Shown piece after piece: positions 1 to 64,000 of a stretch of 64,000 nucleotides of DNA. Both the position numbers and the translations under genes were made by a program. Under the pieces are notes generated by a model that was not told the DNA's origin, did no database searches, and saw only the letters and a list, made by a program, of their open reading frames with translations. The stretch comes from Halanaerobium congolense (GTDB lineage: Bacteria > Bacillota > Halanaerobiia > Halanaerobiales > Halanaerobiaceae), in the NCBI RefSeq assembly GCF_004366375.1, contig NZ_SOEF01000007.1:1-64000 (forward strand). Reading direction: 5' to 3'. Position 1 is the stretch's first letter; each line of letters opens with the position of its first letter.

Positions 1-289
1 TTATTTCATGGTAATGTCCTGTAGTTTCAATACATACCAATACTTTTTGAGCAGAGATATTATTGACAGTTTCTTGAATTTTAGTTAGCAATAAATTTAG
101 ACCTTTAGAATTAATCGTAAAAAAGAAGGGATTTACAAGGATCTCACCGAAATAATTACATATAAGAGCTTTTGGAGAATATTTTGCTGGATCAATAGCT
201 ACAACTAATACCTTATCATAAGGTATATCACGTAGTTTTTTCTGCAGCTCAGTTCTCTTACTGGCCTTTATATGTTTGACTTTTCCCAT
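1..289 (-). CDS. IS110-family transposase, N-terminal part (runs off the window)
   Basis: Reading from the ATG at 289-287 gives 96 residues that continue past the window edge. The start is preceded by a GGAGGTG ribosome site. An early VVAIDPAKYSPKALI segment and a later VCIETTGHYHE segment match the first acidic strand and the following acidic residue of the DEDD (RuvC-like) catalytic domain of IS110-family transposases. Only the amino-terminal third is visible, so intactness cannot be judged. In this family the non-coding DNA before the gene can encode a bridge RNA that chooses target and donor. That stretch would lie at about 290-470 here, where IS3 debris starts, so it may be complete or cut short. 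Confidence 0.8.
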   Translation of the reverse strand, partial: MGKVKHIKASKRTELQKKLRDIPYDKVLVVAIDPAKYSPKALICNYFGEILVNPFFFTINSKGLNLLLTKIQETVNNISAQKVLVCIETTGHYHEI

Positions 290-482
290 TGATTAACACC
301 TCCAAATATAATTGGTGAGTGTTCCCTGTTAGGGTATTGTTTAATTTAGACAGGCAATGGGAAAAGTCCTTTTTTCTTATCTATCAACATTATATAATAT
401 CAGAACATTTTTCCGCCCTGACCCTCCCCCGATTTGTAGGACACCGAGTTAAGATATATAATATAATCAGGAGGTGCCCGAA
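290..482. other. Non-coding stretch between IS110 and IS3 pieces
   Basis: No convincing gene is present. On the minus strand a TATAAT box (389-394) lies about 100 bases before the IS110 start, so this may hold the transposase promoter and, by family knowledge, a bridge RNA. Short pairings such as CCCT/AGGG near 322-332 could form stems. Positions 363-399 closely resemble the sequence after the lipoate ligase gene at 49041-49088, with part of a terminator stem missing. The true end of the IS110 element cannot be located from this sequence alone. Confidence 0.4.
372..399. repeat. 28-bp exact repeat, copy 1 (also at 49061-49088)
   Basis: Twenty-eight consecutive bases are identical to 49061-49088. 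The flanking AAAAGTC is also shared (363-369 and 49041-49047), with a 12-13 base loss in this copy that removes most of a terminator stem. It contains TATAAT-like boxes and may be a terminator-promoter junction copied or targeted by the neighbouring IS110 element. Confidence 0.7.
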
Positions 483-782
483 ATGGGAAAAAGAAGAACT
501 TACACAGAAGAATTCAAACGAGATGCTGTTGAACTCAGTATAAACTCTGATAAAAATTGTACAGAAATTGCTGAAGATCTAGGTATTAACTATAATAATT
601 TAATCCGCTGGCGTAAAAAATATAGAGATAATGGAAAACTTGCTTTTCCGGGAAAAGGAAAGCAAAAACTCACATCTGAAAAACAAAAAATTAAGGATCT
701 GGAAAATGAACTTAAAGAAACTAAACTTGAACGTGATATTTTAAAAAAAGCAGTGGCCATCTTTTCGAAAAAACCGAAGTAA
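483..782 (+). CDS. IS3-family transposase OrfA (helix-turn-helix)
   Basis: The 99-residue protein begins [18 protein letters not shown] and has the helix-turn-helix [20 protein letters not shown], followed by a leucine-rich coiled coil ending in [15 protein letters not shown]. This is the standard OrfA of IS3 elements (HTH_Tnp/transposase_8). The ATG at 483 is chosen over the GTG at 474 because AGGAGG at 469-474 gives normal spacing. An A7G run at 743-750 is the classic minus-one frameshift site for making the OrfAB fusion. The element is dead, because the following OrfB is cut off after about 30 residues. Confidence 0.85.
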
Positions 783-868
783 TATACGGTTTTATCCGGG
801 ACCACAGTGATGAATTTCCTGTGACAAAGATGTGCCAGGTATTAGAAGTCTCCCGGTCAGGTTATTGA
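752..868 (+). pseudogene. IS3-family OrfB, head only
   Basis: In the minus-one frame relative to OrfA the DNA reads [20 protein letters not shown] and then VSRSGY, the usual start of an IS3 OrfB integrase domain. A stop at 866-868 ends it at the junction with foreign sequence. All DDE catalytic residues are gone. A tail piece of an OrfB of similar type lies on the other strand at 13432-13557, at the far end of the catabolic cluster. Confidence 0.8.
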
Positions 869-987
869 ATCATTAGTAGAAAATGATTTGAATATAACTC
901 AGGCAACTAAAGATTTATATATTCATCGTAATACTTTATTATATAGAATGAACAAAATTAAAAAAATAGGAGGAGTTTATAATGAGT
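864..987 (+). pseudogene. CdaR/PucR-type regulator, C-terminal HTH remnant
   Basis: An open frame starting at the IS3 junction reads [20 protein letters not shown] and then HRNTLLYRMNKIKKIGG, ending with a TGA at 985-987 inside the next gene. The pattern N-x-x-x-A-x-x-LYIHRNTLxYRxxKI is the C-terminal helix-turn-helix (HTH_30) of CdaR/PucR-family regulators, which often control sugar-acid genes. Everything upstream of the DNA-binding domain has been replaced by the IS3 fragment. The ribosome site of the IlvC-like gene lies inside this remnant, so the original regulator and the next gene overlapped and were probably co-transcribed. Confidence 0.75.
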
Positions 988-2016
988 GAGAAAACTTTAT
1001 TTAAAAATCAAGATGGGGATTTATCTGTACTGGATGATAGAACTGTAGCTGTTATTGGATATGGAAATCAGGGTCGTGCTCAGGCTTTGAATATGAGAGA
1101 TTCGGGTGTGGAAAATATTATTATAGGAAATAGAGGAGATTCATCTAAAGAACAGGCAAAAAAAGATGGCTTTGAAGCTTATAGTATGGATCAAGCAGCT
1201 AATAAAGCAGATATCTTATTCTTTTTAGTACCGGATGAAGTCCAGCCACAGGTATATAAAGAAAAAATTGAACCCTATTTAAAAGAAGGAGATGTACTTA
1301 ACTTTGCTTCGGGGTACAATATCACTTATAATCTAATTACACCTCCAGAAAATATTGATGTAATTATGATTGCTCCAAGAATGATAGGTACAATGGTAAG
1401 AGAACTTTATGAAGTTGGTGATGGTGCCCCCAGTTTTTTAGCAATAAATCAAAATTATTCTGGTAAAGCAAAAGATATAGGTTTAGCTCTTGGGAAAGCT
1501 ATTGGTTCTACCAGATCTGGAATAATTGAAATTGATTCATTTGCACTGGAAACTAAATCTGATCTTTTAATGGAACAGGGATTAATACCAATAATTTTAA
1601 ATGCTATGATTGCAAAATATGAATTAGAAATAGCAGAGGGAATGCCTCCAGCTGGTGCATTGTTAGAATTATATCTTTCTAGAGAATTAGGATATATATT
1701 TGAAAAGATGGCTGAACAGGGGATTATAGGGCAAATGCCTTTACATTCACAAACCAGCCAGTATGGTCAAATCAGTAGAATAGATGAGCTACAAGAAGGG
1801 GAAGCCGAAGAAGTTAGTTACAATGATATAAAAAAATTCATGGGTAGACAATTAAGGAATATTGGTAATGGAAAATTTGCAAGAGAATGGAGTAATGAAC
1901 AACAAATGGGTTATCCTGTATTTCATAGACTTTTTGAAAAATATAATAATTCAGAGATGATTAAAGAAGAACAAAAAACAATTAAAGAATTAGGATTAAG
2001 TAATGATTTAACTTAG
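982..2016 (+). CDS. Divergent ketol-acid reductoisomerase-like (IlvC-like) protein
   Basis: The 344 residues align along the whole of class I ketol-acid reductoisomerase: a Rossmann domain (VIGYGNQGRAQALNMRDSG, 24-42) and the all-helical C-terminal domain. Metal ligands D194 and E198 (KSDLLMEQ) and the late S/QYG motif are kept. The proton-relay histidine of the family (FAHGFNI) is Ser110 here (FASGYNI), the APKGPG motif reads APRMIG, and by eye one of the two C-terminal metal glutamates is replaced by Tyr231. Normal branched-chain synthesis is therefore unlikely. Its place beside sugar-acid genes suggests an NAD(P)-dependent step on a hydroxy acid, but that is inference. AGGAGG precedes the ATG. 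Confidence 0.75.
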   Translation: MSEKTLFKNQDGDLSVLDDRTVAVIGYGNQGRAQALNMRDSGVENIIIGNRGDSSKEQAKKDGFEAYSMDQAANKADILFFLVPDEVQPQVYKEKIEPYLKEGDVLNFASGYNITYNLITPPENIDVIMIAPRMIGTMVRELYEVGDGAPSFLAINQNYSGKAKDIGLALGKAIGSTRSGIIEIDSFALETKSDLLMEQGLIPIILNAMIAKYELEIAEGMPPAGALLELYLSRELGYIFEKMAEQGIIGQMPLHSQTSQYGQISRIDELQEGEAEEVSYNDIKKFMGRQLRNIGNGKFAREWSNEQQMGYPVFHRLFEKYNNSEMIKEEQKTIKELGLSNDLT

Positions 2017-2333
2017 TGTAGTAATTTCATTATCAAAATTCGTAATAAATACAAGCAGAGATTTGATAAAAAGATAATAGTTTGGAAATTCAGGTTAATA
2101 TCTTTATAGAGGTAAATTTTATAAAAATTTTAGTTTTGGTAATTGATATTTAAACTTCTATAGAGATATTATTAATTAGAAAAGAGTATAAATCTCTAGT
2201 TTTTAAAACTGTAATGAAGGAGTTAGAGAGATTTTTTGGCGGCGGCTGAATATTGAAATTTCTCAGGTATAAAAGAATTATTTGCCTGCAAAATTTAAGT
2301 TATTTAGAATAGTTTAAAGAAGGAGGTATACAA
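2017..2333. other. 317-bp AT-rich gap
   Basis: I see no gene, terminator or clear promoter. The only landmark is a strong AAGGAGG ribosome site at the right end, serving the regulator gene. No TGGCAC-type sigma-54 promoter is visible, so the activator is presumably expressed from an ordinary promoter in this stretch or by read-through. Confidence 0.5.
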
Positions 2334-4238
2334 TTGTCATATAATATAGTTTTCATTTCTCCTTATAAAAAATTAGCTGATTTATATATGGAAGTTTGTA
2401 AAGATATGAATAGAGATTATAAGGTGTATATTGGTGATCTGCAGGAAGGAGTCAAGATTGCCAAAAACCTTGAAGCAGAAGGTGTTGATGCAATAATAAG
2501 CAGAGGTGGTACTGCACTTGCAATCACAGAAGTTGTAAAAAATGTACCTGTGGTAGAAATTATGGTAGCAGGATCAGATATAATAAAAGTATTAAATAAA
2601 CTTCAGTATAAATTTAATAAGGTAGCTATTGTTGGTTTTAAACAGTTTACCCATACTTTTCAGAGTGTAGCAAAGATTTTAAATATAAATATTGAAATTT
2701 TTACCTTAAAGCAGGAATGGTATAATCATGAAACAATAATCAAAGAAAAACTTATAAATATAAAAGAAAAAGGATTTAATTGTATCATAGGTGATAATAT
2801 TTCAGTTAAAATTGCTAAAAAAATGAATTTATCATCATATTTAATTCGCTCAGGTAAAGAAGCTATCAGTCAATCGATTAAAGAAACTGAGAGAATTGTA
2901 AGAGTTAGAGAAAAAGAAATAGAGAAACGTAAAAGAATTAAAGGTATTATTGATTTTTCTTATGAAGGTATAATAAGTATTGATCAAAAGGGAATAATTA
3001 AAACTTTTAATTCAAAAGCTGAAGAAATTTTTAATAAAAAAGCATATAAAGTTTTAGACAGACAAATTGATTCTGTACTGCCAAAAATAAATTTAAAAAA
3101 TTATATGGATAGTGGCCGTAATATTTTAAATAAGATTTGGACTTATGATGGACAGGGAATTGTAGGTAACATAATTCCTATCCTGGTAGATGGTATTAGC
3201 CATGGACTGGTATTAATTGTGCAAGAAGCTTCTAATATAAAGAAAACTGAAGAGAAAATCAGAAAGAAGTTGCATTTAAAAGGATATTTTGCTGAAGCTT
3301 CTTTTAGGGATATAATTGGAGAAAGTGATTTAATGCAAAAGGCAATAGAAGAAAGCAAAGATTATGCAATGTATAATTTACCTTTATTAATACATGGAGA
3401 AACTGGTACAGGTAAAGAGCTTTTTGCACAGGCCATTCATAATTATAGTCCCAGGAAAAAAAGTTCTTTTGTAGCTTTTAACTGTGCTGCTTTGCCGGAA
3501 AAATTATTAGAAAGTGAACTCTTCGGTTATGTTCAAGGAGCTTTTACCGGTGCAAGCTCTAAGGGTAAAACAGGATTATTTGAGCAGGCACATGGAGGAA
3601 CAATATTTTTAGATGAGATTGGTGAAATTTCTAAATCAATTCAGTCCAGACTGCTTAGAGTTCTGGAAGAAAGAAAAATTAGAAGGATTGGAGATGATAA
3701 GTTAATTTCAGTTGATGTGAGATTAATTATGGCAACAAATCGTGATTTAAATGAATTAGTTAAGAAAAATAAATATAGAAAAGATTTCTATTATCGAATA
3801 AATGTATTAAATTTAAAACTCCCACCTTTAAAAGAGAGAAAAAGTGACATTAATCTTCTTGTAAATTATTTAATAAAAAAAATAAATCTTAAGCTTAATA
3901 AAAATATTAAATCAATTAGTGATGAAGGTTTAAAATATTTAAATGATTATGACTGGCCGGGTAATGTTAGAGAATTAGAAAACTTTATAAAAAGACTGAT
4001 TGTAAGATCAAAAAGAAATATTATAAGTGTTGAATTGATTAAAGAAAACCTGAATCAAAATTTTGAAATTATTGATTCTAAAAATCTTGTATCTTTAAAT
4101 ATAAATAATAAAAGTTTAAAAGAGATTGAAAATGAAATTATTAATTATGTACTTAAAGATGAAAATCATAATAAAAAAGCTGCAGCAGAGAGATTAGACA
4201 TTGGAAGAACTACTTTGTGGAGAAAAATAACTAAATAA
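2334..4238 (+). CDS. PrpR-type sigma-54-dependent transcriptional activator
   Basis: A 634-residue enhancer-binding protein with a TTG start behind AAGGAGG. Residues about 1-190 resemble the PrpR N-terminal sensor domain, about 205-305 form a PAS domain, and about 323-550 form the AAA+ motor with Walker A GETGTGKE (near 355), the GAFTGA loop (near 402) that contacts sigma-54, and Walker B GGTIFLDEIGE. The C-terminus is a Fis-type helix-turn-helix (KKAAAERLDIGRTTLWRK). It probably controls the operon starting at 4548. A textbook sigma-54 promoter and three matching inverted repeats lie between this gene and that operon. The signal is unknown; PrpR-type domains bind small organic acids or phosphorylated intermediates. 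Confidence 0.9.
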   Translation: MSYNIVFISPYKKLADLYMEVCKDMNRDYKVYIGDLQEGVKIAKNLEAEGVDAIISRGGTALAITEVVKNVPVVEIMVAGSDIIKVLNKLQYKFNKVAIVGFKQFTHTFQSVAKILNINIEIFTLKQEWYNHETIIKEKLINIKEKGFNCIIGDNISVKIAKKMNLSSYLIRSGKEAISQSIKETERIVRVREKEIEKRKRIKGIIDFSYEGIISIDQKGIIKTFNSKAEEIFNKKAYKVLDRQIDSVLPKINLKNYMDSGRNILNKIWTYDGQGIVGNIIPILVDGISHGLVLIVQEASNIKKTEEKIRKKLHLKGYFAEASFRDIIGESDLMQKAIEESKDYAMYNLPLLIHGETGTGKELFAQAIHNYSPRKKSSFVAFNCAALPEKLLESELFGYVQGAFTGASSKGKTGLFEQAHGGTIFLDEIGEISKSIQSRLLRVLEERKIRRIGDDKLISVDVRLIMATNRDLNELVKKNKYRKDFYYRINVLNLKLPPLKERKSDINLLVNYLIKKINLKLNKNIKSISDEGLKYLNDYDWPGNVRELENFIKRLIVRSKRNIISVELIKENLNQNFEIIDSKNLVSLNINNKSLKEIENEIINYVLKDENHNKKAAAERLDIGRTTLWRKITK

Positions 4239-4241
4239 CCG

Positions 4242-4345
4242 TTTCAAAATGAAATATTGGTTCATAGTGAAATAAAATCTTTGGTATAGCCTCTATATCA
4301 AAGATTTTACTTATATATAGTGTATATGTATGTTTCAAAATGAAG
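4242..4345. promoter_or_regulatory. Three inverted repeats, likely activator binding sites
   Basis: Three copies of TTTCA-N3-TGAAA-like dyads are present: TTTCAAAATGAAA at 4242-4254 (perfect), GTTCATAGTGAAA at 4260-4272 and TTTCAAAATGAAG at 4333-4345. The first two centres are 18 bp apart, nearly two helical turns. All lie about 110-215 bp upstream of the sigma-54 promoter, the usual distance for enhancer sites of AAA+ activators. The likely binder is the regulator encoded just to the left. Confidence 0.7.
4274..4308 (+). terminator. Hairpin terminator of the activator gene
   Basis: A 15-bp stem (4274-4288 with 4294-4308, one G-U pair) with a five-base loop follows the activator gene by 36 bp. 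The right arm ends in TTTT. It sits between the second and third activator sites and would shield the sigma-54 promoter from read-through. Confidence 0.7.
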
Positions 4346-4454
4346 TAATTTCTAAATATTATGAAAAATTATAATTAATTTAATTAAAATAATATTAAGT
4401 ATTATCCTTACTATACTGTAGCCGGATCATTTTTTTAAAAAGAATATTCAGTTC

Positions 4455-4470
4455 TGGCACAAAATATGCA
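4455..4470 (+). promoter_or_regulatory. Sigma-54 (-24/-12) promoter
   Basis: TGGCACAAAATATGCA matches the sigma-54 consensus TGGCAC-N5-TTGCA with one mismatch (A for the first T of the -12 element) and exact spacing between the GG and GC dinucleotides. It lies 78 bp before the kinase ATG, so the leader would be about 65 nt. The presence of a GAFTGA-type activator gene next door makes this assignment strong. Confidence 0.85.
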
Positions 4471-4547
4471 ATAATTATAGGTGAATATAAAAAATAATCT
4501 AAATAAAAAAAATAATTTAATAAGATGATTAGAGGTGAATTAATATC

Positions 4548-5864
4548 ATGATTTATGTTATAGCAGATGATTTAACAGGGGCTACAGATACGGGTGTTCA
4601 ATTTGCAATAAAAAATTATACTTCCAGTGTTATTATCTGTCAAAAAAATATTAGGAATCAAAAATTAGCTAATATAAAAGCTGATGTTTTAGTAATAGAT
4701 ACAGAAACTAGAGATGTTGATCACAGAACTTCCAAAAAAAGAATTAATGATATATTAGATAATTTAGATATAAAAAGAGATGATATAATCTACAAAAAAA
4801 TAGATTCTACTTTAAGAGGTAATATAGGGTTAGAAATAGATCTTATTATGGAAAAGTTGAATATTGATCTTTGTATATTTAGCCCCTCATTTCCAAAAAG
4901 TAAGCGGATAACAAAAAACGGGAGACTAATTGTTGAAAATAGTCCACTTGCTTTTACTGACTATTATGAGGGGGATATAAAACAAGAGGATGCTTCTTAT
5001 ATTCCAAATATTTTAAAAAATCAATCAAAAAATAACATTGAATTAATAAAAATTGAGGATTTAAGGAAATCAAATTTTAATCTAAAATTATTAATTTCTA
5101 ATTTTGATAATAAGAAAAAGCAAATCATAATCTTAGATGCAGTAACAGAAGCGGATTTGAAAGAAATTGTTTTAAATTCGCAGGAAATTAAATATAAATT
5201 TTTATTTGCTGGATCAGCTGGTTTGGCTAATCATATTAATTTAATAAACAATAAAAAGTTAAGTAATAAAAAAGTTGGATTTAAAAAAGCCGAAAAATTA
5301 GTTATTGTAGCTGCCTCAAGAAGAAATATTACTAATTTACAAATTGAAGATGTTAAAACTAAATTTGATGTTTTTGAATTAAAGATAAATCTGGATAAAA
5401 TTTTAAATAATTCAAGTTTGCTTTTAAAAAAAGATAGCAATAATATAAAAAATGCAATAGAAACTTATGATGAACTCATTATTCGTCCTGATCCAATATT
5501 TAATAGTCAGGATAAAATAAATAAACTTTTGACAGATTACAGTATAGACTTTAGAGATCTTCAGATTGAAATAAAAAATTATATAGGAGAATTAATAAAA
5601 AATCTTTTTAAAGATTATTCTAATATTGATTTGTTTCTTACTGGAGGTGATACAGCAGCTGGGATTTGTAAAAAATTAGAAGTTAAAAATTTGAATATAA
5701 TTGATGAATTATTGACAGGTATACCCTTATCGCTTGCAAAAACAGTAAATTATGGAGATTTAAATATAATTACTAAAGCTGGTGGCTTTGGGACTGAAGA
5801 CTCTATAAGTGAAATTATTTATAAATTGAGAGACAGAAAGAAAGGATATGTTATCAATGAATAA
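4548..5864 (+). CDS. Four-carbon acid sugar kinase (DUF1537 family)
   Basis: A 438-residue, full-length DUF1537/OtnK-type kinase. The N-terminal domain opens VIADDLTGATDTG and contains KKIDSTLRGNIG, a substrate-binding signature. The C-terminal nucleotide-binding domain has LTGGDTAAG and TKAGGFG. Characterised members phosphorylate the terminal hydroxyl of D-erythronate, D- or L-threonate, or related acids. It is the first gene after the sigma-54 promoter and overlaps the PdxA2 gene, the standard pairing for threonate/erythronate breakdown. The exact substrate cannot be read from sequence. Confidence 0.9.
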   Translation: MIYVIADDLTGATDTGVQFAIKNYTSSVIICQKNIRNQKLANIKADVLVIDTETRDVDHRTSKKRINDILDNLDIKRDDIIYKKIDSTLRGNIGLEIDLIMEKLNIDLCIFSPSFPKSKRITKNGRLIVENSPLAFTDYYEGDIKQEDASYIPNILKNQSKNNIELIKIEDLRKSNFNLKLLISNFDNKKKQIIILDAVTEADLKEIVLNSQEIKYKFLFAGSAGLANHINLINNKKLSNKKVGFKKAEKLVIVAASRRNITNLQIEDVKTKFDVFELKINLDKILNNSSLLLKKDSNNIKNAIETYDELIIRPDPIFNSQDKINKLLTDYSIDFRDLQIEIKNYIGELIKNLFKDYSNIDLFLTGGDTAAGICKKLEVKNLNIIDELLTGIPLSLAKTVNYGDLNIITKAGGFGTEDSISEIIYKLRDRKKGYVINE

Positions 5865-6876
5865 AGTTATAATTGCTATAACAATGGGAGACCCTGCAGG
5901 AGTTGGTGCTGAAATTGCTGTCAAAGCAATGGGGAGAAAAGAATTATATACACACTCCATCCCAATTATAATAGGGAGTAAAGCTGTAATAAAAGATGCC
6001 ATTAGTTTTATACCATCTAATTTAAAATTAAATATTATAAAAAAACCTGAGGATGCATTAGGTGAATTTGGTACAATAGATATTCTCGATTTAGATAATA
6101 TACAATTGGATTATTTTAAATATGGTGAAGTGAGTCTAGCAGCTGGTAAAGCCGCAATTGAATATATATTAAAAGCAATAGATTTATCATTAGAAGATAG
6201 AATCCAGGCAGTAGTAACTGGACCAATTAATAAAGAAGCAATCAATAAAGCAGGTTATCATTATGCAGGTCACACAGAATTATTTGCTGAGAAAACATCA
6301 ACTAATAATTATGCTATGATGCTTAGTAGTAAAAATATGAGAGTCATTCATGTTTCTACTCACGTATCATTAAAAGAAGCGGTTGAAAGAGTGAAAGAAA
6401 AAAGAATTTACGATGTTATCTGTTTAGCTAATAAGGCTATGTTGGATATAGGAATAGAAAAACCAAAAATTGCTGTAGCTGGTTTAAATCCGCATTCAGG
6501 GGAAAATGGACTTTTTGGTAGAGAAGAAATAGAAGAAATTATACCTGCTATAAAAAAAGTTCAAAAAGAAGGCATAAATGTAGAAGGGCCTATCCCTCCA
6601 GATACAGTTTTTTCCAAGGTTATGGGGGGAAGATATGATATAGCAGTTGTTATGTATCATGATCAGGGCCATATACCTATGAAAGTAACTGGTTTTAAAC
6701 TGGATAAAAAAACTAATGAGTGGAAATCAGTTAGTGGAGTAAACACTACTGTAGGTTTACCTATTATTAGAACTTCAGTAGATCATGGAACTGCATTTGA
6801 TATAGCTGGAGAAAATGAGGCTAATGAAGATAGTTTAGTGGAAGCTTTAGAACTAGCTGTTGAATTTGTAATATAA
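5857..6876 (+). CDS. pdxA2: PdxA2-type 4-phosphoerythronate/threonate dehydrogenase
   Basis: A 339-residue PdxA-family protein with ITMGDPAGVG at the N-terminus, GHTE, AGLNPHSGENG, the metal-binding AVVMYHDQGHIPMK region and SVDHGTAFDIAG. Next to a DUF1537 kinase, members of this family oxidise a 4-phospho-tetronate and decarboxylate it to dihydroxyacetone phosphate instead of making vitamin B6. I prefer the ATG at 5857 over 5848, because AAAGGA at 5841-5846 is spaced correctly only for 5857. It overlaps the kinase by 8 bp, so the two are translationally coupled. Confidence 0.88.
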   Translation: MNKVIIAITMGDPAGVGAEIAVKAMGRKELYTHSIPIIIGSKAVIKDAISFIPSNLKLNIIKKPEDALGEFGTIDILDLDNIQLDYFKYGEVSLAAGKAAIEYILKAIDLSLEDRIQAVVTGPINKEAINKAGYHYAGHTELFAEKTSTNNYAMMLSSKNMRVIHVSTHVSLKEAVERVKEKRIYDVICLANKAMLDIGIEKPKIAVAGLNPHSGENGLFGREEIEEIIPAIKKVQKEGINVEGPIPPDTVFSKVMGGRYDIAVVMYHDQGHIPMKVTGFKLDKKTNEWKSVSGVNTTVGLPIIRTSVDHGTAFDIAGENEANEDSLVEALELAVEFVI

Positions 6877-6983
6877 ATAAGAAAACACAAGTGAAAGGAG
6901 TGGTAAAGAAATTCAAAATATTATTCTATTAAATCAGACTTGTTTTATAATAAGAGTGTTATCCAAATCTAAGGAGGAAAAAA

Positions 6984-7982
6984 ATGAGGAAAAAATTATC
7001 AGTTTTATTAGTAGTGCTTTTTGTTTTATTAAGTGTTGGAGTAGTTAGTGCAGCTGAATACACAATTAAAGTTGGAAATACTCAGCCCATGGGACATATT
7101 TATAATCAGGGATTATTAAGATTTAAAGAACTTGTAGAAGATAGAAGTAATGGTGAAATTGAAGTTCAGATTTTCCCAAGTTCTCAACTTGGTGATGAAC
7201 GAGATTTAGTAGAGGGTTTACAGCTGGGAACTGTTCAAATGGCATTAAGTTCTACTGGCCCTTTAGGTGGATTTGTAACAGAAATCATGGTTCTTGATCT
7301 TCCTTATCTATTTAAAAATAGAGCTCATGCATATTCAGTTTTAGACGGAGAAATTGGGCAAGAACTTTCAAAAGGATTTGTAGATGCAGGAATTAGAAAT
7401 TTGGGATACTGGGAGAATGGATGGAGAAACATAACTAATAGTGTTAGACCTATCTATGAACCTGAAGATTTAAATGGTATTAAGATTAGAGTTATGGAGA
7501 GTAAATTAATGCTTGCATCTCTTGAAGCAATGGGTGCTAGTCCACTTCCAATGGCATTTAGTGAAGTCTATACAGCTTTAGAGCAGGGAACAATTGATGC
7601 TCAGGAAAATCCATTAGCTGTAATTTATTCTAATAACTTTGCAGAGGTACAGGAATACTTATCTATGACACAGCACTTTTATAATCCAGCTTTATTGCTT
7701 ATAAGCGAAAGCTTTTATAGTAGTCTGCCAGAAGATTATAAAGAAATAGTTAGAAAATCAGCTAGTGAAGCTAAAGAATACGAACGTTATTTAAGTATTT
7801 TAGCTGATGAGAGACTTTTAGGTAAACTGCAGGAAGAGGGTATGGAAGTTAACAGTGTTGATAAAGATGCTTTTGTTGAAGCTACCAAATCTGTATATGA
7901 TGAAAATGCAAAAATGATTGGTGAGGGAGATAAGGAAGCTGGTTTAGAATTAATGAATAAAATTCAGAACTACGATTACTAA
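6984..7982 (+). CDS. dctP: TRAP transporter solute-binding protein, DctP family
   Basis: A 332-residue periplasmic protein with a clear signal peptide (about 24 residues ending VSAAEY). DctP hallmarks include the GxxNIT-type segment (NGWRNITNSVRP), the conserved arginine in GIKIRVME (about 165-172) that binds substrate carboxylate, and TALEQGTIDAQENP. It captures an organic acid in the periplasm and hands it to the DctQM permease. It lies about 107 bp after pdxA2, and a strong AAGGAGG precedes the ATG. A 10-bp hairpin follows and may keep its mRNA more abundant than that of the permease genes. Confidence 0.93.
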   Translation: MRKKLSVLLVVLFVLLSVGVVSAAEYTIKVGNTQPMGHIYNQGLLRFKELVEDRSNGEIEVQIFPSSQLGDERDLVEGLQLGTVQMALSSTGPLGGFVTEIMVLDLPYLFKNRAHAYSVLDGEIGQELSKGFVDAGIRNLGYWENGWRNITNSVRPIYEPEDLNGIKIRVMESKLMLASLEAMGASPLPMAFSEVYTALEQGTIDAQENPLAVIYSNNFAEVQEYLSMTQHFYNPALLLISESFYSSLPEDYKEIVRKSASEAKEYERYLSILADERLLGKLQEEGMEVNSVDKDAFVEATKSVYDENAKMIGEGDKEAGLELMNKIQNYDY

Positions 7983-8009
7983 TTTAGAATAAAAATAAAA
8001 CTTATAATG

Positions 8010-8036
8010 GCACATCAGCCGTTTAAGCTGATGTGC
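8010..8036 (+). promoter_or_regulatory. Intra-operon hairpin after dctP
   Basis: GCACATCAGC (8010-8019) pairs perfectly with GCTGATGTGC (8027-8036) around a seven-base loop. There is no long T-run, so a full stop is unlikely. Such stems between binding-protein and permease genes commonly protect the upstream message from 3' decay or allow partial termination. Confidence 0.65.
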
Positions 8037-8373
8037 TTAAAAACAAAAAAAGGGGGATAGACTATATGAATAAAATATTGAATTTAATAGATAAGGTCAT
8101 AAAGTATTTAATAATAACATTTTTAACTTTAATGGTTGTTCTGGTTTTTATGCAGGTTATTTTTCGCTTTGTTTTAAATAACCCTTTACAGTGGTCAGAA
8201 GAATTAAGCCGCTTTCTTTTTGTATGGATTTCATTTTTAGGAGCCTCATTAGCTCTGAAACAGGGCCAACATTTGGGTATTGATGTTTTTTTAAAATTAT
8301 TTCCAAGAAAATTAAGTAAATTTTTCATTTTTTTATCTTATATTTTTATTTTAATCTTTTTAGTGGGTATTAG

Positions 8374-10386
8374 GAGGATTCTCGGCTAAAGCCAGAAAGT
8401 AACAGTCTAAAAAAGTAATAATTGTAATAAATAACTAAAATATTGAACTTTGAAAACTCCATACTGAAACTAACTATTTCTATAAGAAATTAAGCTAAAA
8501 ATGGGCGCACTTCTCCCCGGGACCTGTAAGCTATTTTTTAAATAGCTTTAAAATAATTCAGTATAATGGATTTATTTATGCTGCTCTGTAATTAAACCAG
8601 GTAGTAATCCAGTTTTTTGGAGCTATAGCTGATTCTTTAAGCCAGGCATTAGCATGCATGGCCGCATCCCGCATAATTATCCTGATCAGCCAGCGAGATT
8701 TGGAGCGGACATTATCATTTTCCAGTTCATAATCTGTTTTTACCCGGCTGTTGCGTCTTTCAGAAGAAGTTCTTTTCTTCATCGTATTTTTCCATTTATG
8801 TGAACCGCGTGGGGTTGTGGTAAATATGCGATTATCCCACTCGGGTTTGGTATGAACAGTACGTCCATAGTCAGAGTCTGTACAGTTAAAGATGGGACAA
8901 TTAAAGCTTTTACGAGTAACATGGGGGCATCGCCATTTATGGCGGTGAAGTTTTTTATCAAGACCCCAGTTAGCCATCAAAAAACCACCCTTACAGATGG
9001 GAACACCATCTTCATTAACAGCTACAGGTGGATCATATTTAAAATTACCTTTGTTTTTCTCATTGAGGTCAATAAAAGCCTCAATATCCCAGTGATCAAG
9101 CAGATCATAGGTGGCATAATTATCATGGGCGCTATCTAAAATATCTTTACCAAAATTAAATTCAGAATAAAGATTTATCATTCCAAAGAGAGCAGTAGTA
9201 TGGGATACGCTGTCATGTCTTGCAGCCTGATTGAGTACAGAATAAACAGGCAGGTCATAGGGGCTGTCAGCAGCTGTAAAGGTGTAGTTGCTGTAGCCAT
9301 AGACATATCTACCACGATAGCTGTCCCAGCCCCAGTTAGCAGTGGGATCACTGAAGCGACGAGGACAGCTGCAGTTAAAGATCCCATTTTGACGGCAGTC
9401 ACAGTCTCTGGTGCCCATTGGTGAAGCACCCGTTGCTAAAACCATGCCGTCACCGGAAACAGCCAGGTTAGCAGTATCTCCAAGGAGGCCTCTTTCAGCA
9501 GAGGGTAGGACAAAACATTCTTTGAATATTTGTTGAATATATTTATCAGCTCTTTCGGGCTGAGGTTTATCTTCGTCTCTAAGGATACGGTCAACCAGCC
9601 TCTGGACCACACCCTGGTGTTTTGGCGGCTGTTTCTGGTTCTTTTTCAGTTTCTTTTTGGGCTTTGAAAGAGGCTTATGCATTTTAGTGCAGCGTTCAAC
9701 TCGTTTACCTGAATCAAAATCACAGAGTCTGTCTTCAAAATCATAAAAAGTACCGACTCCAGGCACATTACCGGGATAAAAACCGGAGATGATAGCCCAG
9801 AATGGTTCGCTTTTTAGCCTTTTAACCCAGCGGGTAATGGAGCCACCATCACCATACTGGCACATCAGCCAGTAGGAGCGGAAAAGGCAGACAGGATCCC
9901 ATGGTTTTTCACCACGGGGATGATAGGTAGGAAGCAGAATATCTCGAACTGGAACAAGGTCGGTCAAAAAAGTCTTAAAGATAATGGAAGCATTCAAAAA
10001 GACAGTTCTAAAGAAGTGATCATTGGCGTAATAGGCATTAAGCAGGAAGAATAAATGATTTTGAAACTCTTTGTGGGAACGTTCTGTTTTAAACATAAAT
10101 AACACCATCCTGATTTAGTATTTAGGGTAAAAATATGTCCCTATATTTAATTATGGATGGCCGGAAAAATGACAAAAATGAAAAAGTCAAGTCTCAAAAT
10201 AGCGGTTTAAAGACACTGAAGTTGTCTGGAGTTAATATATCTGAATAAAAGTATATTAATCGCAGTTTTTATTCCGTTTAAGATGCTTAATGATAAAGGG
10301 AAATATTGGTTTCAGGTTGGGGTGAAAAATTTTGAAAGGTGCTATTAAGCCTTATCAATCAAGGGCTTATTTAGCCGAAAATCTTA
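8374..10386. mobile_element. 2,013-bp insertion sequence with ATTAG target duplication
   Basis: The ends are imperfect inverted repeats: GAGGATTCTCGGCTAAA at the left and, on the other strand, TAAGATTTTCGGCTAAA at the right. Flanking ATTAG copies (8369-8373, 10387-10391) are the target duplication. One DDE-type transposase lies inside on the minus strand, with about 200 bp of non-coding DNA at the left end and 290 bp at the right. The intact reading frame and intact duplication suggest recent insertion. I cannot name the IS family with certainty. Confidence 0.88.
8576..10096 (-). CDS. DDE-type transposase of the dctQ insertion
   Basis: About 506 residues with an N-terminal helical region (DPVCLFRSYWLMCQYG) and a basic linker near 150-170. 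A likely RNase H-like core has candidate acidic residues in AVSGDGM and ILDSAHDNYATYD and a glutamate in TSSERRNSR. Several cysteines (RDCDCRQNGIFNCSCPRR; later HKWRCPHV and CPIFNC) could bind zinc. The ATG at 10096 is chosen because AGGATGG lies just upstream; the GTG at 10108 sits inside that site. No frameshift is seen, so it is probably active. Confidence 0.8.
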   Translation of the reverse strand: MFKTERSHKEFQNHLFFLLNAYYANDHFFRTVFLNASIIFKTFLTDLVPVRDILLPTYHPRGEKPWDPVCLFRSYWLMCQYGDGGSITRWVKRLKSEPFWAIISGFYPGNVPGVGTFYDFEDRLCDFDSGKRVERCTKMHKPLSKPKKKLKKNQKQPPKHQGVVQRLVDRILRDEDKPQPERADKYIQQIFKECFVLPSAERGLLGDTANLAVSGDGMVLATGASPMGTRDCDCRQNGIFNCSCPRRFSDPTANWGWDSYRGRYVYGYSNYTFTAADSPYDLPVYSVLNQAARHDSVSHTTALFGMINLYSEFNFGKDILDSAHDNYATYDLLDHWDIEAFIDLNEKNKGNFKYDPPVAVNEDGVPICKGGFLMANWGLDKKLHRHKWRCPHVTRKSFNCPIFNCTDSDYGRTVHTKPEWDNRIFTTTPRGSHKWKNTMKKRTSSERRNSRVKTDYELENDNVRSKSRWLIRIIMRDAAMHANAWLKESAIAPKNWITTWFNYRAA

Positions 10387-10635
10387 ATTAGCTATAAAGG
10401 GGTTGGAGTATTAAATATAGTAAGTAGACAGAGATCTGCCTCTTTAAGAATACCGATGATTTATCCTTACAGTGGGGTATTTATTGGTCTTTTTTTAATG
10501 ATCATTAATACGATTAATATTTTAAAAAATATGGTTTTTGGAAATGCTCTTGATGAAATATTAGATGGTAAAACTGAAGATTATAAAATAGATGGAGATA
10601 CTACGAAATATCAAGAATAAAAGGAGGTTTAATTT

Positions 10636-11913
10636 ATGGCATTGGTTATTTTAGGCAGTATGGTGTTGTTGTTTATTATTGGTACACCTATAGCATTTTC
10701 CTTAGGAATTGCTTCATCTATTGCGTTATTGGTTAAAAGCGATTTGCCATTACTAATATTGTTTCAAAGAATGTTTACTGGAACAGATTCATTTCCACTG
10801 ATGGCAATACCTTTCTTTATGCTGGCAGGAGAATTGATGAATACAGGTGGAATATCTAAAAGATTAGTAAAATTTGCTGAATCTTTAGTTGGTCATATTG
10901 CTGGAGGTTTAGGGATGGTAAGTGTTATTGGAGCAATGTTTTTTGCTGGCATTTCCGGTGCAGCAGCAGCTGATACTGCAGCAATTGGTTCAATTTCAAT
11001 TCCAGCAATGATAAGAGGTGGTTATAAGAAAAATATTGCAGCCTCTATACAGGCTGCAGGGGGTAGTATTGGAGTTATAATTCCTCCAAGTATTCCTATG
11101 GTTTTGTTTGGTGTTATTAGTGGAGTTTCTATTGGCAAATTATTTCTAGGAGGATTTGTACCTGGAATTATAATAGGCTTGGGGTTTATGCTTTTATCTT
11201 ACATTATTGCAAAAAAAGAAGGTTATAAGACACTTGAACGCAGCAGTATCAAAAATGTTTTCACCAGTTTTAAAGATGCACTCTGGGCACTTATTATGCC
11301 ATTTATTATCATTGGCGGTATTTTAGCAGGTATTTTCACTCCAACAGAAGCTTCAGTAGTAGCTGTTATTTATGGTTTGATTGCCGGTCTTTATATTTAT
11401 AAAGAGCTGCAGTGGAAAGATATACCCGAAATTTTAGTTAGCTCAGCCATTACAACTTCTACAATTATGTTTTTAATTGCAACTGCTACAGGATTTGCCT
11501 GGATATTGACAAGTGAACAAATTCCTCAACAAATTTCAACCCAGCTTTTGAATTTAACAACAAATCCAATTTCATTATATTTTTTAATGATGGTAATATT
11601 ATTAATTATGGGTACTTTTGTTGAAACATCTGCCGCACTAATTGTAATGGTTCCAATATTTTTTCCTATAGCACAACAGATTGGACTGGATCCGGTACAT
11701 TTTGGAGTAATGTTTGTAATTGCCTTAGCAACAGGAATGTTGACACCTCCTTTAGGTATTTGTCTATTTATTTCCTGTAATATAGCGAAAATTCAGATGT
11801 CTGATATAATTAAAGCTATAGGACCATTTGTCATAATGATGATATCTTTAATGGTTTTATTGATTTTATTTCCGGGAATAGTAACATTTATTCCAGACTT
11901 TTTTATGGGTTAA
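10636..11913 (+). CDS. dctM: TRAP transporter large permease, DctM family
   Basis: A 425-residue, very hydrophobic protein with about twelve membrane spans. Family landmarks include FMLAGELMNTGGISKRLVKF, FAGISGAAAADTAAIGSISIP and the duplicated helix-break motif with IIPPSIPMVLFG, plus EASVVAVIYGL and TPPLGICLF. It forms the sodium-driven channel of the TRAP system. It follows dctQ by 15 bp with an AAAGGAGG site. It is intact, but the insertion in dctQ should reduce or abolish its transcription unless a promoter in the IS end takes over. Confidence 0.93.
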   Translation: MALVILGSMVLLFIIGTPIAFSLGIASSIALLVKSDLPLLILFQRMFTGTDSFPLMAIPFFMLAGELMNTGGISKRLVKFAESLVGHIAGGLGMVSVIGAMFFAGISGAAAADTAAIGSISIPAMIRGGYKKNIAASIQAAGGSIGVIIPPSIPMVLFGVISGVSIGKLFLGGFVPGIIIGLGFMLLSYIIAKKEGYKTLERSSIKNVFTSFKDALWALIMPFIIIGGILAGIFTPTEASVVAVIYGLIAGLYIYKELQWKDIPEILVSSAITTSTIMFLIATATGFAWILTSEQIPQQISTQLLNLTTNPISLYFLMMVILLIMGTFVETSAALIVMVPIFFPIAQQIGLDPVHFGVMFVIALATGMLTPPLGICLFISCNIAKIQMSDIIKAIGPFVIMMISLMVLLILFPGIVTFIPDFFMG

Positions 11914-12019
11914 TTGTTAATATTAGTATCTGAGTTAAGATTATTGATCAGAAAAATATTAATTTTTTGCGGTCAGAGCTTATAAGAATATTATTAGTGT
12001 TGATTTTATTAAGAGAGAA

Positions 12020-12071
12020 AAAATATTAAAAAAATAAAACTAAAGAAAATATTAAAAAAATAAAACTAAAG
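12020..12071. repeat. Two tandem copies of a 26-bp AT-rich unit
   Basis: Positions 12020-12045 and 12046-12071 are identical and abut each other, the second running into the AAAGGAGG ribosome site of the next gene. This looks like a replication-slippage duplication in the leader of the LarA-like gene. It lengthens the leader without touching the start codon. Confidence 0.85.
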
Positions 12072-12084
12072 GAGGATTGATTAA

Positions 12085-13395
12085 ATGAGTGATATTATTA
12101 ACGTTCCCTATGGAAATGAATCTTTAAAAATTGATGTCAGTAATATTAACATAAAACAAGTTATTACTCCAAAAGATGTCAATTTACCAGATGACCTAGA
12201 GTTTGAAATACAAAAAGCTTTAAATAATCCAATAGGGTCTGGGAAAATTAGTGATATTGTTGCTTCTGAAACAAAAAATTCGAAAAAAGTAGAAAGCACA
12301 GAAGAACTTGATGTAGTTATAATAAGTGATGATAATACACGCTTAACTCCTTCAAATTTAATTTTACCACCTATCTTAAAAGAGATGGAAACTGCAGGTA
12401 TATCTAGAGATAAAATAAAAATTGTTATGGCACTGGGAACCCACCGTGATATGACAGAAAAAGAGATGATTGATAAAGTGGGTAAGTATGTTTATAATAA
12501 CTACAATATTGTTAATCATAATTATTATAATAAAAATAAACTGGAAGATTTAGGAACAACTGAATATGGTACTCCAATATTGATAAATAAAGATGTTTAT
12601 GAAGCTGATATAGTTATAGGTATTGGCAGTATTGTTCCTCATCATATACCGGGTTTTAGTGGGGGAGCTAAAATTATTCAACCAGGGGTCTCAGGGAGTC
12701 TTACTACAGCTTATACTCATCTGCTTAGTGTAAGAAAAAGAAGATCATTTTTAGGATATATTGAAAATCCTGTCAGAGAAGAGATGGAAGATATCGCCAG
12801 AAAAGTTGGCGCTAATTATATTTTTAATACTGTTTTAAGTAGAGAAGGAGATTTCTATAAATGCTTTTTCGGGGATGTTGCTGAAGCTTTCAGGGAGGGA
12901 GTTAAGGCCTCACAGGAGGTATATGAAGTTGAGATTGATTCCACTTCGCCAGTTACTTTAGCCGGGTCATTCCCCTGTAATATTGAATTCTGGCAGGCTC
13001 ATAAATCATTATATCCGGGAGATATGATTACAGAAGACGATGGTATGTTGATTGTTTTAACTCCAGCCTATGAAGGTGTTTCTGTAACTCATAGTGGAAT
13101 GCTTGAATATACATCTTTAAGACCAGAAGTAATAAATAAGATGGTAGAGAATGACGAAATTGAAGATAAAGTTGCTGCTGCTCTTGCGATGGCATGGTCT
13201 AAAATTACTGACCGACTTGATGTTGTACTCGTATCTGAAGGGATTAATAAAGAGACAGCTGCAGCTCTTAATTTTAAATATGCTGATTCTGTTGAAAAAG
13301 CTCTAAAAATAGCTGAAGAAAAATATGGAGAAAATTTTTCAATGAATGTTCTAACACATGCTCCTGATACTTTACCAATTTTAAATAATAAATAA
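12085..13395 (+). CDS. LarA-family nickel-dependent racemase/epimerase
   Basis: A 436-residue DUF2088/LarA protein. Motifs include DDNTRLTPS, ALGTHRDMT (histidine near 120) and HHIPGFSGGAK (near 186-197), which supply the catalytic histidines and the lysine that covalently holds the nickel-pincer nucleotide. Characterised members racemise lactate or malate, or epimerise sugar acids at C2. In this cluster it would invert a hydroxy acid so that it fits the kinase/PdxA2 route. The cofactor genes larB, larC and larE are not in the window and would have to be elsewhere. An AAAGGAGG site precedes the ATG. Confidence 0.85.
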   Translation: MSDIINVPYGNESLKIDVSNINIKQVITPKDVNLPDDLEFEIQKALNNPIGSGKISDIVASETKNSKKVESTEELDVVIISDDNTRLTPSNLILPPILKEMETAGISRDKIKIVMALGTHRDMTEKEMIDKVGKYVYNNYNIVNHNYYNKNKLEDLGTTEYGTPILINKDVYEADIVIGIGSIVPHHIPGFSGGAKIIQPGVSGSLTTAYTHLLSVRKRRSFLGYIENPVREEMEDIARKVGANYIFNTVLSREGDFYKCFFGDVAEAFREGVKASQEVYEVEIDSTSPVTLAGSFPCNIEFWQAHKSLYPGDMITEDDGMLIVLTPAYEGVSVTHSGMLEYTSLRPEVINKMVENDEIEDKVAAALAMAWSKITDRLDVVLVSEGINKETAAALNFKYADSVEKALKIAEEKYGENFSMNVLTHAPDTLPILNNK

Positions 13396-13431
13396 TTAAA
13401 CCCAGTGGCCGGGATGGATTGTCAACCATTT

Positions 13432-13557
13432 TTAAAATAATTTTTTATCGAACATTAAATATCTATATTCAATAGGTGTTAGATAATCTAACGATCCATG
13501 AATTCTGTGGTTATTATGCCAGTTAACATAGGTTAGATCACTGACAACAACATCATA
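13432..13557 (-). pseudogene. IS3-family OrfB, tail only
   Basis: On the minus strand the end of an IS3/IS150-type integrase is readable: TYVNWHNNHRIHGSLDYLTP followed by IEYRYLMFDKKLF and a stop. The NxxRxHxxLxYxxP pattern is typical of the last 40 residues. The rest of the gene is missing; the frame runs directly into unrelated DNA of a McrB-like gene read on the other strand. Confidence 0.8.
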
Positions 13558-13854
13558 GTTGAAGCTCTGGATAAAGAACTGCTGGCTAAAAATACTGCCT
13601 TTGATAAGGAAATTCTGCAAAAGGTATTACCCAGGATCCAGGGTAGTTCAGCCATCATTAAAGAAATACTGCTGGAATTATTTGATTTTTTTAGTGGAAG
13701 CAGCTTCAGTCAAGAAAACGGTCAGCTGTCTAATAGAGTCTGGAATTATTATCAGGCAAATCAGGAAAGCTTTAAGTATCCGGAATCAGCAGAAAAAACA
13801 GCATATATGCTGCGGCGCTTTGAAGAAGATGGTTTTACTTCTTACTGGTTGTAA
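13558..13854 (+). pseudogene. McrB-like AAA protein, C-terminal tail
   Basis: The 98-codon open frame has no start and begins at the IS3 junction. It reads EILQKVLPRIQGSSAIIKEI and, near the end, YPESAEKTAYMLRRFEEDGF followed by TSYWL and a stop. The KVLPRIxG and YPxSAEKxxxMLxRxxxDGFTSYW patterns are those of the end of McrB-type restriction ATPases. The AAA+ motor is lost. A DUF2357 (McrC-like) nuclease, the usual partner family, survives at 31987-34455, but whether they once belonged together is not shown. Confidence 0.6.
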
Positions 13855-13899
13855 AAAATATATTTGTTCTTCTCATATCACAACTGCTGAGGAAAAAAA

Positions 13900-15885
13900 T
13901 TAAATTTCAAAGTGTTTAATGCTTTGAAGTAATTTTCTGGACATTGCAGCTAAACTGCGGGTTGATTCTGTTATTTCATGGGTGGCAGAGCTCTGTTCCT
14001 GGCTGCTGGCTGCGATTTCTTCAGCAGAACTGGCGGTTTTTTCGCTAACCTCAGCAATATCTTTAATTGAAAGCTGCACTTCCTCACTGTTCTGACTCAT
14101 ATTGAGGGCGGCCTCAGAAATTTCATTAATTAATTTTTTCAATTCAACAGCTGCTCTATCAATTTCTGCAAATGAATTTTCACTGTTCTGGATAGCCTGC
14201 ACGCTATTTTCTACAGCTTCTCTGGTAGCATTCATATTTTCGACTGTATGTTTAACACCACCCTGAATGTCAGTAATTAATTTAGAAATTTCCTCTGTAG
14301 CCTGGGAACTTTCCTCAGCTAAATTTCTTATTTCATCAGCAACTACTGAAAAACCTCTTCCAGCCTCTCCGGCTCTGGCAGCTTCGATAGCTGCATTTAA
14401 AGCAAGCAGATTAGTCTGGGAAGAAATACTGCTGATTAATTGGATTATATCTCCAATCTTATCTGAAGATTCTCCCAGTTCATTGACTGTGTTTTCAACC
14501 CGATGGGATTTTTCTCTAACATTTTTTATTTCTTTAATTGAATTCTTAATTGAGTTATTTCCGTTTTCAATGTTATTTATCACAATTCTGGACTGCTGTT
14601 CCATATTAACACTCTTATTATCTATATTTTTTATTTCCTGGCTGAGTTCTATTATATTAGCTTTAGTTTCATCTACCTGAGCTGACTGTTCTTCCATTGC
14701 TGCTGCCATCTCATGGGTGGAATTCCCAACCTCTCTGGCTGAAGTTGATATTTCTTCACTATTATCCTGGAGTTCATGACTGGCTGCTGACAATTGTTTT
14801 GAGACATGAGAAATACTGTGGACAATTTTATCAAGACTGCTAATTAAGTTTTCGATTGAACGAGAGAGGATGCCAATCTCATCAGTTCTATTTAGATATT
14901 TTTCTTTCACTGTTAGATTTAATTTACCATCTGATGTTTTTTTGATAATCTCAACTAAATTAATAATTGGTGCTGTGATTTCTCTGCTGATTATGTAAAT
15001 TACTATTAAGGCAAAAATAAAGGCGGCCAGGCCAATGTAAGTGGTGTATTGTTTAAAGATTTGAAGCTCAGATAGTATAGCTGATTCTGCTGCAGTTAGT
15101 GCCAGGGACCAGTTAGTTGTGTTTATTCTGGCAGCGGTAATTATGTTATTTTGATTATTAATCTTGAAATTACCTGTGTATCTATCATTTTCTCTAATTA
15201 GATCTAAAACTTTTTTTAATTCTGAGCTGGAGTTTTGATAATAATCCTGGGCTCCAATTAGTTCTTTTTCTGGATGAGCTAAAAGTTCTGACTTCTGATT
15301 TAAAATCATGCCATAACCACTGCCATTTAAATTTAAATCGGTTATTAGATTCTGGATATCACTTAATTTAAGCACTCCCACTAAAAATCCCTGTAACTTA
15401 TCATAGTCATCTGTAATTGGAGCTGCAACTGCAAAAACACTTTCTTCAGTAAAGAAATCAACATAAATTTTTGAAAAAACACTTTTTTGCTGCTCCAGAG
15501 CCTGTTTAAAATATTCCTTTTCAGAAATATCACCAAAACTACCTGAAGTGGCTTTAAATCTACCATTCTCTTCAACTAACATTATATCCATAAAATTTGT
15601 TTTTTCCTGAGTTCTTCGTAAAATAAGCTGGGCAGAATTCCAGTTTAACCCCTGAACACTGTTGATATTGGTCAGTGTTTCTAGTAAGAGCTGTTTTTCT
15701 TTTAACCACTGATCTATATTGTCTGCATTATCTTGAGCAGACTTTTCTGCTTCCTCAATTATTATGTTTTTTAAAATTGTTTTTGAGCTGTTGTAATAAA
15801 GAAACGAGCTGACAGAAATTATTATTAGTACTACTACTGAAACTGTAAGCAGCAGCTTGTGCTGAATACTTTTAAATTTAATCAC
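13900..15885 (-). CDS. Methyl-accepting chemotaxis protein with dCache sensor
   Basis: About 661 residues: an N-terminal membrane helix (about 12-34), an extracellular Cache-like sensor (about 40-270), a second helix (about 285-305), a HAMP linker, and a methyl-accepting signalling domain. The conserved hairpin tip contains [20 protein letters not shown]. The GTG at 15885 is the likely start, because GGGAGGA lies seven bases before it; the ATG at 15900 overlaps that site. It would bind a small ligand outside the cell and control CheA. No chemotaxis genes adjoin it. The C-terminus lacks an obvious CheR-docking pentapeptide. Confidence 0.93.
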
Positions 15886-15984
15886 ATTAAATCCTCCCAT
15901 TTGTCTATTTTATTGGATCAATGTCATTTTAACAGGTTAATGTTTCTAAAAGATTAATTTTGTGTTAACAATAGCAAAAAAATT

Positions 15985-16104
15985 GAAGATTTTAGTCTAA
16001 TAGTTGATCCTGATAATAGTATAGCTATTCTGGATGAAGTAGAACTGGAGCAGGCGGAGATTATTGATTTCAAAGGTGAAAATTTTGTTCAGTATCCTTT
16101 TTAG
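15985..16104 (+). pseudogene. Unidentified gene tail, 39 codons
   Basis: An open frame without a start reads EDFSLIVDPDNSIAILDEVE and ends in FVQYPF before a TAG. The acidic, hydrophobic-patterned composition looks protein-coding, but no start codon or ribosome site fits. It is probably the 3' end of a lost gene between two leftward genes. I cannot name a family. Confidence 0.35.
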
Positions 16105-16128
16105 GGGGAAAACTGATTGGAAAAATTA

Positions 16129-18252
16129 TTAAAATATATAATCCTGTGGAACTTTAAACTGTTTGTTTAAAACCTCTTTTTGAAAAGAAGTTTTGGCCAT
16201 TTCAAATAATTCAAGCTGTGATTCATAATTATTACCATCATCAATCTTTTTGTATTCCCCGTTACTCTGGAGCAGATGTGCTTTTTGACTGTCATTTAAA
16301 ACTGTTTTAAGCACATTAATTACCTTTTCTTTTTTCTCTGGGTCTTCAATCGGAAAAGAAATTTCTACCCGGCGGTCAAGATTTCTGGGTCGCCAGTCAG
16401 CACTTGATAAAAATACAAGCGGCTGATTGTTATTATAAAAATAGAAAATTCGGCTGTGTTCGAGCAGTTTACCAATTATACTTCTCACAGTAATATTTTC
16501 ACTAACACCTTTTATTCCAGGAACAAGACAGCAGATACCTCTGACAATAAGCTCAATTTTTACACCGGCCTGAGATGCTTGATATAGTTTTTTTATTATT
16601 TTACTGTCCACAAGGGAATTCATTTTGGCAATAATCTTTGCTTCCAAACTATTTTTAGCATTATTAATTTCACCCTCAATTAATTTAAGAAAATCATCTC
16701 GTAAATCAAGAGGTGCAACAGAGAGAAGCTTCCACTCAGGTGGTTTAGAATAACCTGTCAGCAGATTAAAAAGTCCTGCAATATCACTGGCAAAATTGTC
16801 TTTAGAGGTCATTAGTGCCATATCTGTATATAATTCAGCTGTTTTATCATTGTAATTACCTGAACTCATATGAACATAACGTTTGATACCTTCTTTTTCC
16901 GCTCTGACAATTAAAAGAGCTTTGGCATGTACTTTTAAACCCTTGATTCCATAAATAACATGACAGCCGGCCTCTTCAAGTTTCTTGGCCCAGGCAATAT
17001 TCTGTTCTTCATCAAATCTGGCTTTTAACTCTACCAGGACAGTTACCTGTTTACCATTTTCAGCAGCTGTTGTTAGATGTTTAATCAGGGGAGAATTACC
17101 ACTTACCCGATATAAGCTCTGTTTGATAGCAAGCACTTTTGAATCTGCCGCAGCTTTTTTTACAATTTCAATTACAGGATCAAAACTTTCAAAAGGGTGG
17201 TGTAGAATAACATCTTCTTCTTTTAATAATTCAAATATATCATCAGCGTTATAAATTTTAGGATTGGGCTGAGGTATAATTTTTTTAAACTTCAGGTGCT
17301 CATGATTGTCAAGTTTTGAAGCAAAGTCCATAAAAGAACCAGGGTTGACAGGTCCATTGACTTTATAGATGTCATCTTGCTCAAGATTTAGTTTATCTTT
17401 AAGAAAATTTAAAATATAATTATTATAATTTGAGTTGATTTCAAGCCTTACAACAAATCCCCAGCGTCTTCTTTTGACATATCTTTTCATTTCTGAGAGA
17501 AGATTTTTGCTTTCTTCATCAAGAATTACTTCTGCATTTCTTGTAATGCGAAAGGTATCAACTGCTACAATCTGATTACCACTAAATAGCTGGTCAAGGT
17601 TCGCCTTAATAATATCTTCTAGATAAATAAAAACATTTTTCTTGCCTGAAGAAGGTAACTTTATGAACCTCTGTAGATTTGATGGGACTTCAACAACTGA
17701 AAATATCTGTTTTTCTTTAATATTGGAAAAGACGTTTTCATCTTCATTTTTTTGCAGGAGTATACCCAGGTTTAAACTCTTATTTGAAATTAGTGGAAAA
17801 GGATGGCTGGGATCAATTGCTACAGGAGTTAAGACAGGCAAAATAATTTCATTAAAGTATTTTTTTGCATATTCTTTTTCTTTATTCTTTAGTTCATTAT
17901 ATTTTTTGAAATAAACTTTTTCAGTTTCCAGTTTTTTTATTGTTTTATTAAAATACTTATATTGGTTATTATAGATTTTATGAATGGTTTTAGAGATCTC
18001 ATTAAATAATTCTTTTGGTCTGTAACCGGATTTATCTGCCTCATTAAAACCAGATTCAATATCATCTTTGATCCTGGAAACTCTCACCATAAAAAACTCA
18101 TCCAGATTTGTAGCAGTAATTGCTAGATATTTTAATTTTTCTAAAAGTGGTGTTTCCTCTTCATCAGAATTTGCCTCTTCTAAAACTCTAATATTAAATT
18201 TTAACCAGCTCAGCTGTTTGTTAAAATAAAATTGTGGATCATCAAAATTCAT
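16129..18252 (-). CDS. ppk: Polyphosphate kinase, PPK1 family
   Basis: A 707-residue full-length PPK1 that makes inorganic polyphosphate reversibly from ATP. It begins NFDDPQFYFNKQLSWLKFN, has the N-terminal helical domain with ATNLDEFFMVR, and carries the phospho-acceptor histidine in KGLKVHAKALLIV. The second phospholipase D-like domain includes SSADWRPRNLDRRVEISFP. AAGGAG precedes the ATG. It lies 14 bp downstream of the degenerate Ppx-HD gene on the same strand, so the two are probably one transcript, facing an intact Ppx/GppA gene read the other way. Confidence 0.95.
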   Translation of the reverse strand: MNFDDPQFYFNKQLSWLKFNIRVLEEANSDEEETPLLEKLKYLAITATNLDEFFMVRVSRIKDDIESGFNEADKSGYRPKELFNEISKTIHKIYNNQYKYFNKTIKKLETEKVYFKKYNELKNKEKEYAKKYFNEIILPVLTPVAIDPSHPFPLISNKSLNLGILLQKNEDENVFSNIKEKQIFSVVEVPSNLQRFIKLPSSGKKNVFIYLEDIIKANLDQLFSGNQIVAVDTFRITRNAEVILDEESKNLLSEMKRYVKRRRWGFVVRLEINSNYNNYILNFLKDKLNLEQDDIYKVNGPVNPGSFMDFASKLDNHEHLKFKKIIPQPNPKIYNADDIFELLKEEDVILHHPFESFDPVIEIVKKAAADSKVLAIKQSLYRVSGNSPLIKHLTTAAENGKQVTVLVELKARFDEEQNIAWAKKLEEAGCHVIYGIKGLKVHAKALLIVRAEKEGIKRYVHMSSGNYNDKTAELYTDMALMTSKDNFASDIAGLFNLLTGYSKPPEWKLLSVAPLDLRDDFLKLIEGEINNAKNSLEAKIIAKMNSLVDSKIIKKLYQASQAGVKIELIVRGICCLVPGIKGVSENITVRSIIGKLLEHSRIFYFYNNNQPLVFLSSADWRPRNLDRRVEISFPIEDPEKKEKVINVLKTVLNDSQKAHLLQSNGEYKKIDDGNNYESQLELFEMAKTSFQKEVLNKQFKVPQDYIF

Positions 18253-18266
18253 TATTTCACGGCTCC

Positions 18267-19796
18267 TTAAAGTAAAGTATTCTTTTTGTTTAATGAAACG
18301 TCAATGCCAAATATCTCTTTGAAGATTCTTGATTTATTACTGAAGGCCCATTTTTCCAAAAAGATATCTTTTTCTGTATTAATTATTAATTCAAGTTCAT
18401 TTTCTTCAAGATTTATTTCAAGCTCAGAAAATGGCTCTTTGTGGCTTTTATCGAGAGAATCTGCAATTTTTAAAATTGCAGTTAATTTGGCAATTAGAAC
18501 TCTATCCGAGTGATTTTTAAGGGTATTATCCTTGATTTTGAGGTTTGTAGTAGAACTCTGACTGTGATTTAAGGATATATGAGCAATAATATTTTTATCA
18601 TAAGAATTTAAGTCTGCAATATCACTATTCCTTATTAAATAATAGGAGTGTTCATAGTGTTTTTTTAGATTCATATACTTACCAATATCATGGAGTATCA
18701 CAGCTGCCTGAAGCAGAACTCTTTCTTTTTCTGAGAGCTGAAAACGCTCTTTTAAAGCATCAAAGATATCTAAAGCTATTTTTTCTATAGTTTCTGCATG
18801 TTCCTGATTATAATTATATTTTTTAGCTACTGAACGTGATGAAGCTATAATATTTTTAAAGCTCTGTTTTTTTAATTCTCTGTGCCGATTATCAAAAAGC
18901 ATATTTCTAATCACTTCTGTTTCTATAGTTACAGTACTGCCAATTATTTGGCTGCTCTGAGTTAAATTCATTAGGTTTTTATAAATTGTCATTGAAGGCA
19001 GAAGTGTTTCAGCTGCAGCTTCACCCAGATCGTATTTTTCCAGCAGTTGTTTGGGAGTTTTACTTTTTACATCATTGTAGAGCCGATAAAAAGAAGCTCT
19101 AGAAATATTAAAATTATTTGATTTTCTAGTAATTCCAGCAAGTTTTGCTATCAATTCTATTTCTTTTCCAGAAGCATAAAAGTTATTTATATTAAGTTTT
19201 TTGATAAAGAGATCAAGATTGTAAATATAACCACTTAAATACCCATCGATTACAATGTGAAATTCATCAGTCTTGTGCTGGAGCCCTTTTAAGATCTCAT
19301 TTATTTTTAGAGAGCCCAAAGTAATGCTTTGACTTTTAACTATATAATTTTGATTAGTGACTGCAATACCAAGGCTGCCGGTTCCGATATAGGCAAAAAG
19401 GTTATCGCCTTTGAGGTTTTTGTTTGTATTTCTGATTCCTTGATAAATCAGCTGATGTTCTTCAACATTACTAAAAATTTCTATATTTAGGTTATTATTG
19501 TTTTTAATTTGATAGATGATATAATCTTTATTAAGGGCTTCTCTTAAGGCAGCTGTTGCAAAAACCTTTATTTTTTCTACCTGATATTCTTCGGCAATTT
19601 TTTTAAAATTATTAATAGCCTGATTTAAGTTTTTTATTTTTTCAAAAGTAACAGCAGAACTGGAAAATGTATCATGGCCCAGATTTATTGGATAAAATAA
19701 CTCTTCTAAGATCATTACTTCTTTTTCTTTTTTCTCAGCAATTTTCATAATAATGTCACTGGAAGCAATATAAATAGTTGCAACTCGATTAAACAT
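18267..19796 (-). CDS. Ppx/GppA-like HD protein with a ruined phosphatase site
   Basis: The 509 residues match the full Ppx/GppA-plus-HD architecture of the neighbour at 19956. The nucleotide/phosphate-binding motif DIGSNS has become YIASSD, and the second phosphate motif DVGGGSVEL has become YIGTGSLGI, so both conserved aspartates are tyrosine. The region of the catalytic glutamate (NVEEHQLIYQGI) is retained, as are the C-terminal HD residues (ILHDIGKY, YEHSYYLI). It probably no longer hydrolyses polyphosphate. It could be a regulatory subunit or an HD phosphohydrolase. It is co-transcribed with ppk. Length and frame are intact, which argues against decay. Confidence 0.75.
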   Translation of the reverse strand: MFNRVATIYIASSDIIMKIAEKKEKEVMILEELFYPINLGHDTFSSSAVTFEKIKNLNQAINNFKKIAEEYQVEKIKVFATAALREALNKDYIIYQIKNNNNLNIEIFSNVEEHQLIYQGIRNTNKNLKGDNLFAYIGTGSLGIAVTNQNYIVKSQSITLGSLKINEILKGLQHKTDEFHIVIDGYLSGYIYNLDLFIKKLNINNFYASGKEIELIAKLAGITRKSNNFNISRASFYRLYNDVKSKTPKQLLEKYDLGEAAAETLLPSMTIYKNLMNLTQSSQIIGSTVTIETEVIRNMLFDNRHRELKKQSFKNIIASSRSVAKKYNYNQEHAETIEKIALDIFDALKERFQLSEKERVLLQAAVILHDIGKYMNLKKHYEHSYYLIRNSDIADLNSYDKNIIAHISLNHSQSSTTNLKIKDNTLKNHSDRVLIAKLTAILKIADSLDKSHKEPFSELEINLEENELELIINTEKDIFLEKWAFSNKSRIFKEIFGIDVSLNKKNTLL

Positions 19797-19820
19797 TCTT
19801 AACCACCCTATTTTAAATTT

Positions 19821-19919
19821 ATGTAAATTTTCTTAAAACTGCTTTACTATACTTTAATTTTAGCATATGATAAAAAAAAAGGACATAGATTTTACCTAAA
19901 ATTAATCTAAAATTTACAT
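19821..19919. promoter_or_regulatory. Inverted 11-bp elements in a divergent promoter region
   Basis: ATGTAAATTTT at 19821-19831 is exactly mirrored by AAAATTTACAT at 19909-19919, the two arms being placed symmetrically between the leftward ppx-like/ppk genes and the rightward ppx gene. The arms are followed on each side by related CACC/GGTG sequences. This could be a paired operator controlling both polyphosphate transcripts, although AT-richness makes chance possible. Confidence 0.45.
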
Positions 19920-19955
19920 AGTGGTGTTTAAAATCACAAAGCAGGAGGTAACTAA

Positions 19956-21500
19956 ATGAATAAATTAGCAATAATGGATATTGGCTCTAACTCAATTAAG
20001 ATGATTTTAGTTGACTATAGAAGGGATAAGTCATTTCGAATAATAGATGAATTGAAAGAAACAGTGCGTCTTGGAGAGGGAATGCATAAGAATTCTTATT
20101 TGAAAGAGGATAGAATTCAGAAAGCCCTGCAGACTTTAACTTTGTTTAAAAATTTATGTGATGCTGTTGAAGTTGATGAGATAATTGCAGTAGCTACGGC
20201 AGCTGTGAGAGAGGCAGCTAATCAGCAGAAGTTTTTAGATCGGGTATATAAACAGACTGGACTTGAAATAAGAGTACTTGCTGGTAAAGAGGAAGCTTAT
20301 TATGATTACAAAGGTGTTGTTAATAGTTTTGATTTAGACTCAGGATTGATAATGGATGTTGGTGGTGGTAGTGTAGAACTTGTTTTAATGGAAGATAGAA
20401 TGGTTAAGAAAAGTGTCAGCCTTCCTTTTGGTGCTTTAACTATCACAGAGAAGTTTGATCTTTATGATGAAAACAATAGAGATAAAGATATTAAAAAACA
20501 TCTACATCAGGAATTTTCTAAGCTTGAATGGCTGAAGAATCTAAAAAACATTCCTCTAATAGGTGTTGGGGGGACTATCAGAAATATAGCTAAGATCTGG
20601 CAGAGAAAGAATAATTATTCTTTAGAAATTCTGCACTATTATAATCTTAATGCAGAAAATGTTAACTCAGTCTATAAAAAAGTTTCGAAAAAGAGTATTG
20701 AAGAAAGAAAGGAGATACCAGGTCTTTCCAGTAAAAGAGCGGATATATTTATTGGAGCCAGTGGGCTGGTGAATTATTTGATGGATTTTACAGGGATTGA
20801 GAATTTAATTATTAGTGGTAAAGGAATTAGAGAAGGTCTGGTATATGATTTTTTACTTGAGGATAAGTTACCTGTTGCTGATGTTTTAGACTACTCAATT
20901 AAAAATTTGCTTCATAATTTTGACTTAAATGAAAAGCACGCTGCCAGGGTAAATGAACTTAATAAAAATATTTTTTACCAATTAGAATCTGAGTTTTCTT
21001 TCGCCTTTGATGAATTTCCAGATCGAATCAGCAGAATAATTAAAACAGCAGCCTTACTGCATGATGTAGGTACTAATATAAACTACTATGATCACCATGA
21101 ACATTCTTTTTATGTGATTTTAAATGCAGATTTATATGGATTAACACATAGAGAGCTTCTTTTAGCAGCTTATATTTCCGCCTCTCACCGCCACAACAAA
21201 TACAGTCTGCACAAATATAACTTAAACCGAAAAAGTTTTAAAGATATTATTAGCCGCAAGGGTAATGATAAAGAATTAATCCGTAAAAGTGGTATTATTT
21301 TAGAAATTTCTGAGAGTCTGGATCTTAATCGAAAAGGGCTGGTGCAGCGGGTCGAGGTAGAAAGCAAAGTGGATCATATTCTGTTTAAAGTTTATTCCAG
21401 CTATGATTTGCGCCTGGAAATTGAAGATGCGAGGGAGGCTGCAGATGGCTTTGAATCTTTATTTGGTAAAGAGCTGAAATTTAAATTGTTAGATGTGTAA
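19956..21500 (+). CDS. ppx: Exopolyphosphatase / pppGpp phosphatase (Ppx/GppA) with HD domain
   Basis: A 514-residue protein of normal Ppx length. The ASKHA core has intact phosphate loops (MDIGSNSIKM near 7-16 and MDVGGGSVEL near 130-140) and the catalytic glutamate region AGKEEAYYDYKG. The C-terminal domain is HD-like (ALLHDVGTNINYYDHHEHSF). It should degrade polyphosphate from its ends and may also act on pppGpp. AGGAGG lies before the ATG. It is divergent from the ppk operon, so making and breaking polyphosphate may be controlled together. Confidence 0.9.
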   Translation: MNKLAIMDIGSNSIKMILVDYRRDKSFRIIDELKETVRLGEGMHKNSYLKEDRIQKALQTLTLFKNLCDAVEVDEIIAVATAAVREAANQQKFLDRVYKQTGLEIRVLAGKEEAYYDYKGVVNSFDLDSGLIMDVGGGSVELVLMEDRMVKKSVSLPFGALTITEKFDLYDENNRDKDIKKHLHQEFSKLEWLKNLKNIPLIGVGGTIRNIAKIWQRKNNYSLEILHYYNLNAENVNSVYKKVSKKSIEERKEIPGLSSKRADIFIGASGLVNYLMDFTGIENLIISGKGIREGLVYDFLLEDKLPVADVLDYSIKNLLHNFDLNEKHAARVNELNKNIFYQLESEFSFAFDEFPDRISRIIKTAALLHDVGTNINYYDHHEHSFYVILNADLYGLTHRELLLAAYISASHRHNKYSLHKYNLNRKSFKDIISRKGNDKELIRKSGIILEISESLDLNRKGLVQRVEVESKVDHILFKVYSSYDLRLEIEDAREAADGFESLFGKELKFKLLDV

Positions 21501-21653
21501 AAAACTATTTATAAATGATGTGTCCACAAAAAGGGTGTTTGCGAAAAATGAGTTAGAGACGCAAATAACTAATGAGCTGTTTCTTTAACTTTCATTTTAG
21601 CAGCTGCTGATATATAATAAAATTAAGTACAAAGAAAAAGGAGGCTGCTCAAA

Positions 21654-23348
21654 ATGTCCAGAATACCATATGGAGTCAGTAGTTTTTCTCGTCTACAAAA
21701 AGATAATTATATCTATATTGATAAAACAAAACACATTGAAACATTAGAGAGTTATGGTGAGCCATATATATTTTTTTTAAGGCCGAGGAGATTTGGAAAG
21801 ACACTTTTTCTATCAACCTTAGAGCACTATTATGATATTCAGGAAAAAGAAAATTTTGCTGAGCTTTTTGGAGACTTATATATTGGCCAGAACAAAACTG
21901 AGCTTGCCAATAATTATTATATACTTAAATTTGATTTTTCTGGGGTTGAAACTTCAGAGCCAGAAAAGATATATGATAACTTTAACCATTTAATTCTGGA
22001 AGCAATCAGTACTTTTATTAATAAATATCAAATTGAAGTTGAATATCGAGAGGCACCGGGGAGTGCAATAGCTACCCTATCAAGTTTTTTAGAAGCAGTA
22101 CAATATGAAATTGACAATAAAATATATCTTTTAATAGATGAGTACGATCATTTTGCCAATGAAATTTTAAGTTTTACCTCAATAGATAGATTTGAAGATA
22201 CAGTTAGCAAACAGGGATTTTTACGTAAATTTTTTGAGGTCATTAAAAAGAAAACCGGTTCAATAATTGATCGTCTTTTTGTTACCGGTGTCAGTCCAAT
22301 TACCTTAGACAGTATGACCAGCGGTTTTAACATAGCTAAAAATAAGACTATGGACAGCAATTTAAATACAATGATGGGCTTTACTGAAAAAGAAGCTCGC
22401 TGTTTGATTAAACAGACTCTGCCTGATTATGATCTTGATTCAATGCTGGAGAAGTTAAAGGAATACTATGACGGCTATTTATTTACTCCCCGGGCTAGTA
22501 AACGGGTTTTTAATACAGATATGCTTTTATATTATGTCAGCGAATATCTAATTGATAATACTGAGCCTTCAGATTTGATTGACAGCAATATTTCGAGTGA
22601 TTATTCCAAACTGCAGAATCTTTTCAGTCTTAAAGATAAAAAACAAAATTATGAAATCTTAGAAGATATTCTGGCCGGAAATGATCAGAGGGGAAAGGTA
22701 ACAGTGGAATTTAACCTGCAGCGGAGATTTACCAAAAAGGATTTTTTATCTTTATTGTTTTATCTAGGGTTTTTAACCATTGATCGAGAAGAGGATGGAT
22801 TTATTTATTTTAGAGTTCCCAATTATGCGGTTAAAGAGATCTATTTTGATTATTTTAATTCTATAATCAGCGAAGAAACTTCATTTGATTCCCTGGAGAT
22901 TGAAGCGTCAGTGGTAGAAATTCTAAAAAATGGAGAGATTAATCCGTTTATTGAGAAAGTCGAAGCCACTCTGGCTGCACTTTCTAACAGGGACTATATT
23001 AAATTTGATGAGAAATATATTAAAGTTTTAATTTTTTCCTATCTTAATCTAACCCAGCTTTCGATAGTTAAAAGTGAGTATGAGGTAGCAGAAGGATATC
23101 TGGATTTAGCTTTACTGAGAAGAAATACGGAAAAAGGTAATTATGATGCTTTAATAGAGCTTAAATATATTAAAGCTGCTGATTATAAAGAAAAAGGAGA
23201 AGCTTTAGTTGAGCAAAAACTCAAAGAAGCTTCTGCACAGCTGGAGCGTTACGGCAGAGCAGCTGAGTTTAAAAATAGAAAAGATTTAAAGAAATGGGCA
23301 CTGGTCTTTGCCGGTACAGATGCAGCTGCGGTAGAAGAAATTAAATAA
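21654..23348 (+). CDS. AAA-ATPase-like protein with PD-(D/E)XK nuclease domain (DUF1703)
   Basis: 564 residues. The N-terminal part belongs to the AAA-ATPase_like family: YIDKTKHIE, then the degenerate P-loop RPRRFGKTLFLSTLE and a LIDEYDHFAN Walker B. The C-terminal part is the PDDEXK_9 nuclease domain with DALIELKYIK as the catalytic E-x-K strand. These proteins are abundant and patchy in anaerobes; their biological role is unknown, though selfish or defence functions have been suggested. AAGGAGG precedes the ATG, and a bidirectional terminator follows. Confidence 0.85.
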   Translation: MSRIPYGVSSFSRLQKDNYIYIDKTKHIETLESYGEPYIFFLRPRRFGKTLFLSTLEHYYDIQEKENFAELFGDLYIGQNKTELANNYYILKFDFSGVETSEPEKIYDNFNHLILEAISTFINKYQIEVEYREAPGSAIATLSSFLEAVQYEIDNKIYLLIDEYDHFANEILSFTSIDRFEDTVSKQGFLRKFFEVIKKKTGSIIDRLFVTGVSPITLDSMTSGFNIAKNKTMDSNLNTMMGFTEKEARCLIKQTLPDYDLDSMLEKLKEYYDGYLFTPRASKRVFNTDMLLYYVSEYLIDNTEPSDLIDSNISSDYSKLQNLFSLKDKKQNYEILEDILAGNDQRGKVTVEFNLQRRFTKKDFLSLLFYLGFLTIDREEDGFIYFRVPNYAVKEIYFDYFNSIISEETSFDSLEIEASVVEILKNGEINPFIEKVEATLAALSNRDYIKFDEKYIKVLIFSYLNLTQLSIVKSEYEVAEGYLDLALLRRNTEKGNYDALIELKYIKAADYKEKGEALVEQKLKEASAQLERYGRAAEFKNRKDLKKWALVFAGTDAAAVEEIK

Positions 23349-23354
23349 AAAATT

Positions 23355-23418
23355 AAGCCTTCTTTTAGTTATTTTAACACATTAATTTATGTTAAATAAC
23401 TTCAAAGAAGGCTTTTTA
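23355..23418. terminator. Bidirectional terminator between convergent genes
   Basis: AAGCCTTCTTT (23355-23365) pairs with AAAGAAGGCTT (23404-23414), with an inner GTTATTTTAACA/TGTTAAATAAC stem. T-runs lie on both strands. It would end both the AAA gene and the leftward gene. Confidence 0.85.
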
Positions 23419-23422
23419 GATA

Positions 23423-24559
23423 TTAAAGTACATTATCCGCAAAATATTCAACAGCCTGAATCACGGCCATTTTTTTAACTTTATTATCGTTAATTTTTTC
23501 TGATTTATAAAGTTCCAGTGCACAGTAGAGACCGGTATAGTAATGTGGATTCCAACTGGGGTTATAATATTCGGCAAATAAGCGGTGGAGATAATTGACA
23601 GTTTCCTTATAATTCTGATCCAAGTTATAAAAAAGAAAATCTAGCTTATCCTTATAATTTGCTGGAGAAAAATTATCTTTAAACTGCTGATAACTTTCTG
23701 CGATTTGAGTTTTTTCTTTATTATTTGAATCAACAAGTTTCAGGCGTTTTTGATCAATGTTTTTACTGCTAAAGTAATTTTCCAGGATACGGTAGGGAGG
23801 AATTTGCTGATAAAATGAGCTGTCTTCCAGCATAAAAAAGGTATAATAAGTGATCATATGGTGCAGATTAACTATTCCACTACCAGAAGCTGCTTTTAAT
23901 CCTAAATCCTCTAGCTCTTCCTGAGATAGTTTTTTGCGTTTTTCCTGATCAGAATTATATTTACCCTGGTAGCTGTAGCGGCAGAGATACATTATATAAC
24001 TTAAAACACCAGTTGCTGAAACATCTTTGTGATGATTGACTAGATCGCGCATAACTGGGAAAAAACAGCTTACACTGTGGCCCAGACTATCTGGAATTCT
24101 TTCCATACCAAGGTTAAGTAGATATTCTTTTAGCTGCTCCGGCTGCTTTTCCAGAATTCCAAGAGCATAATAAAAGGCGTTATGAGAGTTCCCATTATTA
24201 ATTTCTTCGCCCAGTTTAGTATAGGTTCTTTGATTAACCTCTTTTTCTTTATAGCCACTGCTGTCTGCTTCTAGATTAATAAAATGTCTTTCAGATAATC
24301 CAAGCACTACAACCCCTGCAATTTCCAGTTCTGATTCTCTGCTAAAATAATTCTTTTGCGAAAGTTCTCTCAGAAAAAGACTCATTTTTACAAAGTGAAA
24401 AGATCCGTAGCGCAGGCTGCATTCCATCAGCATTAATGATAGTAAATCTTCAATTAATGAGGCCAGCGAAAAACTGTTGTCAGTTTCTAACTTTTTGAGA
24501 TATTCTTCGATCTTTTCCTGCTGGTGATTAATCACTGCTTTTTTGAGTTGGGAATCCAT
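23423..24559 (-). CDS. Uncharacterised helical protein
   Basis: I do not recognise this 378-residue protein. It has no signal peptide and no clear membrane span, and is predicted mostly helical by its pattern of leucines and charged residues. A central GIVNLHHMITYYTFF stretch with paired histidines and an earlier GHSVSCFFPVM could be metal- or cofactor-binding; the HH within a helix faintly recalls questin-oxidase-like proteins, but I would not assign it. GGAGTGA lies before the ATG. It shares a terminator with the convergent AAA gene. Confidence 0.7.
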   Translation of the reverse strand: MDSQLKKAVINHQQEKIEEYLKKLETDNSFSLASLIEDLLSLMLMECSLRYGSFHFVKMSLFLRELSQKNYFSRESELEIAGVVVLGLSERHFINLEADSSGYKEKEVNQRTYTKLGEEINNGNSHNAFYYALGILEKQPEQLKEYLLNLGMERIPDSLGHSVSCFFPVMRDLVNHHKDVSATGVLSYIMYLCRYSYQGKYNSDQEKRKKLSQEELEDLGLKAASGSGIVNLHHMITYYTFFMLEDSSFYQQIPPYRILENYFSSKNIDQKRLKLVDSNNKEKTQIAESYQQFKDNFSPANYKDKLDFLFYNLDQNYKETVNYLHRLFAEYYNPSWNPHYYTGLYCALELYKSEKINDNKVKKMAVIQAVEYFADNVL

Positions 24560-24693
24560 TGTTTGTTCACTCCTTATAATAATTAGTTTTTGACTTTATA
24601 TTAATATTCTATCATATCTACTCCAGAGATTAAATTCCCAACTTTTTAAGCAGTACAATCATTAGCCGTCTTAAAATTCACATTTGATTGTAA

Positions 24694-25845
24694 TTATTTC
24701 TCTAATTTAAATCTTAAAATCTGATCATCATTTTCTCGCGGTCTCCCTCGGCCATCACGATTATTTGTTAAAAAGTAAAGATAACCATCAGGGCCCACCA
24801 CTGCTTTTCTAATCCGACCATAAGCTGTATTACCACTGCCGTCATTGAAGAGATGTTCAATACTTTCCACAGTATATTCATCGCTGTTTCTATTAAGACC
24901 AATTCTGACCAGCGATTCGCTGCGCAGGGTTCCCACATATAAATTACCCTGATAAAAGCTCATTCCAGAAGGAGGAACAGCATTTTCCCACATAATGAGT
25001 GGATTTGCATATTCTCCATCTTCAAAATAACCAATTTTATCCGGCCAGCCGAAATTACTTCCTGCTTCAACAACTTTGATTCGATCCTTTGCTCTTAGAC
25101 CATCTTTCCCAGAAGGACCGTGGTCAGAAATAAAGAGATCTCCTGTTTCTGGATGCCAGGCAATTCCCTGTGGGTTGCGGTGACCTAAACTGTAGACAGG
25201 CGAGTTTTCAAATGGATTATCAGCAGGAATTATACCCTCTGGAGTAAGACGCAGAATTTTTCCTCCCAGATTGTCTAAATCCTGTGCAATTTTTCGGGTA
25301 AAAGTTTCTCCAGTTGTAATATAGAGCATTCCATCCGGTCCAAAGGCAATGCGTCCTCCATTATGGTTGTTCCCGGCAGGAATCTGATCAATGATAATTT
25401 CTTCTTCAACTGCCTGGTTCCCCTGATCGGTAAATCTAGAAACTCTGTTATATAACTGGCCGTTACTGCTGGTATAGGTATACATCAGATAAATATATGG
25501 TGTTTCTGGAAAATCTGGATGATGGACCATTCCCATTAAGCCACCTTCTCCTCGAGAATCAATATCTAATTCTAGATAACTTTCACTTTTTAGATTTCCG
25601 TTTTCAACCTGCAGTACTCTGCCATCTCTTTCGCTAATTAAAGCACGATTACTTTCTGGCAGAAAAACTAACTCCCAGGGGACATCAAGATTCTGCAGCC
25701 AGGCTTCAATTTCAACAGCATCCGGATTCAGGACATATTCATCTTCTACATTCTGTGGAAACTGACCGACTCTAATTTGCGCCTGAACTGAAAGTGATAA
25801 AGTAAGCATTAAAATTAAGACTATTAAAATTACTTTCTTTTTCAT
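24694..25845 (-). CDS. Secreted PQQ-dependent sugar dehydrogenase-like (GSDH) protein
   Basis: 383 residues with a signal peptide (cleavage near VQAQ, about residue 23) and a six-bladed beta-propeller of the glucose/sorbosone dehydrogenase family. Typical motifs are VPWELVFLPE, GGLMGMVHHPDFPE, NHNGGRIAFGPDGMLYITTG, YSLGHRNPQGIAWHP and VGPDGYLYFLTNNRDGRGR. Members oxidise aldoses or act on soluble sugars outside the cytoplasm with PQQ. PQQ synthesis genes are not present here, and many anaerobe members may act without it, so the activity is uncertain. Confidence 0.85.
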   Translation of the reverse strand: MKKKVILIVLILMLTLSLSVQAQIRVGQFPQNVEDEYVLNPDAVEIEAWLQNLDVPWELVFLPESNRALISERDGRVLQVENGNLKSESYLELDIDSRGEGGLMGMVHHPDFPETPYIYLMYTYTSSNGQLYNRVSRFTDQGNQAVEEEIIIDQIPAGNNHNGGRIAFGPDGMLYITTGETFTRKIAQDLDNLGGKILRLTPEGIIPADNPFENSPVYSLGHRNPQGIAWHPETGDLFISDHGPSGKDGLRAKDRIKVVEAGSNFGWPDKIGYFEDGEYANPLIMWENAVPPSGMSFYQGNLYVGTLRSESLVRIGLNRNSDEYTVESIEHLFNDGSGNTAYGRIRKAVVGPDGYLYFLTNNRDGRGRPRENDDQILRFKLEK

Positions 25846-26038
25846 ATCTATTACCTCCAGATTTAGGAATTAAAAATCAAATTTTTTCTGTCTTAATTGT
25901 ACTATTTATAGGAGCTAATTTCTAAAAACCGTTTAACATTTTCAGAAAATTATTTACAGACTGTTAATTTCTAATTTACACTATCGTAATAATAAGGTGA
26001 TATGATTTAATTAATAAGAAAAAAAGTAGGTGATATTA

Positions 26039-27031
26039 ATGAAATCAATAAAAATAGGAGATATTTGTAGTGAGAATAGAGTAGTAACAGTGCCGGTTTC
26101 TACTAAGACAAAAACATTGGTCGATATTTTTAACCGCAATAATATTCAGAGTATAGTTGTACTTAAAGAAGAGCAGACAGCCGGTCTGGTTATGCGGGAT
26201 AAGCTTTTTTATCGTCTGGGCAGCAGATTTGGCTATAACCTTTATATGCAGAAAAATGTGGAGGCAGTAATGGATTCAGAGCCGCTAATTATAGATTTTG
26301 AAGAGTCTATTTTAAAAGTTTCAAAAATAGCGATGAAACGTCCACAGGAAAAGATATATGATTCAATAATAATTACTAAAAATGATAAATATTACGGCAT
26401 TTTATCGATCAAAGATCTGTTAATAGAAGTGTCAGAATTAAAGATAGAAACTGCTAAAAATGCCAACCCCTTAACTGGATTACCTGGCAATTTAAGCATT
26501 GAATCCGAAATTAAAGAAAGAATTAGAAGAGAAGAAAAATTTTCTGTTCTTTATCTGGATCTTGATAATTTTAAAGCCTATAATGACAGCTATGGTTATC
26601 GTAAAGGTGATCAGGTAATTAATTACACAGCAGAAGTGCTTAATAATTGTGCTCAAAAAATGGTGACAAACACATTTGTTGGCCATATTGGCGGAGATGA
26701 TTTTGTAATTATCACTGCTGCCGAAGATGATCAATATCTGGCAGAAGTGATTATAGAAGAATTTGACAGGGGGATTCGTAATTTTTTTAAAAACAAAGAT
26801 TTACTAAGAGGTTATATAGTTTGTCTTGATCGGCAGCATCAAATAGTTAATACTCCTTTGACTTCAATTTCAATTGCAATAGTTTCGAATAGTGATAGAA
26901 AGTTAAAAAATCATCTAGAAATTAGCGACCGAGCTGCAGAATTAAAGAAAAAAGTAAAAGAAATGCCGGGGAGTAATTTTATTAAAGACAGGAGGATGAA
27001 AACGACAAATGGAGAGTTTGAGTTATGCTAA
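26039..27031 (+). CDS. CBS-pair / GGDEF protein (diguanylate cyclase-like)
   Basis: About 330 residues. Two CBS motifs occupy 1-125 (VPVSTKTKTLVDIF, IVVLKEEQTAGLVMRDKL, and DSIIITKNDKYYGILSIKDLL). A GGDEF domain follows, beginning NPLTGLPGNLSIE, with FSVLYLDLDNFKAYND and the active-site loop GHIGGDDF (about 214-221). GGDDF is a conservative change, so cyclic di-GMP synthesis is plausible but unproven. The ATG at 26039 follows AGGTG. It overlaps the HD-GYP gene by 23 bp, coupling a possible maker and destroyer of the same messenger. Confidence 0.88.
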   Translation: MKSIKIGDICSENRVVTVPVSTKTKTLVDIFNRNNIQSIVVLKEEQTAGLVMRDKLFYRLGSRFGYNLYMQKNVEAVMDSEPLIIDFEESILKVSKIAMKRPQEKIYDSIIITKNDKYYGILSIKDLLIEVSELKIETAKNANPLTGLPGNLSIESEIKERIRREEKFSVLYLDLDNFKAYNDSYGYRKGDQVINYTAEVLNNCAQKMVTNTFVGHIGGDDFVIITAAEDDQYLAEVIIEEFDRGIRNFFKNKDLLRGYIVCLDRQHQIVNTPLTSISIAIVSNSDRKLKNHLEISDRAAELKKKVKEMPGSNFIKDRRMKTTNGEFELC

Positions 27032-27593
27032 AAATTTAAAATTTGATTACAGTTATTCCAGTCTTTTGAAAAAGATGATTAAGGAGGCTGATTATAATAC
27101 ATATTTGCACAGTCAGCGTTTAAAAGCACCAGCTTTGTTACTGGGGGAAGAACTGGAGCTTGAAAACGACAAGCTGGAGGATCTAATGCTGCTGGCTGAG
27201 CTTCATGACCTGGGAAAAATAATTATTTCGAATGATATTCTGGTTAATGATGGTCCTTTAAATGAAAGTGAGTGGCAGCAGATTAAAGAACATCCGGTGA
27301 CAGGTTTTCAGATTGCCTATACTTCTTTAGATATGGTCGATGTAGCAGAAGGAATATTAACTCATCATGAATGGTGGGATGGGAGTGGTTATCCTCTGGC
27401 TTTAAAAGGAGAAGATATACCTCTGGCAGCCAGGATAATTGCCGTAGTTGATGCCTATGATGTAATGAAATATGGACGAAATTACAAACCAGCAATGAGT
27501 GATCAAGAAATTATTGAAGAGCTAACGGTAAGTTCTGGTATTCAATTTGATCCACTTTTAGTGAAAATATTTATTGATTTAAATTTCAACTGA
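27009..27593 (+). CDS. Compact HD-GYP-type phosphodiesterase
   Basis: The 194 residues are almost only the HD-GYP domain: LAELHDLGKIIISNDIL (HD near 66-67), KEHPVTGFQIA, HHEWWDGSGYP (about 118-128, the GYP motif) and AARIIAVVDAYDVM. Such domains hydrolyse cyclic di-GMP, or act as its effectors. The start ATG lies inside the end of the GGDEF gene with AGGAGG 13 bases upstream, so translation is coupled. No separate sensor domain is present; the CBS domains of the partner probably supply sensing. Confidence 0.9.
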   Translation: MESLSYAKNLKFDYSYSSLLKKMIKEADYNTYLHSQRLKAPALLLGEELELENDKLEDLMLLAELHDLGKIIISNDILVNDGPLNESEWQQIKEHPVTGFQIAYTSLDMVDVAEGILTHHEWWDGSGYPLALKGEDIPLAARIIAVVDAYDVMKYGRNYKPAMSDQEIIEELTVSSGIQFDPLLVKIFIDLNFN

Positions 27594-27950
27594 TTCTATT
27601 AAAAAAAAATAGAAAAAGATATAAACTTAAGACAGTTTCTATTTTTAGATGCAGCTGTTTTTTTGTTATTGATAAACTAACAGCCGATATTTTTACTAAT
27701 TGAAAGTTGACCCTGATAAGCAAAAAATAATATTAATTTAATTAATCCACCTTAGTCCTTTTTATGAAAGGATTTATTTGATATAATTAAGTTAAGAAAT
27801 CAGAGAAAGGATGAAACTAAATCTAAACCCCAAAAGCTTTTAGAAGATGCAAAGATTCTTTATAATATAGCTTTTCTGGTTCAAAACTTTAATTATTTTT
27901 TAATTAAAGTTATTTATTTAGGCTTTTTGGGACCAAACCAACTAAAATAA
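27594..27950. other. Gap with weak terminator and aldolase promoter region
   Basis: AAAATAGAAA (27606-27615) can pair with TTTCTATTTT (27636-27645), a weak terminator for the HD-GYP gene, with a T-run at about 27658-27664. A TATAAT-type box lies near 27781-27786 and another near 27861. A ten-codon open frame starting at 27811 with AAAGG upstream is probably chance. The inverted repeat at 27885-27911 is listed separately. Confidence 0.5.
27885..27911. promoter_or_regulatory. Perfect 11-bp inverted repeat in the aldolase leader
   Basis: AACTTTAATTA and TAATTAAAGTT are exact mirror images around a TTTTT loop, about 55 bp before the aldolase start and downstream of the TATAAT boxes. It could be an operator or a leader RNA hairpin. 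It is followed by no T-run that would make it a standard terminator. Confidence 0.5.
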
Positions 27951-27965
27951 ATGGAGGAGAAAATA

Positions 27966-28850
27966 ATGGACAAAAAGCAAATTGATTTAATGAAAAATGG
28001 CAGAGGTTTTATTGCGGCAATGGATCAGAGCGGTGGTAGTACCCCAGGAGCTTTAGCAGATTATGGTATTAAAGAGACTGAATATGAAACTAAAGCAGAA
28101 ATGTTTGAGCTTGTTCAGGCAATGAGGACCAGGGTCATCACAAGTCCTTCTTTTAGTTCAGATTATATTTTAGGGGCAATCTTATTCAAACATACCATGA
28201 ATAACAAAATGGAGGGCAAATATACTGCTGAATATCTCTGGCAGGAAAAAGGAATACTGCCGATACTTAAAGTTGATCAGGGTACAGAAGAAAAAGAAAA
28301 TGGAGTTCAGCTGATGAAGCCAATGACTGAACTGGATAATCTGCTCGAGGAAGCAAAGAAGCATAATATTTTTGGAACTAAAATGAGATCTGTGATTCAT
28401 AGTGCAAATCCCAAAGGAATTAAAGAAATTGCAGCACAGCAGTTTGAATATGGTAAAAAGATCTATGAAGCCGGATTTATCCCAATTTTAGAACCAGAAG
28501 TAAATATAGAAAGTGATGATAAGCTTGAATCTGAGAAAATTTTAAAAGAGGAAATCTTAAAGCTGCTTGAAACCTTAGATTATGAGCAGTATATATTCAA
28601 ACTTTCAATTCCAAGTCAGCCAGATTTTTATAAGGAAATTATTGAACATCCAAATGTAGTTAGGTTGGTAGCTTTATCTGGTGGTTATAGTCAGAAGGAA
28701 GCTGTAGATAAGCTTTCTAAAAATCATAATATGATTGCAAGTTTTTCCAGAGCTCTACTTCAGGACCTGAAAGTTGATCAGTCAGACGAAAAATTTAATC
28801 AGGTGCTTAAAGATGCAGTATCTAAAATCTATCAGGCTTCAATAACTTAA
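27966..28850 (+). CDS. fda: Class I fructose-bisphosphate aldolase
   Basis: A 294-residue class I (Schiff-base) aldolase of the Staphylococcus/Lactobacillus Fda type, splitting fructose 1,6-bisphosphate into two trioses. Conserved blocks: KNGRGFIAAMDQSGGSTPGAL, MRTRVITSPSFSSDYILGAIL, EGKYTAEYLW, GVQLMKPMTELDNLL, IFGTKMRSVI, IPILEPEVNI, the lysine-bearing FKLSIPSQPDFYK, VVRLVALSGGYSQKEA and IASFSRALLQDL. The ATG at 27966 is preferred over 27951, because GGAGGAG lies between them. It is a single-gene unit ending at a GAAA-loop hairpin. A shrunken copy of part of this gene is at 30589-30653. Confidence 0.95.
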   Translation: MDKKQIDLMKNGRGFIAAMDQSGGSTPGALADYGIKETEYETKAEMFELVQAMRTRVITSPSFSSDYILGAILFKHTMNNKMEGKYTAEYLWQEKGILPILKVDQGTEEKENGVQLMKPMTELDNLLEEAKKHNIFGTKMRSVIHSANPKGIKEIAAQQFEYGKKIYEAGFIPILEPEVNIESDDKLESEKILKEEILKLLETLDYEQYIFKLSIPSQPDFYKEIIEHPNVVRLVALSGGYSQKEAVDKLSKNHNMIASFSRALLQDLKVDQSDEKFNQVLKDAVSKIYQASIT

Positions 28851-28898
28851 GCGGAGTTTAAAAACGCTTGTTTGCGACATAAAGCTGATAAAAAATAA

Positions 28899-28914
28899 CG
28901 CCGGGAAACCGGCG
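28899..28914. terminator. CGCCGG-GAAA-CCGGCG hairpin
   Basis: A perfect 6-bp GC stem closed by a GAAA tetraloop stands out in AT-rich DNA between the convergent aldolase and SWIM genes. Flanking A and T tracts would let it terminate from both sides. Confidence 0.75.
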
Positions 28915-28979
28915 ATTTAAATTTGTCTAATCTTCATATTTCAATTCTATTTATTTTATTAGAAAGTTTCTTTCCTAAT

Positions 28980-30476
28980 TTAGAAAATTTTTTTAAATTC
29001 TTCTTGAAGTGCTGGATGACGAGGATATTTTTCAAGAATATTTTGGATATAATCTTCCCATTTTGATGAAGATTTTAGAATTTTTGTATATATTTCTTTT
29101 ATAATTAAAGCAATTTGGGCACCGCTTTGGTAACTAGAACGGTTTTTGTTATTTATATAACCTTGTACTTTCTGACTATAGTAATCTATCATTTCGTGTG
29201 GGAATTTATTGATTAGTAATTCACTGAAATTATCAGGATATATTTTGTTGGCCATTACTAATTTTAGTATTTCTTCGTAATTTTTTTGAGATTCATATAT
29301 TAAAGCAAGCTCATTATTATATCTGGAATATTTACTTTCTTTTAAATAACTTATTAAATCATTTTTTATCTGTTTTTTATCATCTTTTTTGCAGTTATCC
29401 AAAACAGATAGATATTTTTCAAATGAGGGGGACTCTTTATATTCTTTGATTAGATATTCCAGAGTTTTCTGGTAATTATTTTGTTTCTGATAATATTTTT
29501 TCAGGAAAGTAATATTATCTATAATGCGTCCTTCTCCCTCTTTTTCACCTTTTAAGGCAATTTGAACTGCTTTTTCTTCCTGGTCAATATCTTGATAATA
29601 GCAAGCTAACTTATAATAATCCATTCCATATTTAAGTTGTTTTTTTCTGAGTTTTAAATATTTTTCTTCATTATGTAATTTATTCAAATATATTTTCATT
29701 ATTAATTCCTGATCATATCTACTACCAGATTTTTTTAGATGCTGAATTATTAATTCCCAGTCATCTTTGTTCCGGGCTGTACTATATACAATATCAAGGG
29801 TCGGGTCATCTAAGCCAGAATTACCTATTAAATATTCTCCCATAAATTCATTGATAATTTCATGTCGTAAAGAAGAAGGGATATCTAATTTGTTAATTAA
29901 TTTCTCCATTTCATTAATAAACTCAAAAAAATTATTTTCTTCGTTGATAGGACCTCCACCATATTGATTGAACTCCATTAGAATAGCAAATGCCTGGTTT
30001 TTTAAACTTTTAAGCTTTTCAAGGTATAATTCATTACTCATTTTACCCTTATCCTGAATAAAATTTAAAACTTTAGATTTAGAATTATCATTTTCATAAA
30101 CAAATTCACCAAGCAGTTCTGTTAGCTCTTCTCTAGTTAAAGACTTAAAAAGCCGATCCAGTTCATTTTTTAATTTGGCTTTTTCTTTTTTAACTTTCCG
30201 GAAAGCTTCTTTATCATTGCACCAGTATAACCCAAGGGCAACCAGGTGCTTGCAAATTCCACCCCAATCATAAGGACAGCTGCAGTGATTACTGGAAGGA
30301 TCATCAATATTCATTTCAACATCATATAAAGAAAAACTGCTTCCTGATACTTCAGCTTTAATAGTGTTTCCGTCAATAAGTGGATTATTAACTAGATTCA
30401 TTTGGTAATAGTTTATTCCTTTTTGAAAAGACTGCTCTGCTGCCATTTTTTCTAAATCTTCTATCGAAAGACTCAT
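28980..30476 (-). CDS. SWIM zinc-finger protein with helical repeats
   Basis: About 498 residues. The N-terminal SWIM finger has C65, C67, C75 and H77 (CSCPYDWGGICKH), in the CxCxnCxH form. The remaining 400 residues are helical and contain TPR-like pairs (YYKLACYYQDIDQEEKAVQIA, NELALIYESQKNYEEILKLV). SWIM domains bind DNA or protein; some occur beside SNF2 helicases, but none is nearby. The ATG at 30476 follows GAGGTG; the GTG nine bases upstream lies inside that site. Function unknown. Confidence 0.85.
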   Translation of the reverse strand: MSLSIEDLEKMAAEQSFQKGINYYQMNLVNNPLIDGNTIKAEVSGSSFSLYDVEMNIDDPSSNHCSCPYDWGGICKHLVALGLYWCNDKEAFRKVKKEKAKLKNELDRLFKSLTREELTELLGEFVYENDNSKSKVLNFIQDKGKMSNELYLEKLKSLKNQAFAILMEFNQYGGGPINEENNFFEFINEMEKLINKLDIPSSLRHEIINEFMGEYLIGNSGLDDPTLDIVYSTARNKDDWELIIQHLKKSGSRYDQELIMKIYLNKLHNEEKYLKLRKKQLKYGMDYYKLACYYQDIDQEEKAVQIALKGEKEGEGRIIDNITFLKKYYQKQNNYQKTLEYLIKEYKESPSFEKYLSVLDNCKKDDKKQIKNDLISYLKESKYSRYNNELALIYESQKNYEEILKLVMANKIYPDNFSELLINKFPHEMIDYYSQKVQGYINNKNRSSYQSGAQIALIIKEIYTKILKSSSKWEDYIQNILEKYPRHPALQEEFKKIF

Positions 30477-30588
30477 ATAAATCACCTCTGTTATATTATA
30501 TAAAATTAGATTTATATCAGCAAGTTATATTTTGCTTATCAGTCTGTTTAACTTTCATTTAAGTTGTTGATAATATATAATTGAGTTA

Positions 30589-30653
30589 GGTATTAAAGAG
30601 ATTGAATATCTCTGGCAGAAAAAGGAATACTGTCGATACTTAAAGTTGATCAG
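30589..30653 (+). pseudogene. Shrunken copy of the aldolase gene
   Basis: Sixty-five bases match fda in two pieces. GGTATTAAAGAGATTGAATAT corresponds to 28064-28085, and the following CTCTGGCAG onward, through GATACTTAAAGTTGATCAG, corresponds to 28236-28278. The 150 bp between an 8-bp direct repeat in the parent (CTGAATAT at 28078-28085 and 28228-28235) are missing. A few substitutions and one lost base follow. It is non-functional and sits in the leader of the next gene. Confidence 0.85.
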
Positions 30654-30723
30654 CAAGAGATAAAGTCTGAGCTTGAACGTTATTTTTAATATATCAAAAA
30701 AATAATTTGGAGGGTTAATTTTT

Positions 30724-31374
30724 ATGAAAGGCAAATGCAAAATTTGTGCAAATGAATATACTCAATCAGGAATGTCCAGACACTTAAAATTATGTCTAAA
30801 TAAGAATTATGAAAAGATAATTGAAGAAGGTCAGTCTCAGGAAATCAAATATTATCATATTTATGTCAAGGGTACAAATTGGTCAGACTACTGGCTGCAG
30901 CTGCAGGTTAAAGCAGACGCTAAGTTAAGTGATTTTGACAAGTTTTTGCGTGATATCTGGCTCGAATGCTGTAATCATCTGAGTGAATTTGAAATTAATG
31001 AGCAGCACTTTACATTCAGTGGACTTAATATGAATCATAAAATCAAAGATGTTTTAAGAGAAAAAACTAAATTTTCATATATCTATGATTTTGGTTCTTA
31101 TACTAAATTGGATTTGAATGTAGTTAATGTATTTAAAGCAGAGGAAAGAGAAGAAAAGATCAGTGTTCTGGCAAGGAATCACCAGCCTGAGATTAAGTGC
31201 AGTCACTGTGATAATCTTGCTGAATTTGTCTGTTCAAGTTGTTATAATGGTGGTTGGTACTGCAGTGACTGTCTTGATAAACATGAAGAAAATGACTGTA
31301 TGAGAGGAACTGATAATCTACTGCCGGTTGTTAATTCTCCCCGAGTTGGAGTCTGTGCTTATTCTGGAAGTTAA
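30724..31374 (+). CDS. pRiA4b ORF-3-like protein with zinc-finger ends
   Basis: 216 residues. The centre (about 40-145) matches the pRiA4b ORF-3 / IS1096 passenger family: YYHIYVKGTNWSDYWLQLQV, LSDFDKFLRDIWLECCNHLSEF, FSYIYDFGSYTKLDLNV. The N-terminus is a C2HC finger (C5, C8, H20, C24), and the C-terminus has further zinc ligands (CSHC, CSSC, CSDC, HEENDC). Family members are widespread with unknown function; nucleic-acid binding is suggested here by the fingers. GGAGGG lies before the ATG. It opens a row of three rightward genes. Confidence 0.8.
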   Translation: MKGKCKICANEYTQSGMSRHLKLCLNKNYEKIIEEGQSQEIKYYHIYVKGTNWSDYWLQLQVKADAKLSDFDKFLRDIWLECCNHLSEFEINEQHFTFSGLNMNHKIKDVLREKTKFSYIYDFGSYTKLDLNVVNVFKAEEREEKISVLARNHQPEIKCSHCDNLAEFVCSSCYNGGWYCSDCLDKHEENDCMRGTDNLLPVVNSPRVGVCAYSGS

Positions 31375-31497
31375 ATATTATTTCTCAAGGATTTTGCAAA
31401 GGAGTTAAAAAAGATAGCTAGAGAAATCTTCAAAAAATATAACAGCTATAACATGGAAAATCATTTTGATTATTTTCAAGAATAGAGGTGTTAAAAA

Positions 31498-31965
31498 ATG
31501 AAACTTAAAGTTGATTTAGAGGATGTATTAGAAGCTTTAGAACTTAGAACCAGAGAGAGCAATTATTTTTATTATAAAAAAACTGGTGAAGTTTTCATGA
31601 TAATGGATGATGAATTAAGAGCTGGAGAGGAAGATCCTGACCTTGATAAATTTCCAGAATGGCAGCGGGAGAATATTAAGGCTGCAGTTGATATTATCTC
31701 AACTGATGACTATATAAGACTTCCGGATGACTATGAAATTGATGACTATAGTATTATGGAAGATTTTTGCTATTCAATCGAAGATGAAGAACTAAGAGAG
31801 GAACTTCTTTATGCTATTCGAGGAAATGGTGCCTTTAGAATGTTTAAAGATAAGATTTATCAGTATGATATAGAAGATCAGTGGTATGATTATAAAGATC
31901 AGAGATATAAGGATATAGCAATTGAGTGGTGTGAAGAAAATAATATTGAGTTTCGAGAAAATTAA
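31498..31965 (+). CDS. UPF0158 family protein
   Basis: 155 residues, strongly acidic. Features of UPF0158 are visible: KVDLEDVLEALELR, YYKKTGEVFMIMDDE, RLPDDYEIDDYSIMEDFCYS, NGAFRMFKDKIYQYDIEDQW and a closing DIAIEWCEENNIEF. The function of the family is unknown. GAGGTG precedes the ATG. It lies 124 bp after the pRiA4b-like gene and only 21 bp before the DUF2357 gene, so it is probably co-transcribed with the latter. Confidence 0.85.
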   Translation: MKLKVDLEDVLEALELRTRESNYFYYKKTGEVFMIMDDELRAGEEDPDLDKFPEWQRENIKAAVDIISTDDYIRLPDDYEIDDYSIMEDFCYSIEDEELREELLYAIRGNGAFRMFKDKIYQYDIEDQWYDYKDQRYKDIAIEWCEENNIEFREN

Positions 31966-31986
31966 TTATGATATTAAGGTGATAAA

Positions 31987-34455
31987 ATGGCTGCTAAAAA
32001 GATAGATTTGATCACAGTTAAAAATGATAAACTTTCTTTAAACATCAAGGGTAAACCTCTGCATCCTGATCACGAAAAAGAATTTCCGGAGGCAAATAAA
32101 GCTCAGGCTGTCTGCAGCTTCAGCTCAACTTTAAAAGAGAACTTTGATTTTAAATATCACGATCCAGAAATAGATCAGCTCAAGTTGAGCCCTTATAATT
32201 CTATTAAAAGCTATCCCCTCTTTTTTGAATATCAAAACTATGATTTTTATCTGGAAGCCGAAATGCCGATTGAGATCTACCATCCCAATCGCGAGATCAG
32301 AGAATCTCTGTCACATCCTAATGATAATCCCAATGTGCTTTACGGCAGCATCAACTTCGGCAGTGATATCGGTTATTCTGAGTTTGAAATTCGCAGTAAC
32401 TCTCAGGTGGTTTTAACTTTCAAACTGGAAGTTTTTCCGAGTAAAATTGACTACCAAAAGGACTACAGTCAGCTTTTAGAGGAAGTCAATAAGGAAGTAT
32501 ATAATTTGGCTTATGATTTTTTGAGAAAGACCTACCAGCAGATGAAAATTTCCGAAAAGCAGAATATCACCGAAGCTGAATTTTTTGTAATTATTGAAAA
32601 TATTTTTGAAGATTTATTTAAAGCACTTAAAAGAGTAGAAGAGTCACCACACCACAGGATTATTCGAAAGCGTAATGTTAGGCCTGCCGCGAGAGTCAAA
32701 AAAGTGGGTCGACAAAGCCTCAAGTGGTTGAATAAAAACAGCCGCCATTATGACCAGGAGCTCAAGCTGCCGGAAAAGATGCTGGCAGTTGAGAAAAAGC
32801 TGAGCTATGATAATTTTGAAAATAAGTTTATCAAATGGAGTTTCTCAGAGCTGATCAAAAGGCTTAAACATTTTAAAGTAAATTACCGCAGTTCCAAGCT
32901 TAATCCGGATCAGGATTTGATTGCTGAAATCGATAAGATGATCAGAAAGCTTAAATTAAAACTCAAGCATTCATTCTTGGCTGAGGTGGGTGAGCTGCAG
33001 AAGATTGATTCGATTTCTTTGGTGCTGCAGATGGCCCCCGGCTACAAGGAATTATATAAATATTACCTGATGCTTTTAAAGGGGCTTTCTCTGAATGGCT
33101 ATATCTTCAGGCTTTCAATTAAGGAACTCTGGCAGCTATATGAATACTGGACTTTTCTTAAATTAAATAGTCTGCTCCAGGATAAATATAGGATGGTTAA
33201 AAACAACATCATTGAGCTGGATTACAGCGGCATCAATGTTACCCTTTCTCAAGGAGCTTCGGCAGAGGTCGAATATCAGAATCCAATCACCGGGGAGAAC
33301 TTTACTTTAAGCTATAACAGAGCAAGCGGAGATTCTATTACCACCAATCAGAAGCCGGATAATATTCTTTCACTCAGCAAAAATGATTCTGACAATCAGT
33401 ATAAGTTCATTTTTGATGCTAAATACAGGCTCAATAATGCAGAAGAAGGTACAGGATATGGCAAAAGGTACAATGGTATTCCTGGCCCGGAAGAATCAGA
33501 TATCAATACCATGCACCGCTACCGGGATGCAGTAGCCGCAGAAATGGGAGAAGACTACCGGCGGACAATGGTTGGGGCCTATGTGCTCTTTCCCTACCAC
33601 GATCAGGAAAAGTTTAAAGAACACAAATTCTACCAGAGCATTGTTCAGGTCAATATTGGAGCCTTTCCCTTTTTACCCGGCAGCACAGAACTGCTAGCTG
33701 ACTTTTTAGAAAATATAATTGACGAATCAGCTCAGAGCAATTTTGAGCGCAACCTGCTGCCGGCTGCTGCGGATGAATTCAGACCTGAGCCTGAATTTAA
33801 GGTTGATCTGCTGCTCGGATCACTGCGCAGCAAAAAGCAGCTGAAGTATCTGCTTGACAATAAACTCTATTATCTACCGCTGCAGCAGTCAGTATTAAAC
33901 TATAATTTAGAGTACATAGCTATTTTTCAGAGTAAAGCAAAGTTTGGCAGAGAGAGTGGAGTCCGCTATTACGGCAAAATTAAGAATAAAAAAATAATCA
34001 AAAGAGAAGAAATTGATTTTCCTTCCAACAGCAAAAATTCTGATCAGGATTATCTGCTTTTTGAAGTTGAAAGCTGGCAGCAGCTCGGTAAAAAAATTAA
34101 AGCAGAGGGTTATGGAGTCAGCGGCAGCCATATTTATTCCAACCTGATGCTGCTCAAAAAAGCAGATACTCTGCCTGAACTTAGCATCCGCTCTCTAAAA
34201 GAGTGGCGGCTCTGGTTGGAGTTGAAGCGGCTCAAGGAAAATATTAAGCTTAAATTTAAGAATAATAATTTAGATCAAAATAAAGAGATTGAAGGTTTTA
34301 AGATTGGAGAAGTAACGATTAAGTTCAAAGAAGATAAACTACTGGCTAAATTAAAAACAAAACGGCTGGAGTTTTCTCAGTCAGATTTTTTGCAAAATCC
34401 AAGAGCCATTTTGAATAAGATTATGGGGCTTTTTGAGGCAGAAGCTGACGATTAG
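31987..34455 (+). CDS. DUF2357 / PD-(D/E)XK (McrC-like) nuclease
   Basis: 822 residues. The first half matches DUF2357, the N-terminal domain family related to McrC. The second half is a PDDEXK_7/DUF524-type nuclease whose catalytic strand is FIFDAKYRL (D477, K479), preceded by YRASGD-type turns. Such proteins are usually encoded beside a McrB-like AAA+ GTPase in type IV restriction or related systems; none adjoins it here, only a McrB-like tail 18 kb away. Codon use looks richer in C/G third positions than its neighbours, hinting at transfer. Alone, its activity is uncertain. Confidence 0.75.
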   Translation: MAAKKIDLITVKNDKLSLNIKGKPLHPDHEKEFPEANKAQAVCSFSSTLKENFDFKYHDPEIDQLKLSPYNSIKSYPLFFEYQNYDFYLEAEMPIEIYHPNREIRESLSHPNDNPNVLYGSINFGSDIGYSEFEIRSNSQVVLTFKLEVFPSKIDYQKDYSQLLEEVNKEVYNLAYDFLRKTYQQMKISEKQNITEAEFFVIIENIFEDLFKALKRVEESPHHRIIRKRNVRPAARVKKVGRQSLKWLNKNSRHYDQELKLPEKMLAVEKKLSYDNFENKFIKWSFSELIKRLKHFKVNYRSSKLNPDQDLIAEIDKMIRKLKLKLKHSFLAEVGELQKIDSISLVLQMAPGYKELYKYYLMLLKGLSLNGYIFRLSIKELWQLYEYWTFLKLNSLLQDKYRMVKNNIIELDYSGINVTLSQGASAEVEYQNPITGENFTLSYNRASGDSITTNQKPDNILSLSKNDSDNQYKFIFDAKYRLNNAEEGTGYGKRYNGIPGPEESDINTMHRYRDAVAAEMGEDYRRTMVGAYVLFPYHDQEKFKEHKFYQSIVQVNIGAFPFLPGSTELLADFLENIIDESAQSNFERNLLPAAADEFRPEPEFKVDLLLGSLRSKKQLKYLLDNKLYYLPLQQSVLNYNLEYIAIFQSKAKFGRESGVRYYGKIKNKKIIKREEIDFPSNSKNSDQDYLLFEVESWQQLGKKIKAEGYGVSGSHIYSNLMLLKKADTLPELSIRSLKEWRLWLELKRLKENIKLKFKNNNLDQNKEIEGFKIGEVTIKFKEDKLLAKLKTKRLEFSQSDFLQNPRAILNKIMGLFEAEADD

Positions 34456-34565
34456 CATCTGCAAAAGGCTATGTCCACAGTGATAACTATTTTGAAAGGA
34501 TTGATATCATGCTGATAATCAAGAATTATATATAATAGAAATTAGCTAATTTAGGAGAATTATAG

Positions 34566-35807
34566 ATGAATATTAAAAAGGATAAAAACATAAAAAAATT
34601 TGGTTTTTATGGACTCTTAAAAAATCTTAAATTCTTTGAGCCATTTCTCTATATATTTTTCTTAAGTCTCGGATTTTCATATTTTCAAATTGGAAGTTTA
34701 ATTTCGATTCGAGAAATCACAAAAAATATTTTAGAAGTACCTTCAGGTATTTTTGCTGATAACTACGGCCGCAAAAAAAGTCTGCAGATATGTTTTGTTT
34801 TCTATATTTTTTCATTCATTCTTTTTTACTACAGCAGTATCTATTTAAGCATTGGTCTGGCAATGGTTTTATTTGGGATCGGAGAAGCTTTTAGAAGTGG
34901 AACTCATAAGGCAATTATCTTTTTATATCTTGACCAAAATAATATTGCAGAAAAAAAGACAGAGGTTTATGGGAGAACAAAATCGTACTCTTTAATCGGC
35001 TCAGCGATTTCTGCAGTAATTGGGGGCTTGATAGTTTTTATTGAATCAAATTACAGATTAATCTTTTTATTTTCCATATTACCTTATATACTGGATTTTA
35101 TTCTAATTTCTACCTATCCTGATTATTTAGATGGAAAAACTACTAATGTTTTGGATTTAAAAGTTTTTCTCCTTTCTGGATTAGAAAGTTTTAAAAAACT
35201 GATGCTTCAGTTGAAGGATTTAAGAAAGGGAATTATAAATTCTGGAGTCTATGATGGATTTTTTAAAATTTTAAAAGATTATCTGCAGCCTGTATTAAAG
35301 CTTGAAATTATTTCACTGCCGCTGCTGCTCAGCTTTGCAAAAGAAAAAAGACTTTCAGTCCTGCTTGGATTATCATATGCAGTTATTTATCTGATTAGTT
35401 CTTATGCGAGCCGCAATGCTTTTAAGATAAAAAATAAATTTAATGAAAGCAGTAAAAGTTTAAATCTAACCTATATCCTAACAGTTTTCATAATTGCCAT
35501 CATTGGTTTAATGATTAACAGCGGTTTTACCTATCTAATTATTATTCTCTTTATAATTTTTTATGTTATTCGAAATTTAAGAAGACCAATAATGCTTGAT
35601 TATATTGCTAATATAATTGAAGAAAAAGAACGAGCAACCATGCTATCAATTGAGTCTCAATTTAGGACTATATTTATTGTTGCTGCCGCTCCGATAATTG
35701 GATATACAGCTGATCTGTTGGGGTTACGAGCAATGTTTTTCTCAGTTTCATTAACTATGATTATTTTAAGAAGCTTATTAAAATTAGTGAGTATAAAAGA
35801 AAATTGA
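34566..35807 (+). CDS. Major facilitator superfamily transporter
   Basis: 413 residues with roughly ten to twelve membrane spans. The MFS loop signature appears as GIFADNYGRKKSLQI between helices 2 and 3, and GLAMVLFGIGEAFRSGTHKA follows, typical of the DHA/efflux-like group. The substrate is unknown. An AGGAG site stands before the ATG. It ends at a bidirectional terminator shared with the OmpA-family gene. Confidence 0.88.
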   Translation: MNIKKDKNIKKFGFYGLLKNLKFFEPFLYIFFLSLGFSYFQIGSLISIREITKNILEVPSGIFADNYGRKKSLQICFVFYIFSFILFYYSSIYLSIGLAMVLFGIGEAFRSGTHKAIIFLYLDQNNIAEKKTEVYGRTKSYSLIGSAISAVIGGLIVFIESNYRLIFLFSILPYILDFILISTYPDYLDGKTTNVLDLKVFLLSGLESFKKLMLQLKDLRKGIINSGVYDGFFKILKDYLQPVLKLEIISLPLLLSFAKEKRLSVLLGLSYAVIYLISSYASRNAFKIKNKFNESSKSLNLTYILTVFIIAIIGLMINSGFTYLIIILFIIFYVIRNLRRPIMLDYIANIIEEKERATMLSIESQFRTIFIVAAAPIIGYTADLLGLRAMFFSVSLTMIILRSLLKLVSIKEN

Positions 35808-35829
35808 GGTTTTTAATTTTGCAAAAAAA

Positions 35830-35861
35830 CCCTACTGAATGAAAATATTATTACAGTAGGG
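35830..35861. terminator. Bidirectional terminator
   Basis: CCCTACTG (35830-35837) pairs with CAGTAGGG (35854-35861) between convergent genes, with an A7 run on the left and a T-run on the right. Confidence 0.88.
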
Positions 35862-35896
35862 ATAAAAGTTTTTTGTTTAATTTTTATTGGATTAAT

Positions 35897-36928
35897 TTAT
35901 TTTTTAACCAGTTCTACGCGGCGATTTTTGGCTCTTCCATTTTCAGTCTCATTGGTTGCTTTAGGAGCCAGGGGACCAACTCCAAAGGAATTAAGTCGGT
36001 TTTGATCAATATTGTAATTATTAACAAGGAATTCTACCAGAGATTCGGCTCTTCTTTCGGATAGATCTATATTATAGTCTAAATTACCGGTGCTATCTGT
36101 ATGACCCACAACATTGAGATTAAGATCAGGATTTTCTTTTAAAAGCTCTGCAATTTTGTTAATTGTTGGTTCTGATTCTTCCTTTATCTCAGCACTATCG
36201 ACATCAAACTGGATACCATAAATAGCCGCCTTACCTTTACTATTAATATCCTGCATAACACTTTCAACATTGATCAAATCTGTCTCAAGATTTGTTTCTT
36301 CAATAATAACCTGGAAGACTGCAGGCTGTCCGTCTGGCCACTTTCCTCCATAAAATCCATGTTTGGCAGTGAAAAGAGAAATATAAACATCACCTTCAGC
36401 TCGGCTCAATTTTGCTGCCAGATAGCGGCCACTTTCTTTATCTGCCCACACTCCCTCAAAGTGGGTTTCAGAAGCGTCTTTAAAATCTATCCCGTTATAA
36501 AGTGAAGTCTTAAAATCCTCATCAACACCTCCACTTTTCCTGGCTATTATTTCAAAATCTTTCCCCTTTAATGCCTGTTCATAATTTCTGAAAATTTCCA
36601 GTGAAGAATGATTTTTCGGAACAACATAGAAATGCTGTGTCATTTTACCTTCAACTCTCAGCCCTTTTTCAGTAAATTCTTTGTATTGATCACCAAATTC
36701 TGCCTTATTCAGTTTATTTAAAGGCAGAGTGAATTCATCATAATCTTTGCTTTCATAAAATCTAATATAGGAGCCTGGAAAACGGGAAATTAGAGGATGA
36801 TCTATACTCCCTGTAACATCTTTATTTGGTGTGTCTTCAGGAAATGCCAGCACCGGGGTCAGAAACATGAAAATAAGAACTGTAGTTATCAAAACTGTAG
36901 AAAATAATTTTCTCTTACTTTTACACAT
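35897..36928 (-). CDS. OmpA-family outer-membrane/peptidoglycan-binding protein
   Basis: 343 residues with a signal peptide ending near LAFPED. Residues about 230-343 are an OmpA C-terminal domain: IQFDVDSAEI, NVVGHTDSTGNLDYNIDLSE, RRAESLVEFLV and NGRAKNRRVELV. The aspartate and arginine that bind diaminopimelate are present. The preceding 200 residues resemble an OmpA-associated stress-type domain seen in similar proteins. It would tie the outer membrane to the cell wall and supports a diderm envelope. GGGAGG lies upstream of the ATG. A second secreted protein gene is just upstream on the same strand. Confidence 0.9.
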   Translation of the reverse strand: MCKSKRKLFSTVLITTVLIFMFLTPVLAFPEDTPNKDVTGSIDHPLISRFPGSYIRFYESKDYDEFTLPLNKLNKAEFGDQYKEFTEKGLRVEGKMTQHFYVVPKNHSSLEIFRNYEQALKGKDFEIIARKSGGVDEDFKTSLYNGIDFKDASETHFEGVWADKESGRYLAAKLSRAEGDVYISLFTAKHGFYGGKWPDGQPAVFQVIIEETNLETDLINVESVMQDINSKGKAAIYGIQFDVDSAEIKEESEPTINKIAELLKENPDLNLNVVGHTDSTGNLDYNIDLSERRAESLVEFLVNNYNIDQNRLNSFGVGPLAPKATNETENGRAKNRRVELVKK

Positions 36929-37027
36929 ATTATTAAACCTCCCTTTTAATTAAGAATTCTTGACCGGTAGTAAAAGTGATTCTGAAACTTTTTCTTTACA
37001 TTTCCTGATCTTTTGCTGTTATAAAAT

Positions 37028-37726
37028 TTATCGTAATTCAATCCCAGTAACTTCAAATAAAGCTTCGTCATATTCTGCTTCAGCTTCTTCTAGAGTTAAA
37101 TAAGTAAAACCTACTGTCATCATAAATTCCTCAAAATCTGCCAGTTTTACAGACCCTGATTCCAATTCAGACTCTGCTAGATTGTCTGATTCTATTTTAA
37201 TTATATCAATTTCTTTTTCATCTATCATTTCCTGTGTTCTGGTAACTTTAGCTTCAGAAGCAATTTTTTTAAGGTTTAATTCCTCAAAGTGATAAAAAGG
37301 AAAGAAGATAGATTGCAGAAATTTATTCTTCATTGAGTTAGCTATTGTAGCAGGAATCTGCTGTTTATCCTGTATCAGCTTTACAATTTGACCATCATTT
37401 AACCAGAAAGTCATCTGAGAAATCTGTGATGATTTATTTGTTGAACTTTCAATAAAAATTTTATCTGTCTGAAGATTATCTACCTTTTCTTTACCCTGAT
37501 ACTGAAATTTAACGTTTATTTGTTGAATTTTTTCTCCTGCTTTGAAAGATGAAAACTTATATTCAAGTTTGTCAAAATTATTAACTATATCCTGTAATTT
37601 GGTAGGGGTTTTAAGCTTGTCAAAAGGAATGCCAGAACTTTCCTGAGCTAGAATTGAAATCGAAGATAATCCCAAAATTAAAATTAGTAAAGCAGCAAAA
37701 ACCAGCGATTTCTTTAAATAAGTCAT
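37028..37726 (-). CDS. Secreted protein of unknown function
   Basis: 232 residues with a signal peptide ending near LAQESS. The mature part has strand-rich segments (YKFSSFKAGEKIQQINVKFQ, QMTFWLNDGQIVKLIQDKQQ) that recall the LolA/outer-membrane lipoprotein-sorting fold, but the match is by eye only. It is 99 bp upstream of the OmpA-family gene in the same direction, which fits an envelope role. GGGAGG precedes the ATG. Confidence 0.75.
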   Translation of the reverse strand: MTYLKKSLVFAALLILILGLSSISILAQESSGIPFDKLKTPTKLQDIVNNFDKLEYKFSSFKAGEKIQQINVKFQYQGKEKVDNLQTDKIFIESSTNKSSQISQMTFWLNDGQIVKLIQDKQQIPATIANSMKNKFLQSIFFPFYHFEELNLKKIASEAKVTRTQEMIDEKEIDIIKIESDNLAESELESGSVKLADFEEFMMTVGFTYLTLEEAEAEYDEALFEVTGIELR

Positions 37727-37943
37727 TTTTATCCTCCCTTCTTATTATATAATTAAAGAAAAATAATTTTTTTCCTTTATATTTGATTGAATTATATAAA
37801 AATTATGACATTTATAAAAACTTTGAAAATATATTCGATTATGTCTATTTCCTGGTTTTAAAGAAGAATAAGTATCTTCGCAGTTAGCCTTAGTCTATGT
37901 TATAATAAAAATAAATTACTAATTAAAACTTAGGTGATCTTAA

Positions 37944-38495
37944 ATGAATAGAACCAAACTTTCAAAAACTGTTTCCTATATTTTACGCCACCATCCTGAG
38001 GACTTTGATTTAAAACTGGCCGCTGATGCTTCTGTTAAAACTGATGAACTTTTAGCTGCTTTGCAGAGGAAATTTAAAGGTATCACTAAAGCTGATCTGA
38101 TTGAATTAGTAAAAAATGATGACAAAGGCCGCTTTAGCTTTTTAGAGGGGCGAAAAAGAATCAGGGCCAACTACGGCCACAGCATAGAGGGAGTTAATCC
38201 TGACTATCAGGCTGTAAAGCCGCCCGCGATTCTCTACCACGGAACAAGGCCAGAAGTTCAGGCTAAAATAATGAATGTCGGACTGAAGCCGATGGGGAGA
38301 AATTATGTTCACTTAAGTGTTGGAGTCAAAGAAGCTGAGAAAGTGGCCGTAAGGAGAACCAATCAGCCGGTGATTTTTAAGATAGAAGCTCTCAAAGCTC
38401 ATCACGATGGTCAGAACTTTTATAAAACTGCAGAAGATATTTATCTAACAGATCAGCTTTCTGCAGACTATTTATCATTAAACATTTGCTCCTAG
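37944..38495 (+). CDS. kptA: RNA 2'-phosphotransferase KptA/Tpt1
   Basis: 183 residues, normal length. The family motifs are all present: LSKTVSYILRHHPED (active-site arginine and histidine), IRANYGHS, LYHGT and YVHLSVG. The enzyme uses NAD to remove an internal 2'-phosphate from RNA, releasing ADP-ribose cyclic phosphate; its bacterial role is unclear, since most bacteria lack intron-ligation junctions. AGGTGAT precedes the ATG. It stands alone, about 9 kb from an ADP-ribosylglycohydrolase. Confidence 0.93.
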   Translation: MNRTKLSKTVSYILRHHPEDFDLKLAADASVKTDELLAALQRKFKGITKADLIELVKNDDKGRFSFLEGRKRIRANYGHSIEGVNPDYQAVKPPAILYHGTRPEVQAKIMNVGLKPMGRNYVHLSVGVKEAEKVAVRRTNQPVIFKIEALKAHHDGQNFYKTAEDIYLTDQLSADYLSLNICS

Positions 38496-38631
38496 AAGAG
38501 TAGATGGAATTGATCAGATTGGGTCTTTAATCTTCAGGGAAAGGACAAGCTATCCTTACAGTGATAATTTAGATAAATTTGCAGATCATTTTGTTTTAAA
38601 TTTAAATATAAAAAGAGAAGGGAGCTGGATA
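38496..38631. other. Short coding-like remnant after kptA
   Basis: An open frame without a start reads GIDQIGSLIFRERTSYPYSD and continues to FADHFVLNLNI up to the next gene. It has coding-like composition but no recognisable family, and is probably a gene tail left by deletion. Confidence 0.3.
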
Positions 38632-38931
38632 ATGCTCAAATCAATATTTAAGGGTTTTACTTCAGATAAATCAGGTAAACTGTATTTGATATCAATACTA
38701 ATTTTAATAATTTCTAATATAATAATCAGTGTAAATAGTAATTTATACCTGGTCGGAACTATTTCTGTTATCTTTTATGTTATTGCACTGGTCTATTATT
38801 CCAGATATATGGAACTAAAGCTCTGGGTTACTCTTCTTTTAGTTGGTGTAACCTTAGTGCCGATGGGTATCTGGATCACCTTATTTTACTTTGCACGCAA
38901 AAATTATTATATTTATCACTCGGAGGACTGA
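38632..38931 (+). CDS. Small three-span membrane protein
   Basis: 99 residues with three hydrophobic segments (about 18-35, 39-56 and 63-86) and a cytoplasmic-looking basic start. GGGAG lies before the ATG. No family is recognised. It is followed after 4 bp by a truncated zinc-ribbon gene, so the two may once have formed an operon. Confidence 0.65.
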   Translation: MLKSIFKGFTSDKSGKLYLISILILIISNIIISVNSNLYLVGTISVIFYVIALVYYSRYMELKLWVTLLLVGVTLVPMGIWITLFYFARKNYYIYHSED

Positions 38932-38935
38932 TAGT

Positions 38936-39127
38936 ATGCTGACAATAAAATGTGCTAAATGTAAGACCAAACTCTTTAAATATGAAAAGATTGGCCAGGG
39001 GAAAGTTCTCCGCTGCGGGAAAAACAAAATAACAAGACTTTATGATGGAGCAGGAGTTAAACTCAGACGCTGTAGGGTGAATTCACCTTTGAACTGCCGG
39101 CAGATTTTAATGCCAATGCTTTTTTAA
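38936..39127 (+). pseudogene. Zinc-ribbon protein, head only
   Basis: The start MLTIKCAKCKTKLFKYEKIG, followed by GQGKVLRCGK, is that of a small zinc-ribbon protein with a first CxxC pair. At about 39073 the homology stops; the frame then runs out of register through the tail of a pirin gene to a stop at 39127. The second metal-binding half is absent. It is the left half of a deletion junction. Confidence 0.6.
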
Positions 39128-39273
39128 TTAGAAGAGCCGATTGCCTGGGGGGCCCAATTGTAATGAACAGCAGGGAAGAACTGGCAGCAGCTTCCAGAGA
39201 GCTGGATAATGGAAGCTTTATTAAAAATAAAAAAGATAAAAATCCAGAGCAGATTAATAAATTTATATTTTAG
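39076..39273 (+). pseudogene. Pirin-family protein, tail only
   Basis: A frame without a start reads FELPADFNANAFLIRRADCL and then GGPIVMNSREELAAASRELD-NGSFIK before a stop at 39271-39273. The GGPIVMNxxEEL..A...L.xGxF pattern is the C-terminal end of pirin-family cupins. The metal-binding cupin core is lost. It abuts the zinc-ribbon head, so one deletion probably removed the end of one gene and most of the next. Confidence 0.65.
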
Positions 39274-39372
39274 ATTAGTTAATTTCAGGTTTTTTATCAT
39301 ATTTTAATTTGAATTTTCTGTATTTTAGTAATATAATATATCTGATAAAGACAATATAATGGAGGTGGGAGA

Positions 39373-40662
39373 ATGAAAAAATTAGTTTACTGTGATGAAA
39401 CAACTGATATTGTTGGTCCTGGAGTAGAAATGATTGATACACTGGTTTCTGGAGGAAAATTTATCACCAGAACCAATCCTGGCTGCTGGGGAAACATGAT
39501 TACTCCTAAAATTAGAAGCTGGCACGAAGTTGGTAAGCCAGTTGGAGTAGAAGGAGCAGAAGTGGGCGATGCAGTGGCAATAAAAATTGAAAATATAAAT
39601 GTTTTATCCCGTGCAACCTCTTCTGGAACTGACGAGGCTCAGTCAGATTATTTTGAAAGTGATCCAGGAATTGATAGTTACTGTCCTAACTGTGGCACTA
39701 AAAATCCAGATACATATTTAGATGGAACTGGAGAAAATGCAGTTAAATGTAAAAACTGTGATTCCCCGGTTGTTCCTTTTAAGATGCCTCATGGCTATAC
39801 AATGTATTTTGATCGAAAAAGAGAATTTGGAATCACAATTGATGAAAATTTAAGCAGTGAAATTTCTAAAAATGCTGATAAATACAGCAATTTAACTCCA
39901 GAGGGAATGCAGCATTCAATTAATGCATTTGCCAAACATGATATGCCGGGAGTTCCTGCCCGAGTAATTCCAATGGTAGGAAATATTGGTACAGTGCCGG
40001 CAATGGATATGCCTTCTTCTCATAATGCAGGTGATTTTGCTCAGTTTTTATTGGGGGCGAAACACGAATTTGCCTGTACTGAAGATGAGCTTGATAATAG
40101 AACTGATGCTCATATGGATGTTAATGAAGTTCGGGAAGGTGCAGTTGTTATTGCTCCTGTTAAAACAAAAGGAGCTGGAGTATATATTGGTGATGTTCAT
40201 GCAATGCAGGGAGATGGAGAAATTGCCGGACACACAACTGATATTGCAGCAGAAGTAGAAGTTACTGTTGATTTAATCAAAAATTTAAATAATCTCGGGC
40301 CAATTATACTTCCTAATATTGAGGATTTAACCCCTTTAACTAAGCCCTATACTGCTTCCGAAAGAGAAAAAATTAATAAAGATGCTCAGAGTATTGGTCT
40401 GGATAATATTGAAGATGAAATGTATCCAATCCAGATGATCGGAAGCGGTGCTGATTTAAATTCAGCGGCTGCAGATGGTTTAAATAAGCTGGCTGAACTT
40501 TTAGATTATTCTCTTGATGAAGTAAAAAACCGAGTCACAATTAATGGAGATATCAGCATTGGAAGAGCTCCGGGGGTAGTTAATATAACAATGCTGACCC
40601 CAATTTCTAAACTTGAAAATATAAATTTAGCTGATTTAGTTAAAGAACATTATAACAACTAA
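39373..40662 (+). CDS. Acetamidase/formamidase-family protein with inserted zinc ribbon
   Basis: 429 residues. The acetamidase/formamidase fold is indicated by PGCWGNMITP near the start and the signature YIGDVHAMQGDGEIAGH. A treble-clef-like insert near 104-129 has two cysteine pairs (C104/C107 and C126/C129), unusual for formamidases; related anaerobe proteins are listed as DUF4438. Hydrolysis of a small amide is possible but unproven. GGAGGTGGG precedes the ATG, and a strong terminator follows, so it is a single-gene unit. Confidence 0.8.
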   Translation: MKKLVYCDETTDIVGPGVEMIDTLVSGGKFITRTNPGCWGNMITPKIRSWHEVGKPVGVEGAEVGDAVAIKIENINVLSRATSSGTDEAQSDYFESDPGIDSYCPNCGTKNPDTYLDGTGENAVKCKNCDSPVVPFKMPHGYTMYFDRKREFGITIDENLSSEISKNADKYSNLTPEGMQHSINAFAKHDMPGVPARVIPMVGNIGTVPAMDMPSSHNAGDFAQFLLGAKHEFACTEDELDNRTDAHMDVNEVREGAVVIAPVKTKGAGVYIGDVHAMQGDGEIAGHTTDIAAEVEVTVDLIKNLNNLGPIILPNIEDLTPLTKPYTASEREKINKDAQSIGLDNIEDEMYPIQMIGSGADLNSAAADGLNKLAELLDYSLDEVKNRVTINGDISIGRAPGVVNITMLTPISKLENINLADLVKEHYNN

Positions 40663-40685
40663 AAATAAAAATATTTATAAATGAG

Positions 40686-40718
40686 CAGCCTCGATAACAA
40701 TTTACGAGGCTGTTTTTT
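40686..40718 (+). terminator. Rho-independent terminator
   Basis: CAGCCTCG (40686-40693) pairs with CGAGGCTG (40705-40712), followed by TTTTTT, 24 bp after the formamidase-like gene. Confidence 0.92.
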
Positions 40719-40802
40719 GTAATAAATCTTTTTTAATGGTAAAATTAAAGCAAGGAAAGTTAAAGCTAATAATGAGTTTTAGAACATCAGAGGGAGATGA
40801 CT

Positions 40803-41885
40803 ATGGAAATTAATAAAATAGGAGAAGTTAGAAGTAAATATAAAGAACCTGTTGGACCGGATGAGATGAGAAAAACTAAAAGCATTATTGAGGTTGAAGC
40901 AGAATATGTAGATGGCCTTGATCAGATAGAAGATTATGAATATCTGCAGATTCTTTTCTATTTTCATAAATCAGAAGGCTATGACCTAATCAGCAAAAGA
41001 AGGAGGGGACCAGAAAGAGGTCTTTTTACCTCGAGAAGTCCCCGCAGACCGACACCAATTGGAATTACTACAGTAGAATTATTAAAAAGAGAGGGTAATA
41101 AACTGCATGTCTATGGTCTTGATGCGATAGATGGAACTCCAGTTATTGATATCAAACCTTACGCTTCTTTTATGGATCAGCCGACATTATCTCTGCAGAA
41201 AAAGACACCGCGCTATAGGATTAATAAATTGATAAAATATCAGAATCAGCATGATCTACTGCTTAAAGCGGGGGAACTGCATGGACATTACTGCCCCTAT
41301 CTTGCTCTGGGAGTGCTGGCTGCTGCAGATGTACTAAAAAGATTTGGAGCAGAAAATGATGGGATGGAGGATCTGCTTGCTGTAGTGGAAACCAACAGCT
41401 GCTTTAGTGATGGGATCCAATATACGGCAGGCACCACTTTTGGCAATAACTCACTTATCTATCGTGATTTTGGAAAAACAGCAGTTACCTTTGTCAAAAG
41501 AGGAGATTCGACTAAGAATCTGAGATATTATTTTAAGGACTCTGATTTGATTGAGCGTGAATATCCAGAAGCAGCTGAATTATTTGAAAAAGTTGTAGCA
41601 GATAGAAATGGGAGCAGAGAAGAAGAGGAAAAAATGAAGGAACTCTGGCAGGAGACAGCATTTAAAATAATTGAAGCTGATCCTGATAAATTATTTAAAA
41701 TTGAAGCAGATGTTGAAATTGAGCTGCCTGATTATGCACCTATTTTTGATAACAAGCAGTGCAGTAGGTGTGGCGAAAAGCTAATGGCTGCAAAAGCTGT
41801 TCAAAAAGATGATAAAGTCTTGTGTAAGGACTGTGCTGGAAGTAGTTATTATCAGTTAGACGGCAGCGGCATAGTAGAGAAATAA
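40803..41885 (+). CDS. TrmO (TsaA/YaeB)-FmdE fusion protein
   Basis: 360 residues in two domains. Residues 1-135 match the TsaA/YaeB/TrmO family of S-adenosylmethionine-dependent tRNA-modifying enzymes, with the signature RSPRRPTPIG at 78-87. Residues about 150-300 match FmdE, with the metal-binding LHGHYCPYLALG (H160, H162, C164), and a zinc ribbon (CSRCGEKL...CKDC) ends the protein, as in formylmethanofuran dehydrogenase subunit E. The first ATG of the frame (40797) is one base from GAGGGAG, so 40803 is the likely start. The fusion suggests a metal- or pterin-linked role rather than simple tRNA methylation. Confidence 0.85.
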   Translation: MEINKIGEVRSKYKEPVGPDEMRKTKSIIEVEAEYVDGLDQIEDYEYLQILFYFHKSEGYDLISKRRRGPERGLFTSRSPRRPTPIGITTVELLKREGNKLHVYGLDAIDGTPVIDIKPYASFMDQPTLSLQKKTPRYRINKLIKYQNQHDLLLKAGELHGHYCPYLALGVLAAADVLKRFGAENDGMEDLLAVVETNSCFSDGIQYTAGTTFGNNSLIYRDFGKTAVTFVKRGDSTKNLRYYFKDSDLIEREYPEAAELFEKVVADRNGSREEEEKMKELWQETAFKIIEADPDKLFKIEADVEIELPDYAPIFDNKQCSRCGEKLMAAKAVQKDDKVLCKDCAGSSYYQLDGSGIVEK

Positions 41886-42164
41886 GGAGGCTAATAATGA
41901 CCTGCAAATGGTATGCTGCCTGATGGTAAAAATAAATTAACTATTCCAGATATTTTGGCCAACAATGCCTGTTACTCAACAAATAATAATTATCAAAATA
42001 TAGAGGCTGAAGAACTGGATAAACGTTAAAATTGCTGAAATTATTTTAAATTATGGAAGCAAAAAAAGTGATATTACAGCAGAGTTATTAATAAAAAATG
42101 GGATTGAAGTCTTAACCATAGAATTTAGTTTTTAAATAAACGGTTATCAATAAGGAGCAGAAAA
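41886..42164. other. Gap with gene debris
   Basis: An AGGAGG site and ATG at 41886-41900 lead to only eight codons. In other frames MLPDGKNKLTIPDILANNAC (from about 41911) and, further on, KKSDITAELLIKNGIEVLTI before a stop at 42133-42135 look like pieces of two real proteins. No family is recognised. The pattern fits genes that kept ends and lost centres. Confidence 0.4.
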
Positions 42165-42539
42165 ATGACTGATTTTAAACTGCAGCATTTAATAACAACC
42201 GGTGTCAGAGAAGCAGAGATGATAGAAGCGCTGCTTAATGACAATAATATAGAAGTCATTGTTCGTCATGATGAATTTGGCGGCTACAGCATGATCTATA
42301 TGGGTTATTCTGCCTATAATATTGAACTATATGTTGCAGAAAAAGATTATGAGCAGGCTAGAGAACTTTTAAAAGATTTAAATTTAGATGCTGAAGCTGA
42401 AATTGCGGAAATAGAACAAGAGACAGAAGAAATAAAGAGCAGTGATCAGGTTAAAAGTTTTTCTTTTTATCTGGCTCAGATAGCAAAAATAATAATAATT
42501 TTTTATCTGCTTTTAAATCTGATTACTCTAATTTTTTAA
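42165..42539 (+). CDS. DUF2007-like signal-transducing small protein
   Basis: 124 residues. The first 75 resemble DUF2007 (TTGVREAEMIEALLNDNNIE, YSAYNIELYVAEKDYEQARE), a PII/ACT-like ferredoxin fold. The C-terminus is a hydrophobic tail (QIAKIIIIFYLLLNLITLIF) that would anchor it in the membrane. AAGGAG lies before the ATG. A second, N-terminally deleted copy is at 44623-44823; both copies are followed by an SDR gene, so a two-gene module was duplicated. Confidence 0.75.
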   Translation: MTDFKLQHLITTGVREAEMIEALLNDNNIEVIVRHDEFGGYSMIYMGYSAYNIELYVAEKDYEQARELLKDLNLDAEAEIAEIEQETEEIKSSDQVKSFSFYLAQIAKIIIIFYLLLNLITLIF

Positions 42540-42574
42540 TATAATTTTGGGTAGACAATTGGAGGTGTTTTCTG

Positions 42575-42710
42575 ATGAAAACTATTTTAATCACTGGTTC
42601 AACTGATGGCATTGGCAGGGACTCCAGTTTATCTTGCCTTTTCGAATCAAGTTAAAGGTGAAAGCGGGAGTTATTTTGTCAATAAAGATAAAAATACAGC
42701 CAGAAATTGA
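42575..42710 (+). pseudogene. SDR gene with the core deleted (copy A)
   Basis: A GGAGGTG site and ATG open MKTILITGSTDGIGR, the cofactor-binding start of a short-chain dehydrogenase. After 15 codons the sequence jumps, in another frame, to the end of the same family (TPVYLAFSNQVKGESGSYFV and NK). The matching pieces of copy B at 45307 are TPVYLALSDEVKGESGGYFI. About 220 residues of a normal SDR are missing. Confidence 0.85.
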
Positions 42711-43554
42711 TTACAGCCTAAAGCAGCAGAAAGAATGCTGGAAAAGATTGTAACAGAAATCAGGTGCAATTTTTTCTTGATCAGATGCAGGAATGGTTTT
42801 AAGAGGCTGTTAAGAACCCCCATTTTTTCTAAAAGTCCACCTAAAAGCACAGCAAAAATTATTAAAGAAATAAGTTCTAGCATACTTGTCAAACCACCTC
42901 GGTCCAGAATATTATCTATAAATACGATTTCTGTTCTATTATTGAAACCTCTAAATATAATATTTAAAAGTTCTGACCAGCCTCTTTCTGTAAAATAAAT
43001 CCCCATTAATAAAGAAAATAGAATATTTAGGGCAATGTTGATAATAGTGGGTACTTTTAAGACTGCCAGCACAATTATTAAGATTGGAGGCAGCAGCAGC
43101 CAGAAAGAGATCTGAAAATGTTCATTCGCATTTTACTCAATGATTCTAAATTAGCTATATTTGTAGTACTGGAAAAATTTTTTAAACCAAGAAAGAGAAA
43201 TCCCAGAGCAGTGAGCAGGTATGGTAAAATAGCTGTTTTAAGCATATGATAAATCATATCCATCAGGTTTGCACCAGAACTGTGAGCTGTGATAATGGCA
43301 ATAGAAGAGACCTGTGACATTCTGTCTCCTACATAAGAGCCGGAGATAATCGCTCCTGCAGCTAAAAGTAGACTGAGACCTATCGTCTGAGCAATGCTGA
43401 TTAAGGCCAGTCCAATTGTACTGGCAGTTCCGACAGCAGTTCCAACTGCCATGGAAACTAGAGATGTTGAAATAAATGCCAGGATAAAAAAATATTGAGG
43501 ACTAATTGTCTGCAGTCCGTAAAAGATCATTGTAGGTACTGTACCTACAGCTAT
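42671..43554 (-). pseudogene. NhaC-type Na+/H+ antiporter, broken
   Basis: Two minus-strand frames together read like the middle of NhaC. The first (from about 43554) is AVGTVPTMIFYGLQTISPQY onward with GTASTIGLALISIAQTIG and GSYVGDRMSQVSSIAIITAH. A frameshift near 43125 leads to FWLLLPPILIIVLAVLKVPT and later LLGGLLEKMGVLNSLLKPF, ending near GCNQFLAVFLS. The N-terminal third, the last helices and the start codon are missing. Its left end overlaps the SDR remnant, marking a deletion junction. Confidence 0.75.
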
Positions 43555-43747
43555 ATTACTATATAATCAATTATGAACATATGTCAAACTTTTATTTTTC
43601 TTAAAATTAATTTATAAAGCTGTACAAAGCAAAAAACTGCAACTTACAAATGATTTTATTATGCTAATTTCTGTGATATAATCAAAATGAAATTAATGTT
43701 AAAAAGGACTAACAGCCATATAATTAGGTAGTAGGGAGGTTTTAAGA

Positions 43748-44011
43748 ATGCCCAAAAAAACTTTCGCTGAGTACAGAAATAATAAAAAAAATAAACAGTC
43801 CAAAATGAGAAAGGTAAGAAACTATTTAAAATCTGCTAATAAAAAGACCTCAGAAAATCAGTTATCTGACATAAATGAAAGGAATAATTATCGTAGTGGA
43901 TCCAGAGAAAGAAATCCAGAGAAAGAAATGTTTTTATTTAAAATGATGATTAGATCCCGGGAAAATAAACTTAAAAAAATAGGGAATAGAAAATATAAAC
44001 TTAAAAATTGA
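43748..44011 (+). CDS. Small basic protein upstream of an NTase
   Basis: 87 residues, very rich in Lys, Arg and Asn (KNKQSKMRKVRNYLKSANKK; RSRENKLKKIGNRKYKLKN). No hydrophobic core is obvious, so it may be disordered or bind nucleic acid. GGGAGG lies before the ATG. The stop is only 10 bp before the NTase start, and the NTase ribosome site overlaps its end, so they form an operon. Family unknown. The arrangement resembles a toxin-antitoxin pair, which is only inference. Confidence 0.6.
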   Translation: MPKKTFAEYRNNKKNKQSKMRKVRNYLKSANKKTSENQLSDINERNNYRSGSRERNPEKEMFLFKMMIRSRENKLKKIGNRKYKLKN

Positions 44012-44021
44012 GGTGCTTTAA

Positions 44022-44606
44022 ATGGATTATAAAAAAGAAATAGATATCATTTTGAATGAAGATATTGATAATTTTTCTAAAAAGATAAAGATAATAGCCG
44101 TTTTAACTTCCGCTATTAAAGAAAATTTAAATCTTACTCCAGTAGTAGTTGGTGGCCAGGCTGTCGAATTTTACACTGGTGGGGGATATGCTACTATGGA
44201 TGTTGATATGGTCTGTGAGACTTCTACCAAAAAAATAGGAGAAATACTAGAAAAATTAGGTTTCTATAGAGATAATAAATACTGGATTCTTGATTCAAAT
44301 AAGTTAGATTTAGCTGTTGAGACTCCATCAGGACCACTTGCGGGAGCAGATGATAAATTAATGGAGCTTGAAATCGGCCAGCACACTGCTTATTTTATTG
44401 GGATTGAAGATATAATAATTGATAGATTAAATGCATATGTACACTGGAATGAAAAGTGGCAGGAAGAATGGATCCTTGGTATGATGGTGACTAATTATGA
44501 AGATATAGACTGGGAATATTTAAATAAAAAAGCATATCAGGAAAGAGTTAATGATTCATTAAAAAGAATGGTTGATAAAACAGAAAAAATTATTAAATTT
44601 ATGTAA
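44022..44606 (+). CDS. Nucleotidyltransferase-fold protein (AbiEii/DUF6036-like)
   Basis: 194 residues. The NTase motif VVVGGQAVEFYTGGGYATMD has GG at 44-45 and the acidic pair D60/D62 (MDVDMV). LDLAVETPSGP supplies a possible third acidic strand, and the C-terminus is helical. This is the fold of AbiEii/MNT-type toxins and DUF6036 proteins that transfer nucleotides to RNA or protein. GAGGTG precedes the ATG. It follows a small basic protein by 10 bp. Confidence 0.8.
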   Translation: MDYKKEIDIILNEDIDNFSKKIKIIAVLTSAIKENLNLTPVVVGGQAVEFYTGGGYATMDVDMVCETSTKKIGEILEKLGFYRDNKYWILDSNKLDLAVETPSGPLAGADDKLMELEIGQHTAYFIGIEDIIIDRLNAYVHWNEKWQEEWILGMMVTNYEDIDWEYLNKKAYQERVNDSLKRMVDKTEKIIKFM

Positions 44607-44622
44607 AAATCACCTCCATACA

Positions 44623-44823
44623 GTGATCTATATGGGTTATTCTGCCTATAATATAGAACTCTATGTGTCAGAAAATGATTATAAAAAGGCTAAAGAACTA
44701 CTCAAAAGTTTAAATATAGATGCTGCTGAAGAATTTAATGAAACAGCTCAGAATCAAAAAACAAAAAAAGATGTAGATAGAGAAAAAAGAAATTCTTTTT
44801 ATTTGGCTCAAATTGCTAAATAG
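44623..44823 (+). pseudogene. DUF2007-like protein, N-terminus deleted
   Basis: From VIYMGYSAYNIELYVSENDY to the closing NSFYLAQIAK the frame is a clear copy of residues about 44-110 of the protein at 42165, where the matching part reads MIYMGYSAYNIELYVAEKDY. The first 40 residues and the membrane tail are missing, and the stop falls exactly where the tail would start. It follows the NTase gene directly. Confidence 0.85.
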
Positions 44824-44960
44824 TTATTATTATCTATCTAATTCTAAATTTAATAGCTTTAATTTTCTGATTCATTTTTAAAAAATGATATTTTAGTTCA
44901 AATTATTAATAATTTCATCTTCGTCTGATATTTATATAAAATATAATGGAGGTCATAAAA

Positions 44961-45263
44961 ATGATTAAACATGTTGTAATGTGGAAATTTAAAGATTTTG
45001 CTGCAGGAAATTTGAAAGAAGAAAATATTGAAATAGCAGTAGAGAAACTGCTTTTACTTAAGGATTTAGTTGATGAAATTAAATTTTTAGAAGTAGGCAA
45101 AAATATTAATGAAAGTGATGCAGCCTATGAGCTGGTTTTAATTACTGAATTTGAAAATCTTTCTGATCTTGAGCAGTACCAAATCCATCCAGAACACGAA
45201 AAGGTTAAAGATTTTATAGGAAAAACAGCTGCTAAAAGAGTTTTAGTTGATTACGAAAAATAA
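44961..45263 (+). CDS. Dabb (stress-responsive alpha/beta barrel) protein
   Basis: 100 residues beginning MIKHVVMWKFKD and ending HPEHEKVKDFIGKTAAKRVLVDYEK. This is a standard Dabb domain, a ferredoxin-like fold forming dimeric barrels; plant members are stress-induced, and some bacterial members bind or convert small hydrophobic compounds. GGAGG precedes the ATG at 44961. It lies between the duplicated DUF2007 and SDR pieces and is itself intact. Confidence 0.88.
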   Translation: MIKHVVMWKFKDFAAGNLKEENIEIAVEKLLLLKDLVDEIKFLEVGKNINESDAAYELVLITEFENLSDLEQYQIHPEHEKVKDFIGKTAAKRVLVDYEK

Positions 45264-45306
45264 TTAAACTAGAATTTTAGAACTAAAAATAGTGAGGTGT
45301 TAGCTG

Positions 45307-45822
45307 ATGAAAACTATTTTAATTACCGGCTCGACTGATGGAATAGGGAGAGAAACAGCAAAAGAGTTGGCTGATCCGAGAATAGCAAATTTTTCTTCAA
45401 TGGTTCATGCTCACAATTTAGATGTTGATGACATCTGGGATCCAATTAAATTTAATGGCAGCCAGTCTTATTCTGATTCTAAATTAGCAATGATCTTATT
45501 TACTATTAAATTGGATAAAATTTTAGAGGATATATCAGTCAACTGTCTCCACCCCGGAGTAATTAATACTAAACTGCTTCGTAAAGGTTGGGGAGCTGGA
45601 GGTTCTTCTGTTAAAAAAAGTGCAGAAACACCGGTTTATCTGGCACTATCTGATGAAGTTAAAGGAGAAAGCGGTGGCTATTTTATCAATAAGCAGAGAA
45701 AGAAACCGTCAGCAGCTGCATCTAAATTGGAACTGCAGAATCAATTGTGGAATAAAAGTATTGAGATGATCAGATATCAGGGAATATTAAATAAGATTCC
45801 TGAATGTTTTTTGGAAGCTTAA
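45307..45822 (+). pseudogene. SDR gene with in-frame core deletion (copy B)
   Basis: The 171-codon frame is open, with GAGGTG and ATG in place. It keeps the TGSTDGIGRETAKELA start, then joins at residue about 23 to RIANFSSMVHAHNLDVDD, the end of the catalytic-serine strand, followed by SYSDSKLAMILFTIKL (YxxxK active site) and the normal C-terminus. About 100 residues of the Rossmann fold, including the NAG motif, are absent, so no cofactor site can form. It could be expressed but is almost certainly inactive. A related, more reduced copy is at 42575. Confidence 0.8.
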
Positions 45823-45869
45823 ACTCAGTTTAAACTTAACTTAAACCCAAATAGAAAAGAGGTAGATCT

Positions 45870-46064
45870 ATGTTTTATCTATTATTAATAGTTACCTTTC
45901 TGGTTGCCTTATTGGTCTGTTACATTGTCAGCAAACTATTTAATGATTCGATTTATAAAATTTTACAATTAATTGTTCCAGAAGCGATCAATGAAGCCTG
46001 GCTTAAGTATATTAAATTTGCAATCTATATTTTAACAGCAGTTTTTCCTGTGGGAGCAGCTTAA
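45870..46064 (+). pseudogene. Membrane-protein head, fused to a BamA remnant
   Basis: GAGGTAG and ATG open 64 residues with two hydrophobic segments (about 1-20 and 47-62). The last residues (ILTAVFPVGAA) look like a signal-peptide end, and after one TAA codon the same frame continues into the BamA start at 46065. It therefore seems to be a truncated membrane-protein gene, possibly joined to the leader of the BamA gene. The first 45 residues belong to no family I can name. Confidence 0.5.
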
Positions 46065-46286
46065 ATCTCGGAAATTGAGATCAAAGGACTGCAGAAAAGT
46101 GATACCAGCCTTGTAGAAAAACAGCTCGATTTTGCTGTAGGAGAAAAATTTGAACAAAAAATTAGAAATCCTGCTGGAATAGGAATAATATATTATTCTT
46201 TTTTAGGACCTGTTAGAGCTGATATTGGTTTTGATAATCTAAATTCTGATCCAATTTTTAATATCGGTTTTGGTAACTCTTTTTAG
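46065..46286 (+). pseudogene. BamA-type outer-membrane protein reduced to 73 codons
   Basis: The frame starts ISEIEIKGLQKSDTSLVEKQ and then LDFAVGEKF, the first POTRA repeat of BamA/Omp85. It passes directly to YYSFLGPVRADIGFDNLNSD and ends in the typical final strand FNIGFGNSF with C-terminal phenylalanine. The middle, several hundred residues of POTRA repeats and barrel, is missing without loss of frame. It cannot work as a barrel; it is a clean both-ends-kept remnant. Confidence 0.8.
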
Positions 46287-46324
46287 ATTTTGAAACTAAT
46301 TTAAATTAAAAAGGAGCAATTACT

Positions 46325-46952
46325 GTGACTTTTAAAATTTATGAGAAAAGGCGTTCTTTAAAAAGTTTTCTCTTTGAAAAATATCTTAGATATACATCTA
46401 AAACAAAAGAAAATCTATCCAGCCGAGAAAAAACAAAAAAGATGGTGGCTTTACAGGCGGAGAAAAACAAAAAAGATTATAAACTACCTGAAATGAAATT
46501 TAAAACTAAGATTGAAGAAGATAACTACCAAAATATGCAGGTTTTTAGTCTAAATAATAAAAAATCCAAGTAAAGACATTATTCTACTATCACCTTTAGT
46601 TGATATGGTCCTGGATAATCCGGTTATTTTTGATTATGAAAGAAGAGACCCTATGCTGGCTTCCAAAGGTTTCGATGTGGTTAGAGAAATTTGGTCAGAT
46701 GATAAGGATTTAAATGATCCAATCATAAGTCCTCTCTATGATGATTTAAAGAATCTGGGCAAAATATCTATTTTTACAGGTACCCATGAGGCTCTGTTTC
46801 CTGATAATATGAAGCTGGATCAGAAGTTAAATGAACAGGGGGCTGCTCACAATGCTTATGTTTATCCTAAAATGAACCATGTTTTTGTATTAATGCCGCT
46901 TCCAGAAGCAAAAGATGCTCATCAAAAAATAATGGAAATAATAAAAAACTAA
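46325..46952 (+). pseudogene. Alpha/beta-hydrolase (acetyl esterase type) with the core deleted
   Basis: The head (46325-46573, 82 codons) is a typical N-terminal region running to YQNMQVFSLNNKKSK, just before the HGG oxyanion loop. The tail, in another frame from 46572, reads KDIILLSPLVDMV and has the acid and histidine of the triad (IFTGTHEALFPD; YPKMNHVFVLMPLPEA). The HGG and GxSAG segments, about 100 residues, are missing. An ATG at 46605 could express part of the tail, but without a nucleophile it would be inactive. Confidence 0.8.
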
Positions 46953-47030
46953 AATTAACCATCAGATTTAGTCTTAAAATAATTAAAACTTTGAAAACAG
47001 AATCGAGCAGCGAGGTGAAATATTAAGCTT

Positions 47031-47963
47031 ATGTTGAAAAATAAATTAAAAGCAGGAATTATAGGACATTTAGTTGGTGATGCACTTGGAGTACCGGTAG
47101 AATTTAAGAGCAGAAAAGAATTAAAAAAAGATCCTGTAAGCGATATGCAGGGCTATGGCACTTATAACCAAGTTCCAGGTACCTGGTCTGATGACAGCTC
47201 TTTAACTCTCTGTCTCTTAGAATCGCTTCTAAAAGGGTATAATTTGAATGACCAGGCAGAAAAATTTATCAGCTGGCTTGATGATGCTTATTGGACGGCA
47301 GGTGGAGAGACATTTGATGTAGGTAATACAACCCGGGTTTCAATTGCCAAGCTAAGGCAGGGAATAGAACCAACAGCTGCTGGAGCAGGGGGAGAAAGAG
47401 ACAATGGGAATGGTTCTTTGATGAGAATTTTACCACTTGCTTTTTATTTAATAGATGTAGATTCAGCAGAAAAATTTAAAAAAACTAAAGAAGTTAGCTC
47501 ACTCACTCATTCTCATCCTCGCTCAATTTTGGGCTGCTATCTATACCTCGATTATGCTCAAAGACTTATCATGGGTGCTGGTCTACAGCAGTCTTATGAG
47601 CAGACAGTAAAGCATGTAAATCAATTTATAGCAAAAGATAATTTTAGTTCAGAACTAAAATGTTATAATCGAATTGCCGCTGGAAACATTAAGGACTTAG
47701 CAGAAAATGAAATAAGGTCAACCGGTTATGTAGTTGATACCCTGGAGGCAGTATTCTGGGTTCTTTTAAACAGCAATTCTTATCAAGAATCTGTTTTAAA
47801 AGCAGTCAATTTAGGTGAAGATACCGATACTGTTGCTGCAATTACAGGGGGCTTAGCCGGTATATATTATGGATTTAATAGTATTCCAAAAAAATGGGTT
47901 AAGCAGCTGGCACGTTTAAATGATGTATTGGAATTAATCAATAACTTTTGCAAAAAAATATAA
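47031..47963 (+). CDS. ADP-ribosylglycohydrolase family protein
   Basis: 310 residues, full length. The dinuclear magnesium site is visible in GTWSDDSSLTLCLLE and GEDTDTVAAITGGLAG, with GHLVGDALGVPVEF at the start. Members (DraG/ARH) remove ADP-ribose from proteins or nucleic acids. GAGGTGAAA lies upstream of the ATG. It is probably transcribed with the lipoate ligase gene 38 bp downstream. The target is unknown. Confidence 0.93.
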   Translation: MLKNKLKAGIIGHLVGDALGVPVEFKSRKELKKDPVSDMQGYGTYNQVPGTWSDDSSLTLCLLESLLKGYNLNDQAEKFISWLDDAYWTAGGETFDVGNTTRVSIAKLRQGIEPTAAGAGGERDNGNGSLMRILPLAFYLIDVDSAEKFKKTKEVSSLTHSHPRSILGCYLYLDYAQRLIMGAGLQQSYEQTVKHVNQFIAKDNFSSELKCYNRIAAGNIKDLAENEIRSTGYVVDTLEAVFWVLLNSNSYQESVLKAVNLGEDTDTVAAITGGLAGIYYGFNSIPKKWVKQLARLNDVLELINNFCKKI

Positions 47964-48001
47964 AATTAATCAATTAGTAAATTTAAGGAGTGTTTTAGTT
48001 A

Positions 48002-49030
48002 ATGACACAGAATTTAAAAGCCAGTTTAGTAATCGGAGAGGGATATAATCCCTGGTATAATCTGGCGGTAGAAGAATATCTATTAGACAATTTAGAAGAA
48101 GATGAAATAATACTTTATCTCTGGCAGAATGATAACACAGTTGTTATTGGACGTAATCAAAATGCCTGGCAGGAATGCAGAGTTAGTGACTTAGAAGCTG
48201 ATGGAGGAAAGTTAGCCCGACGTCTTTCTGGAGGTGGGGCAGTTTTTCATGACTTAGGTAATCTAAACTATACCCTTTTAATGCCCAGAAAGGAATATGA
48301 TCTAAAAGAAAAGCTGAAAATAATTTTGAAAGCTCTGCAGAATTTGGGTATAGCTGCTGAGTTTTCTGGACGCAATGATATTATATGTGGTGGAAAAAAG
48401 ATATCAGGTAATGCATATTATCTCGGCAGTAAGGCCGGCTATATTCATGGAACAGTTTTAGTAGATAGCGATCTTGAAAAATTGGTTTCTTACCTGAATG
48501 TCTCAGATGCTAAAATAAAATCTAAGGGAATCAAGTCTGTCAGATCTAGAGTTATGAACTTAAGTGATACAGAGGCAGAAATTTCGATAGCAGAAGTAAA
48601 AGAGGCTATTAAAAATAGTTTCGCAGATTTATATAATCAGGGTCAGCCTTTAAATAAAATTAAAATCGAAGAAAATCAACAGCTGCAGGAGCTAAATAAA
48701 AAATATTCTTCCTGGGACTGGAGACTGGGCAAAACCCCGGATTTTGATGTTTCTTTTAACAACCGTTTTCAATGGGGAGAAGTAGAATTAAATTTAAAAC
48801 TTGCTTCAGGAACTATTGAAGAAGCCACCTTATATTCTGATGCGATGTACAGTGATTTAATTCCAAAGCTGTCTAATTCTTTAACCGGAAAGCAGTTTAA
48901 GCTAGAAGCAATACTGGCTGGAGCAGACACAGTACTTAATAGTTATAACTGGCCTGATCAAAATAACGGTGAAGCTGTTAAAGAAGAATTCTTGGAGTGG
49001 TTAGAAAAAGAATTAAAGGAGATAGTATAA
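48002..49030 (+). CDS. lplA: Lipoate-protein ligase A
   Basis: 342 residues. The N-terminal catalytic domain has RRLSGGGAVFHDLGNLNYT (lipoyl-AMP binding loop), VIGRNQNAWQEC and GGKKISGNAYY; the C-terminal accessory domain follows from about 250. It attaches free lipoate to 2-oxoacid dehydrogenases or the glycine-cleavage H protein. AAGGAG lies upstream of the ATG. It ends at a terminator whose downstream flank is repeated at 372-399. Confidence 0.94.
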   Translation: MTQNLKASLVIGEGYNPWYNLAVEEYLLDNLEEDEIILYLWQNDNTVVIGRNQNAWQECRVSDLEADGGKLARRLSGGGAVFHDLGNLNYTLLMPRKEYDLKEKLKIILKALQNLGIAAEFSGRNDIICGGKKISGNAYYLGSKAGYIHGTVLVDSDLEKLVSYLNVSDAKIKSKGIKSVRSRVMNLSDTEAEISIAEVKEAIKNSFADLYNQGQPLNKIKIEENQQLQELNKKYSSWDWRLGKTPDFDVSFNNRFQWGEVELNLKLASGTIEEATLYSDAMYSDLIPKLSNSLTGKQFKLEAILAGADTVLNSYNWPDQNNGEAVKEEFLEWLEKELKEIV

Positions 49031-49040
49031 TAATAATCGA

Positions 49041-49064
49041 AAAAGTCGGTTTAGGCCGGCTTTT
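49041..49064 (+). terminator. Terminator of the lipoate ligase gene
   Basis: AAAAGTCGG (49041-49049) pairs with CCGGCTTTT (49056-49064), including one U-G pair, 10 bp after the stop codon. Confidence 0.85.
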
Positions 49065-49088
49065 CTTATCTATCAACATTATATAATA
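49061..49088. repeat. 28-bp exact repeat, copy 2 (also at 372-399)
   Basis: It starts in the T-run of the lplA terminator and runs into a TATAAT-like box. The same 28 bases lie beside the IS110 piece at the left end of the window. See the entry for copy 1. Confidence 0.7.
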
Positions 49089-49442
49089 CCAGGAAATTAT
49101 ACCTGATGGTTTGTTGTGGATAATATTTATAGTTTCATAATTTCCGCTATCAACAAAAGTTAACCTTGACAGTTTTGGCCATCAAAAATGATTTAGAAGA
49201 GTTGGATTAACTATTTTAATAGCTGGTTTTAAATCATTTTAAATTAATAAATAAATTTTTTTAGGCAGGAATAATCTATTTTATGTCTAATTTTATATAT
49301 AATAGAGATAGTTTATGTTTTTAATATTAATTTTCTCAAAATTCAAATAAAAAGGGGGTTAAACAAATAGGCAAAGTATTTTCTTTAAAGCAGCTTTAGT
49401 TGGGATTAATGGTAAATTTAAATTATCACGGGGGGTTATATA
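49089..49442. other. AT-rich gap before the DUF362 gene
   Basis: No gene is visible. A TATAAT-like box near 49300 (TATATATAATAG) may be the promoter of the DUF362 gene. An AAAGGGGG site at about 49350 has no start codon in good position; the real ribosome site is GGGGGG just before 49443. Confidence 0.5.
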
Positions 49443-50732
49443 ATGAGTACAAAAGTTTCGATCAGTAAATTTGATTCTTTGAAAGGAAATGAAGAATTTA
49501 TCGGTGGTAAATTTAAGCGTTATGAAGAAGATATTTCAGCAATCAAAGAAAAATTACGTGAGGTAATCGAAAAAAGTGTGGGCAGTATTGATAAGCTGAT
49601 TAAAAATGGTGATAGAGTTTTGATTAAGCCAAATTTGGCTTTTTTGGCACCACCCGAAAGTTTTTCTGTAGTAGATCCACGGGTAATTGAAGCTCTGGTT
49701 GCTCTATTAAAAGAAGAATCTCAAGCAGGAGAAGTCTGGGTGGGAGATAATCCTTCCTTAGGTAAACATGTTGGAAGAGCAAAACCGGCCTTTAAAGCGG
49801 CTGAAATGGAACAGGCAGCATATAGAGGTGGAGCTGATAGAGTATTGTACTTTGACGAAGAAGCTTCGGTAGAAGTTGATATTCCAATGGCAAAAGTTTT
49901 TAAAAAGGCTTCAGTTTTTAGACCAATTCTAGATGCAGACGTGGTTATTAATCTGCCTAAGATGAAAACTCATTTAGGTGGAACTGTTACTTTAGGCTTA
50001 AAAAACTGGCAGGGTATTATTCCAAATGTGCATCCATCTGGACAGCAGCAGGATACTCATAGAATAGATCTTGACCAAAAAATAGCGGATCTTTTAAGGA
50101 TTAGAAAAGCAGATTTAACAATTATTGATGGAATTATTGCTATGGAAGGTCAGGGACCTCATGAAGGTACACCTTTAGAAATGAACCTCTTAATTGCAGG
50201 CGAAGATACTGTTGCAGTAGATGCACTTACTTCCTACATTATGGGTTATGAGCCTCATGAAGTACCTTCAACTCAAATTGCCTTTTCTGAAGGCCAGGGA
50301 GAAATGAATTTAGATAAAATAGAGGCTGTTGGTGTTGATCCAGATAGTGTAAGAACTTTCTTTAAGCGTCCGGCCAGTAATCCAGTTGGGCTCATCCCAG
50401 GAATAGATGTCTTGATTCAGCAGACCTGTCCCGGCTGTTATAAGTATATTCGGGGATCATTAGACAGCTTCAAACAGAGTGTGGATACTGATAAATTTAT
50501 AGAAGAAAATGGTGAAGTTATGGTAATTGCTGGTGGAGTTCCTTCTCTGGATTTTAATGATGCGGCTGGCAAACACTTATTTGTTGTTGGTGACTGCTGG
50601 AAGAAATTTGAATCAAGCGCAGAAGTAGAAAAAGCAATGGAAGTTGCAGAAACTGTAACTGAATATCCAGGTTGTGCTCCAATTTATGTATTTGCACAGT
50701 TGAATACTGATTTGTCAGCTATGAATGCTTAA
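49443..50732 (+). CDS. DUF362 protein (iron-sulfur-linked, function unknown)
   Basis: 429 residues of the DUF362 family: GDRVLIKPNLAF, VVDPRVIEALVALLKE, VVINLPKMKTHLGGTVTLGL and KNWQGIIPN, TIIDGIIAMEGQGPHEGTP, AVDALTSYIMG. A cysteine pair (TCPGC) and two later cysteines (GDCW, PGCA) could bind metal, but no 2x4Fe-4S ferredoxin tail is present, unlike many members. The function is unknown. GGGGGG lies before the ATG, and a terminator follows. Confidence 0.88.
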   Translation: MSTKVSISKFDSLKGNEEFIGGKFKRYEEDISAIKEKLREVIEKSVGSIDKLIKNGDRVLIKPNLAFLAPPESFSVVDPRVIEALVALLKEESQAGEVWVGDNPSLGKHVGRAKPAFKAAEMEQAAYRGGADRVLYFDEEASVEVDIPMAKVFKKASVFRPILDADVVINLPKMKTHLGGTVTLGLKNWQGIIPNVHPSGQQQDTHRIDLDQKIADLLRIRKADLTIIDGIIAMEGQGPHEGTPLEMNLLIAGEDTVAVDALTSYIMGYEPHEVPSTQIAFSEGQGEMNLDKIEAVGVDPDSVRTFFKRPASNPVGLIPGIDVLIQQTCPGCYKYIRGSLDSFKQSVDTDKFIEENGEVMVIAGGVPSLDFNDAAGKHLFVVGDCWKKFESSAEVEKAMEVAETVTEYPGCAPIYVFAQLNTDLSAMNA

Positions 50733-50769
50733 ATAAATAATAATTCCAAAATAAAAATATAAATTCTAA

Positions 50770-50800
50770 GAGGATGCTGATAGAGCATCCTCAATTTTTT
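50770..50800 (+). terminator. Rho-independent terminator
   Basis: GAGGATGC (50770-50777) pairs with GCATCCTC (50785-50792) followed by AATTTTTT, about 40 bp after the DUF362 gene. Confidence 0.92.
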
Positions 50801-51006
50801 CTGTATTCAAAATAGCTGACCAAAAGATTGAAAAGAGGCATTAATAAAGGGAAAAAAGCACAAGGAAGATAATCCATTCTGATCATAGTTTTCACTATAT
50901 AATTTTACAAATTTAGCTGTAAGTGATAAAATTATATCAATTTAAAAATTATACTTTTATTTTTTATAGTAGAAAATTAGCGAGAAGTAGAGAAAGGGAG
51001 GATTTC

Positions 51007-52179
51007 ATGAATTTTGTATTTTTATCACCTTATTTCCCGAATAATTTTTATAATTTTTGTGTAGGTTTAAAAGAAGCAGGTATTAATGTTCTGGCAATTG
51101 GCGATTTACCATACGAGGAATTAAGAAGCGAGCTTAAGGATTCACTGACAGAATATTATCGAGTAGATAATATGGAAGATTATTCTCAGATGCTTAAAGC
51201 CTGCGGCTATTTTACTTTTAAACACGGGAAAATTGACCGCATTGAATCAAATAATGAGTACTGGCTGGAGACAGATGCCAGATTAAGAAAAGACTTTAAT
51301 GTTCAGGGCCTAAAACCGGAAGATATTGAGACAATGAAATATAAGTCAAAAATGAAAGAAGTTTTCAATCGCGCAGGTCTCAATACAGCCCGCGGTAAAG
51401 TAATCGATCAGCTGGCAGAAGCAGAGGAATTTATCGGAGAAGTTGGCTATCCAGTTGTTGTCAAGCCTGATAATGGGGTTGGAGCTGCTGATACACATAA
51501 GCTAAATAACCATCAGGAATTAGTAGATTTTTACGAAAATAAGTTGGACCTTGATTATATAATGGAAGAATATATTCAGGGTAAAATTTATACCTTTGAT
51601 GGTTTAACTGATCAGGACGGTAATATTGTTTTTTCTTCTTCAATGATTTTTAACGATGGGATTATGGAGACTGTAAATGAAGGCCTGGATATGTTTTATT
51701 ATATTCCCCGTCAACTACCAGAGGACATAGTAGAGTCCGGTTTGAAAACAGTAGATGCCTTTGACTTAAAAGAAAGATTTTTTCACTTTGAATATTTTAA
51801 AATGGACGATGGGAAAATAGTTGCCTTAGAGGTTAATGTGCGGCCTCCTGGTGGTTTAACTCTTGATATGTTCAACTATGCAAATGATATTGATGTTTAT
51901 CAAGAATATGGTAGAGTAGTTCGTTTTAACAGCTTTGAATCAGATATCAGCAGAAAATATAACTGCTTCTATATCGGACGCAAAAACTTTATTAATTACA
52001 AACATTCACTAAGCGAACTGCTTAATAATTATGGAGATTATATAATTAGGCACGAAGAAATATCTCCCATTTTAGCACCGGCAATTGGAGATTATGGAAT
52101 TATTTTGAGAACCAAAGATCTGGATAAAGGTAAAGAAATAGTTCAATATGCGATAGAACATGCTTCGAAGGGAGTATAA
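51007..52179 (+). CDS. ATP-grasp carboxylate-amine/thiol ligase
   Basis: About 390 residues. The ATP-grasp fold is seen in GYPVVVKPDNGVGAADTHKL (ATP-binding loop), YIMEEYIQGKIYTFDGL and the metal-binding FFHFEYFKMDDGKIVALEVN followed by VRPPGGLTLDM. The enzyme would join a carboxylate to an amine or similar group through an acyl phosphate. The ATG at 51007 follows AAAGGGAGG; the frame extends upstream but without a ribosome site. It is 5 bp from an esterase-fold gene, and a second esterase follows, suggesting that they make, release or modify one product. Substrates are unknown. Confidence 0.88.
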   Translation: MNFVFLSPYFPNNFYNFCVGLKEAGINVLAIGDLPYEELRSELKDSLTEYYRVDNMEDYSQMLKACGYFTFKHGKIDRIESNNEYWLETDARLRKDFNVQGLKPEDIETMKYKSKMKEVFNRAGLNTARGKVIDQLAEAEEFIGEVGYPVVVKPDNGVGAADTHKLNNHQELVDFYENKLDLDYIMEEYIQGKIYTFDGLTDQDGNIVFSSSMIFNDGIMETVNEGLDMFYYIPRQLPEDIVESGLKTVDAFDLKERFFHFEYFKMDDGKIVALEVNVRPPGGLTLDMFNYANDIDVYQEYGRVVRFNSFESDISRKYNCFYIGRKNFINYKHSLSELLNNYGDYIIRHEEISPILAPAIGDYGIILRTKDLDKGKEIVQYAIEHASKGV

Positions 52180-52184
52180 ATTAG

Positions 52185-52934
52185 ATGAAAATAGAATATA
52201 GAAATTTTTACAGTTCAAATTTAAATCAAAATATGCCCTTTAAAATTTATGGATATGCCGGTAAGCCGATGCTTGTTTTTCCATCATCTGGCGGCAGTTT
52301 TCATGAATATGAAGACTTTGATATGATCGATGCTATTTGGACCTATATTGAAAATGGAGAAATTACTGTCTATACAGTCAGCAGTATCGACAATGAATCC
52401 TGGCTGAATCATGATCTGCATCCACATGATAAAGCGGTAATCCATAACAATTATGATAGATATATTATTGATGAGATGCTGCCTTTGATTAAATATCATT
52501 CTAACTGGCAGGGAGGAATAATTAGTTCTGGCTGCAGTATGGGAGCTTACCATGCTGTTAACTTTTATTTTCACCATCCTGATGCTATTGATACCTGTAT
52601 TGCCTTAAGTGGAATTTATGATGCTAGATTTTTTACCGGAGGTTATATGGACCAGGAAGTTTATCTTAATTCACCGGTAGATTATTTAAAAGAACTGCAG
52701 GATGAATGGTATTTAAATCATTACCGAAAGAATGACTTGATTATCTGTGCTGGTCAGGGAAGATGGGAAGAGGATACTTTAAGGGATACCAGACTTTTAG
52801 ATACAATACTTGCTGAAAAAGGTATACCTTCCTGGTTTGATTACTGGGGTTATGATGCTGATCACGACTGGCCCTGGTGGAGAAAACAGATGCCTTATTT
52901 TTTAGAATTATTAAAGGAAAAAAATATTTTATAA
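52185..52934 (+). CDS. Esterase-fold protein (nucleophile GCSMG)
   Basis: 249 residues of the putative esterase family (esterase D/antigen 85-like): PMLVFPSSGGSFHEYEDF at the start, nucleophile elbow SSGCSMGAYHAVNF, and a C-terminal DADHDWPWWRKQ with the likely catalytic histidine. It starts 5 bp after the ATP-grasp gene, so the two are translationally coupled. The substrate is unknown. Confidence 0.88.
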   Translation: MKIEYRNFYSSNLNQNMPFKIYGYAGKPMLVFPSSGGSFHEYEDFDMIDAIWTYIENGEITVYTVSSIDNESWLNHDLHPHDKAVIHNNYDRYIIDEMLPLIKYHSNWQGGIISSGCSMGAYHAVNFYFHHPDAIDTCIALSGIYDARFFTGGYMDQEVYLNSPVDYLKELQDEWYLNHYRKNDLIICAGQGRWEEDTLRDTRLLDTILAEKGIPSWFDYWGYDADHDWPWWRKQMPYFLELLKEKNIL

Positions 52935-53034
52935 TTAGTTAAAAGATAGTTTTTCCCTTCATTATAGTAGTTGTGTTTTTAAATTAAGATAAAATCTCAG
53001 TTTACTCAAATAAAATTTACTAATTAGGAGTTCA

Positions 53035-54378
53035 TTGATCTTGAAAAATAATATAGAGATAGAAATTATTAAAAACTTTAAATCAAAAATTTTGCACAAC
53101 AAAAGAAATATCCGGGTTTATCTGCCCCCCTCTTATTCTGCTCAAAATAATAAATTTTATCCAGTTTTGTATGTCCACGACGGCCAGAATATTTTTACGG
53201 CTGAAGAATCATATTCCGGGGAGTCCTGGCAGCTGCATCAGACAGCAGAATATTTGATCAGAGAAGAGATGATCGAAGAAATAATAATAGTTGCTGTTGA
53301 TAATATGGGTTCAGAGAGATTAAGTGAATATGCACATCAGGATGGAGTTTTTCAGGGAGAAAAAATTAAGGCTCGTGGTTTAGAATATGAAAACTTTTTT
53401 ATCAAAGAGCTGATGCCCTTTATAGAAAAGAAGTATCGGGTAAAAAAAGGGCCTGCTGATACAGCTCTAATGGGTTCTTCAATGGGAGGCTTAGTTACAT
53501 TTAATATGGGTTTAAGAAGGCCAGATTTATTTGGTAAACTTGGAGTTATGTCTCCTTCACTCTGGTGGGGAAAAAGTGATGCCGCAGAAAAATTAAGATC
53601 ATATAATTATGACGGCTTGGAATCTCAAATTTGGCTTGATACCGGTGATGCTGAAGGGAAATTCATGTCATTTTCAGAAAGTGTTATTGCTGAGCTGAAA
53701 AAAATTCAAAGCTGTGAGCCAATGGATCTTGTCTATTATCAGGCAGCTGACGCTCACCACAGTGAATCAGCCTGGGCAGCTCGTGTGCACTCCCCTCTCT
53801 TATACTTTTTTGGAGAAGTTGGAGAAATTGAGAAGATAGAGTTAATTGGGAGAGATCTTACCAGTCTCAAGGGACCTAAAATTAGAATAAATCCGGTTCT
53901 AACTTTTGCTAGTTCCTTTAAAATGACAGCCCTGGAAGGGGAATTTAGATCCCTAAGACCTAAATTATTAAAAGTAAATGAAAATGGTGTTTTAAAGCCA
54001 AAAAAAATAGGTTCTGCAGTAATTGAGTTTAATGTTTTTGGTCAGCAAGCTCAGAAGAAGATTAAGATAGTTAAAGAACTAAGCAGCAAAGTTAATATTG
54101 ATATCTATCTTCAGCTAAAAAAGACAGCTAAAAAAGAAGCTGGAACTGTTTATCTTGCAGTAAATGATGCTCAGGAATTTGAGATGGAGCACTTAGATAA
54201 ATCATATTATAAAGCTGCTTTAACCTTAAAAAGAGATGAAATTTTAAACTTCAAATTTACTTTAGGCAGCTGGGAAACTGTAGAAAAAAATAGCTGGGGT
54301 CAGGATATAGACAGCCACTTTATTAAGGCTGATGAAGATAAGAGCTTATATTTTGAAGTTGAAAGATTTTCTGAGTGA
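53035..54378 (+). CDS. Esterase-fold protein with C-terminal beta domain
   Basis: About 447 residues. Residues 1-260 are an esterase domain with YPVLYVHDGQNIF, nucleophile elbow ALMGSSMGGLVTFNM and ADAHHSESAWAAR (catalytic histidine). Residues about 270-345 look like a bacterial Ig-like or BIG2-type segment, and the last 100 resemble a carbohydrate-binding module (TFTLGSWETVEKN-like KFTLGSWETVEKNSWG). There is no signal peptide. The start is TTG at 53035 or 53041 after AGGAG. It is 100 bp after the first esterase and probably in the same transcript. Enterochelin-esterase-like hydrolysis is possible. Confidence 0.82.
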   Translation: MILKNNIEIEIIKNFKSKILHNKRNIRVYLPPSYSAQNNKFYPVLYVHDGQNIFTAEESYSGESWQLHQTAEYLIREEMIEEIIIVAVDNMGSERLSEYAHQDGVFQGEKIKARGLEYENFFIKELMPFIEKKYRVKKGPADTALMGSSMGGLVTFNMGLRRPDLFGKLGVMSPSLWWGKSDAAEKLRSYNYDGLESQIWLDTGDAEGKFMSFSESVIAELKKIQSCEPMDLVYYQAADAHHSESAWAARVHSPLLYFFGEVGEIEKIELIGRDLTSLKGPKIRINPVLTFASSFKMTALEGEFRSLRPKLLKVNENGVLKPKKIGSAVIEFNVFGQQAQKKIKIVKELSSKVNIDIYLQLKKTAKKEAGTVYLAVNDAQEFEMEHLDKSYYKAALTLKRDEILNFKFTLGSWETVEKNSWGQDIDSHFIKADEDKSLYFEVERFSE

Positions 54379-54510
54379 AAATAGACTGCAGTATTTAATT
54401 CAATTATAAAATTGTCTTAATTTGACTCTACAGGTAGTTTTGAATATGTTGAATCAGGATCTGTTGAAAATCATTGGATTATTTAAATAATTAAAAATTA
54501 ATTTAGCTAA

Positions 54511-54540
54511 AAAGTCGAGAATTTTCTCTCGACTTTTTTT
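54511..54540 (+). terminator. Rho-independent terminator
   Basis: AAAGTCGAGA (54511-54520) pairs with TCTCGACTTT (54527-54536), followed by more T. It ends the ATP-grasp/esterase transcript about 130 bp after the last gene. Confidence 0.9.
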
Positions 54541-54603
54541 CATCCTGCTTATCATATGCTATAATTAATATAGTGAAGAAGATGAAATGGAGGTAAAACT
54601 ATT

Positions 54604-54719
54604 TTGAATAACAAAGAAATTGAAAACTTAATTCAAAAATACCTTTTGATTTAGGTCTATCAGATGTCTGTGGTAAGTGTTCAGTGGGACTGTCCTGTAC
54701 TTTTAAATCTCCACTTTAA
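54604..54719 (+). pseudogene. Cysteine-rich protein, head and tail only
   Basis: GGAGG and a TTG start open NNKEIENLIQKY. After about 14 codons a stop is reached, while in another frame the sequence continues as FDLGLSDVCGKCSVGLSCTF-KSPL to a stop at 54717-54719. The three cysteines suggest an iron-sulfur or zinc protein. Family unknown. The make-up is the same as in the other core-deleted genes. Confidence 0.5.
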
Positions 54720-54795
54720 AGTAATAATAAGTCAGATTTGAAAATTATGGAATGATCAAAAAAGGAATCTTAAATTAAAAAGAAAGGGTGAGCTT

Positions 54796-55587
54796 ATGAA
54801 TCTTAAAATCAGAGGTAATTCGGCGATAATAACTGCTTCCAGCAGTGGTTTAGGGAAAGCTTCCGCTGCTGCTTTAGTCAGAGAAGGGGTTAATGTTGTA
54901 ATTAATGGGAGAGATCAGCAAAAACTTGACCAGACTTTGGCAGAATTAAAGGCCTTAAATGGTGGTGAGGTAATTGCCTGCCAGGGAGATATTACCAAAA
55001 AAGAAGATATAGAAAAGCTGGTAAAAACAGCAGTTGATAATTTTGGTAGAATTGATCATTTAGTAACTTCTGCCGGAGGTCCACCTGCCAAAAGTTTTGT
55101 AGAAACTACTGAAGCTGATTGGTATAATTCCTATGACTTACTTGTGATGAGTGTAGTCAGGTTAGTTAAAGAATCATTAGAATATTTAAAAGCTGACGGT
55201 GGAGGAACAATTATAAATATAACCTCCATTAGTGTTAAAGAGGCTATCAATAATTTAGTTCTTTCTAATTCTGTCCGGATGACTGTTATTGGTTTAATGA
55301 AAACCCTGGCCAAAGAACTGGCTCCTGAAATTAGAGTAAATGCTGTGCTGCCGGGATCACATGAAACAAGCAGAATTAAAGAACTGATTAATTCTGAAGT
55401 TGAAAATGGTTTATATGATAACTACCAAGAAGGATTGAGTGCTAAAAGTAAAAGTGTGCCTTTAAATAAAATAGGTGATCCCGAAAATCTGGGTGATCTA
55501 ATTGCCTTTTTGTCATCACCCAAATCAGCTCATATTAACGGGGATTCGATTGTAGTTGATGGTGGAGCCAGTAGTTCTAACCTATAA
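54796..55587 (+). CDS. SDR-family oxidoreductase lacking the YxxxK pair
   Basis: 263 residues of normal SDR length. The cofactor site is TASSSGLGKASAAALV with VVINGR, the NAG motif is TSAGG, and the catalytic serine is in NITSISV. Where YxxxK is expected the protein reads LVLSNSVRMTVIGLMKTLA, so the Tyr is replaced and the Lys is Arg. The C-terminus (NGDSIVVDGGASS) is FabG-like. This LSNSVR subgroup recurs in other bacteria and may use another proton donor. GAAAGGGTGA precedes the ATG. It appears to be a single-gene unit. Confidence 0.85.
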   Translation: MNLKIRGNSAIITASSSGLGKASAAALVREGVNVVINGRDQQKLDQTLAELKALNGGEVIACQGDITKKEDIEKLVKTAVDNFGRIDHLVTSAGGPPAKSFVETTEADWYNSYDLLVMSVVRLVKESLEYLKADGGGTIINITSISVKEAINNLVLSNSVRMTVIGLMKTLAKELAPEIRVNAVLPGSHETSRIKELINSEVENGLYDNYQEGLSAKSKSVPLNKIGDPENLGDLIAFLSSPKSAHINGDSIVVDGGASSSNL

Positions 55588-55972
55588 GCGGGCATAAATG
55601 AAGTCTTCAACCAATTGTATTCCGTGCGTATCTGCAAATTCTCTGATTTCATTACTTCTGGTTTCAGGCTGCACATTTAAATTCTACCAGGAGTTCTTAT
55701 CATGTCAAAAAGAATCTGGCTAGTAGAGTTGAAAAAGTAACAGAAGCCGCCTATCAACTCTATGATGATTTCTGCTGTTTGGCTTTATATACAAGTCTAA
55801 AGGGGATTGGCACTCCTAACTCCTACTGCTGAAATTGGTTATGCTCTATTTGCCTATGATGCAGTCCACAGAGAAGGTAATTTACATTAAGATATAGAGC
55901 TTAAAAATTTACTAATAAAATTTTTTAAACTAAAAGATATATTTATTTTAAACTAAGTAATAGGGGGATTAT
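55588..55972. other. Gap with gene debris on both strands
   Basis: On the minus strand, about 55671-55585 reads EIREFADTHGIQLVEDFIYA-RL with a stop touching the SDR end, the tail of an unknown gene. On the plus strand, from about 55700, HVKKNLASRVEKVTEAAYQL followed by YDDFCCLALYTSLKGIG is coding-like and then breaks down. Neither is identifiable. A TATTTATTTTAAACTAAG stretch before the next gene may hold its promoter. Confidence 0.4.
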
Positions 55973-57121
55973 ATGAATAAAGCAATGCTCTGTACTTTAA
56001 AAAGGTCTAAAGAGGTAAAAAATGTACTAATAATAAAAAATAAAATTAATCCTGCAGAATATAATTTAGCTGTTGACTATCAGCTGCAGGATACTGATCC
56101 TAGTATCCAGCACCTTATAAATTCACAGACTGGCCAAGAAATTAAGGTTGAGTTTTTAGATGGAGATCAAAAATGGAAATTAAGCAGTAAAAAGATGTAT
56201 ATTTCAAATTTTGATTATGCTTATGATTTATCAAGTCTCAAAGATTTTATTGATTCCTTAATACTTTTTAAAGCAGATGATAGAGAGATTGATTTAGAAA
56301 TTATTAAAATGTTAAAAGATGATATTTTTACTGCGGCTGCTTTCTGGGAAAATAATAATATAGATCAGGATTTAACTGCAGAATTAATATTAAAATATTG
56401 GGATTTAGAGGCCATACCTGCTTATCCAAAAAATGATTATTATAAGATGCTGCTGCAGTTTGCAGACAACAAAATAAAAACAATTGATCAAAAAACAGCC
56501 GATTTTTGGTTTGATATTCCTGCTGAAATTAGAGATAAAATTACTAAGCTAATAAATAAAGGAAAGATTAATTTTAAAAACTATGCAATCTATCTGCAGA
56601 CCAGGAATCAGAAGATTCTAAACACAGTACTTTTTGATTTTATAACGGAAGCAGCAGATGAAGAAGAAGAAAGTCTTAATAATTTGTTTGAAAAATTTCA
56701 CTATGAATTAATAGATGAGCTGACAAAATATGCTTTAGAGAAAGACAATGCTATTAATCTAAATCCTGTTATTCCCCACGGTGATTCTGCAAGAAGCGAT
56801 TTATCACTTCAGGCTGAATTAGAAATGAATAATTATTCTTTGATTGAAGTTTTTGATAATTATTCAATTGCAATAGACTTTGAAAACTTAAATTTATTTG
56901 AAGAAAGTCAATTTAAATCTTTAGCTGAATATCTAAAAAGTTTGGGTTCTCAGATTGAATATTTAAATCAGATCAGAAAAAAATTAAGATGTGATAGCTG
57001 TGGTCAGATTATGGACTATGAGCTTGAATATTTGCAAAAAAATGCTGTTTATAAAGTTAAAACAGCCCACTGCAGTAATCTAGAATGTGATAAATTTGAG
57101 CAAGAAATTAAATTTAAATAG
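55973..57121 (+). CDS. Uncharacterised protein with C-terminal zinc ribbon
   Basis: 382 residues that I do not recognise. The body is acidic and helical. The last 50 residues hold two cysteine pairs (CDSCGQIMDYE... and HCSNLECDKF), a likely zinc ribbon. There are no membrane spans or signal peptide. GGGGG lies before the ATG. It is 20 bp before the rhodanese gene, so the three small redox/metal genes from here to 58185 may form one transcript. Confidence 0.7.
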   Translation: MNKAMLCTLKRSKEVKNVLIIKNKINPAEYNLAVDYQLQDTDPSIQHLINSQTGQEIKVEFLDGDQKWKLSSKKMYISNFDYAYDLSSLKDFIDSLILFKADDREIDLEIIKMLKDDIFTAAAFWENNNIDQDLTAELILKYWDLEAIPAYPKNDYYKMLLQFADNKIKTIDQKTADFWFDIPAEIRDKITKLINKGKINFKNYAIYLQTRNQKILNTVLFDFITEAADEEEESLNNLFEKFHYELIDELTKYALEKDNAINLNPVIPHGDSARSDLSLQAELEMNNYSLIEVFDNYSIAIDFENLNLFEESQFKSLAEYLKSLGSQIEYLNQIRKKLRCDSCGQIMDYELEYLQKNAVYKVKTAHCSNLECDKFEQEIKFK

Positions 57122-57141
57122 AGGTAACAGGAGGAGATTTA

Positions 57142-57486
57142 ATGTTATTAGATTTTTTTAAAAATCTTTTAGGAATTGGAGTCAAAAAAATTACAGTTGA
57201 AGAACTTAATGGAAAAAAGATTCCTGTAATTGATATTAGAGAAAAAAATAAATATGATGAGGAACATATACCGGGAGCAATTAATATTCCTTTCAGAGAA
57301 TTTGATATTAATAATCCAAAAATTAAAGAAGTTAACAAGAATAGAGAAATAGCAGTTTGCTGTGTTAGCGGTATCTCAAGTATTAAAATTGCAAGAATTT
57401 TAAATGAAAATGGTTATGAAAAAGCAAAGAGTCTCAAGGGTGGATTTGTTGCCTGGAAAGCATTTAAAAATTCGAAGAATAATTAG
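57142..57486 (+). CDS. Single-domain rhodanese
   Basis: 114 residues. VIDIREKNKYDEEHIPGAIN is the usual start of a rhodanese fold, and the active loop is CCVSGISS with the probable persulfide cysteine at 74, ending LKGGFVAWKAF. Such proteins carry sulfane sulfur. GGAGGAG precedes the ATG. The neighbour downstream is a CDGSH iron-sulfur protein, which fits a sulfur or redox role. Confidence 0.9.
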   Translation: MLLDFFKNLLGIGVKKITVEELNGKKIPVIDIREKNKYDEEHIPGAINIPFREFDINNPKIKEVNKNREIAVCCVSGISSIKIARILNENGYEKAKSLKGGFVAWKAFKNSKNN

Positions 57487-57504
57487 TAAGAGGTGTTTAA
57501 AATT

Positions 57505-58185
57505 TTGAATAAAAATAAAGCTAGAATTAAAATAATAAAAGATGGAGCTTATTGTGTTTTTGGAGCGATTCCTTTAAAGGAGAAAATAATTACTCCAGTT
57601 GGTGCTCACTATGAGTACCGAGAAGGAAGGGAACTTCCTCAATCAGAAAATTATTCTCTCTGCCGCTGTGGTCAGACAAAAACCCCACCTTTTTGTGATG
57701 GTTACCATCAGGAAATAGATTTTGACGGCACAGAGACAGCAGCTAGAGACAGCTATGAGGCTAGAGCTGAACTGCTGAAAGGAAAAGAAATAGATTTAAT
57801 GGATGATCACCGCTGTGCTTACCTGCGTTTTTGTCACACCGAAAAAGGTACAACCTGGAATTTAATCGAAGAATCAGATAAAAAAGAAAAAAAAGAACTA
57901 GCAAAAAAATCTGCTGAAGAATGTCTTGCCGGCAGATTAACTGCTGTCTCTAAAAGTGGAGAAATTCTGGAAAAAGATTTTGAACCTGCTGTTGAAGTTC
58001 TTCAGGATCCAGAAAAGGACTGCAGTTCAGCAATTATAGTTAAAGGGAATATTGAAATTGAAGCTGCTGATGGTGAAATTTATGAAACTAGAAATTCTGT
58101 AGCTCTCTGCAGATGTGGAAAATCGGAAAACAAACCGTTTTGTGACTGTACTCATTATCACAATGGATTTAAAACAGATGACTAA
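57505..58185 (+). CDS. Two-CDGSH iron-sulfur protein
   Basis: About 226 residues. The first CDGSH-type 2Fe-2S site has C53, C55, C64 and H68 (CRCGQTKTPPFCDGYH). The second, at the C-terminus, has C202, C204, C213 and H217 (CRCGKSENKPFCDCTH). Between them DDHRCAYLRFCHT resembles the Fer4_19/DUF1271 segment that often accompanies these proteins. Each site should hold a redox-active, acid-labile cluster. A TTG start at 57505 follows GAGGTG; the GTG at 57493 is inside that site. It follows the rhodanese gene by 18 bp. Confidence 0.88.
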   Translation: MNKNKARIKIIKDGAYCVFGAIPLKEKIITPVGAHYEYREGRELPQSENYSLCRCGQTKTPPFCDGYHQEIDFDGTETAARDSYEARAELLKGKEIDLMDDHRCAYLRFCHTEKGTTWNLIEESDKKEKKELAKKSAEECLAGRLTAVSKSGEILEKDFEPAVEVLQDPEKDCSSAIIVKGNIEIEAADGEIYETRNSVALCRCGKSENKPFCDCTHYHNGFKTDD

Positions 58186-58300
58186 GTAATTAAACTTTTA
58201 TTAGGTATTTTATTACTTAGCTATTTTATTACAATGATGCAGGTTGAAGAATAAATACAACGAAATCTCAAAATTATTATTGGGCTAAGAGGTGTAAAAA

Positions 58301-59410
58301 ATGGTTTTAAAGATAATGCATACTGGTGATATTCATCTGGGAATGAAATTTAATCAATATCCTCAAATTAGTAAGCAGCTTGAAAATGCAAGATATCAGG
58401 CTTTAGAGAATGTAATAAAAGAAGCAAACAAAAGGAATACAAATCTGCTGGCAGTAGCCGGAGATCTTTTTGATAAAACAAATATCAGCAGTGCTGATCT
58501 CAAAAGAACTATCGATATTTTAGATAGCTTTGCAGGAGATGTGGTTCTGGTACTTCCCGGTAATCATGATTATAGTGATGGAATAACTAAACTTTGGGAT
58601 AAATTTAGAGAAAAACTGACAGGGAGGATACTTATTTTGGATGAGAAAAAGATATATGAGCTTCATGATTTTCAAATTCCAGCTGCTGTTTATCCCGCTC
58701 CCTGTGAAACAAAACTTTCTGCTGAGAATAACTTGGGCTGGATTAAGAATTTAGAAAGCAGAGTTAAGGCGGATTATCAAATAGCTCTAGCCCACGGAGC
58801 CCTGGCAGGTTTTTCACCTGATTTAAACGACAATTATTTTAAAATGAGTCGAGAAGAATTATTAGACATTGAAATGGATCTCTGGCTATTGGGACATTCT
58901 CATCTTTCCTATCCCAATCAGGACAAAGTTATCAATCATAAAATATTTAATAATGGAACTCCGGAGCCAGATGGAATGGACTGCAGCCACCCAGGTTATG
59001 CCTGGTATATTGAATTAAATCAAACAAAGGAAATTAAAGCAGAAAGAATTTTAACAGGAAATTATCATTTTTCAGATTTAGAAAAAGAAGTCAATAATCA
59101 GGCTGAACTGGAAAACTTAGTTGAGCAGATTCTTAATGAACAGCCAGAAACTAAGATTTTGCGGCTGCAGCTCAAAGGAGAACTGGCTCGAGAAGAATTT
59201 GAAAGGAAAGATCAAATCCTCAGAAAACTAAGGGACAGCTGTTTTTACACTAAAATCGATCAAAGTAATTTAGAAATGAAAATAGATCGAGAAATTATGA
59301 GAGAAGAATTTTCTGAGAACTCATTTCCTTATCAACTTTTAACTGAATTAGAAGACGATAATCAGGCTCTGCATTTAGCCTATAAAATGCTGAAGGAGGT
59401 TCAGGAGTGA
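58301..59410 (+). CDS. SbcD/Mre11-type DNA repair nuclease
   Basis: 369 residues. The metallophosphoesterase motifs are in order: HTGDIHLGMKF, VAGDLFDKTNIS, LPGNHDYSD, ALAHGALAGF and LLGHSHLSY. It is the YhaO/SbcD type, a subunit of the Mre11-Rad50-like complex that trims broken or hairpin DNA ends. Its stop overlaps the GTG start of the SbcC-like gene (GTGA), giving strict coupling. GAGGTG lies before the ATG. Confidence 0.92.
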   Translation: MVLKIMHTGDIHLGMKFNQYPQISKQLENARYQALENVIKEANKRNTNLLAVAGDLFDKTNISSADLKRTIDILDSFAGDVVLVLPGNHDYSDGITKLWDKFREKLTGRILILDEKKIYELHDFQIPAAVYPAPCETKLSAENNLGWIKNLESRVKADYQIALAHGALAGFSPDLNDNYFKMSREELLDIEMDLWLLGHSHLSYPNQDKVINHKIFNNGTPEPDGMDCSHPGYAWYIELNQTKEIKAERILTGNYHFSDLEKEVNNQAELENLVEQILNEQPETKILRLQLKGELAREEFERKDQILRKLRDSCFYTKIDQSNLEMKIDREIMREEFSENSFPYQLLTELEDDNQALHLAYKMLKEVQE

Positions 59411-61842
59411 AAATAAAAAGTTTTGATCTCGAAATATTTGCCGGTATAAATAATAGAAGCTATCAGTTTAAAGATGGCTTAAATATTTTATTAGGAGATA
59501 ATGAAGCAGGTAAAAGCACTATTATAAATGCAATTTATGCTTCTTTATTTATTCAGCCCCAGCTGAAGTTAAATACAAAAGAGGGAAAAGATTTTGACGA
59601 AAAATTCCTGCCCTATCCAGATGGAGATTTTGCAGAGGCTCAATTAAAAATTGAAGCAGATAATTCAGAATATAAATTTTATAAAAAATGGAGCAATAGT
59701 AATTATGCTGGCTATCTTGAGTTGGCTGACGGTAGGAGAATAGAAGCTCCTGCAAAAATTGCTGATTATAAAAAAGACATTTTACCTTATGCTAAAAGCA
59801 CCTATAACAATATTGTTTTCAGCAGCCAGCAGAATATTAAATCTACCTTAGAGAGAATTAATTCTGCGGAGAACCCTGAATTAATTGATACCATTAATTC
59901 TTTTTTAAGAAAGGCTGTAATGGAATTAGATGGTGTTTCTATTGATAAGTTTCGCAGCCGTTTAGAATCTGAGCTTGAGCAGCTGACAAAAAAATGGGAT
60001 TTAGCATCTGATTCAATTGAAAATAGTGCTCGAGGAGTAAATAATCCCTATCAGGTTGGAACCGGAGAAATTTATAATAGTTATATAGCTAAAGAAAAGT
60101 TAAGACAAAGACTAAAAGAAAGTAAGATTAATGAAAAAAAATTTGAAAAATTAGGATGCGAAATAAAAGATCTAAAAGCTGAAGAAAGAGAATTAATTGA
60201 AAAAATTGAAGAGCTTTCTGCACTAGAAGCTGAAATTAATCAGCGGGCAGCAGTTGAATTAGAATTAAATAATTTAAATGAAAAAATTCAAAAACTGGCT
60301 AGAGACGCAAAAAAATGGCCTGAATTTAATAAAGAACTTGCAGAAATCGAGAAAAAATCAGCTGCTAAAACAGAAAAAATGAAAGAATTAGAAGCTGAAA
60401 AGAATAGAGCAGAAAAATTAGCAACAAAACAAGAGTTAGAAAAAAGAACTGCTAAAATTAAAGAACTCAATGCTGAAATTAAAACAATGAAAAAGACAAT
60501 TTCTGAGGCAGTTATTAATGATGAGATAGTTAATAATTTAGAAAAATATAAGAATAAAATTGCTGAAAGCAGAGCAGCTATTAAAGCTTCCAGATTGAAA
60601 GCTAAAATTAATTTTTCAGCCTCAGATAATATCAAAATAATTACCGGTGTAGATGGTGAAAAAAATATTGTTGAAGGAGAAATTATAGAAGCAGATGGTT
60701 ATTTGCGAATTAAAACTGATCAGTTTGACATTGAAATTGAGTCTGCTGAAATAGATTTTTCTAAATTAAAACAAGAATATGAAGCTAATAAAAATAAATT
60801 ATCACAGCTTAAAGATAAACTAAAAATTGAAGGTTTAGCTGAGGCCAGAACAGAACTGGCAGAATTAAATACTTTAAAAAGAAAAATTGAAGAAAAAGAA
60901 GATAGAGTTGAAGAATTATTAGCAGCAGATAAATTGGAAGATTTAGAAGAGAAATTGCAAAACTTAAATAATATAGAAGCTGCCCGAGACTTAGAAAAAA
61001 TAAATAAAGAGCTTGAATCATTAAAAAATGAGACTACAGAATTGAACACTGAAATTAAAATTAAGAAAAATAAAATTGAAGAATGGAAAGAAGAATACCA
61101 GAGTTTGGACGAACTTAAATTAGATTTAACAAAGAAAAAAGAAAAAAAAATAAAACTTGAAAAAGAACTCGAAAATCTTTCCTCTTTACCAGAAGCCTAT
61201 CAGAATGCTGATGAGTTTATAGATGATTTGAAAGATAAAAGAGAAAGAAGAGAAAAGATAAATCAAAGTTTAAGAGAAAAGTTAGAAGAACATAAAGGTT
61301 TGGAAAACAGCTTACCTGAGACCAGCAGCAGAGAAATGGAAAATGAATTAAAAGAGTTGGAAGAAAATTTTATAAAGTTAAAAAATAAAGCAGATAGTTT
61401 ACTTAAAATTAAAGAAATTTTTGAAAAGAAACTAAAAGAGATGGATGAAAATTCATTTGAGCCTTTAGTCAAAAGTTTTAACAGCAATTTAGAGCAGCTG
61501 ACAGCTGGAAAATACAGTCAGGCTCTAATAGAAAAAGATTTTTCAATAAAGCTGCAGTCCAAGCAGAGGAGAGAACTCCCTGGCAATCTAGATCTCTTAT
61601 CATATGGAACCTATGATGCAGCAGCCTTAGCTTTTAGATTTGCGATTTTTGATAATTTATTTGCTAACTATGGTGGTTTTATAATTTTAGATGACTGTCT
61701 TGTTAATTTAGATCCAAAACGCAGGAAAAATGCCATAAAGATTATTAATGAATATCAAAAAAAATATCAAATAATATATACAACCTGTGATCCCAAAACA
61801 GCAGCTGAACTTAAAGGAAATTTAATTCAAGTAGAAGAGTAA
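59407..61842 (+). CDS. SbcC/Rad50-type ATPase (YhaN-like)
   Basis: 811 residues. Walker A is LLGDNEAGKSTIINAIYASL near the start. A long coiled coil runs from about 220 to 670, broken by a short non-coil stretch near 390-440, with no CxxC zinc hook visible. The C-terminal half-site has LLSYGTYDAAALAFRFAIF (signature) and IILDDCLVNLDPKRRKNA (Walker B and D-loop). It would clamp DNA and drive the SbcD-like nuclease. The start is GTG with AAGGAGG upstream. At 811 residues it is shorter than E. coli SbcC (about 1,050), as usual for YhaN-type proteins. Confidence 0.9.
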   Translation: MKIKSFDLEIFAGINNRSYQFKDGLNILLGDNEAGKSTIINAIYASLFIQPQLKLNTKEGKDFDEKFLPYPDGDFAEAQLKIEADNSEYKFYKKWSNSNYAGYLELADGRRIEAPAKIADYKKDILPYAKSTYNNIVFSSQQNIKSTLERINSAENPELIDTINSFLRKAVMELDGVSIDKFRSRLESELEQLTKKWDLASDSIENSARGVNNPYQVGTGEIYNSYIAKEKLRQRLKESKINEKKFEKLGCEIKDLKAEERELIEKIEELSALEAEINQRAAVELELNNLNEKIQKLARDAKKWPEFNKELAEIEKKSAAKTEKMKELEAEKNRAEKLATKQELEKRTAKIKELNAEIKTMKKTISEAVINDEIVNNLEKYKNKIAESRAAIKASRLKAKINFSASDNIKIITGVDGEKNIVEGEIIEADGYLRIKTDQFDIEIESAEIDFSKLKQEYEANKNKLSQLKDKLKIEGLAEARTELAELNTLKRKIEEKEDRVEELLAADKLEDLEEKLQNLNNIEAARDLEKINKELESLKNETTELNTEIKIKKNKIEEWKEEYQSLDELKLDLTKKKEKKIKLEKELENLSSLPEAYQNADEFIDDLKDKRERREKINQSLREKLEEHKGLENSLPETSSREMENELKELEENFIKLKNKADSLLKIKEIFEKKLKEMDENSFEPLVKSFNSNLEQLTAGKYSQALIEKDFSIKLQSKQRRELPGNLDLLSYGTYDAAALAFRFAIFDNLFANYGGFIILDDCLVNLDPKRRKNAIKIINEYQKKYQIIYTTCDPKTAAELKGNLIQVEE

Positions 61843-61856
61843 ATTAACATAAAAAA

Positions 61857-61878
61857 ATCGCATATATATATATGCGAT
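61857..61878. terminator. Perfect 22-bp palindrome after the SbcC-like gene
   Basis: ATCGCATATAT is followed by its exact reverse complement, giving a hairpin with an A7 run before it. It lies 15 bp after the stop codon and most likely acts as a terminator. The T-run on the plus strand is weak. Confidence 0.6.
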
Positions 61879-62629
61879 AAATTGTGAATTTATTAAAATT
61901 TGATATAAAAAAGTCAAGGTTCTGACGAATCTTTCTCGATCTCCTGTTTACAGTTTGTTTTTTTACTTTTCTTATTTTTTCGTTTTATTTTAGATTTAGT
62001 CCTCCATTACTATCTTTGATTTACTTAAAGTTATCATTAAAGAAAGCGATCCCTTAACAATTTCTTTTTGCTTACCATTAATAGTAACTTCTTTGGAATT
62101 GATCATTATTAAACTTAATTAACACTTGATCAATTTTAATGTTCCTTTGAACTTCTACTAAATCTTAAATAAAGTTACTTAAATAAGAATTTCAAAACAC
62201 TACTTGTAAACATTTAATCTTAGGACTTCCTCAGAACCTTGTAAGTACATTATAGACTTCTTTACTCTAAAACGCAAGGTCGAAAAATGTCGATTTAATA
62301 AGATTAAAGCTAAATATCTTCCATTTTTAAACAAATACTAATTATAGCGTTAATTTTCAGAAAATAAAATCTTTTTTAATTAATGTTAATTAAATTATTT
62401 ACAGTAAATTATATTAATGCTACACTAATAATACACTAGTCATAGTAGAACAACTTTAAAAAGGGAGATAAATATCTGGTTATACACAGTGGTTCTGTGG
62501 TTCTCGCAATTTTGGGCTGCAGGTCTGCAATTATCATCAGTAGTGTGCTTATAAATACTTGAAATTTTAAGACCTTTATCTAACTTTAAGTCTAGTTAAA
62601 TTAAAATTAACTTCAGAGGAGGAATTATA
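61879..62629. other. 751-bp AT-rich non-coding stretch
   Basis: No intact gene is visible. On the minus strand at about 62108-61998 a 36-codon frame starting MINSKEVTINGKQKEIVKGS weakly recalls a ThiS-type N-terminus, but I do not trust it. Around 62475-62560 a hydrophobic frame (TVVLWFSQFWAAGLQLSSVV) follows an AAAGGGAG site but has no proper start codon. A promoter-like region lies near 62400-62450. Otherwise it looks like decayed sequence. Confidence 0.45.
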
Positions 62630-62732
62630 GTGAAGAAAATTGGGTTAATTGGAGGAATGAGTTGGGAATCTACTGCTCTTTAATACAACTGAGCTGCATG
62701 CAAAAAAGGCAGTTGAATTTGCTTTAAGTTAA
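62630..62732 (+). pseudogene. Aspartate/glutamate racemase reduced to head and tail
   Basis: GAGGAGG and a GTG start open KKIGLIGGMSWESTAL, the exact beginning of the YgeA-type aspartate racemase family, then a stop. One frame over, the sequence reads FNTTELHAKKAVEFALS and a stop, the normal end of the same family (DTTELHAKKAVE). About 200 residues, including both catalytic cysteines, are missing. The overlap of head and tail at 62679-62683 marks the junction. Confidence 0.88.
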
Positions 62733-62776
62733 ATTATATGAAAAATTTAATTTTATTATGTCTGAGAGGTGGTTTT

Positions 62777-63334
62777 ATGTACGCAAATAAATTAGTAGCT
62801 CGAGCAATGGAATATGCTGCTCAGTATCATCGGGGTGGGACGCGCAAAGGTGGAGATATTCCTTATATTGTTCATCCTTTTGAAGTTGCAATGATTTTAA
62901 AAGAAAATTCTTTTGAAGATAAAGTAGTAGCAGCTGGTCTACTGCATGACTTATTGGAAGATACAGAAGTTTCAAAATCAGATTTGAAGGAAGAGTTTGG
63001 AACTGAGATTTTAGAATTGGTTATCTCCGCTTCAGAAAAACTGAAAGGAAGAGAAAAAAGAAGCTGGCAGTCAAGAAAAGAACAGACAATTAATTATCTC
63101 AGTCAGGAAGCGAGCTTTATCAACAAAGCAATTGCCTGTGCAGATAAATTAAGTAATGCACGCAGTATTTTACGGGACCTTGAAAAAGATCCTAAAGATT
63201 TCTGGCAGAGGTTTACTGCTCCCAAAGAAAAACAGCAGTGGTATTATGAGTCATTAGTTAAAAGTCTTAAAGAATTGGAAGGTTTAAAAATGTATGCTGA
63301 ATTTAAAGAAGTTATTGCTGAAATTTTTTCTTAA
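62777..63334 (+). CDS. HD-domain small alarmone hydrolase-like protein
   Basis: 185 residues. The motifs are those of the (p)ppGpp hydrolase domain of RelA/SpoT: RGGTRKGGDIPYIVHP (H33), GLLHDLLEDTEV (H57, D58, E61, D62), FGTEILELVISASE and AIACADKLSNARSI. The protein consists of this domain alone, as in Mesh1 or bacterial small alarmone hydrolases. GAGAGGTGG precedes the ATG at 62777. About 400 bp downstream a RelA/SpoT synthetase-type gene begins, so the pair may make and remove an alarmone. Other nucleotide substrates are possible. Confidence 0.85.
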   Translation: MYANKLVARAMEYAAQYHRGGTRKGGDIPYIVHPFEVAMILKENSFEDKVVAAGLLHDLLEDTEVSKSDLKEEFGTEILELVISASEKLKGREKRSWQSRKEQTINYLSQEASFINKAIACADKLSNARSILRDLEKDPKDFWQRFTAPKEKQQWYYESLVKSLKELEGLKMYAEFKEVIAEIFS

Positions 63335-63371
63335 AATAAATTAAATATATTTAAAAAGTATAGTACTTTAC

Positions 63372-63399
63372 TTGACTTAGTTAGAAAAAGTTATATAAT
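63372..63399 (+). promoter_or_regulatory. Sigma-70-type promoter of the small peptide gene
   Basis: TTGACT at 63372-63377 and TATAAT at 63394-63399 are separated by 16 bp, one of the best matches to the housekeeping consensus in the window. Transcription would start near 63406, about 55 bases before the 30-residue peptide gene. Confidence 0.8.
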
Positions 63400-63461
63400 G
63401 TACTTACGGTTAATATAAAACCTATAATAATTCTATAAGTTTATAAGAAAGGGTGATAATC

Positions 63462-63554
63462 ATGAAAGAAATCATGAAAAAATCTGCAGGTGCAGGTGCA
63501 GCCGTAGGTGCTATATCAGCATATGGTGCTTTTCTAGTCCAAATGTGGTCATAA
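63462..63554 (+). CDS. 30-residue hydrophobic peptide
   Basis: The frame MKEIMKKSAGAGAAVGAISA continues YGAFLVQMWS and stops. It has a charged start, a Gly/Ala-rich segment with small residues in a GxxxG-like spacing, and an aromatic end, so it probably lies in the membrane. AAAGGGTG precedes the ATG. It has its own strong promoter and terminator, giving a transcript of about 210 nt. It may be a small toxin, a bacteriocin-like peptide or a membrane-protein partner; nothing in the sequence decides. It lies between two alarmone-type genes. Confidence 0.6.
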   Translation: MKEIMKKSAGAGAAVGAISAYGAFLVQMWS

Positions 63555-63594
63555 TATAGCAGCACTTAATAATTAAATAATTTAAGACCTTAAG

Positions 63595-63620
63595 GCCCGG
63601 CATTTATTTGCTGGGCTCTT
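63595..63620 (+). terminator. Terminator of the small peptide gene
   Basis: GCCCGGCA (63595-63602) pairs with TGCTGGGC (63609-63616), one G-U pair, followed by TCTTTAATTTTT. Confidence 0.85.
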
Positions 63621-63753
63621 TAATTTTTAACCATTTTCAATCTCTATTTTCTTAATTGAACTTAGAGATTTTTTGTTTAAAAAAGGAATTTTAACTAGGA
63701 TGTTGAATTATTAATAATAAAGTACAACTTTCATTTAATTGGGGGCAATTGCT

Positions 63754-64000
63754 ATGGCAAACAGGAAAAAAGTAAATGAAGCAGTTAAATGGTATCAAAA
63801 AGAAAGATCTAAATACATAAACTTAAAAGCAGAGGTAGAAAAGATTCTAAAAGAAGCGTTAAATGAAAATGAGATAATTTTTCACAGTATAGAAAGCAGA
63901 GTTAAGTCGGTGAATAGTTTTAGAGAAAAAGCTCTTCGCGAAAAATATGATGATCCAGTAACTGAAATAACTGATTTAACAGGGATTAGAATTATAACTC
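63754..64000 (+). CDS. RelA/SpoT-type (p)ppGpp synthetase, start only
   Basis: The first 82 residues are visible before the window ends. HSIESRVKSVNSFREKALRE (around 44-63) and DPVTEITDLTGIRIIT match the GTP/ATP-binding start of the RelA_SpoT synthetase domain (sRxKsxxSxxxK and DxxGxRI). The short N-terminal lead suggests a small stand-alone synthetase, not a long Rel with TGS/ACT domains. GGGGGC lies before the ATG. Length and C-terminus are unknown. Confidence 0.8.
   Translation, partial: MANRKKVNEAVKWYQKERSKYINLKAEVEKILKEALNENEIIFHSIESRVKSVNSFREKALREKYDDPVTEITDLTGIRIIT

Follow-up and report, generated by a model that had tools for sequence, protein, structure and literature searches.

Type I toxins such as Fst/Ldr, TisB and BsrG/TxpA are short hydrophobic peptides produced from short mRNAs. 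Leaderless and two-peptide bacteriocins are cationic, have about 30 residues, and carry a GxxxG-like motif and a tryptophan near one end. At the RNA level, the mRNA leaders targeted by TRAP and CsrA are bound at tandem short repeats. Among small single-pass membrane proteins, Escherichia coli YohP has 27 residues (PMC7549839).

The gene analyzed here lies at 63372-63620 on the forward strand of the window, the whole 64-kb stretch of Halanaerobium congolense DNA under study, and encodes a 30-residue peptide. Compared with YohP-type proteins, the peptide is alike in length and in having one predicted helix, probably transmembrane; it differs in showing no sequence relation that we could find, in an occurrence confined, within the genomes searched, to Halanaerobiaceae, in its unusual Gly/Ala helix, and in its shared repeat leader. 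Like the type I toxins it is a short hydrophobic peptide encoded by a short mRNA, but no antisense RNA is evident, no family match was obtained, and its chromosomal place is stable within lineages. It also has the bacteriocin traits listed above, but no second peptide and no immunity or export genes accompany it. Like TRAP and CsrA targets, its leader belongs to several mRNAs with tandem repeats at or near the Shine-Dalgarno (SD) sequence; unlike them, the repeat is AUAAGNNN with an 8-nt period, the binder is putative, and no Rfam family is matched at gathering threshold. The literature searched contained no small-protein or small-RNA study of this halophilic anaerobe lineage and no description of such a leader.

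Organization of the gene

A span of 250 bp holds a strong promoter, a long ribosome-binding site, a 30-codon ORF (63462-63554) and a terminator. The sigma-70-type promoter (TTGACT-16-TATAAT, 63372-63399, forward strand) matches 11 of 12 consensus positions and is one of seven sites scoring at least 11/12 on both strands of the 64 kb. Since promoter-like matches in themselves are no commoner than chance predicts (18 found versus 18.2 expected), conservation is the better test; similar -35 and -10 elements precede most orthologues. At two loci (L005 and L006) the automatic promoter scan chose no good site by the leader, and TATAAT is visible there by eye. The extended SD AAGAAAGGGTGAT (63445-63457, forward strand) is kept in orthologues and presumably could pair, by sequence, with the 16S 3' end on either side of a 2-nt gap. 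The ORF begins with ATG at 63462, encodes MKEIMKKSAGAGAAVGAISAYGAFLVQMWS on the forward strand, and closes with a stop codon ending at 63554. Downstream, an intrinsic terminator hairpin (63594-63617, forward strand) with a stem of 9 pairs, 6 of them G-C, precedes the T-rich tract CTTTAATTTTT. Orthologues have a hairpin at the equivalent place, mostly of unrelated sequence, and 3' UTR conservation is poor between most of them; the surrounding 4 kb contain 4 terminator-like sites versus 1.4 expected from shuffling. The entire layout of promoter, SD, ORF and terminator is found again at orthologous genes.

A sequence-only reading had proposed that one of the best promoters of the window, a clean ribosome site and a strong terminator serve an autonomous gene for a small-residue helix below usual annotation size. 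Promoter, ribosome site and terminator were all borne out, and the data support a free-standing, monocistronic gene for such a 30-residue peptide. Autonomy holds for the transcript but probably not for its regulation, because numerous other tiny genes in the class carry the same kind of 5' leader.

The shared 5' leader

The leader (63417-63457, forward strand) contains ATAAT, ATAAG and ATAAG units (ATAAGNNN) that begin at 63427, 63435 and 63443, in an 8-nt register, and abut the long SD (AAGAAAGGRTGAT). In a DNA search, the 5' UTR matched places ahead of other small ORFs. The pattern TATAAGNNNATAAGARAGGRTGAT, with up to 2 mismatches, occurred at 53 sites in 59 class genomes and its reversed control at none; a triple-repeat pattern was likewise enriched over its control. 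These genome-wide counts rest on pattern searches. When spacing was left free, 41 of 126 ATAAG-ATAAG distances were 8 nt and 18 were 16 nt, two peaks that stand above a background of roughly 1-8 per bin. The units, where present, mostly lie at -22, -14 and -6 from the SD core, whereas the distance from the -10 box to the SD varies across leader loci, mostly over 32-88 nt, a few of the automatic promoter picks behind this measurement being clearly wrong. A register fixed to the SD at a variable distance from the -10 box points to action of the leader at the RNA level.

Scanning 84,980 species genomes for the leader returned 27 stretches, about half in Halanaerobiales and the others scattered. 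None of nine matches outside the class precedes an ORF of 20-60 codons, and the single match in viral contigs has no start codon after it. At gathering score, Rfam gave no match in the window and none over the leader at leader-bearing loci. Five loci (L176, L179, L181, L183 and L187) carry a distinct conserved 5' UTR, in which ATAAG units accompany the SD ATAGGAG; at L181 and L183 the protein encoded after it exceeds 250 residues.

The class accounts for 49 distinct leader sites: 38 are followed by an ORF of 28-57 codons and 10 by a longer one, and the remaining site lacks a start. Some loci entered this set through related searches, and it is not a strict census. The small ORFs fall into at least five unrelated families, among them the 30-residue peptide, a group of 31-42 residues beginning MFNSMF or MLNSLF, zinc ribbons about 50 residues long, and the MSxLExISILLEH proteins, which have 49-50 residues. 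Triple ATAAG leaders precede a second family of orphan membrane peptides, 28-29 residues long (MRDLLI..PQL.ELY; L101, L106, L173, L100, L198 and L199). Elsewhere, two or three neighboring leader-bearing small genes, of 32 and 41-42 residues, are clustered (L119, L122, L123, L126, L067 and L072).

If the leader were simply a strong, constitutive and unregulated translation initiator, the long SD and the mostly strong promoters would fit. Alone, such a function leaves unexplained both the 8-nt register of specific ATAAG units and the bias to small unrelated proteins, and we regard it as possible, if rather unlikely. The repeats might instead be an operator that a transcription factor binds on the DNA, with a transcriptional regulon as the result; they follow directly after near-consensus promoters, a position in which a repressor might work. 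This reading is doubtful, as the register is fixed to the SD rather than the -10 box, the 8-nt period differs from the DNA helical repeat, and the conserved block continues unbroken into the SD.

In one family, f7, a conserved small RNA without an ORF begins with a copy of the leader. It occurs in six genomes of that family, with three copies in G019 and two in G035 (loci L203, L206, L207, L202, L200 and L209; also L273, L274 and L282), and was not found in Halanaerobium. The leader-like 5' part is closed in a stem, after which come a CU-rich tract resembling an anti-SD and a terminator; one copy gave a sub-threshold match to RsaOG. This RNA might be either a decoy or a regulator of the anti-SD type.

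Conservation and distribution of the peptide

When Halanaerobium genomes were searched for the peptide, as the sequence-only reading had proposed, 7 of 11 congeners proved to have it; this protein-level search covered 60 relatives. It is nearly always present once per genome, the exception being G008, which has a second, more distant copy (a paralogue). All congener copies have 29-30 residues, begin M-K/R and finish W-S/T/G. dN/dS ranged from 0.10 to 0.56 and was below 1 in every computable pair, a sign of purifying selection, and differences by codon position in four non-overlapping pairs numbered 21/19/39 (binomial p = 0.002). Judged by these substitution patterns, the 30-codon ORF is a genuine conserved coding gene in which synonymous changes are favored, and the coding signature would place it among translated ORFs of under 50 codons.

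Beyond the genus, two sister genera have divergent relatives: a 30-residue peptide in G012 with a weak profile match (E 0.14), and one in G013 that was found independently, via its leader. The strong matches that a profile rebuilt with these two members gives to them are circular. In G012 the gene has an SD but lacks the ATAAG repeats; peptide and leader are thus not strictly tied. The enlarged profile found no copy in three congeners (G005, G006 and G010, each 99% complete), and the peptide is therefore dispensable. As 199 genomes drawn more widely from the phylum also yielded no convincing new member, the family appears confined to Halanaerobiaceae as far as searched. Weak profile matches outside the family were dismissed, most lying within longer frames or, where read, lacking the architecture. 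The peptide had no significant match among Pfam, NCBIfam, PHROG or PADLOC families, and only chance matches in a PDB profile search. The plasmid collection searched gave no match.

The peptide carries N-terminal lysines and has G, A or S every four residues along one face. A single helix is predicted over residues 2-29 (mean pLDDT 88). G12 and G16 are nearly invariant, L25 and W29 invariant; small-xxx-small pairs occur in every member and G12-G16-A20 in most. Charge is +2 in this copy and +1 to +5 in relatives. The best 19-residue hydropathy mean is 1.45 in this copy, which is marginal, but 1.9-2.16 in some relatives, which is clear, and membrane insertion is on this basis likely. The earlier designation as a membrane peptide is plausible, though marginal by the hydropathy of this particular copy.

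Chromosomal context

The gene occupies the window-equivalent region in G008, G009 and G007 and adjoins some of the same genes in G011, but stands at a different place in the H. saccharolyticum genomes (G001 and G004). Both sister genera carry the gene at one shared place, by clpX/clpP/trigger-factor-like genes and a TetR-like gene (identified by eye). Position is thus stable within lineages, but neighborhoods differ between lineages, which indicates that there is no linked partner gene. The window copy is flanked by an HD-domain gene and a RelA_SpoT-domain gene, the two neighbors covered by Pfam checking. A link to (p)ppGpp was judged positional, since this flank is missing from the H. saccharolyticum and sister-genus copies. 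Nearby, at 62631-62690 of the window, is a racemase-like gene remnant, VKKIGLIGGMSWESTAL followed by a stop; intact relatives of 230 residues occupy the equivalent place in L163 and L164.

Discussion

The sequence-only reading had likened the peptide to type I toxins and leaderless bacteriocins, while noting that no antisense RNA or immunity gene was evident. Neither likeness gained support beyond size, charge and composition. A membrane-acting type I toxin silenced by an antisense RNA would fit the size, the charge and the single-helix form. Against it, the opposite strand at eight loci showed no antisense promoter whose position is conserved, though a weak or trans-acting RNA might exist; the gene is nearly always single-copy and stably placed within lineages, its SD is strong, and no toxin, defense or phage family was matched in PADLOC or PHROG; we consider a toxin improbable. 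A 47-codon ORF on the opposite strand was rejected as a gene, antisense frames there not being kept open in orthologues. A secreted product, whether leaderless bacteriocin or other antimicrobial or signaling peptide, is very unlikely. The peptide is cationic with a tryptophan near its C-terminus, and two-peptide bacteriocins have small-residue motifs of a similar sort, but conservation is vertical rather than patchy diversification, and in no lineage was a transporter or partner-peptide gene seen next to it. The earlier remark about immunity genes holds: ORF tables read by eye at ten loci showed no immunity or export gene beside the peptide gene. That the transcript is a small RNA with an incidental ORF can scarcely be credited, since its somewhat better folding than shuffled sequences (z -2.7) is set against codon-position bias, constant ORF length, dN/dS below 1 and a 3' UTR poorly kept between most orthologues. 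A kept transcript with an unkept peptide had been named beforehand as a pointer to a small RNA; this pattern did not occur, and the result favors the peptide.

The account we prefer, and to which we give about an even chance, is that of an accessory single-helix membrane protein belonging to a leader-defined small-protein regulon. What was computed here is the anatomy of the gene, the conservation of the peptide, and the recurrence and register of the leader; membrane insertion and topology, packing on a partner and the role of the leader are what we infer. The lysine-rich N-terminus would remain in the cytoplasm, a single helix would cross the membrane, and the aromatic C-terminus (W29-S/T30) would lie at the opposite interface. 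The face formed by the small-xxx-small residues (in most members G12-G16-A20) would most likely pack on a partner membrane protein, or on itself, and tune its activity. The mRNA would be one of a set of short mRNAs found across the class, most of them coding for proteins of 28-57 residues, whose leader places two or three AUAAGNNN units in an 8-nt register before merging into an unusually long SD. Such a leader would most likely be an RNA binding site or a ribosome-loading site that gives high or co-regulated translation. Points against this account are the marginal hydrophobicity of the present copy, the lack of a linked partner gene, the absence of the peptide from three nearly complete congeners, the G012 copy that lacks the repeats, and the 10 of 49 leader sites that precede ordinary genes. 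More tentatively, and with the odds against it, an RNA-binding factor of the Halanaerobiia might read AUAAGNNN units, in their 8-nt register, beside the SDs of many tiny-protein mRNAs in a dedicated post-transcriptional small-protein regulon, with the f7 small RNA as its decoy.

Tiny proteins usually escape annotation, and here they are flagged by a nucleotide leader rather than by the protein. With one simple pattern, several families that have 28-57 residues and no relation to each other can be found throughout a class, which offers a route to more. Should the leader prove to be a regulatory site on the RNA, these genes would form a translational regulon made mostly of tiny proteins.
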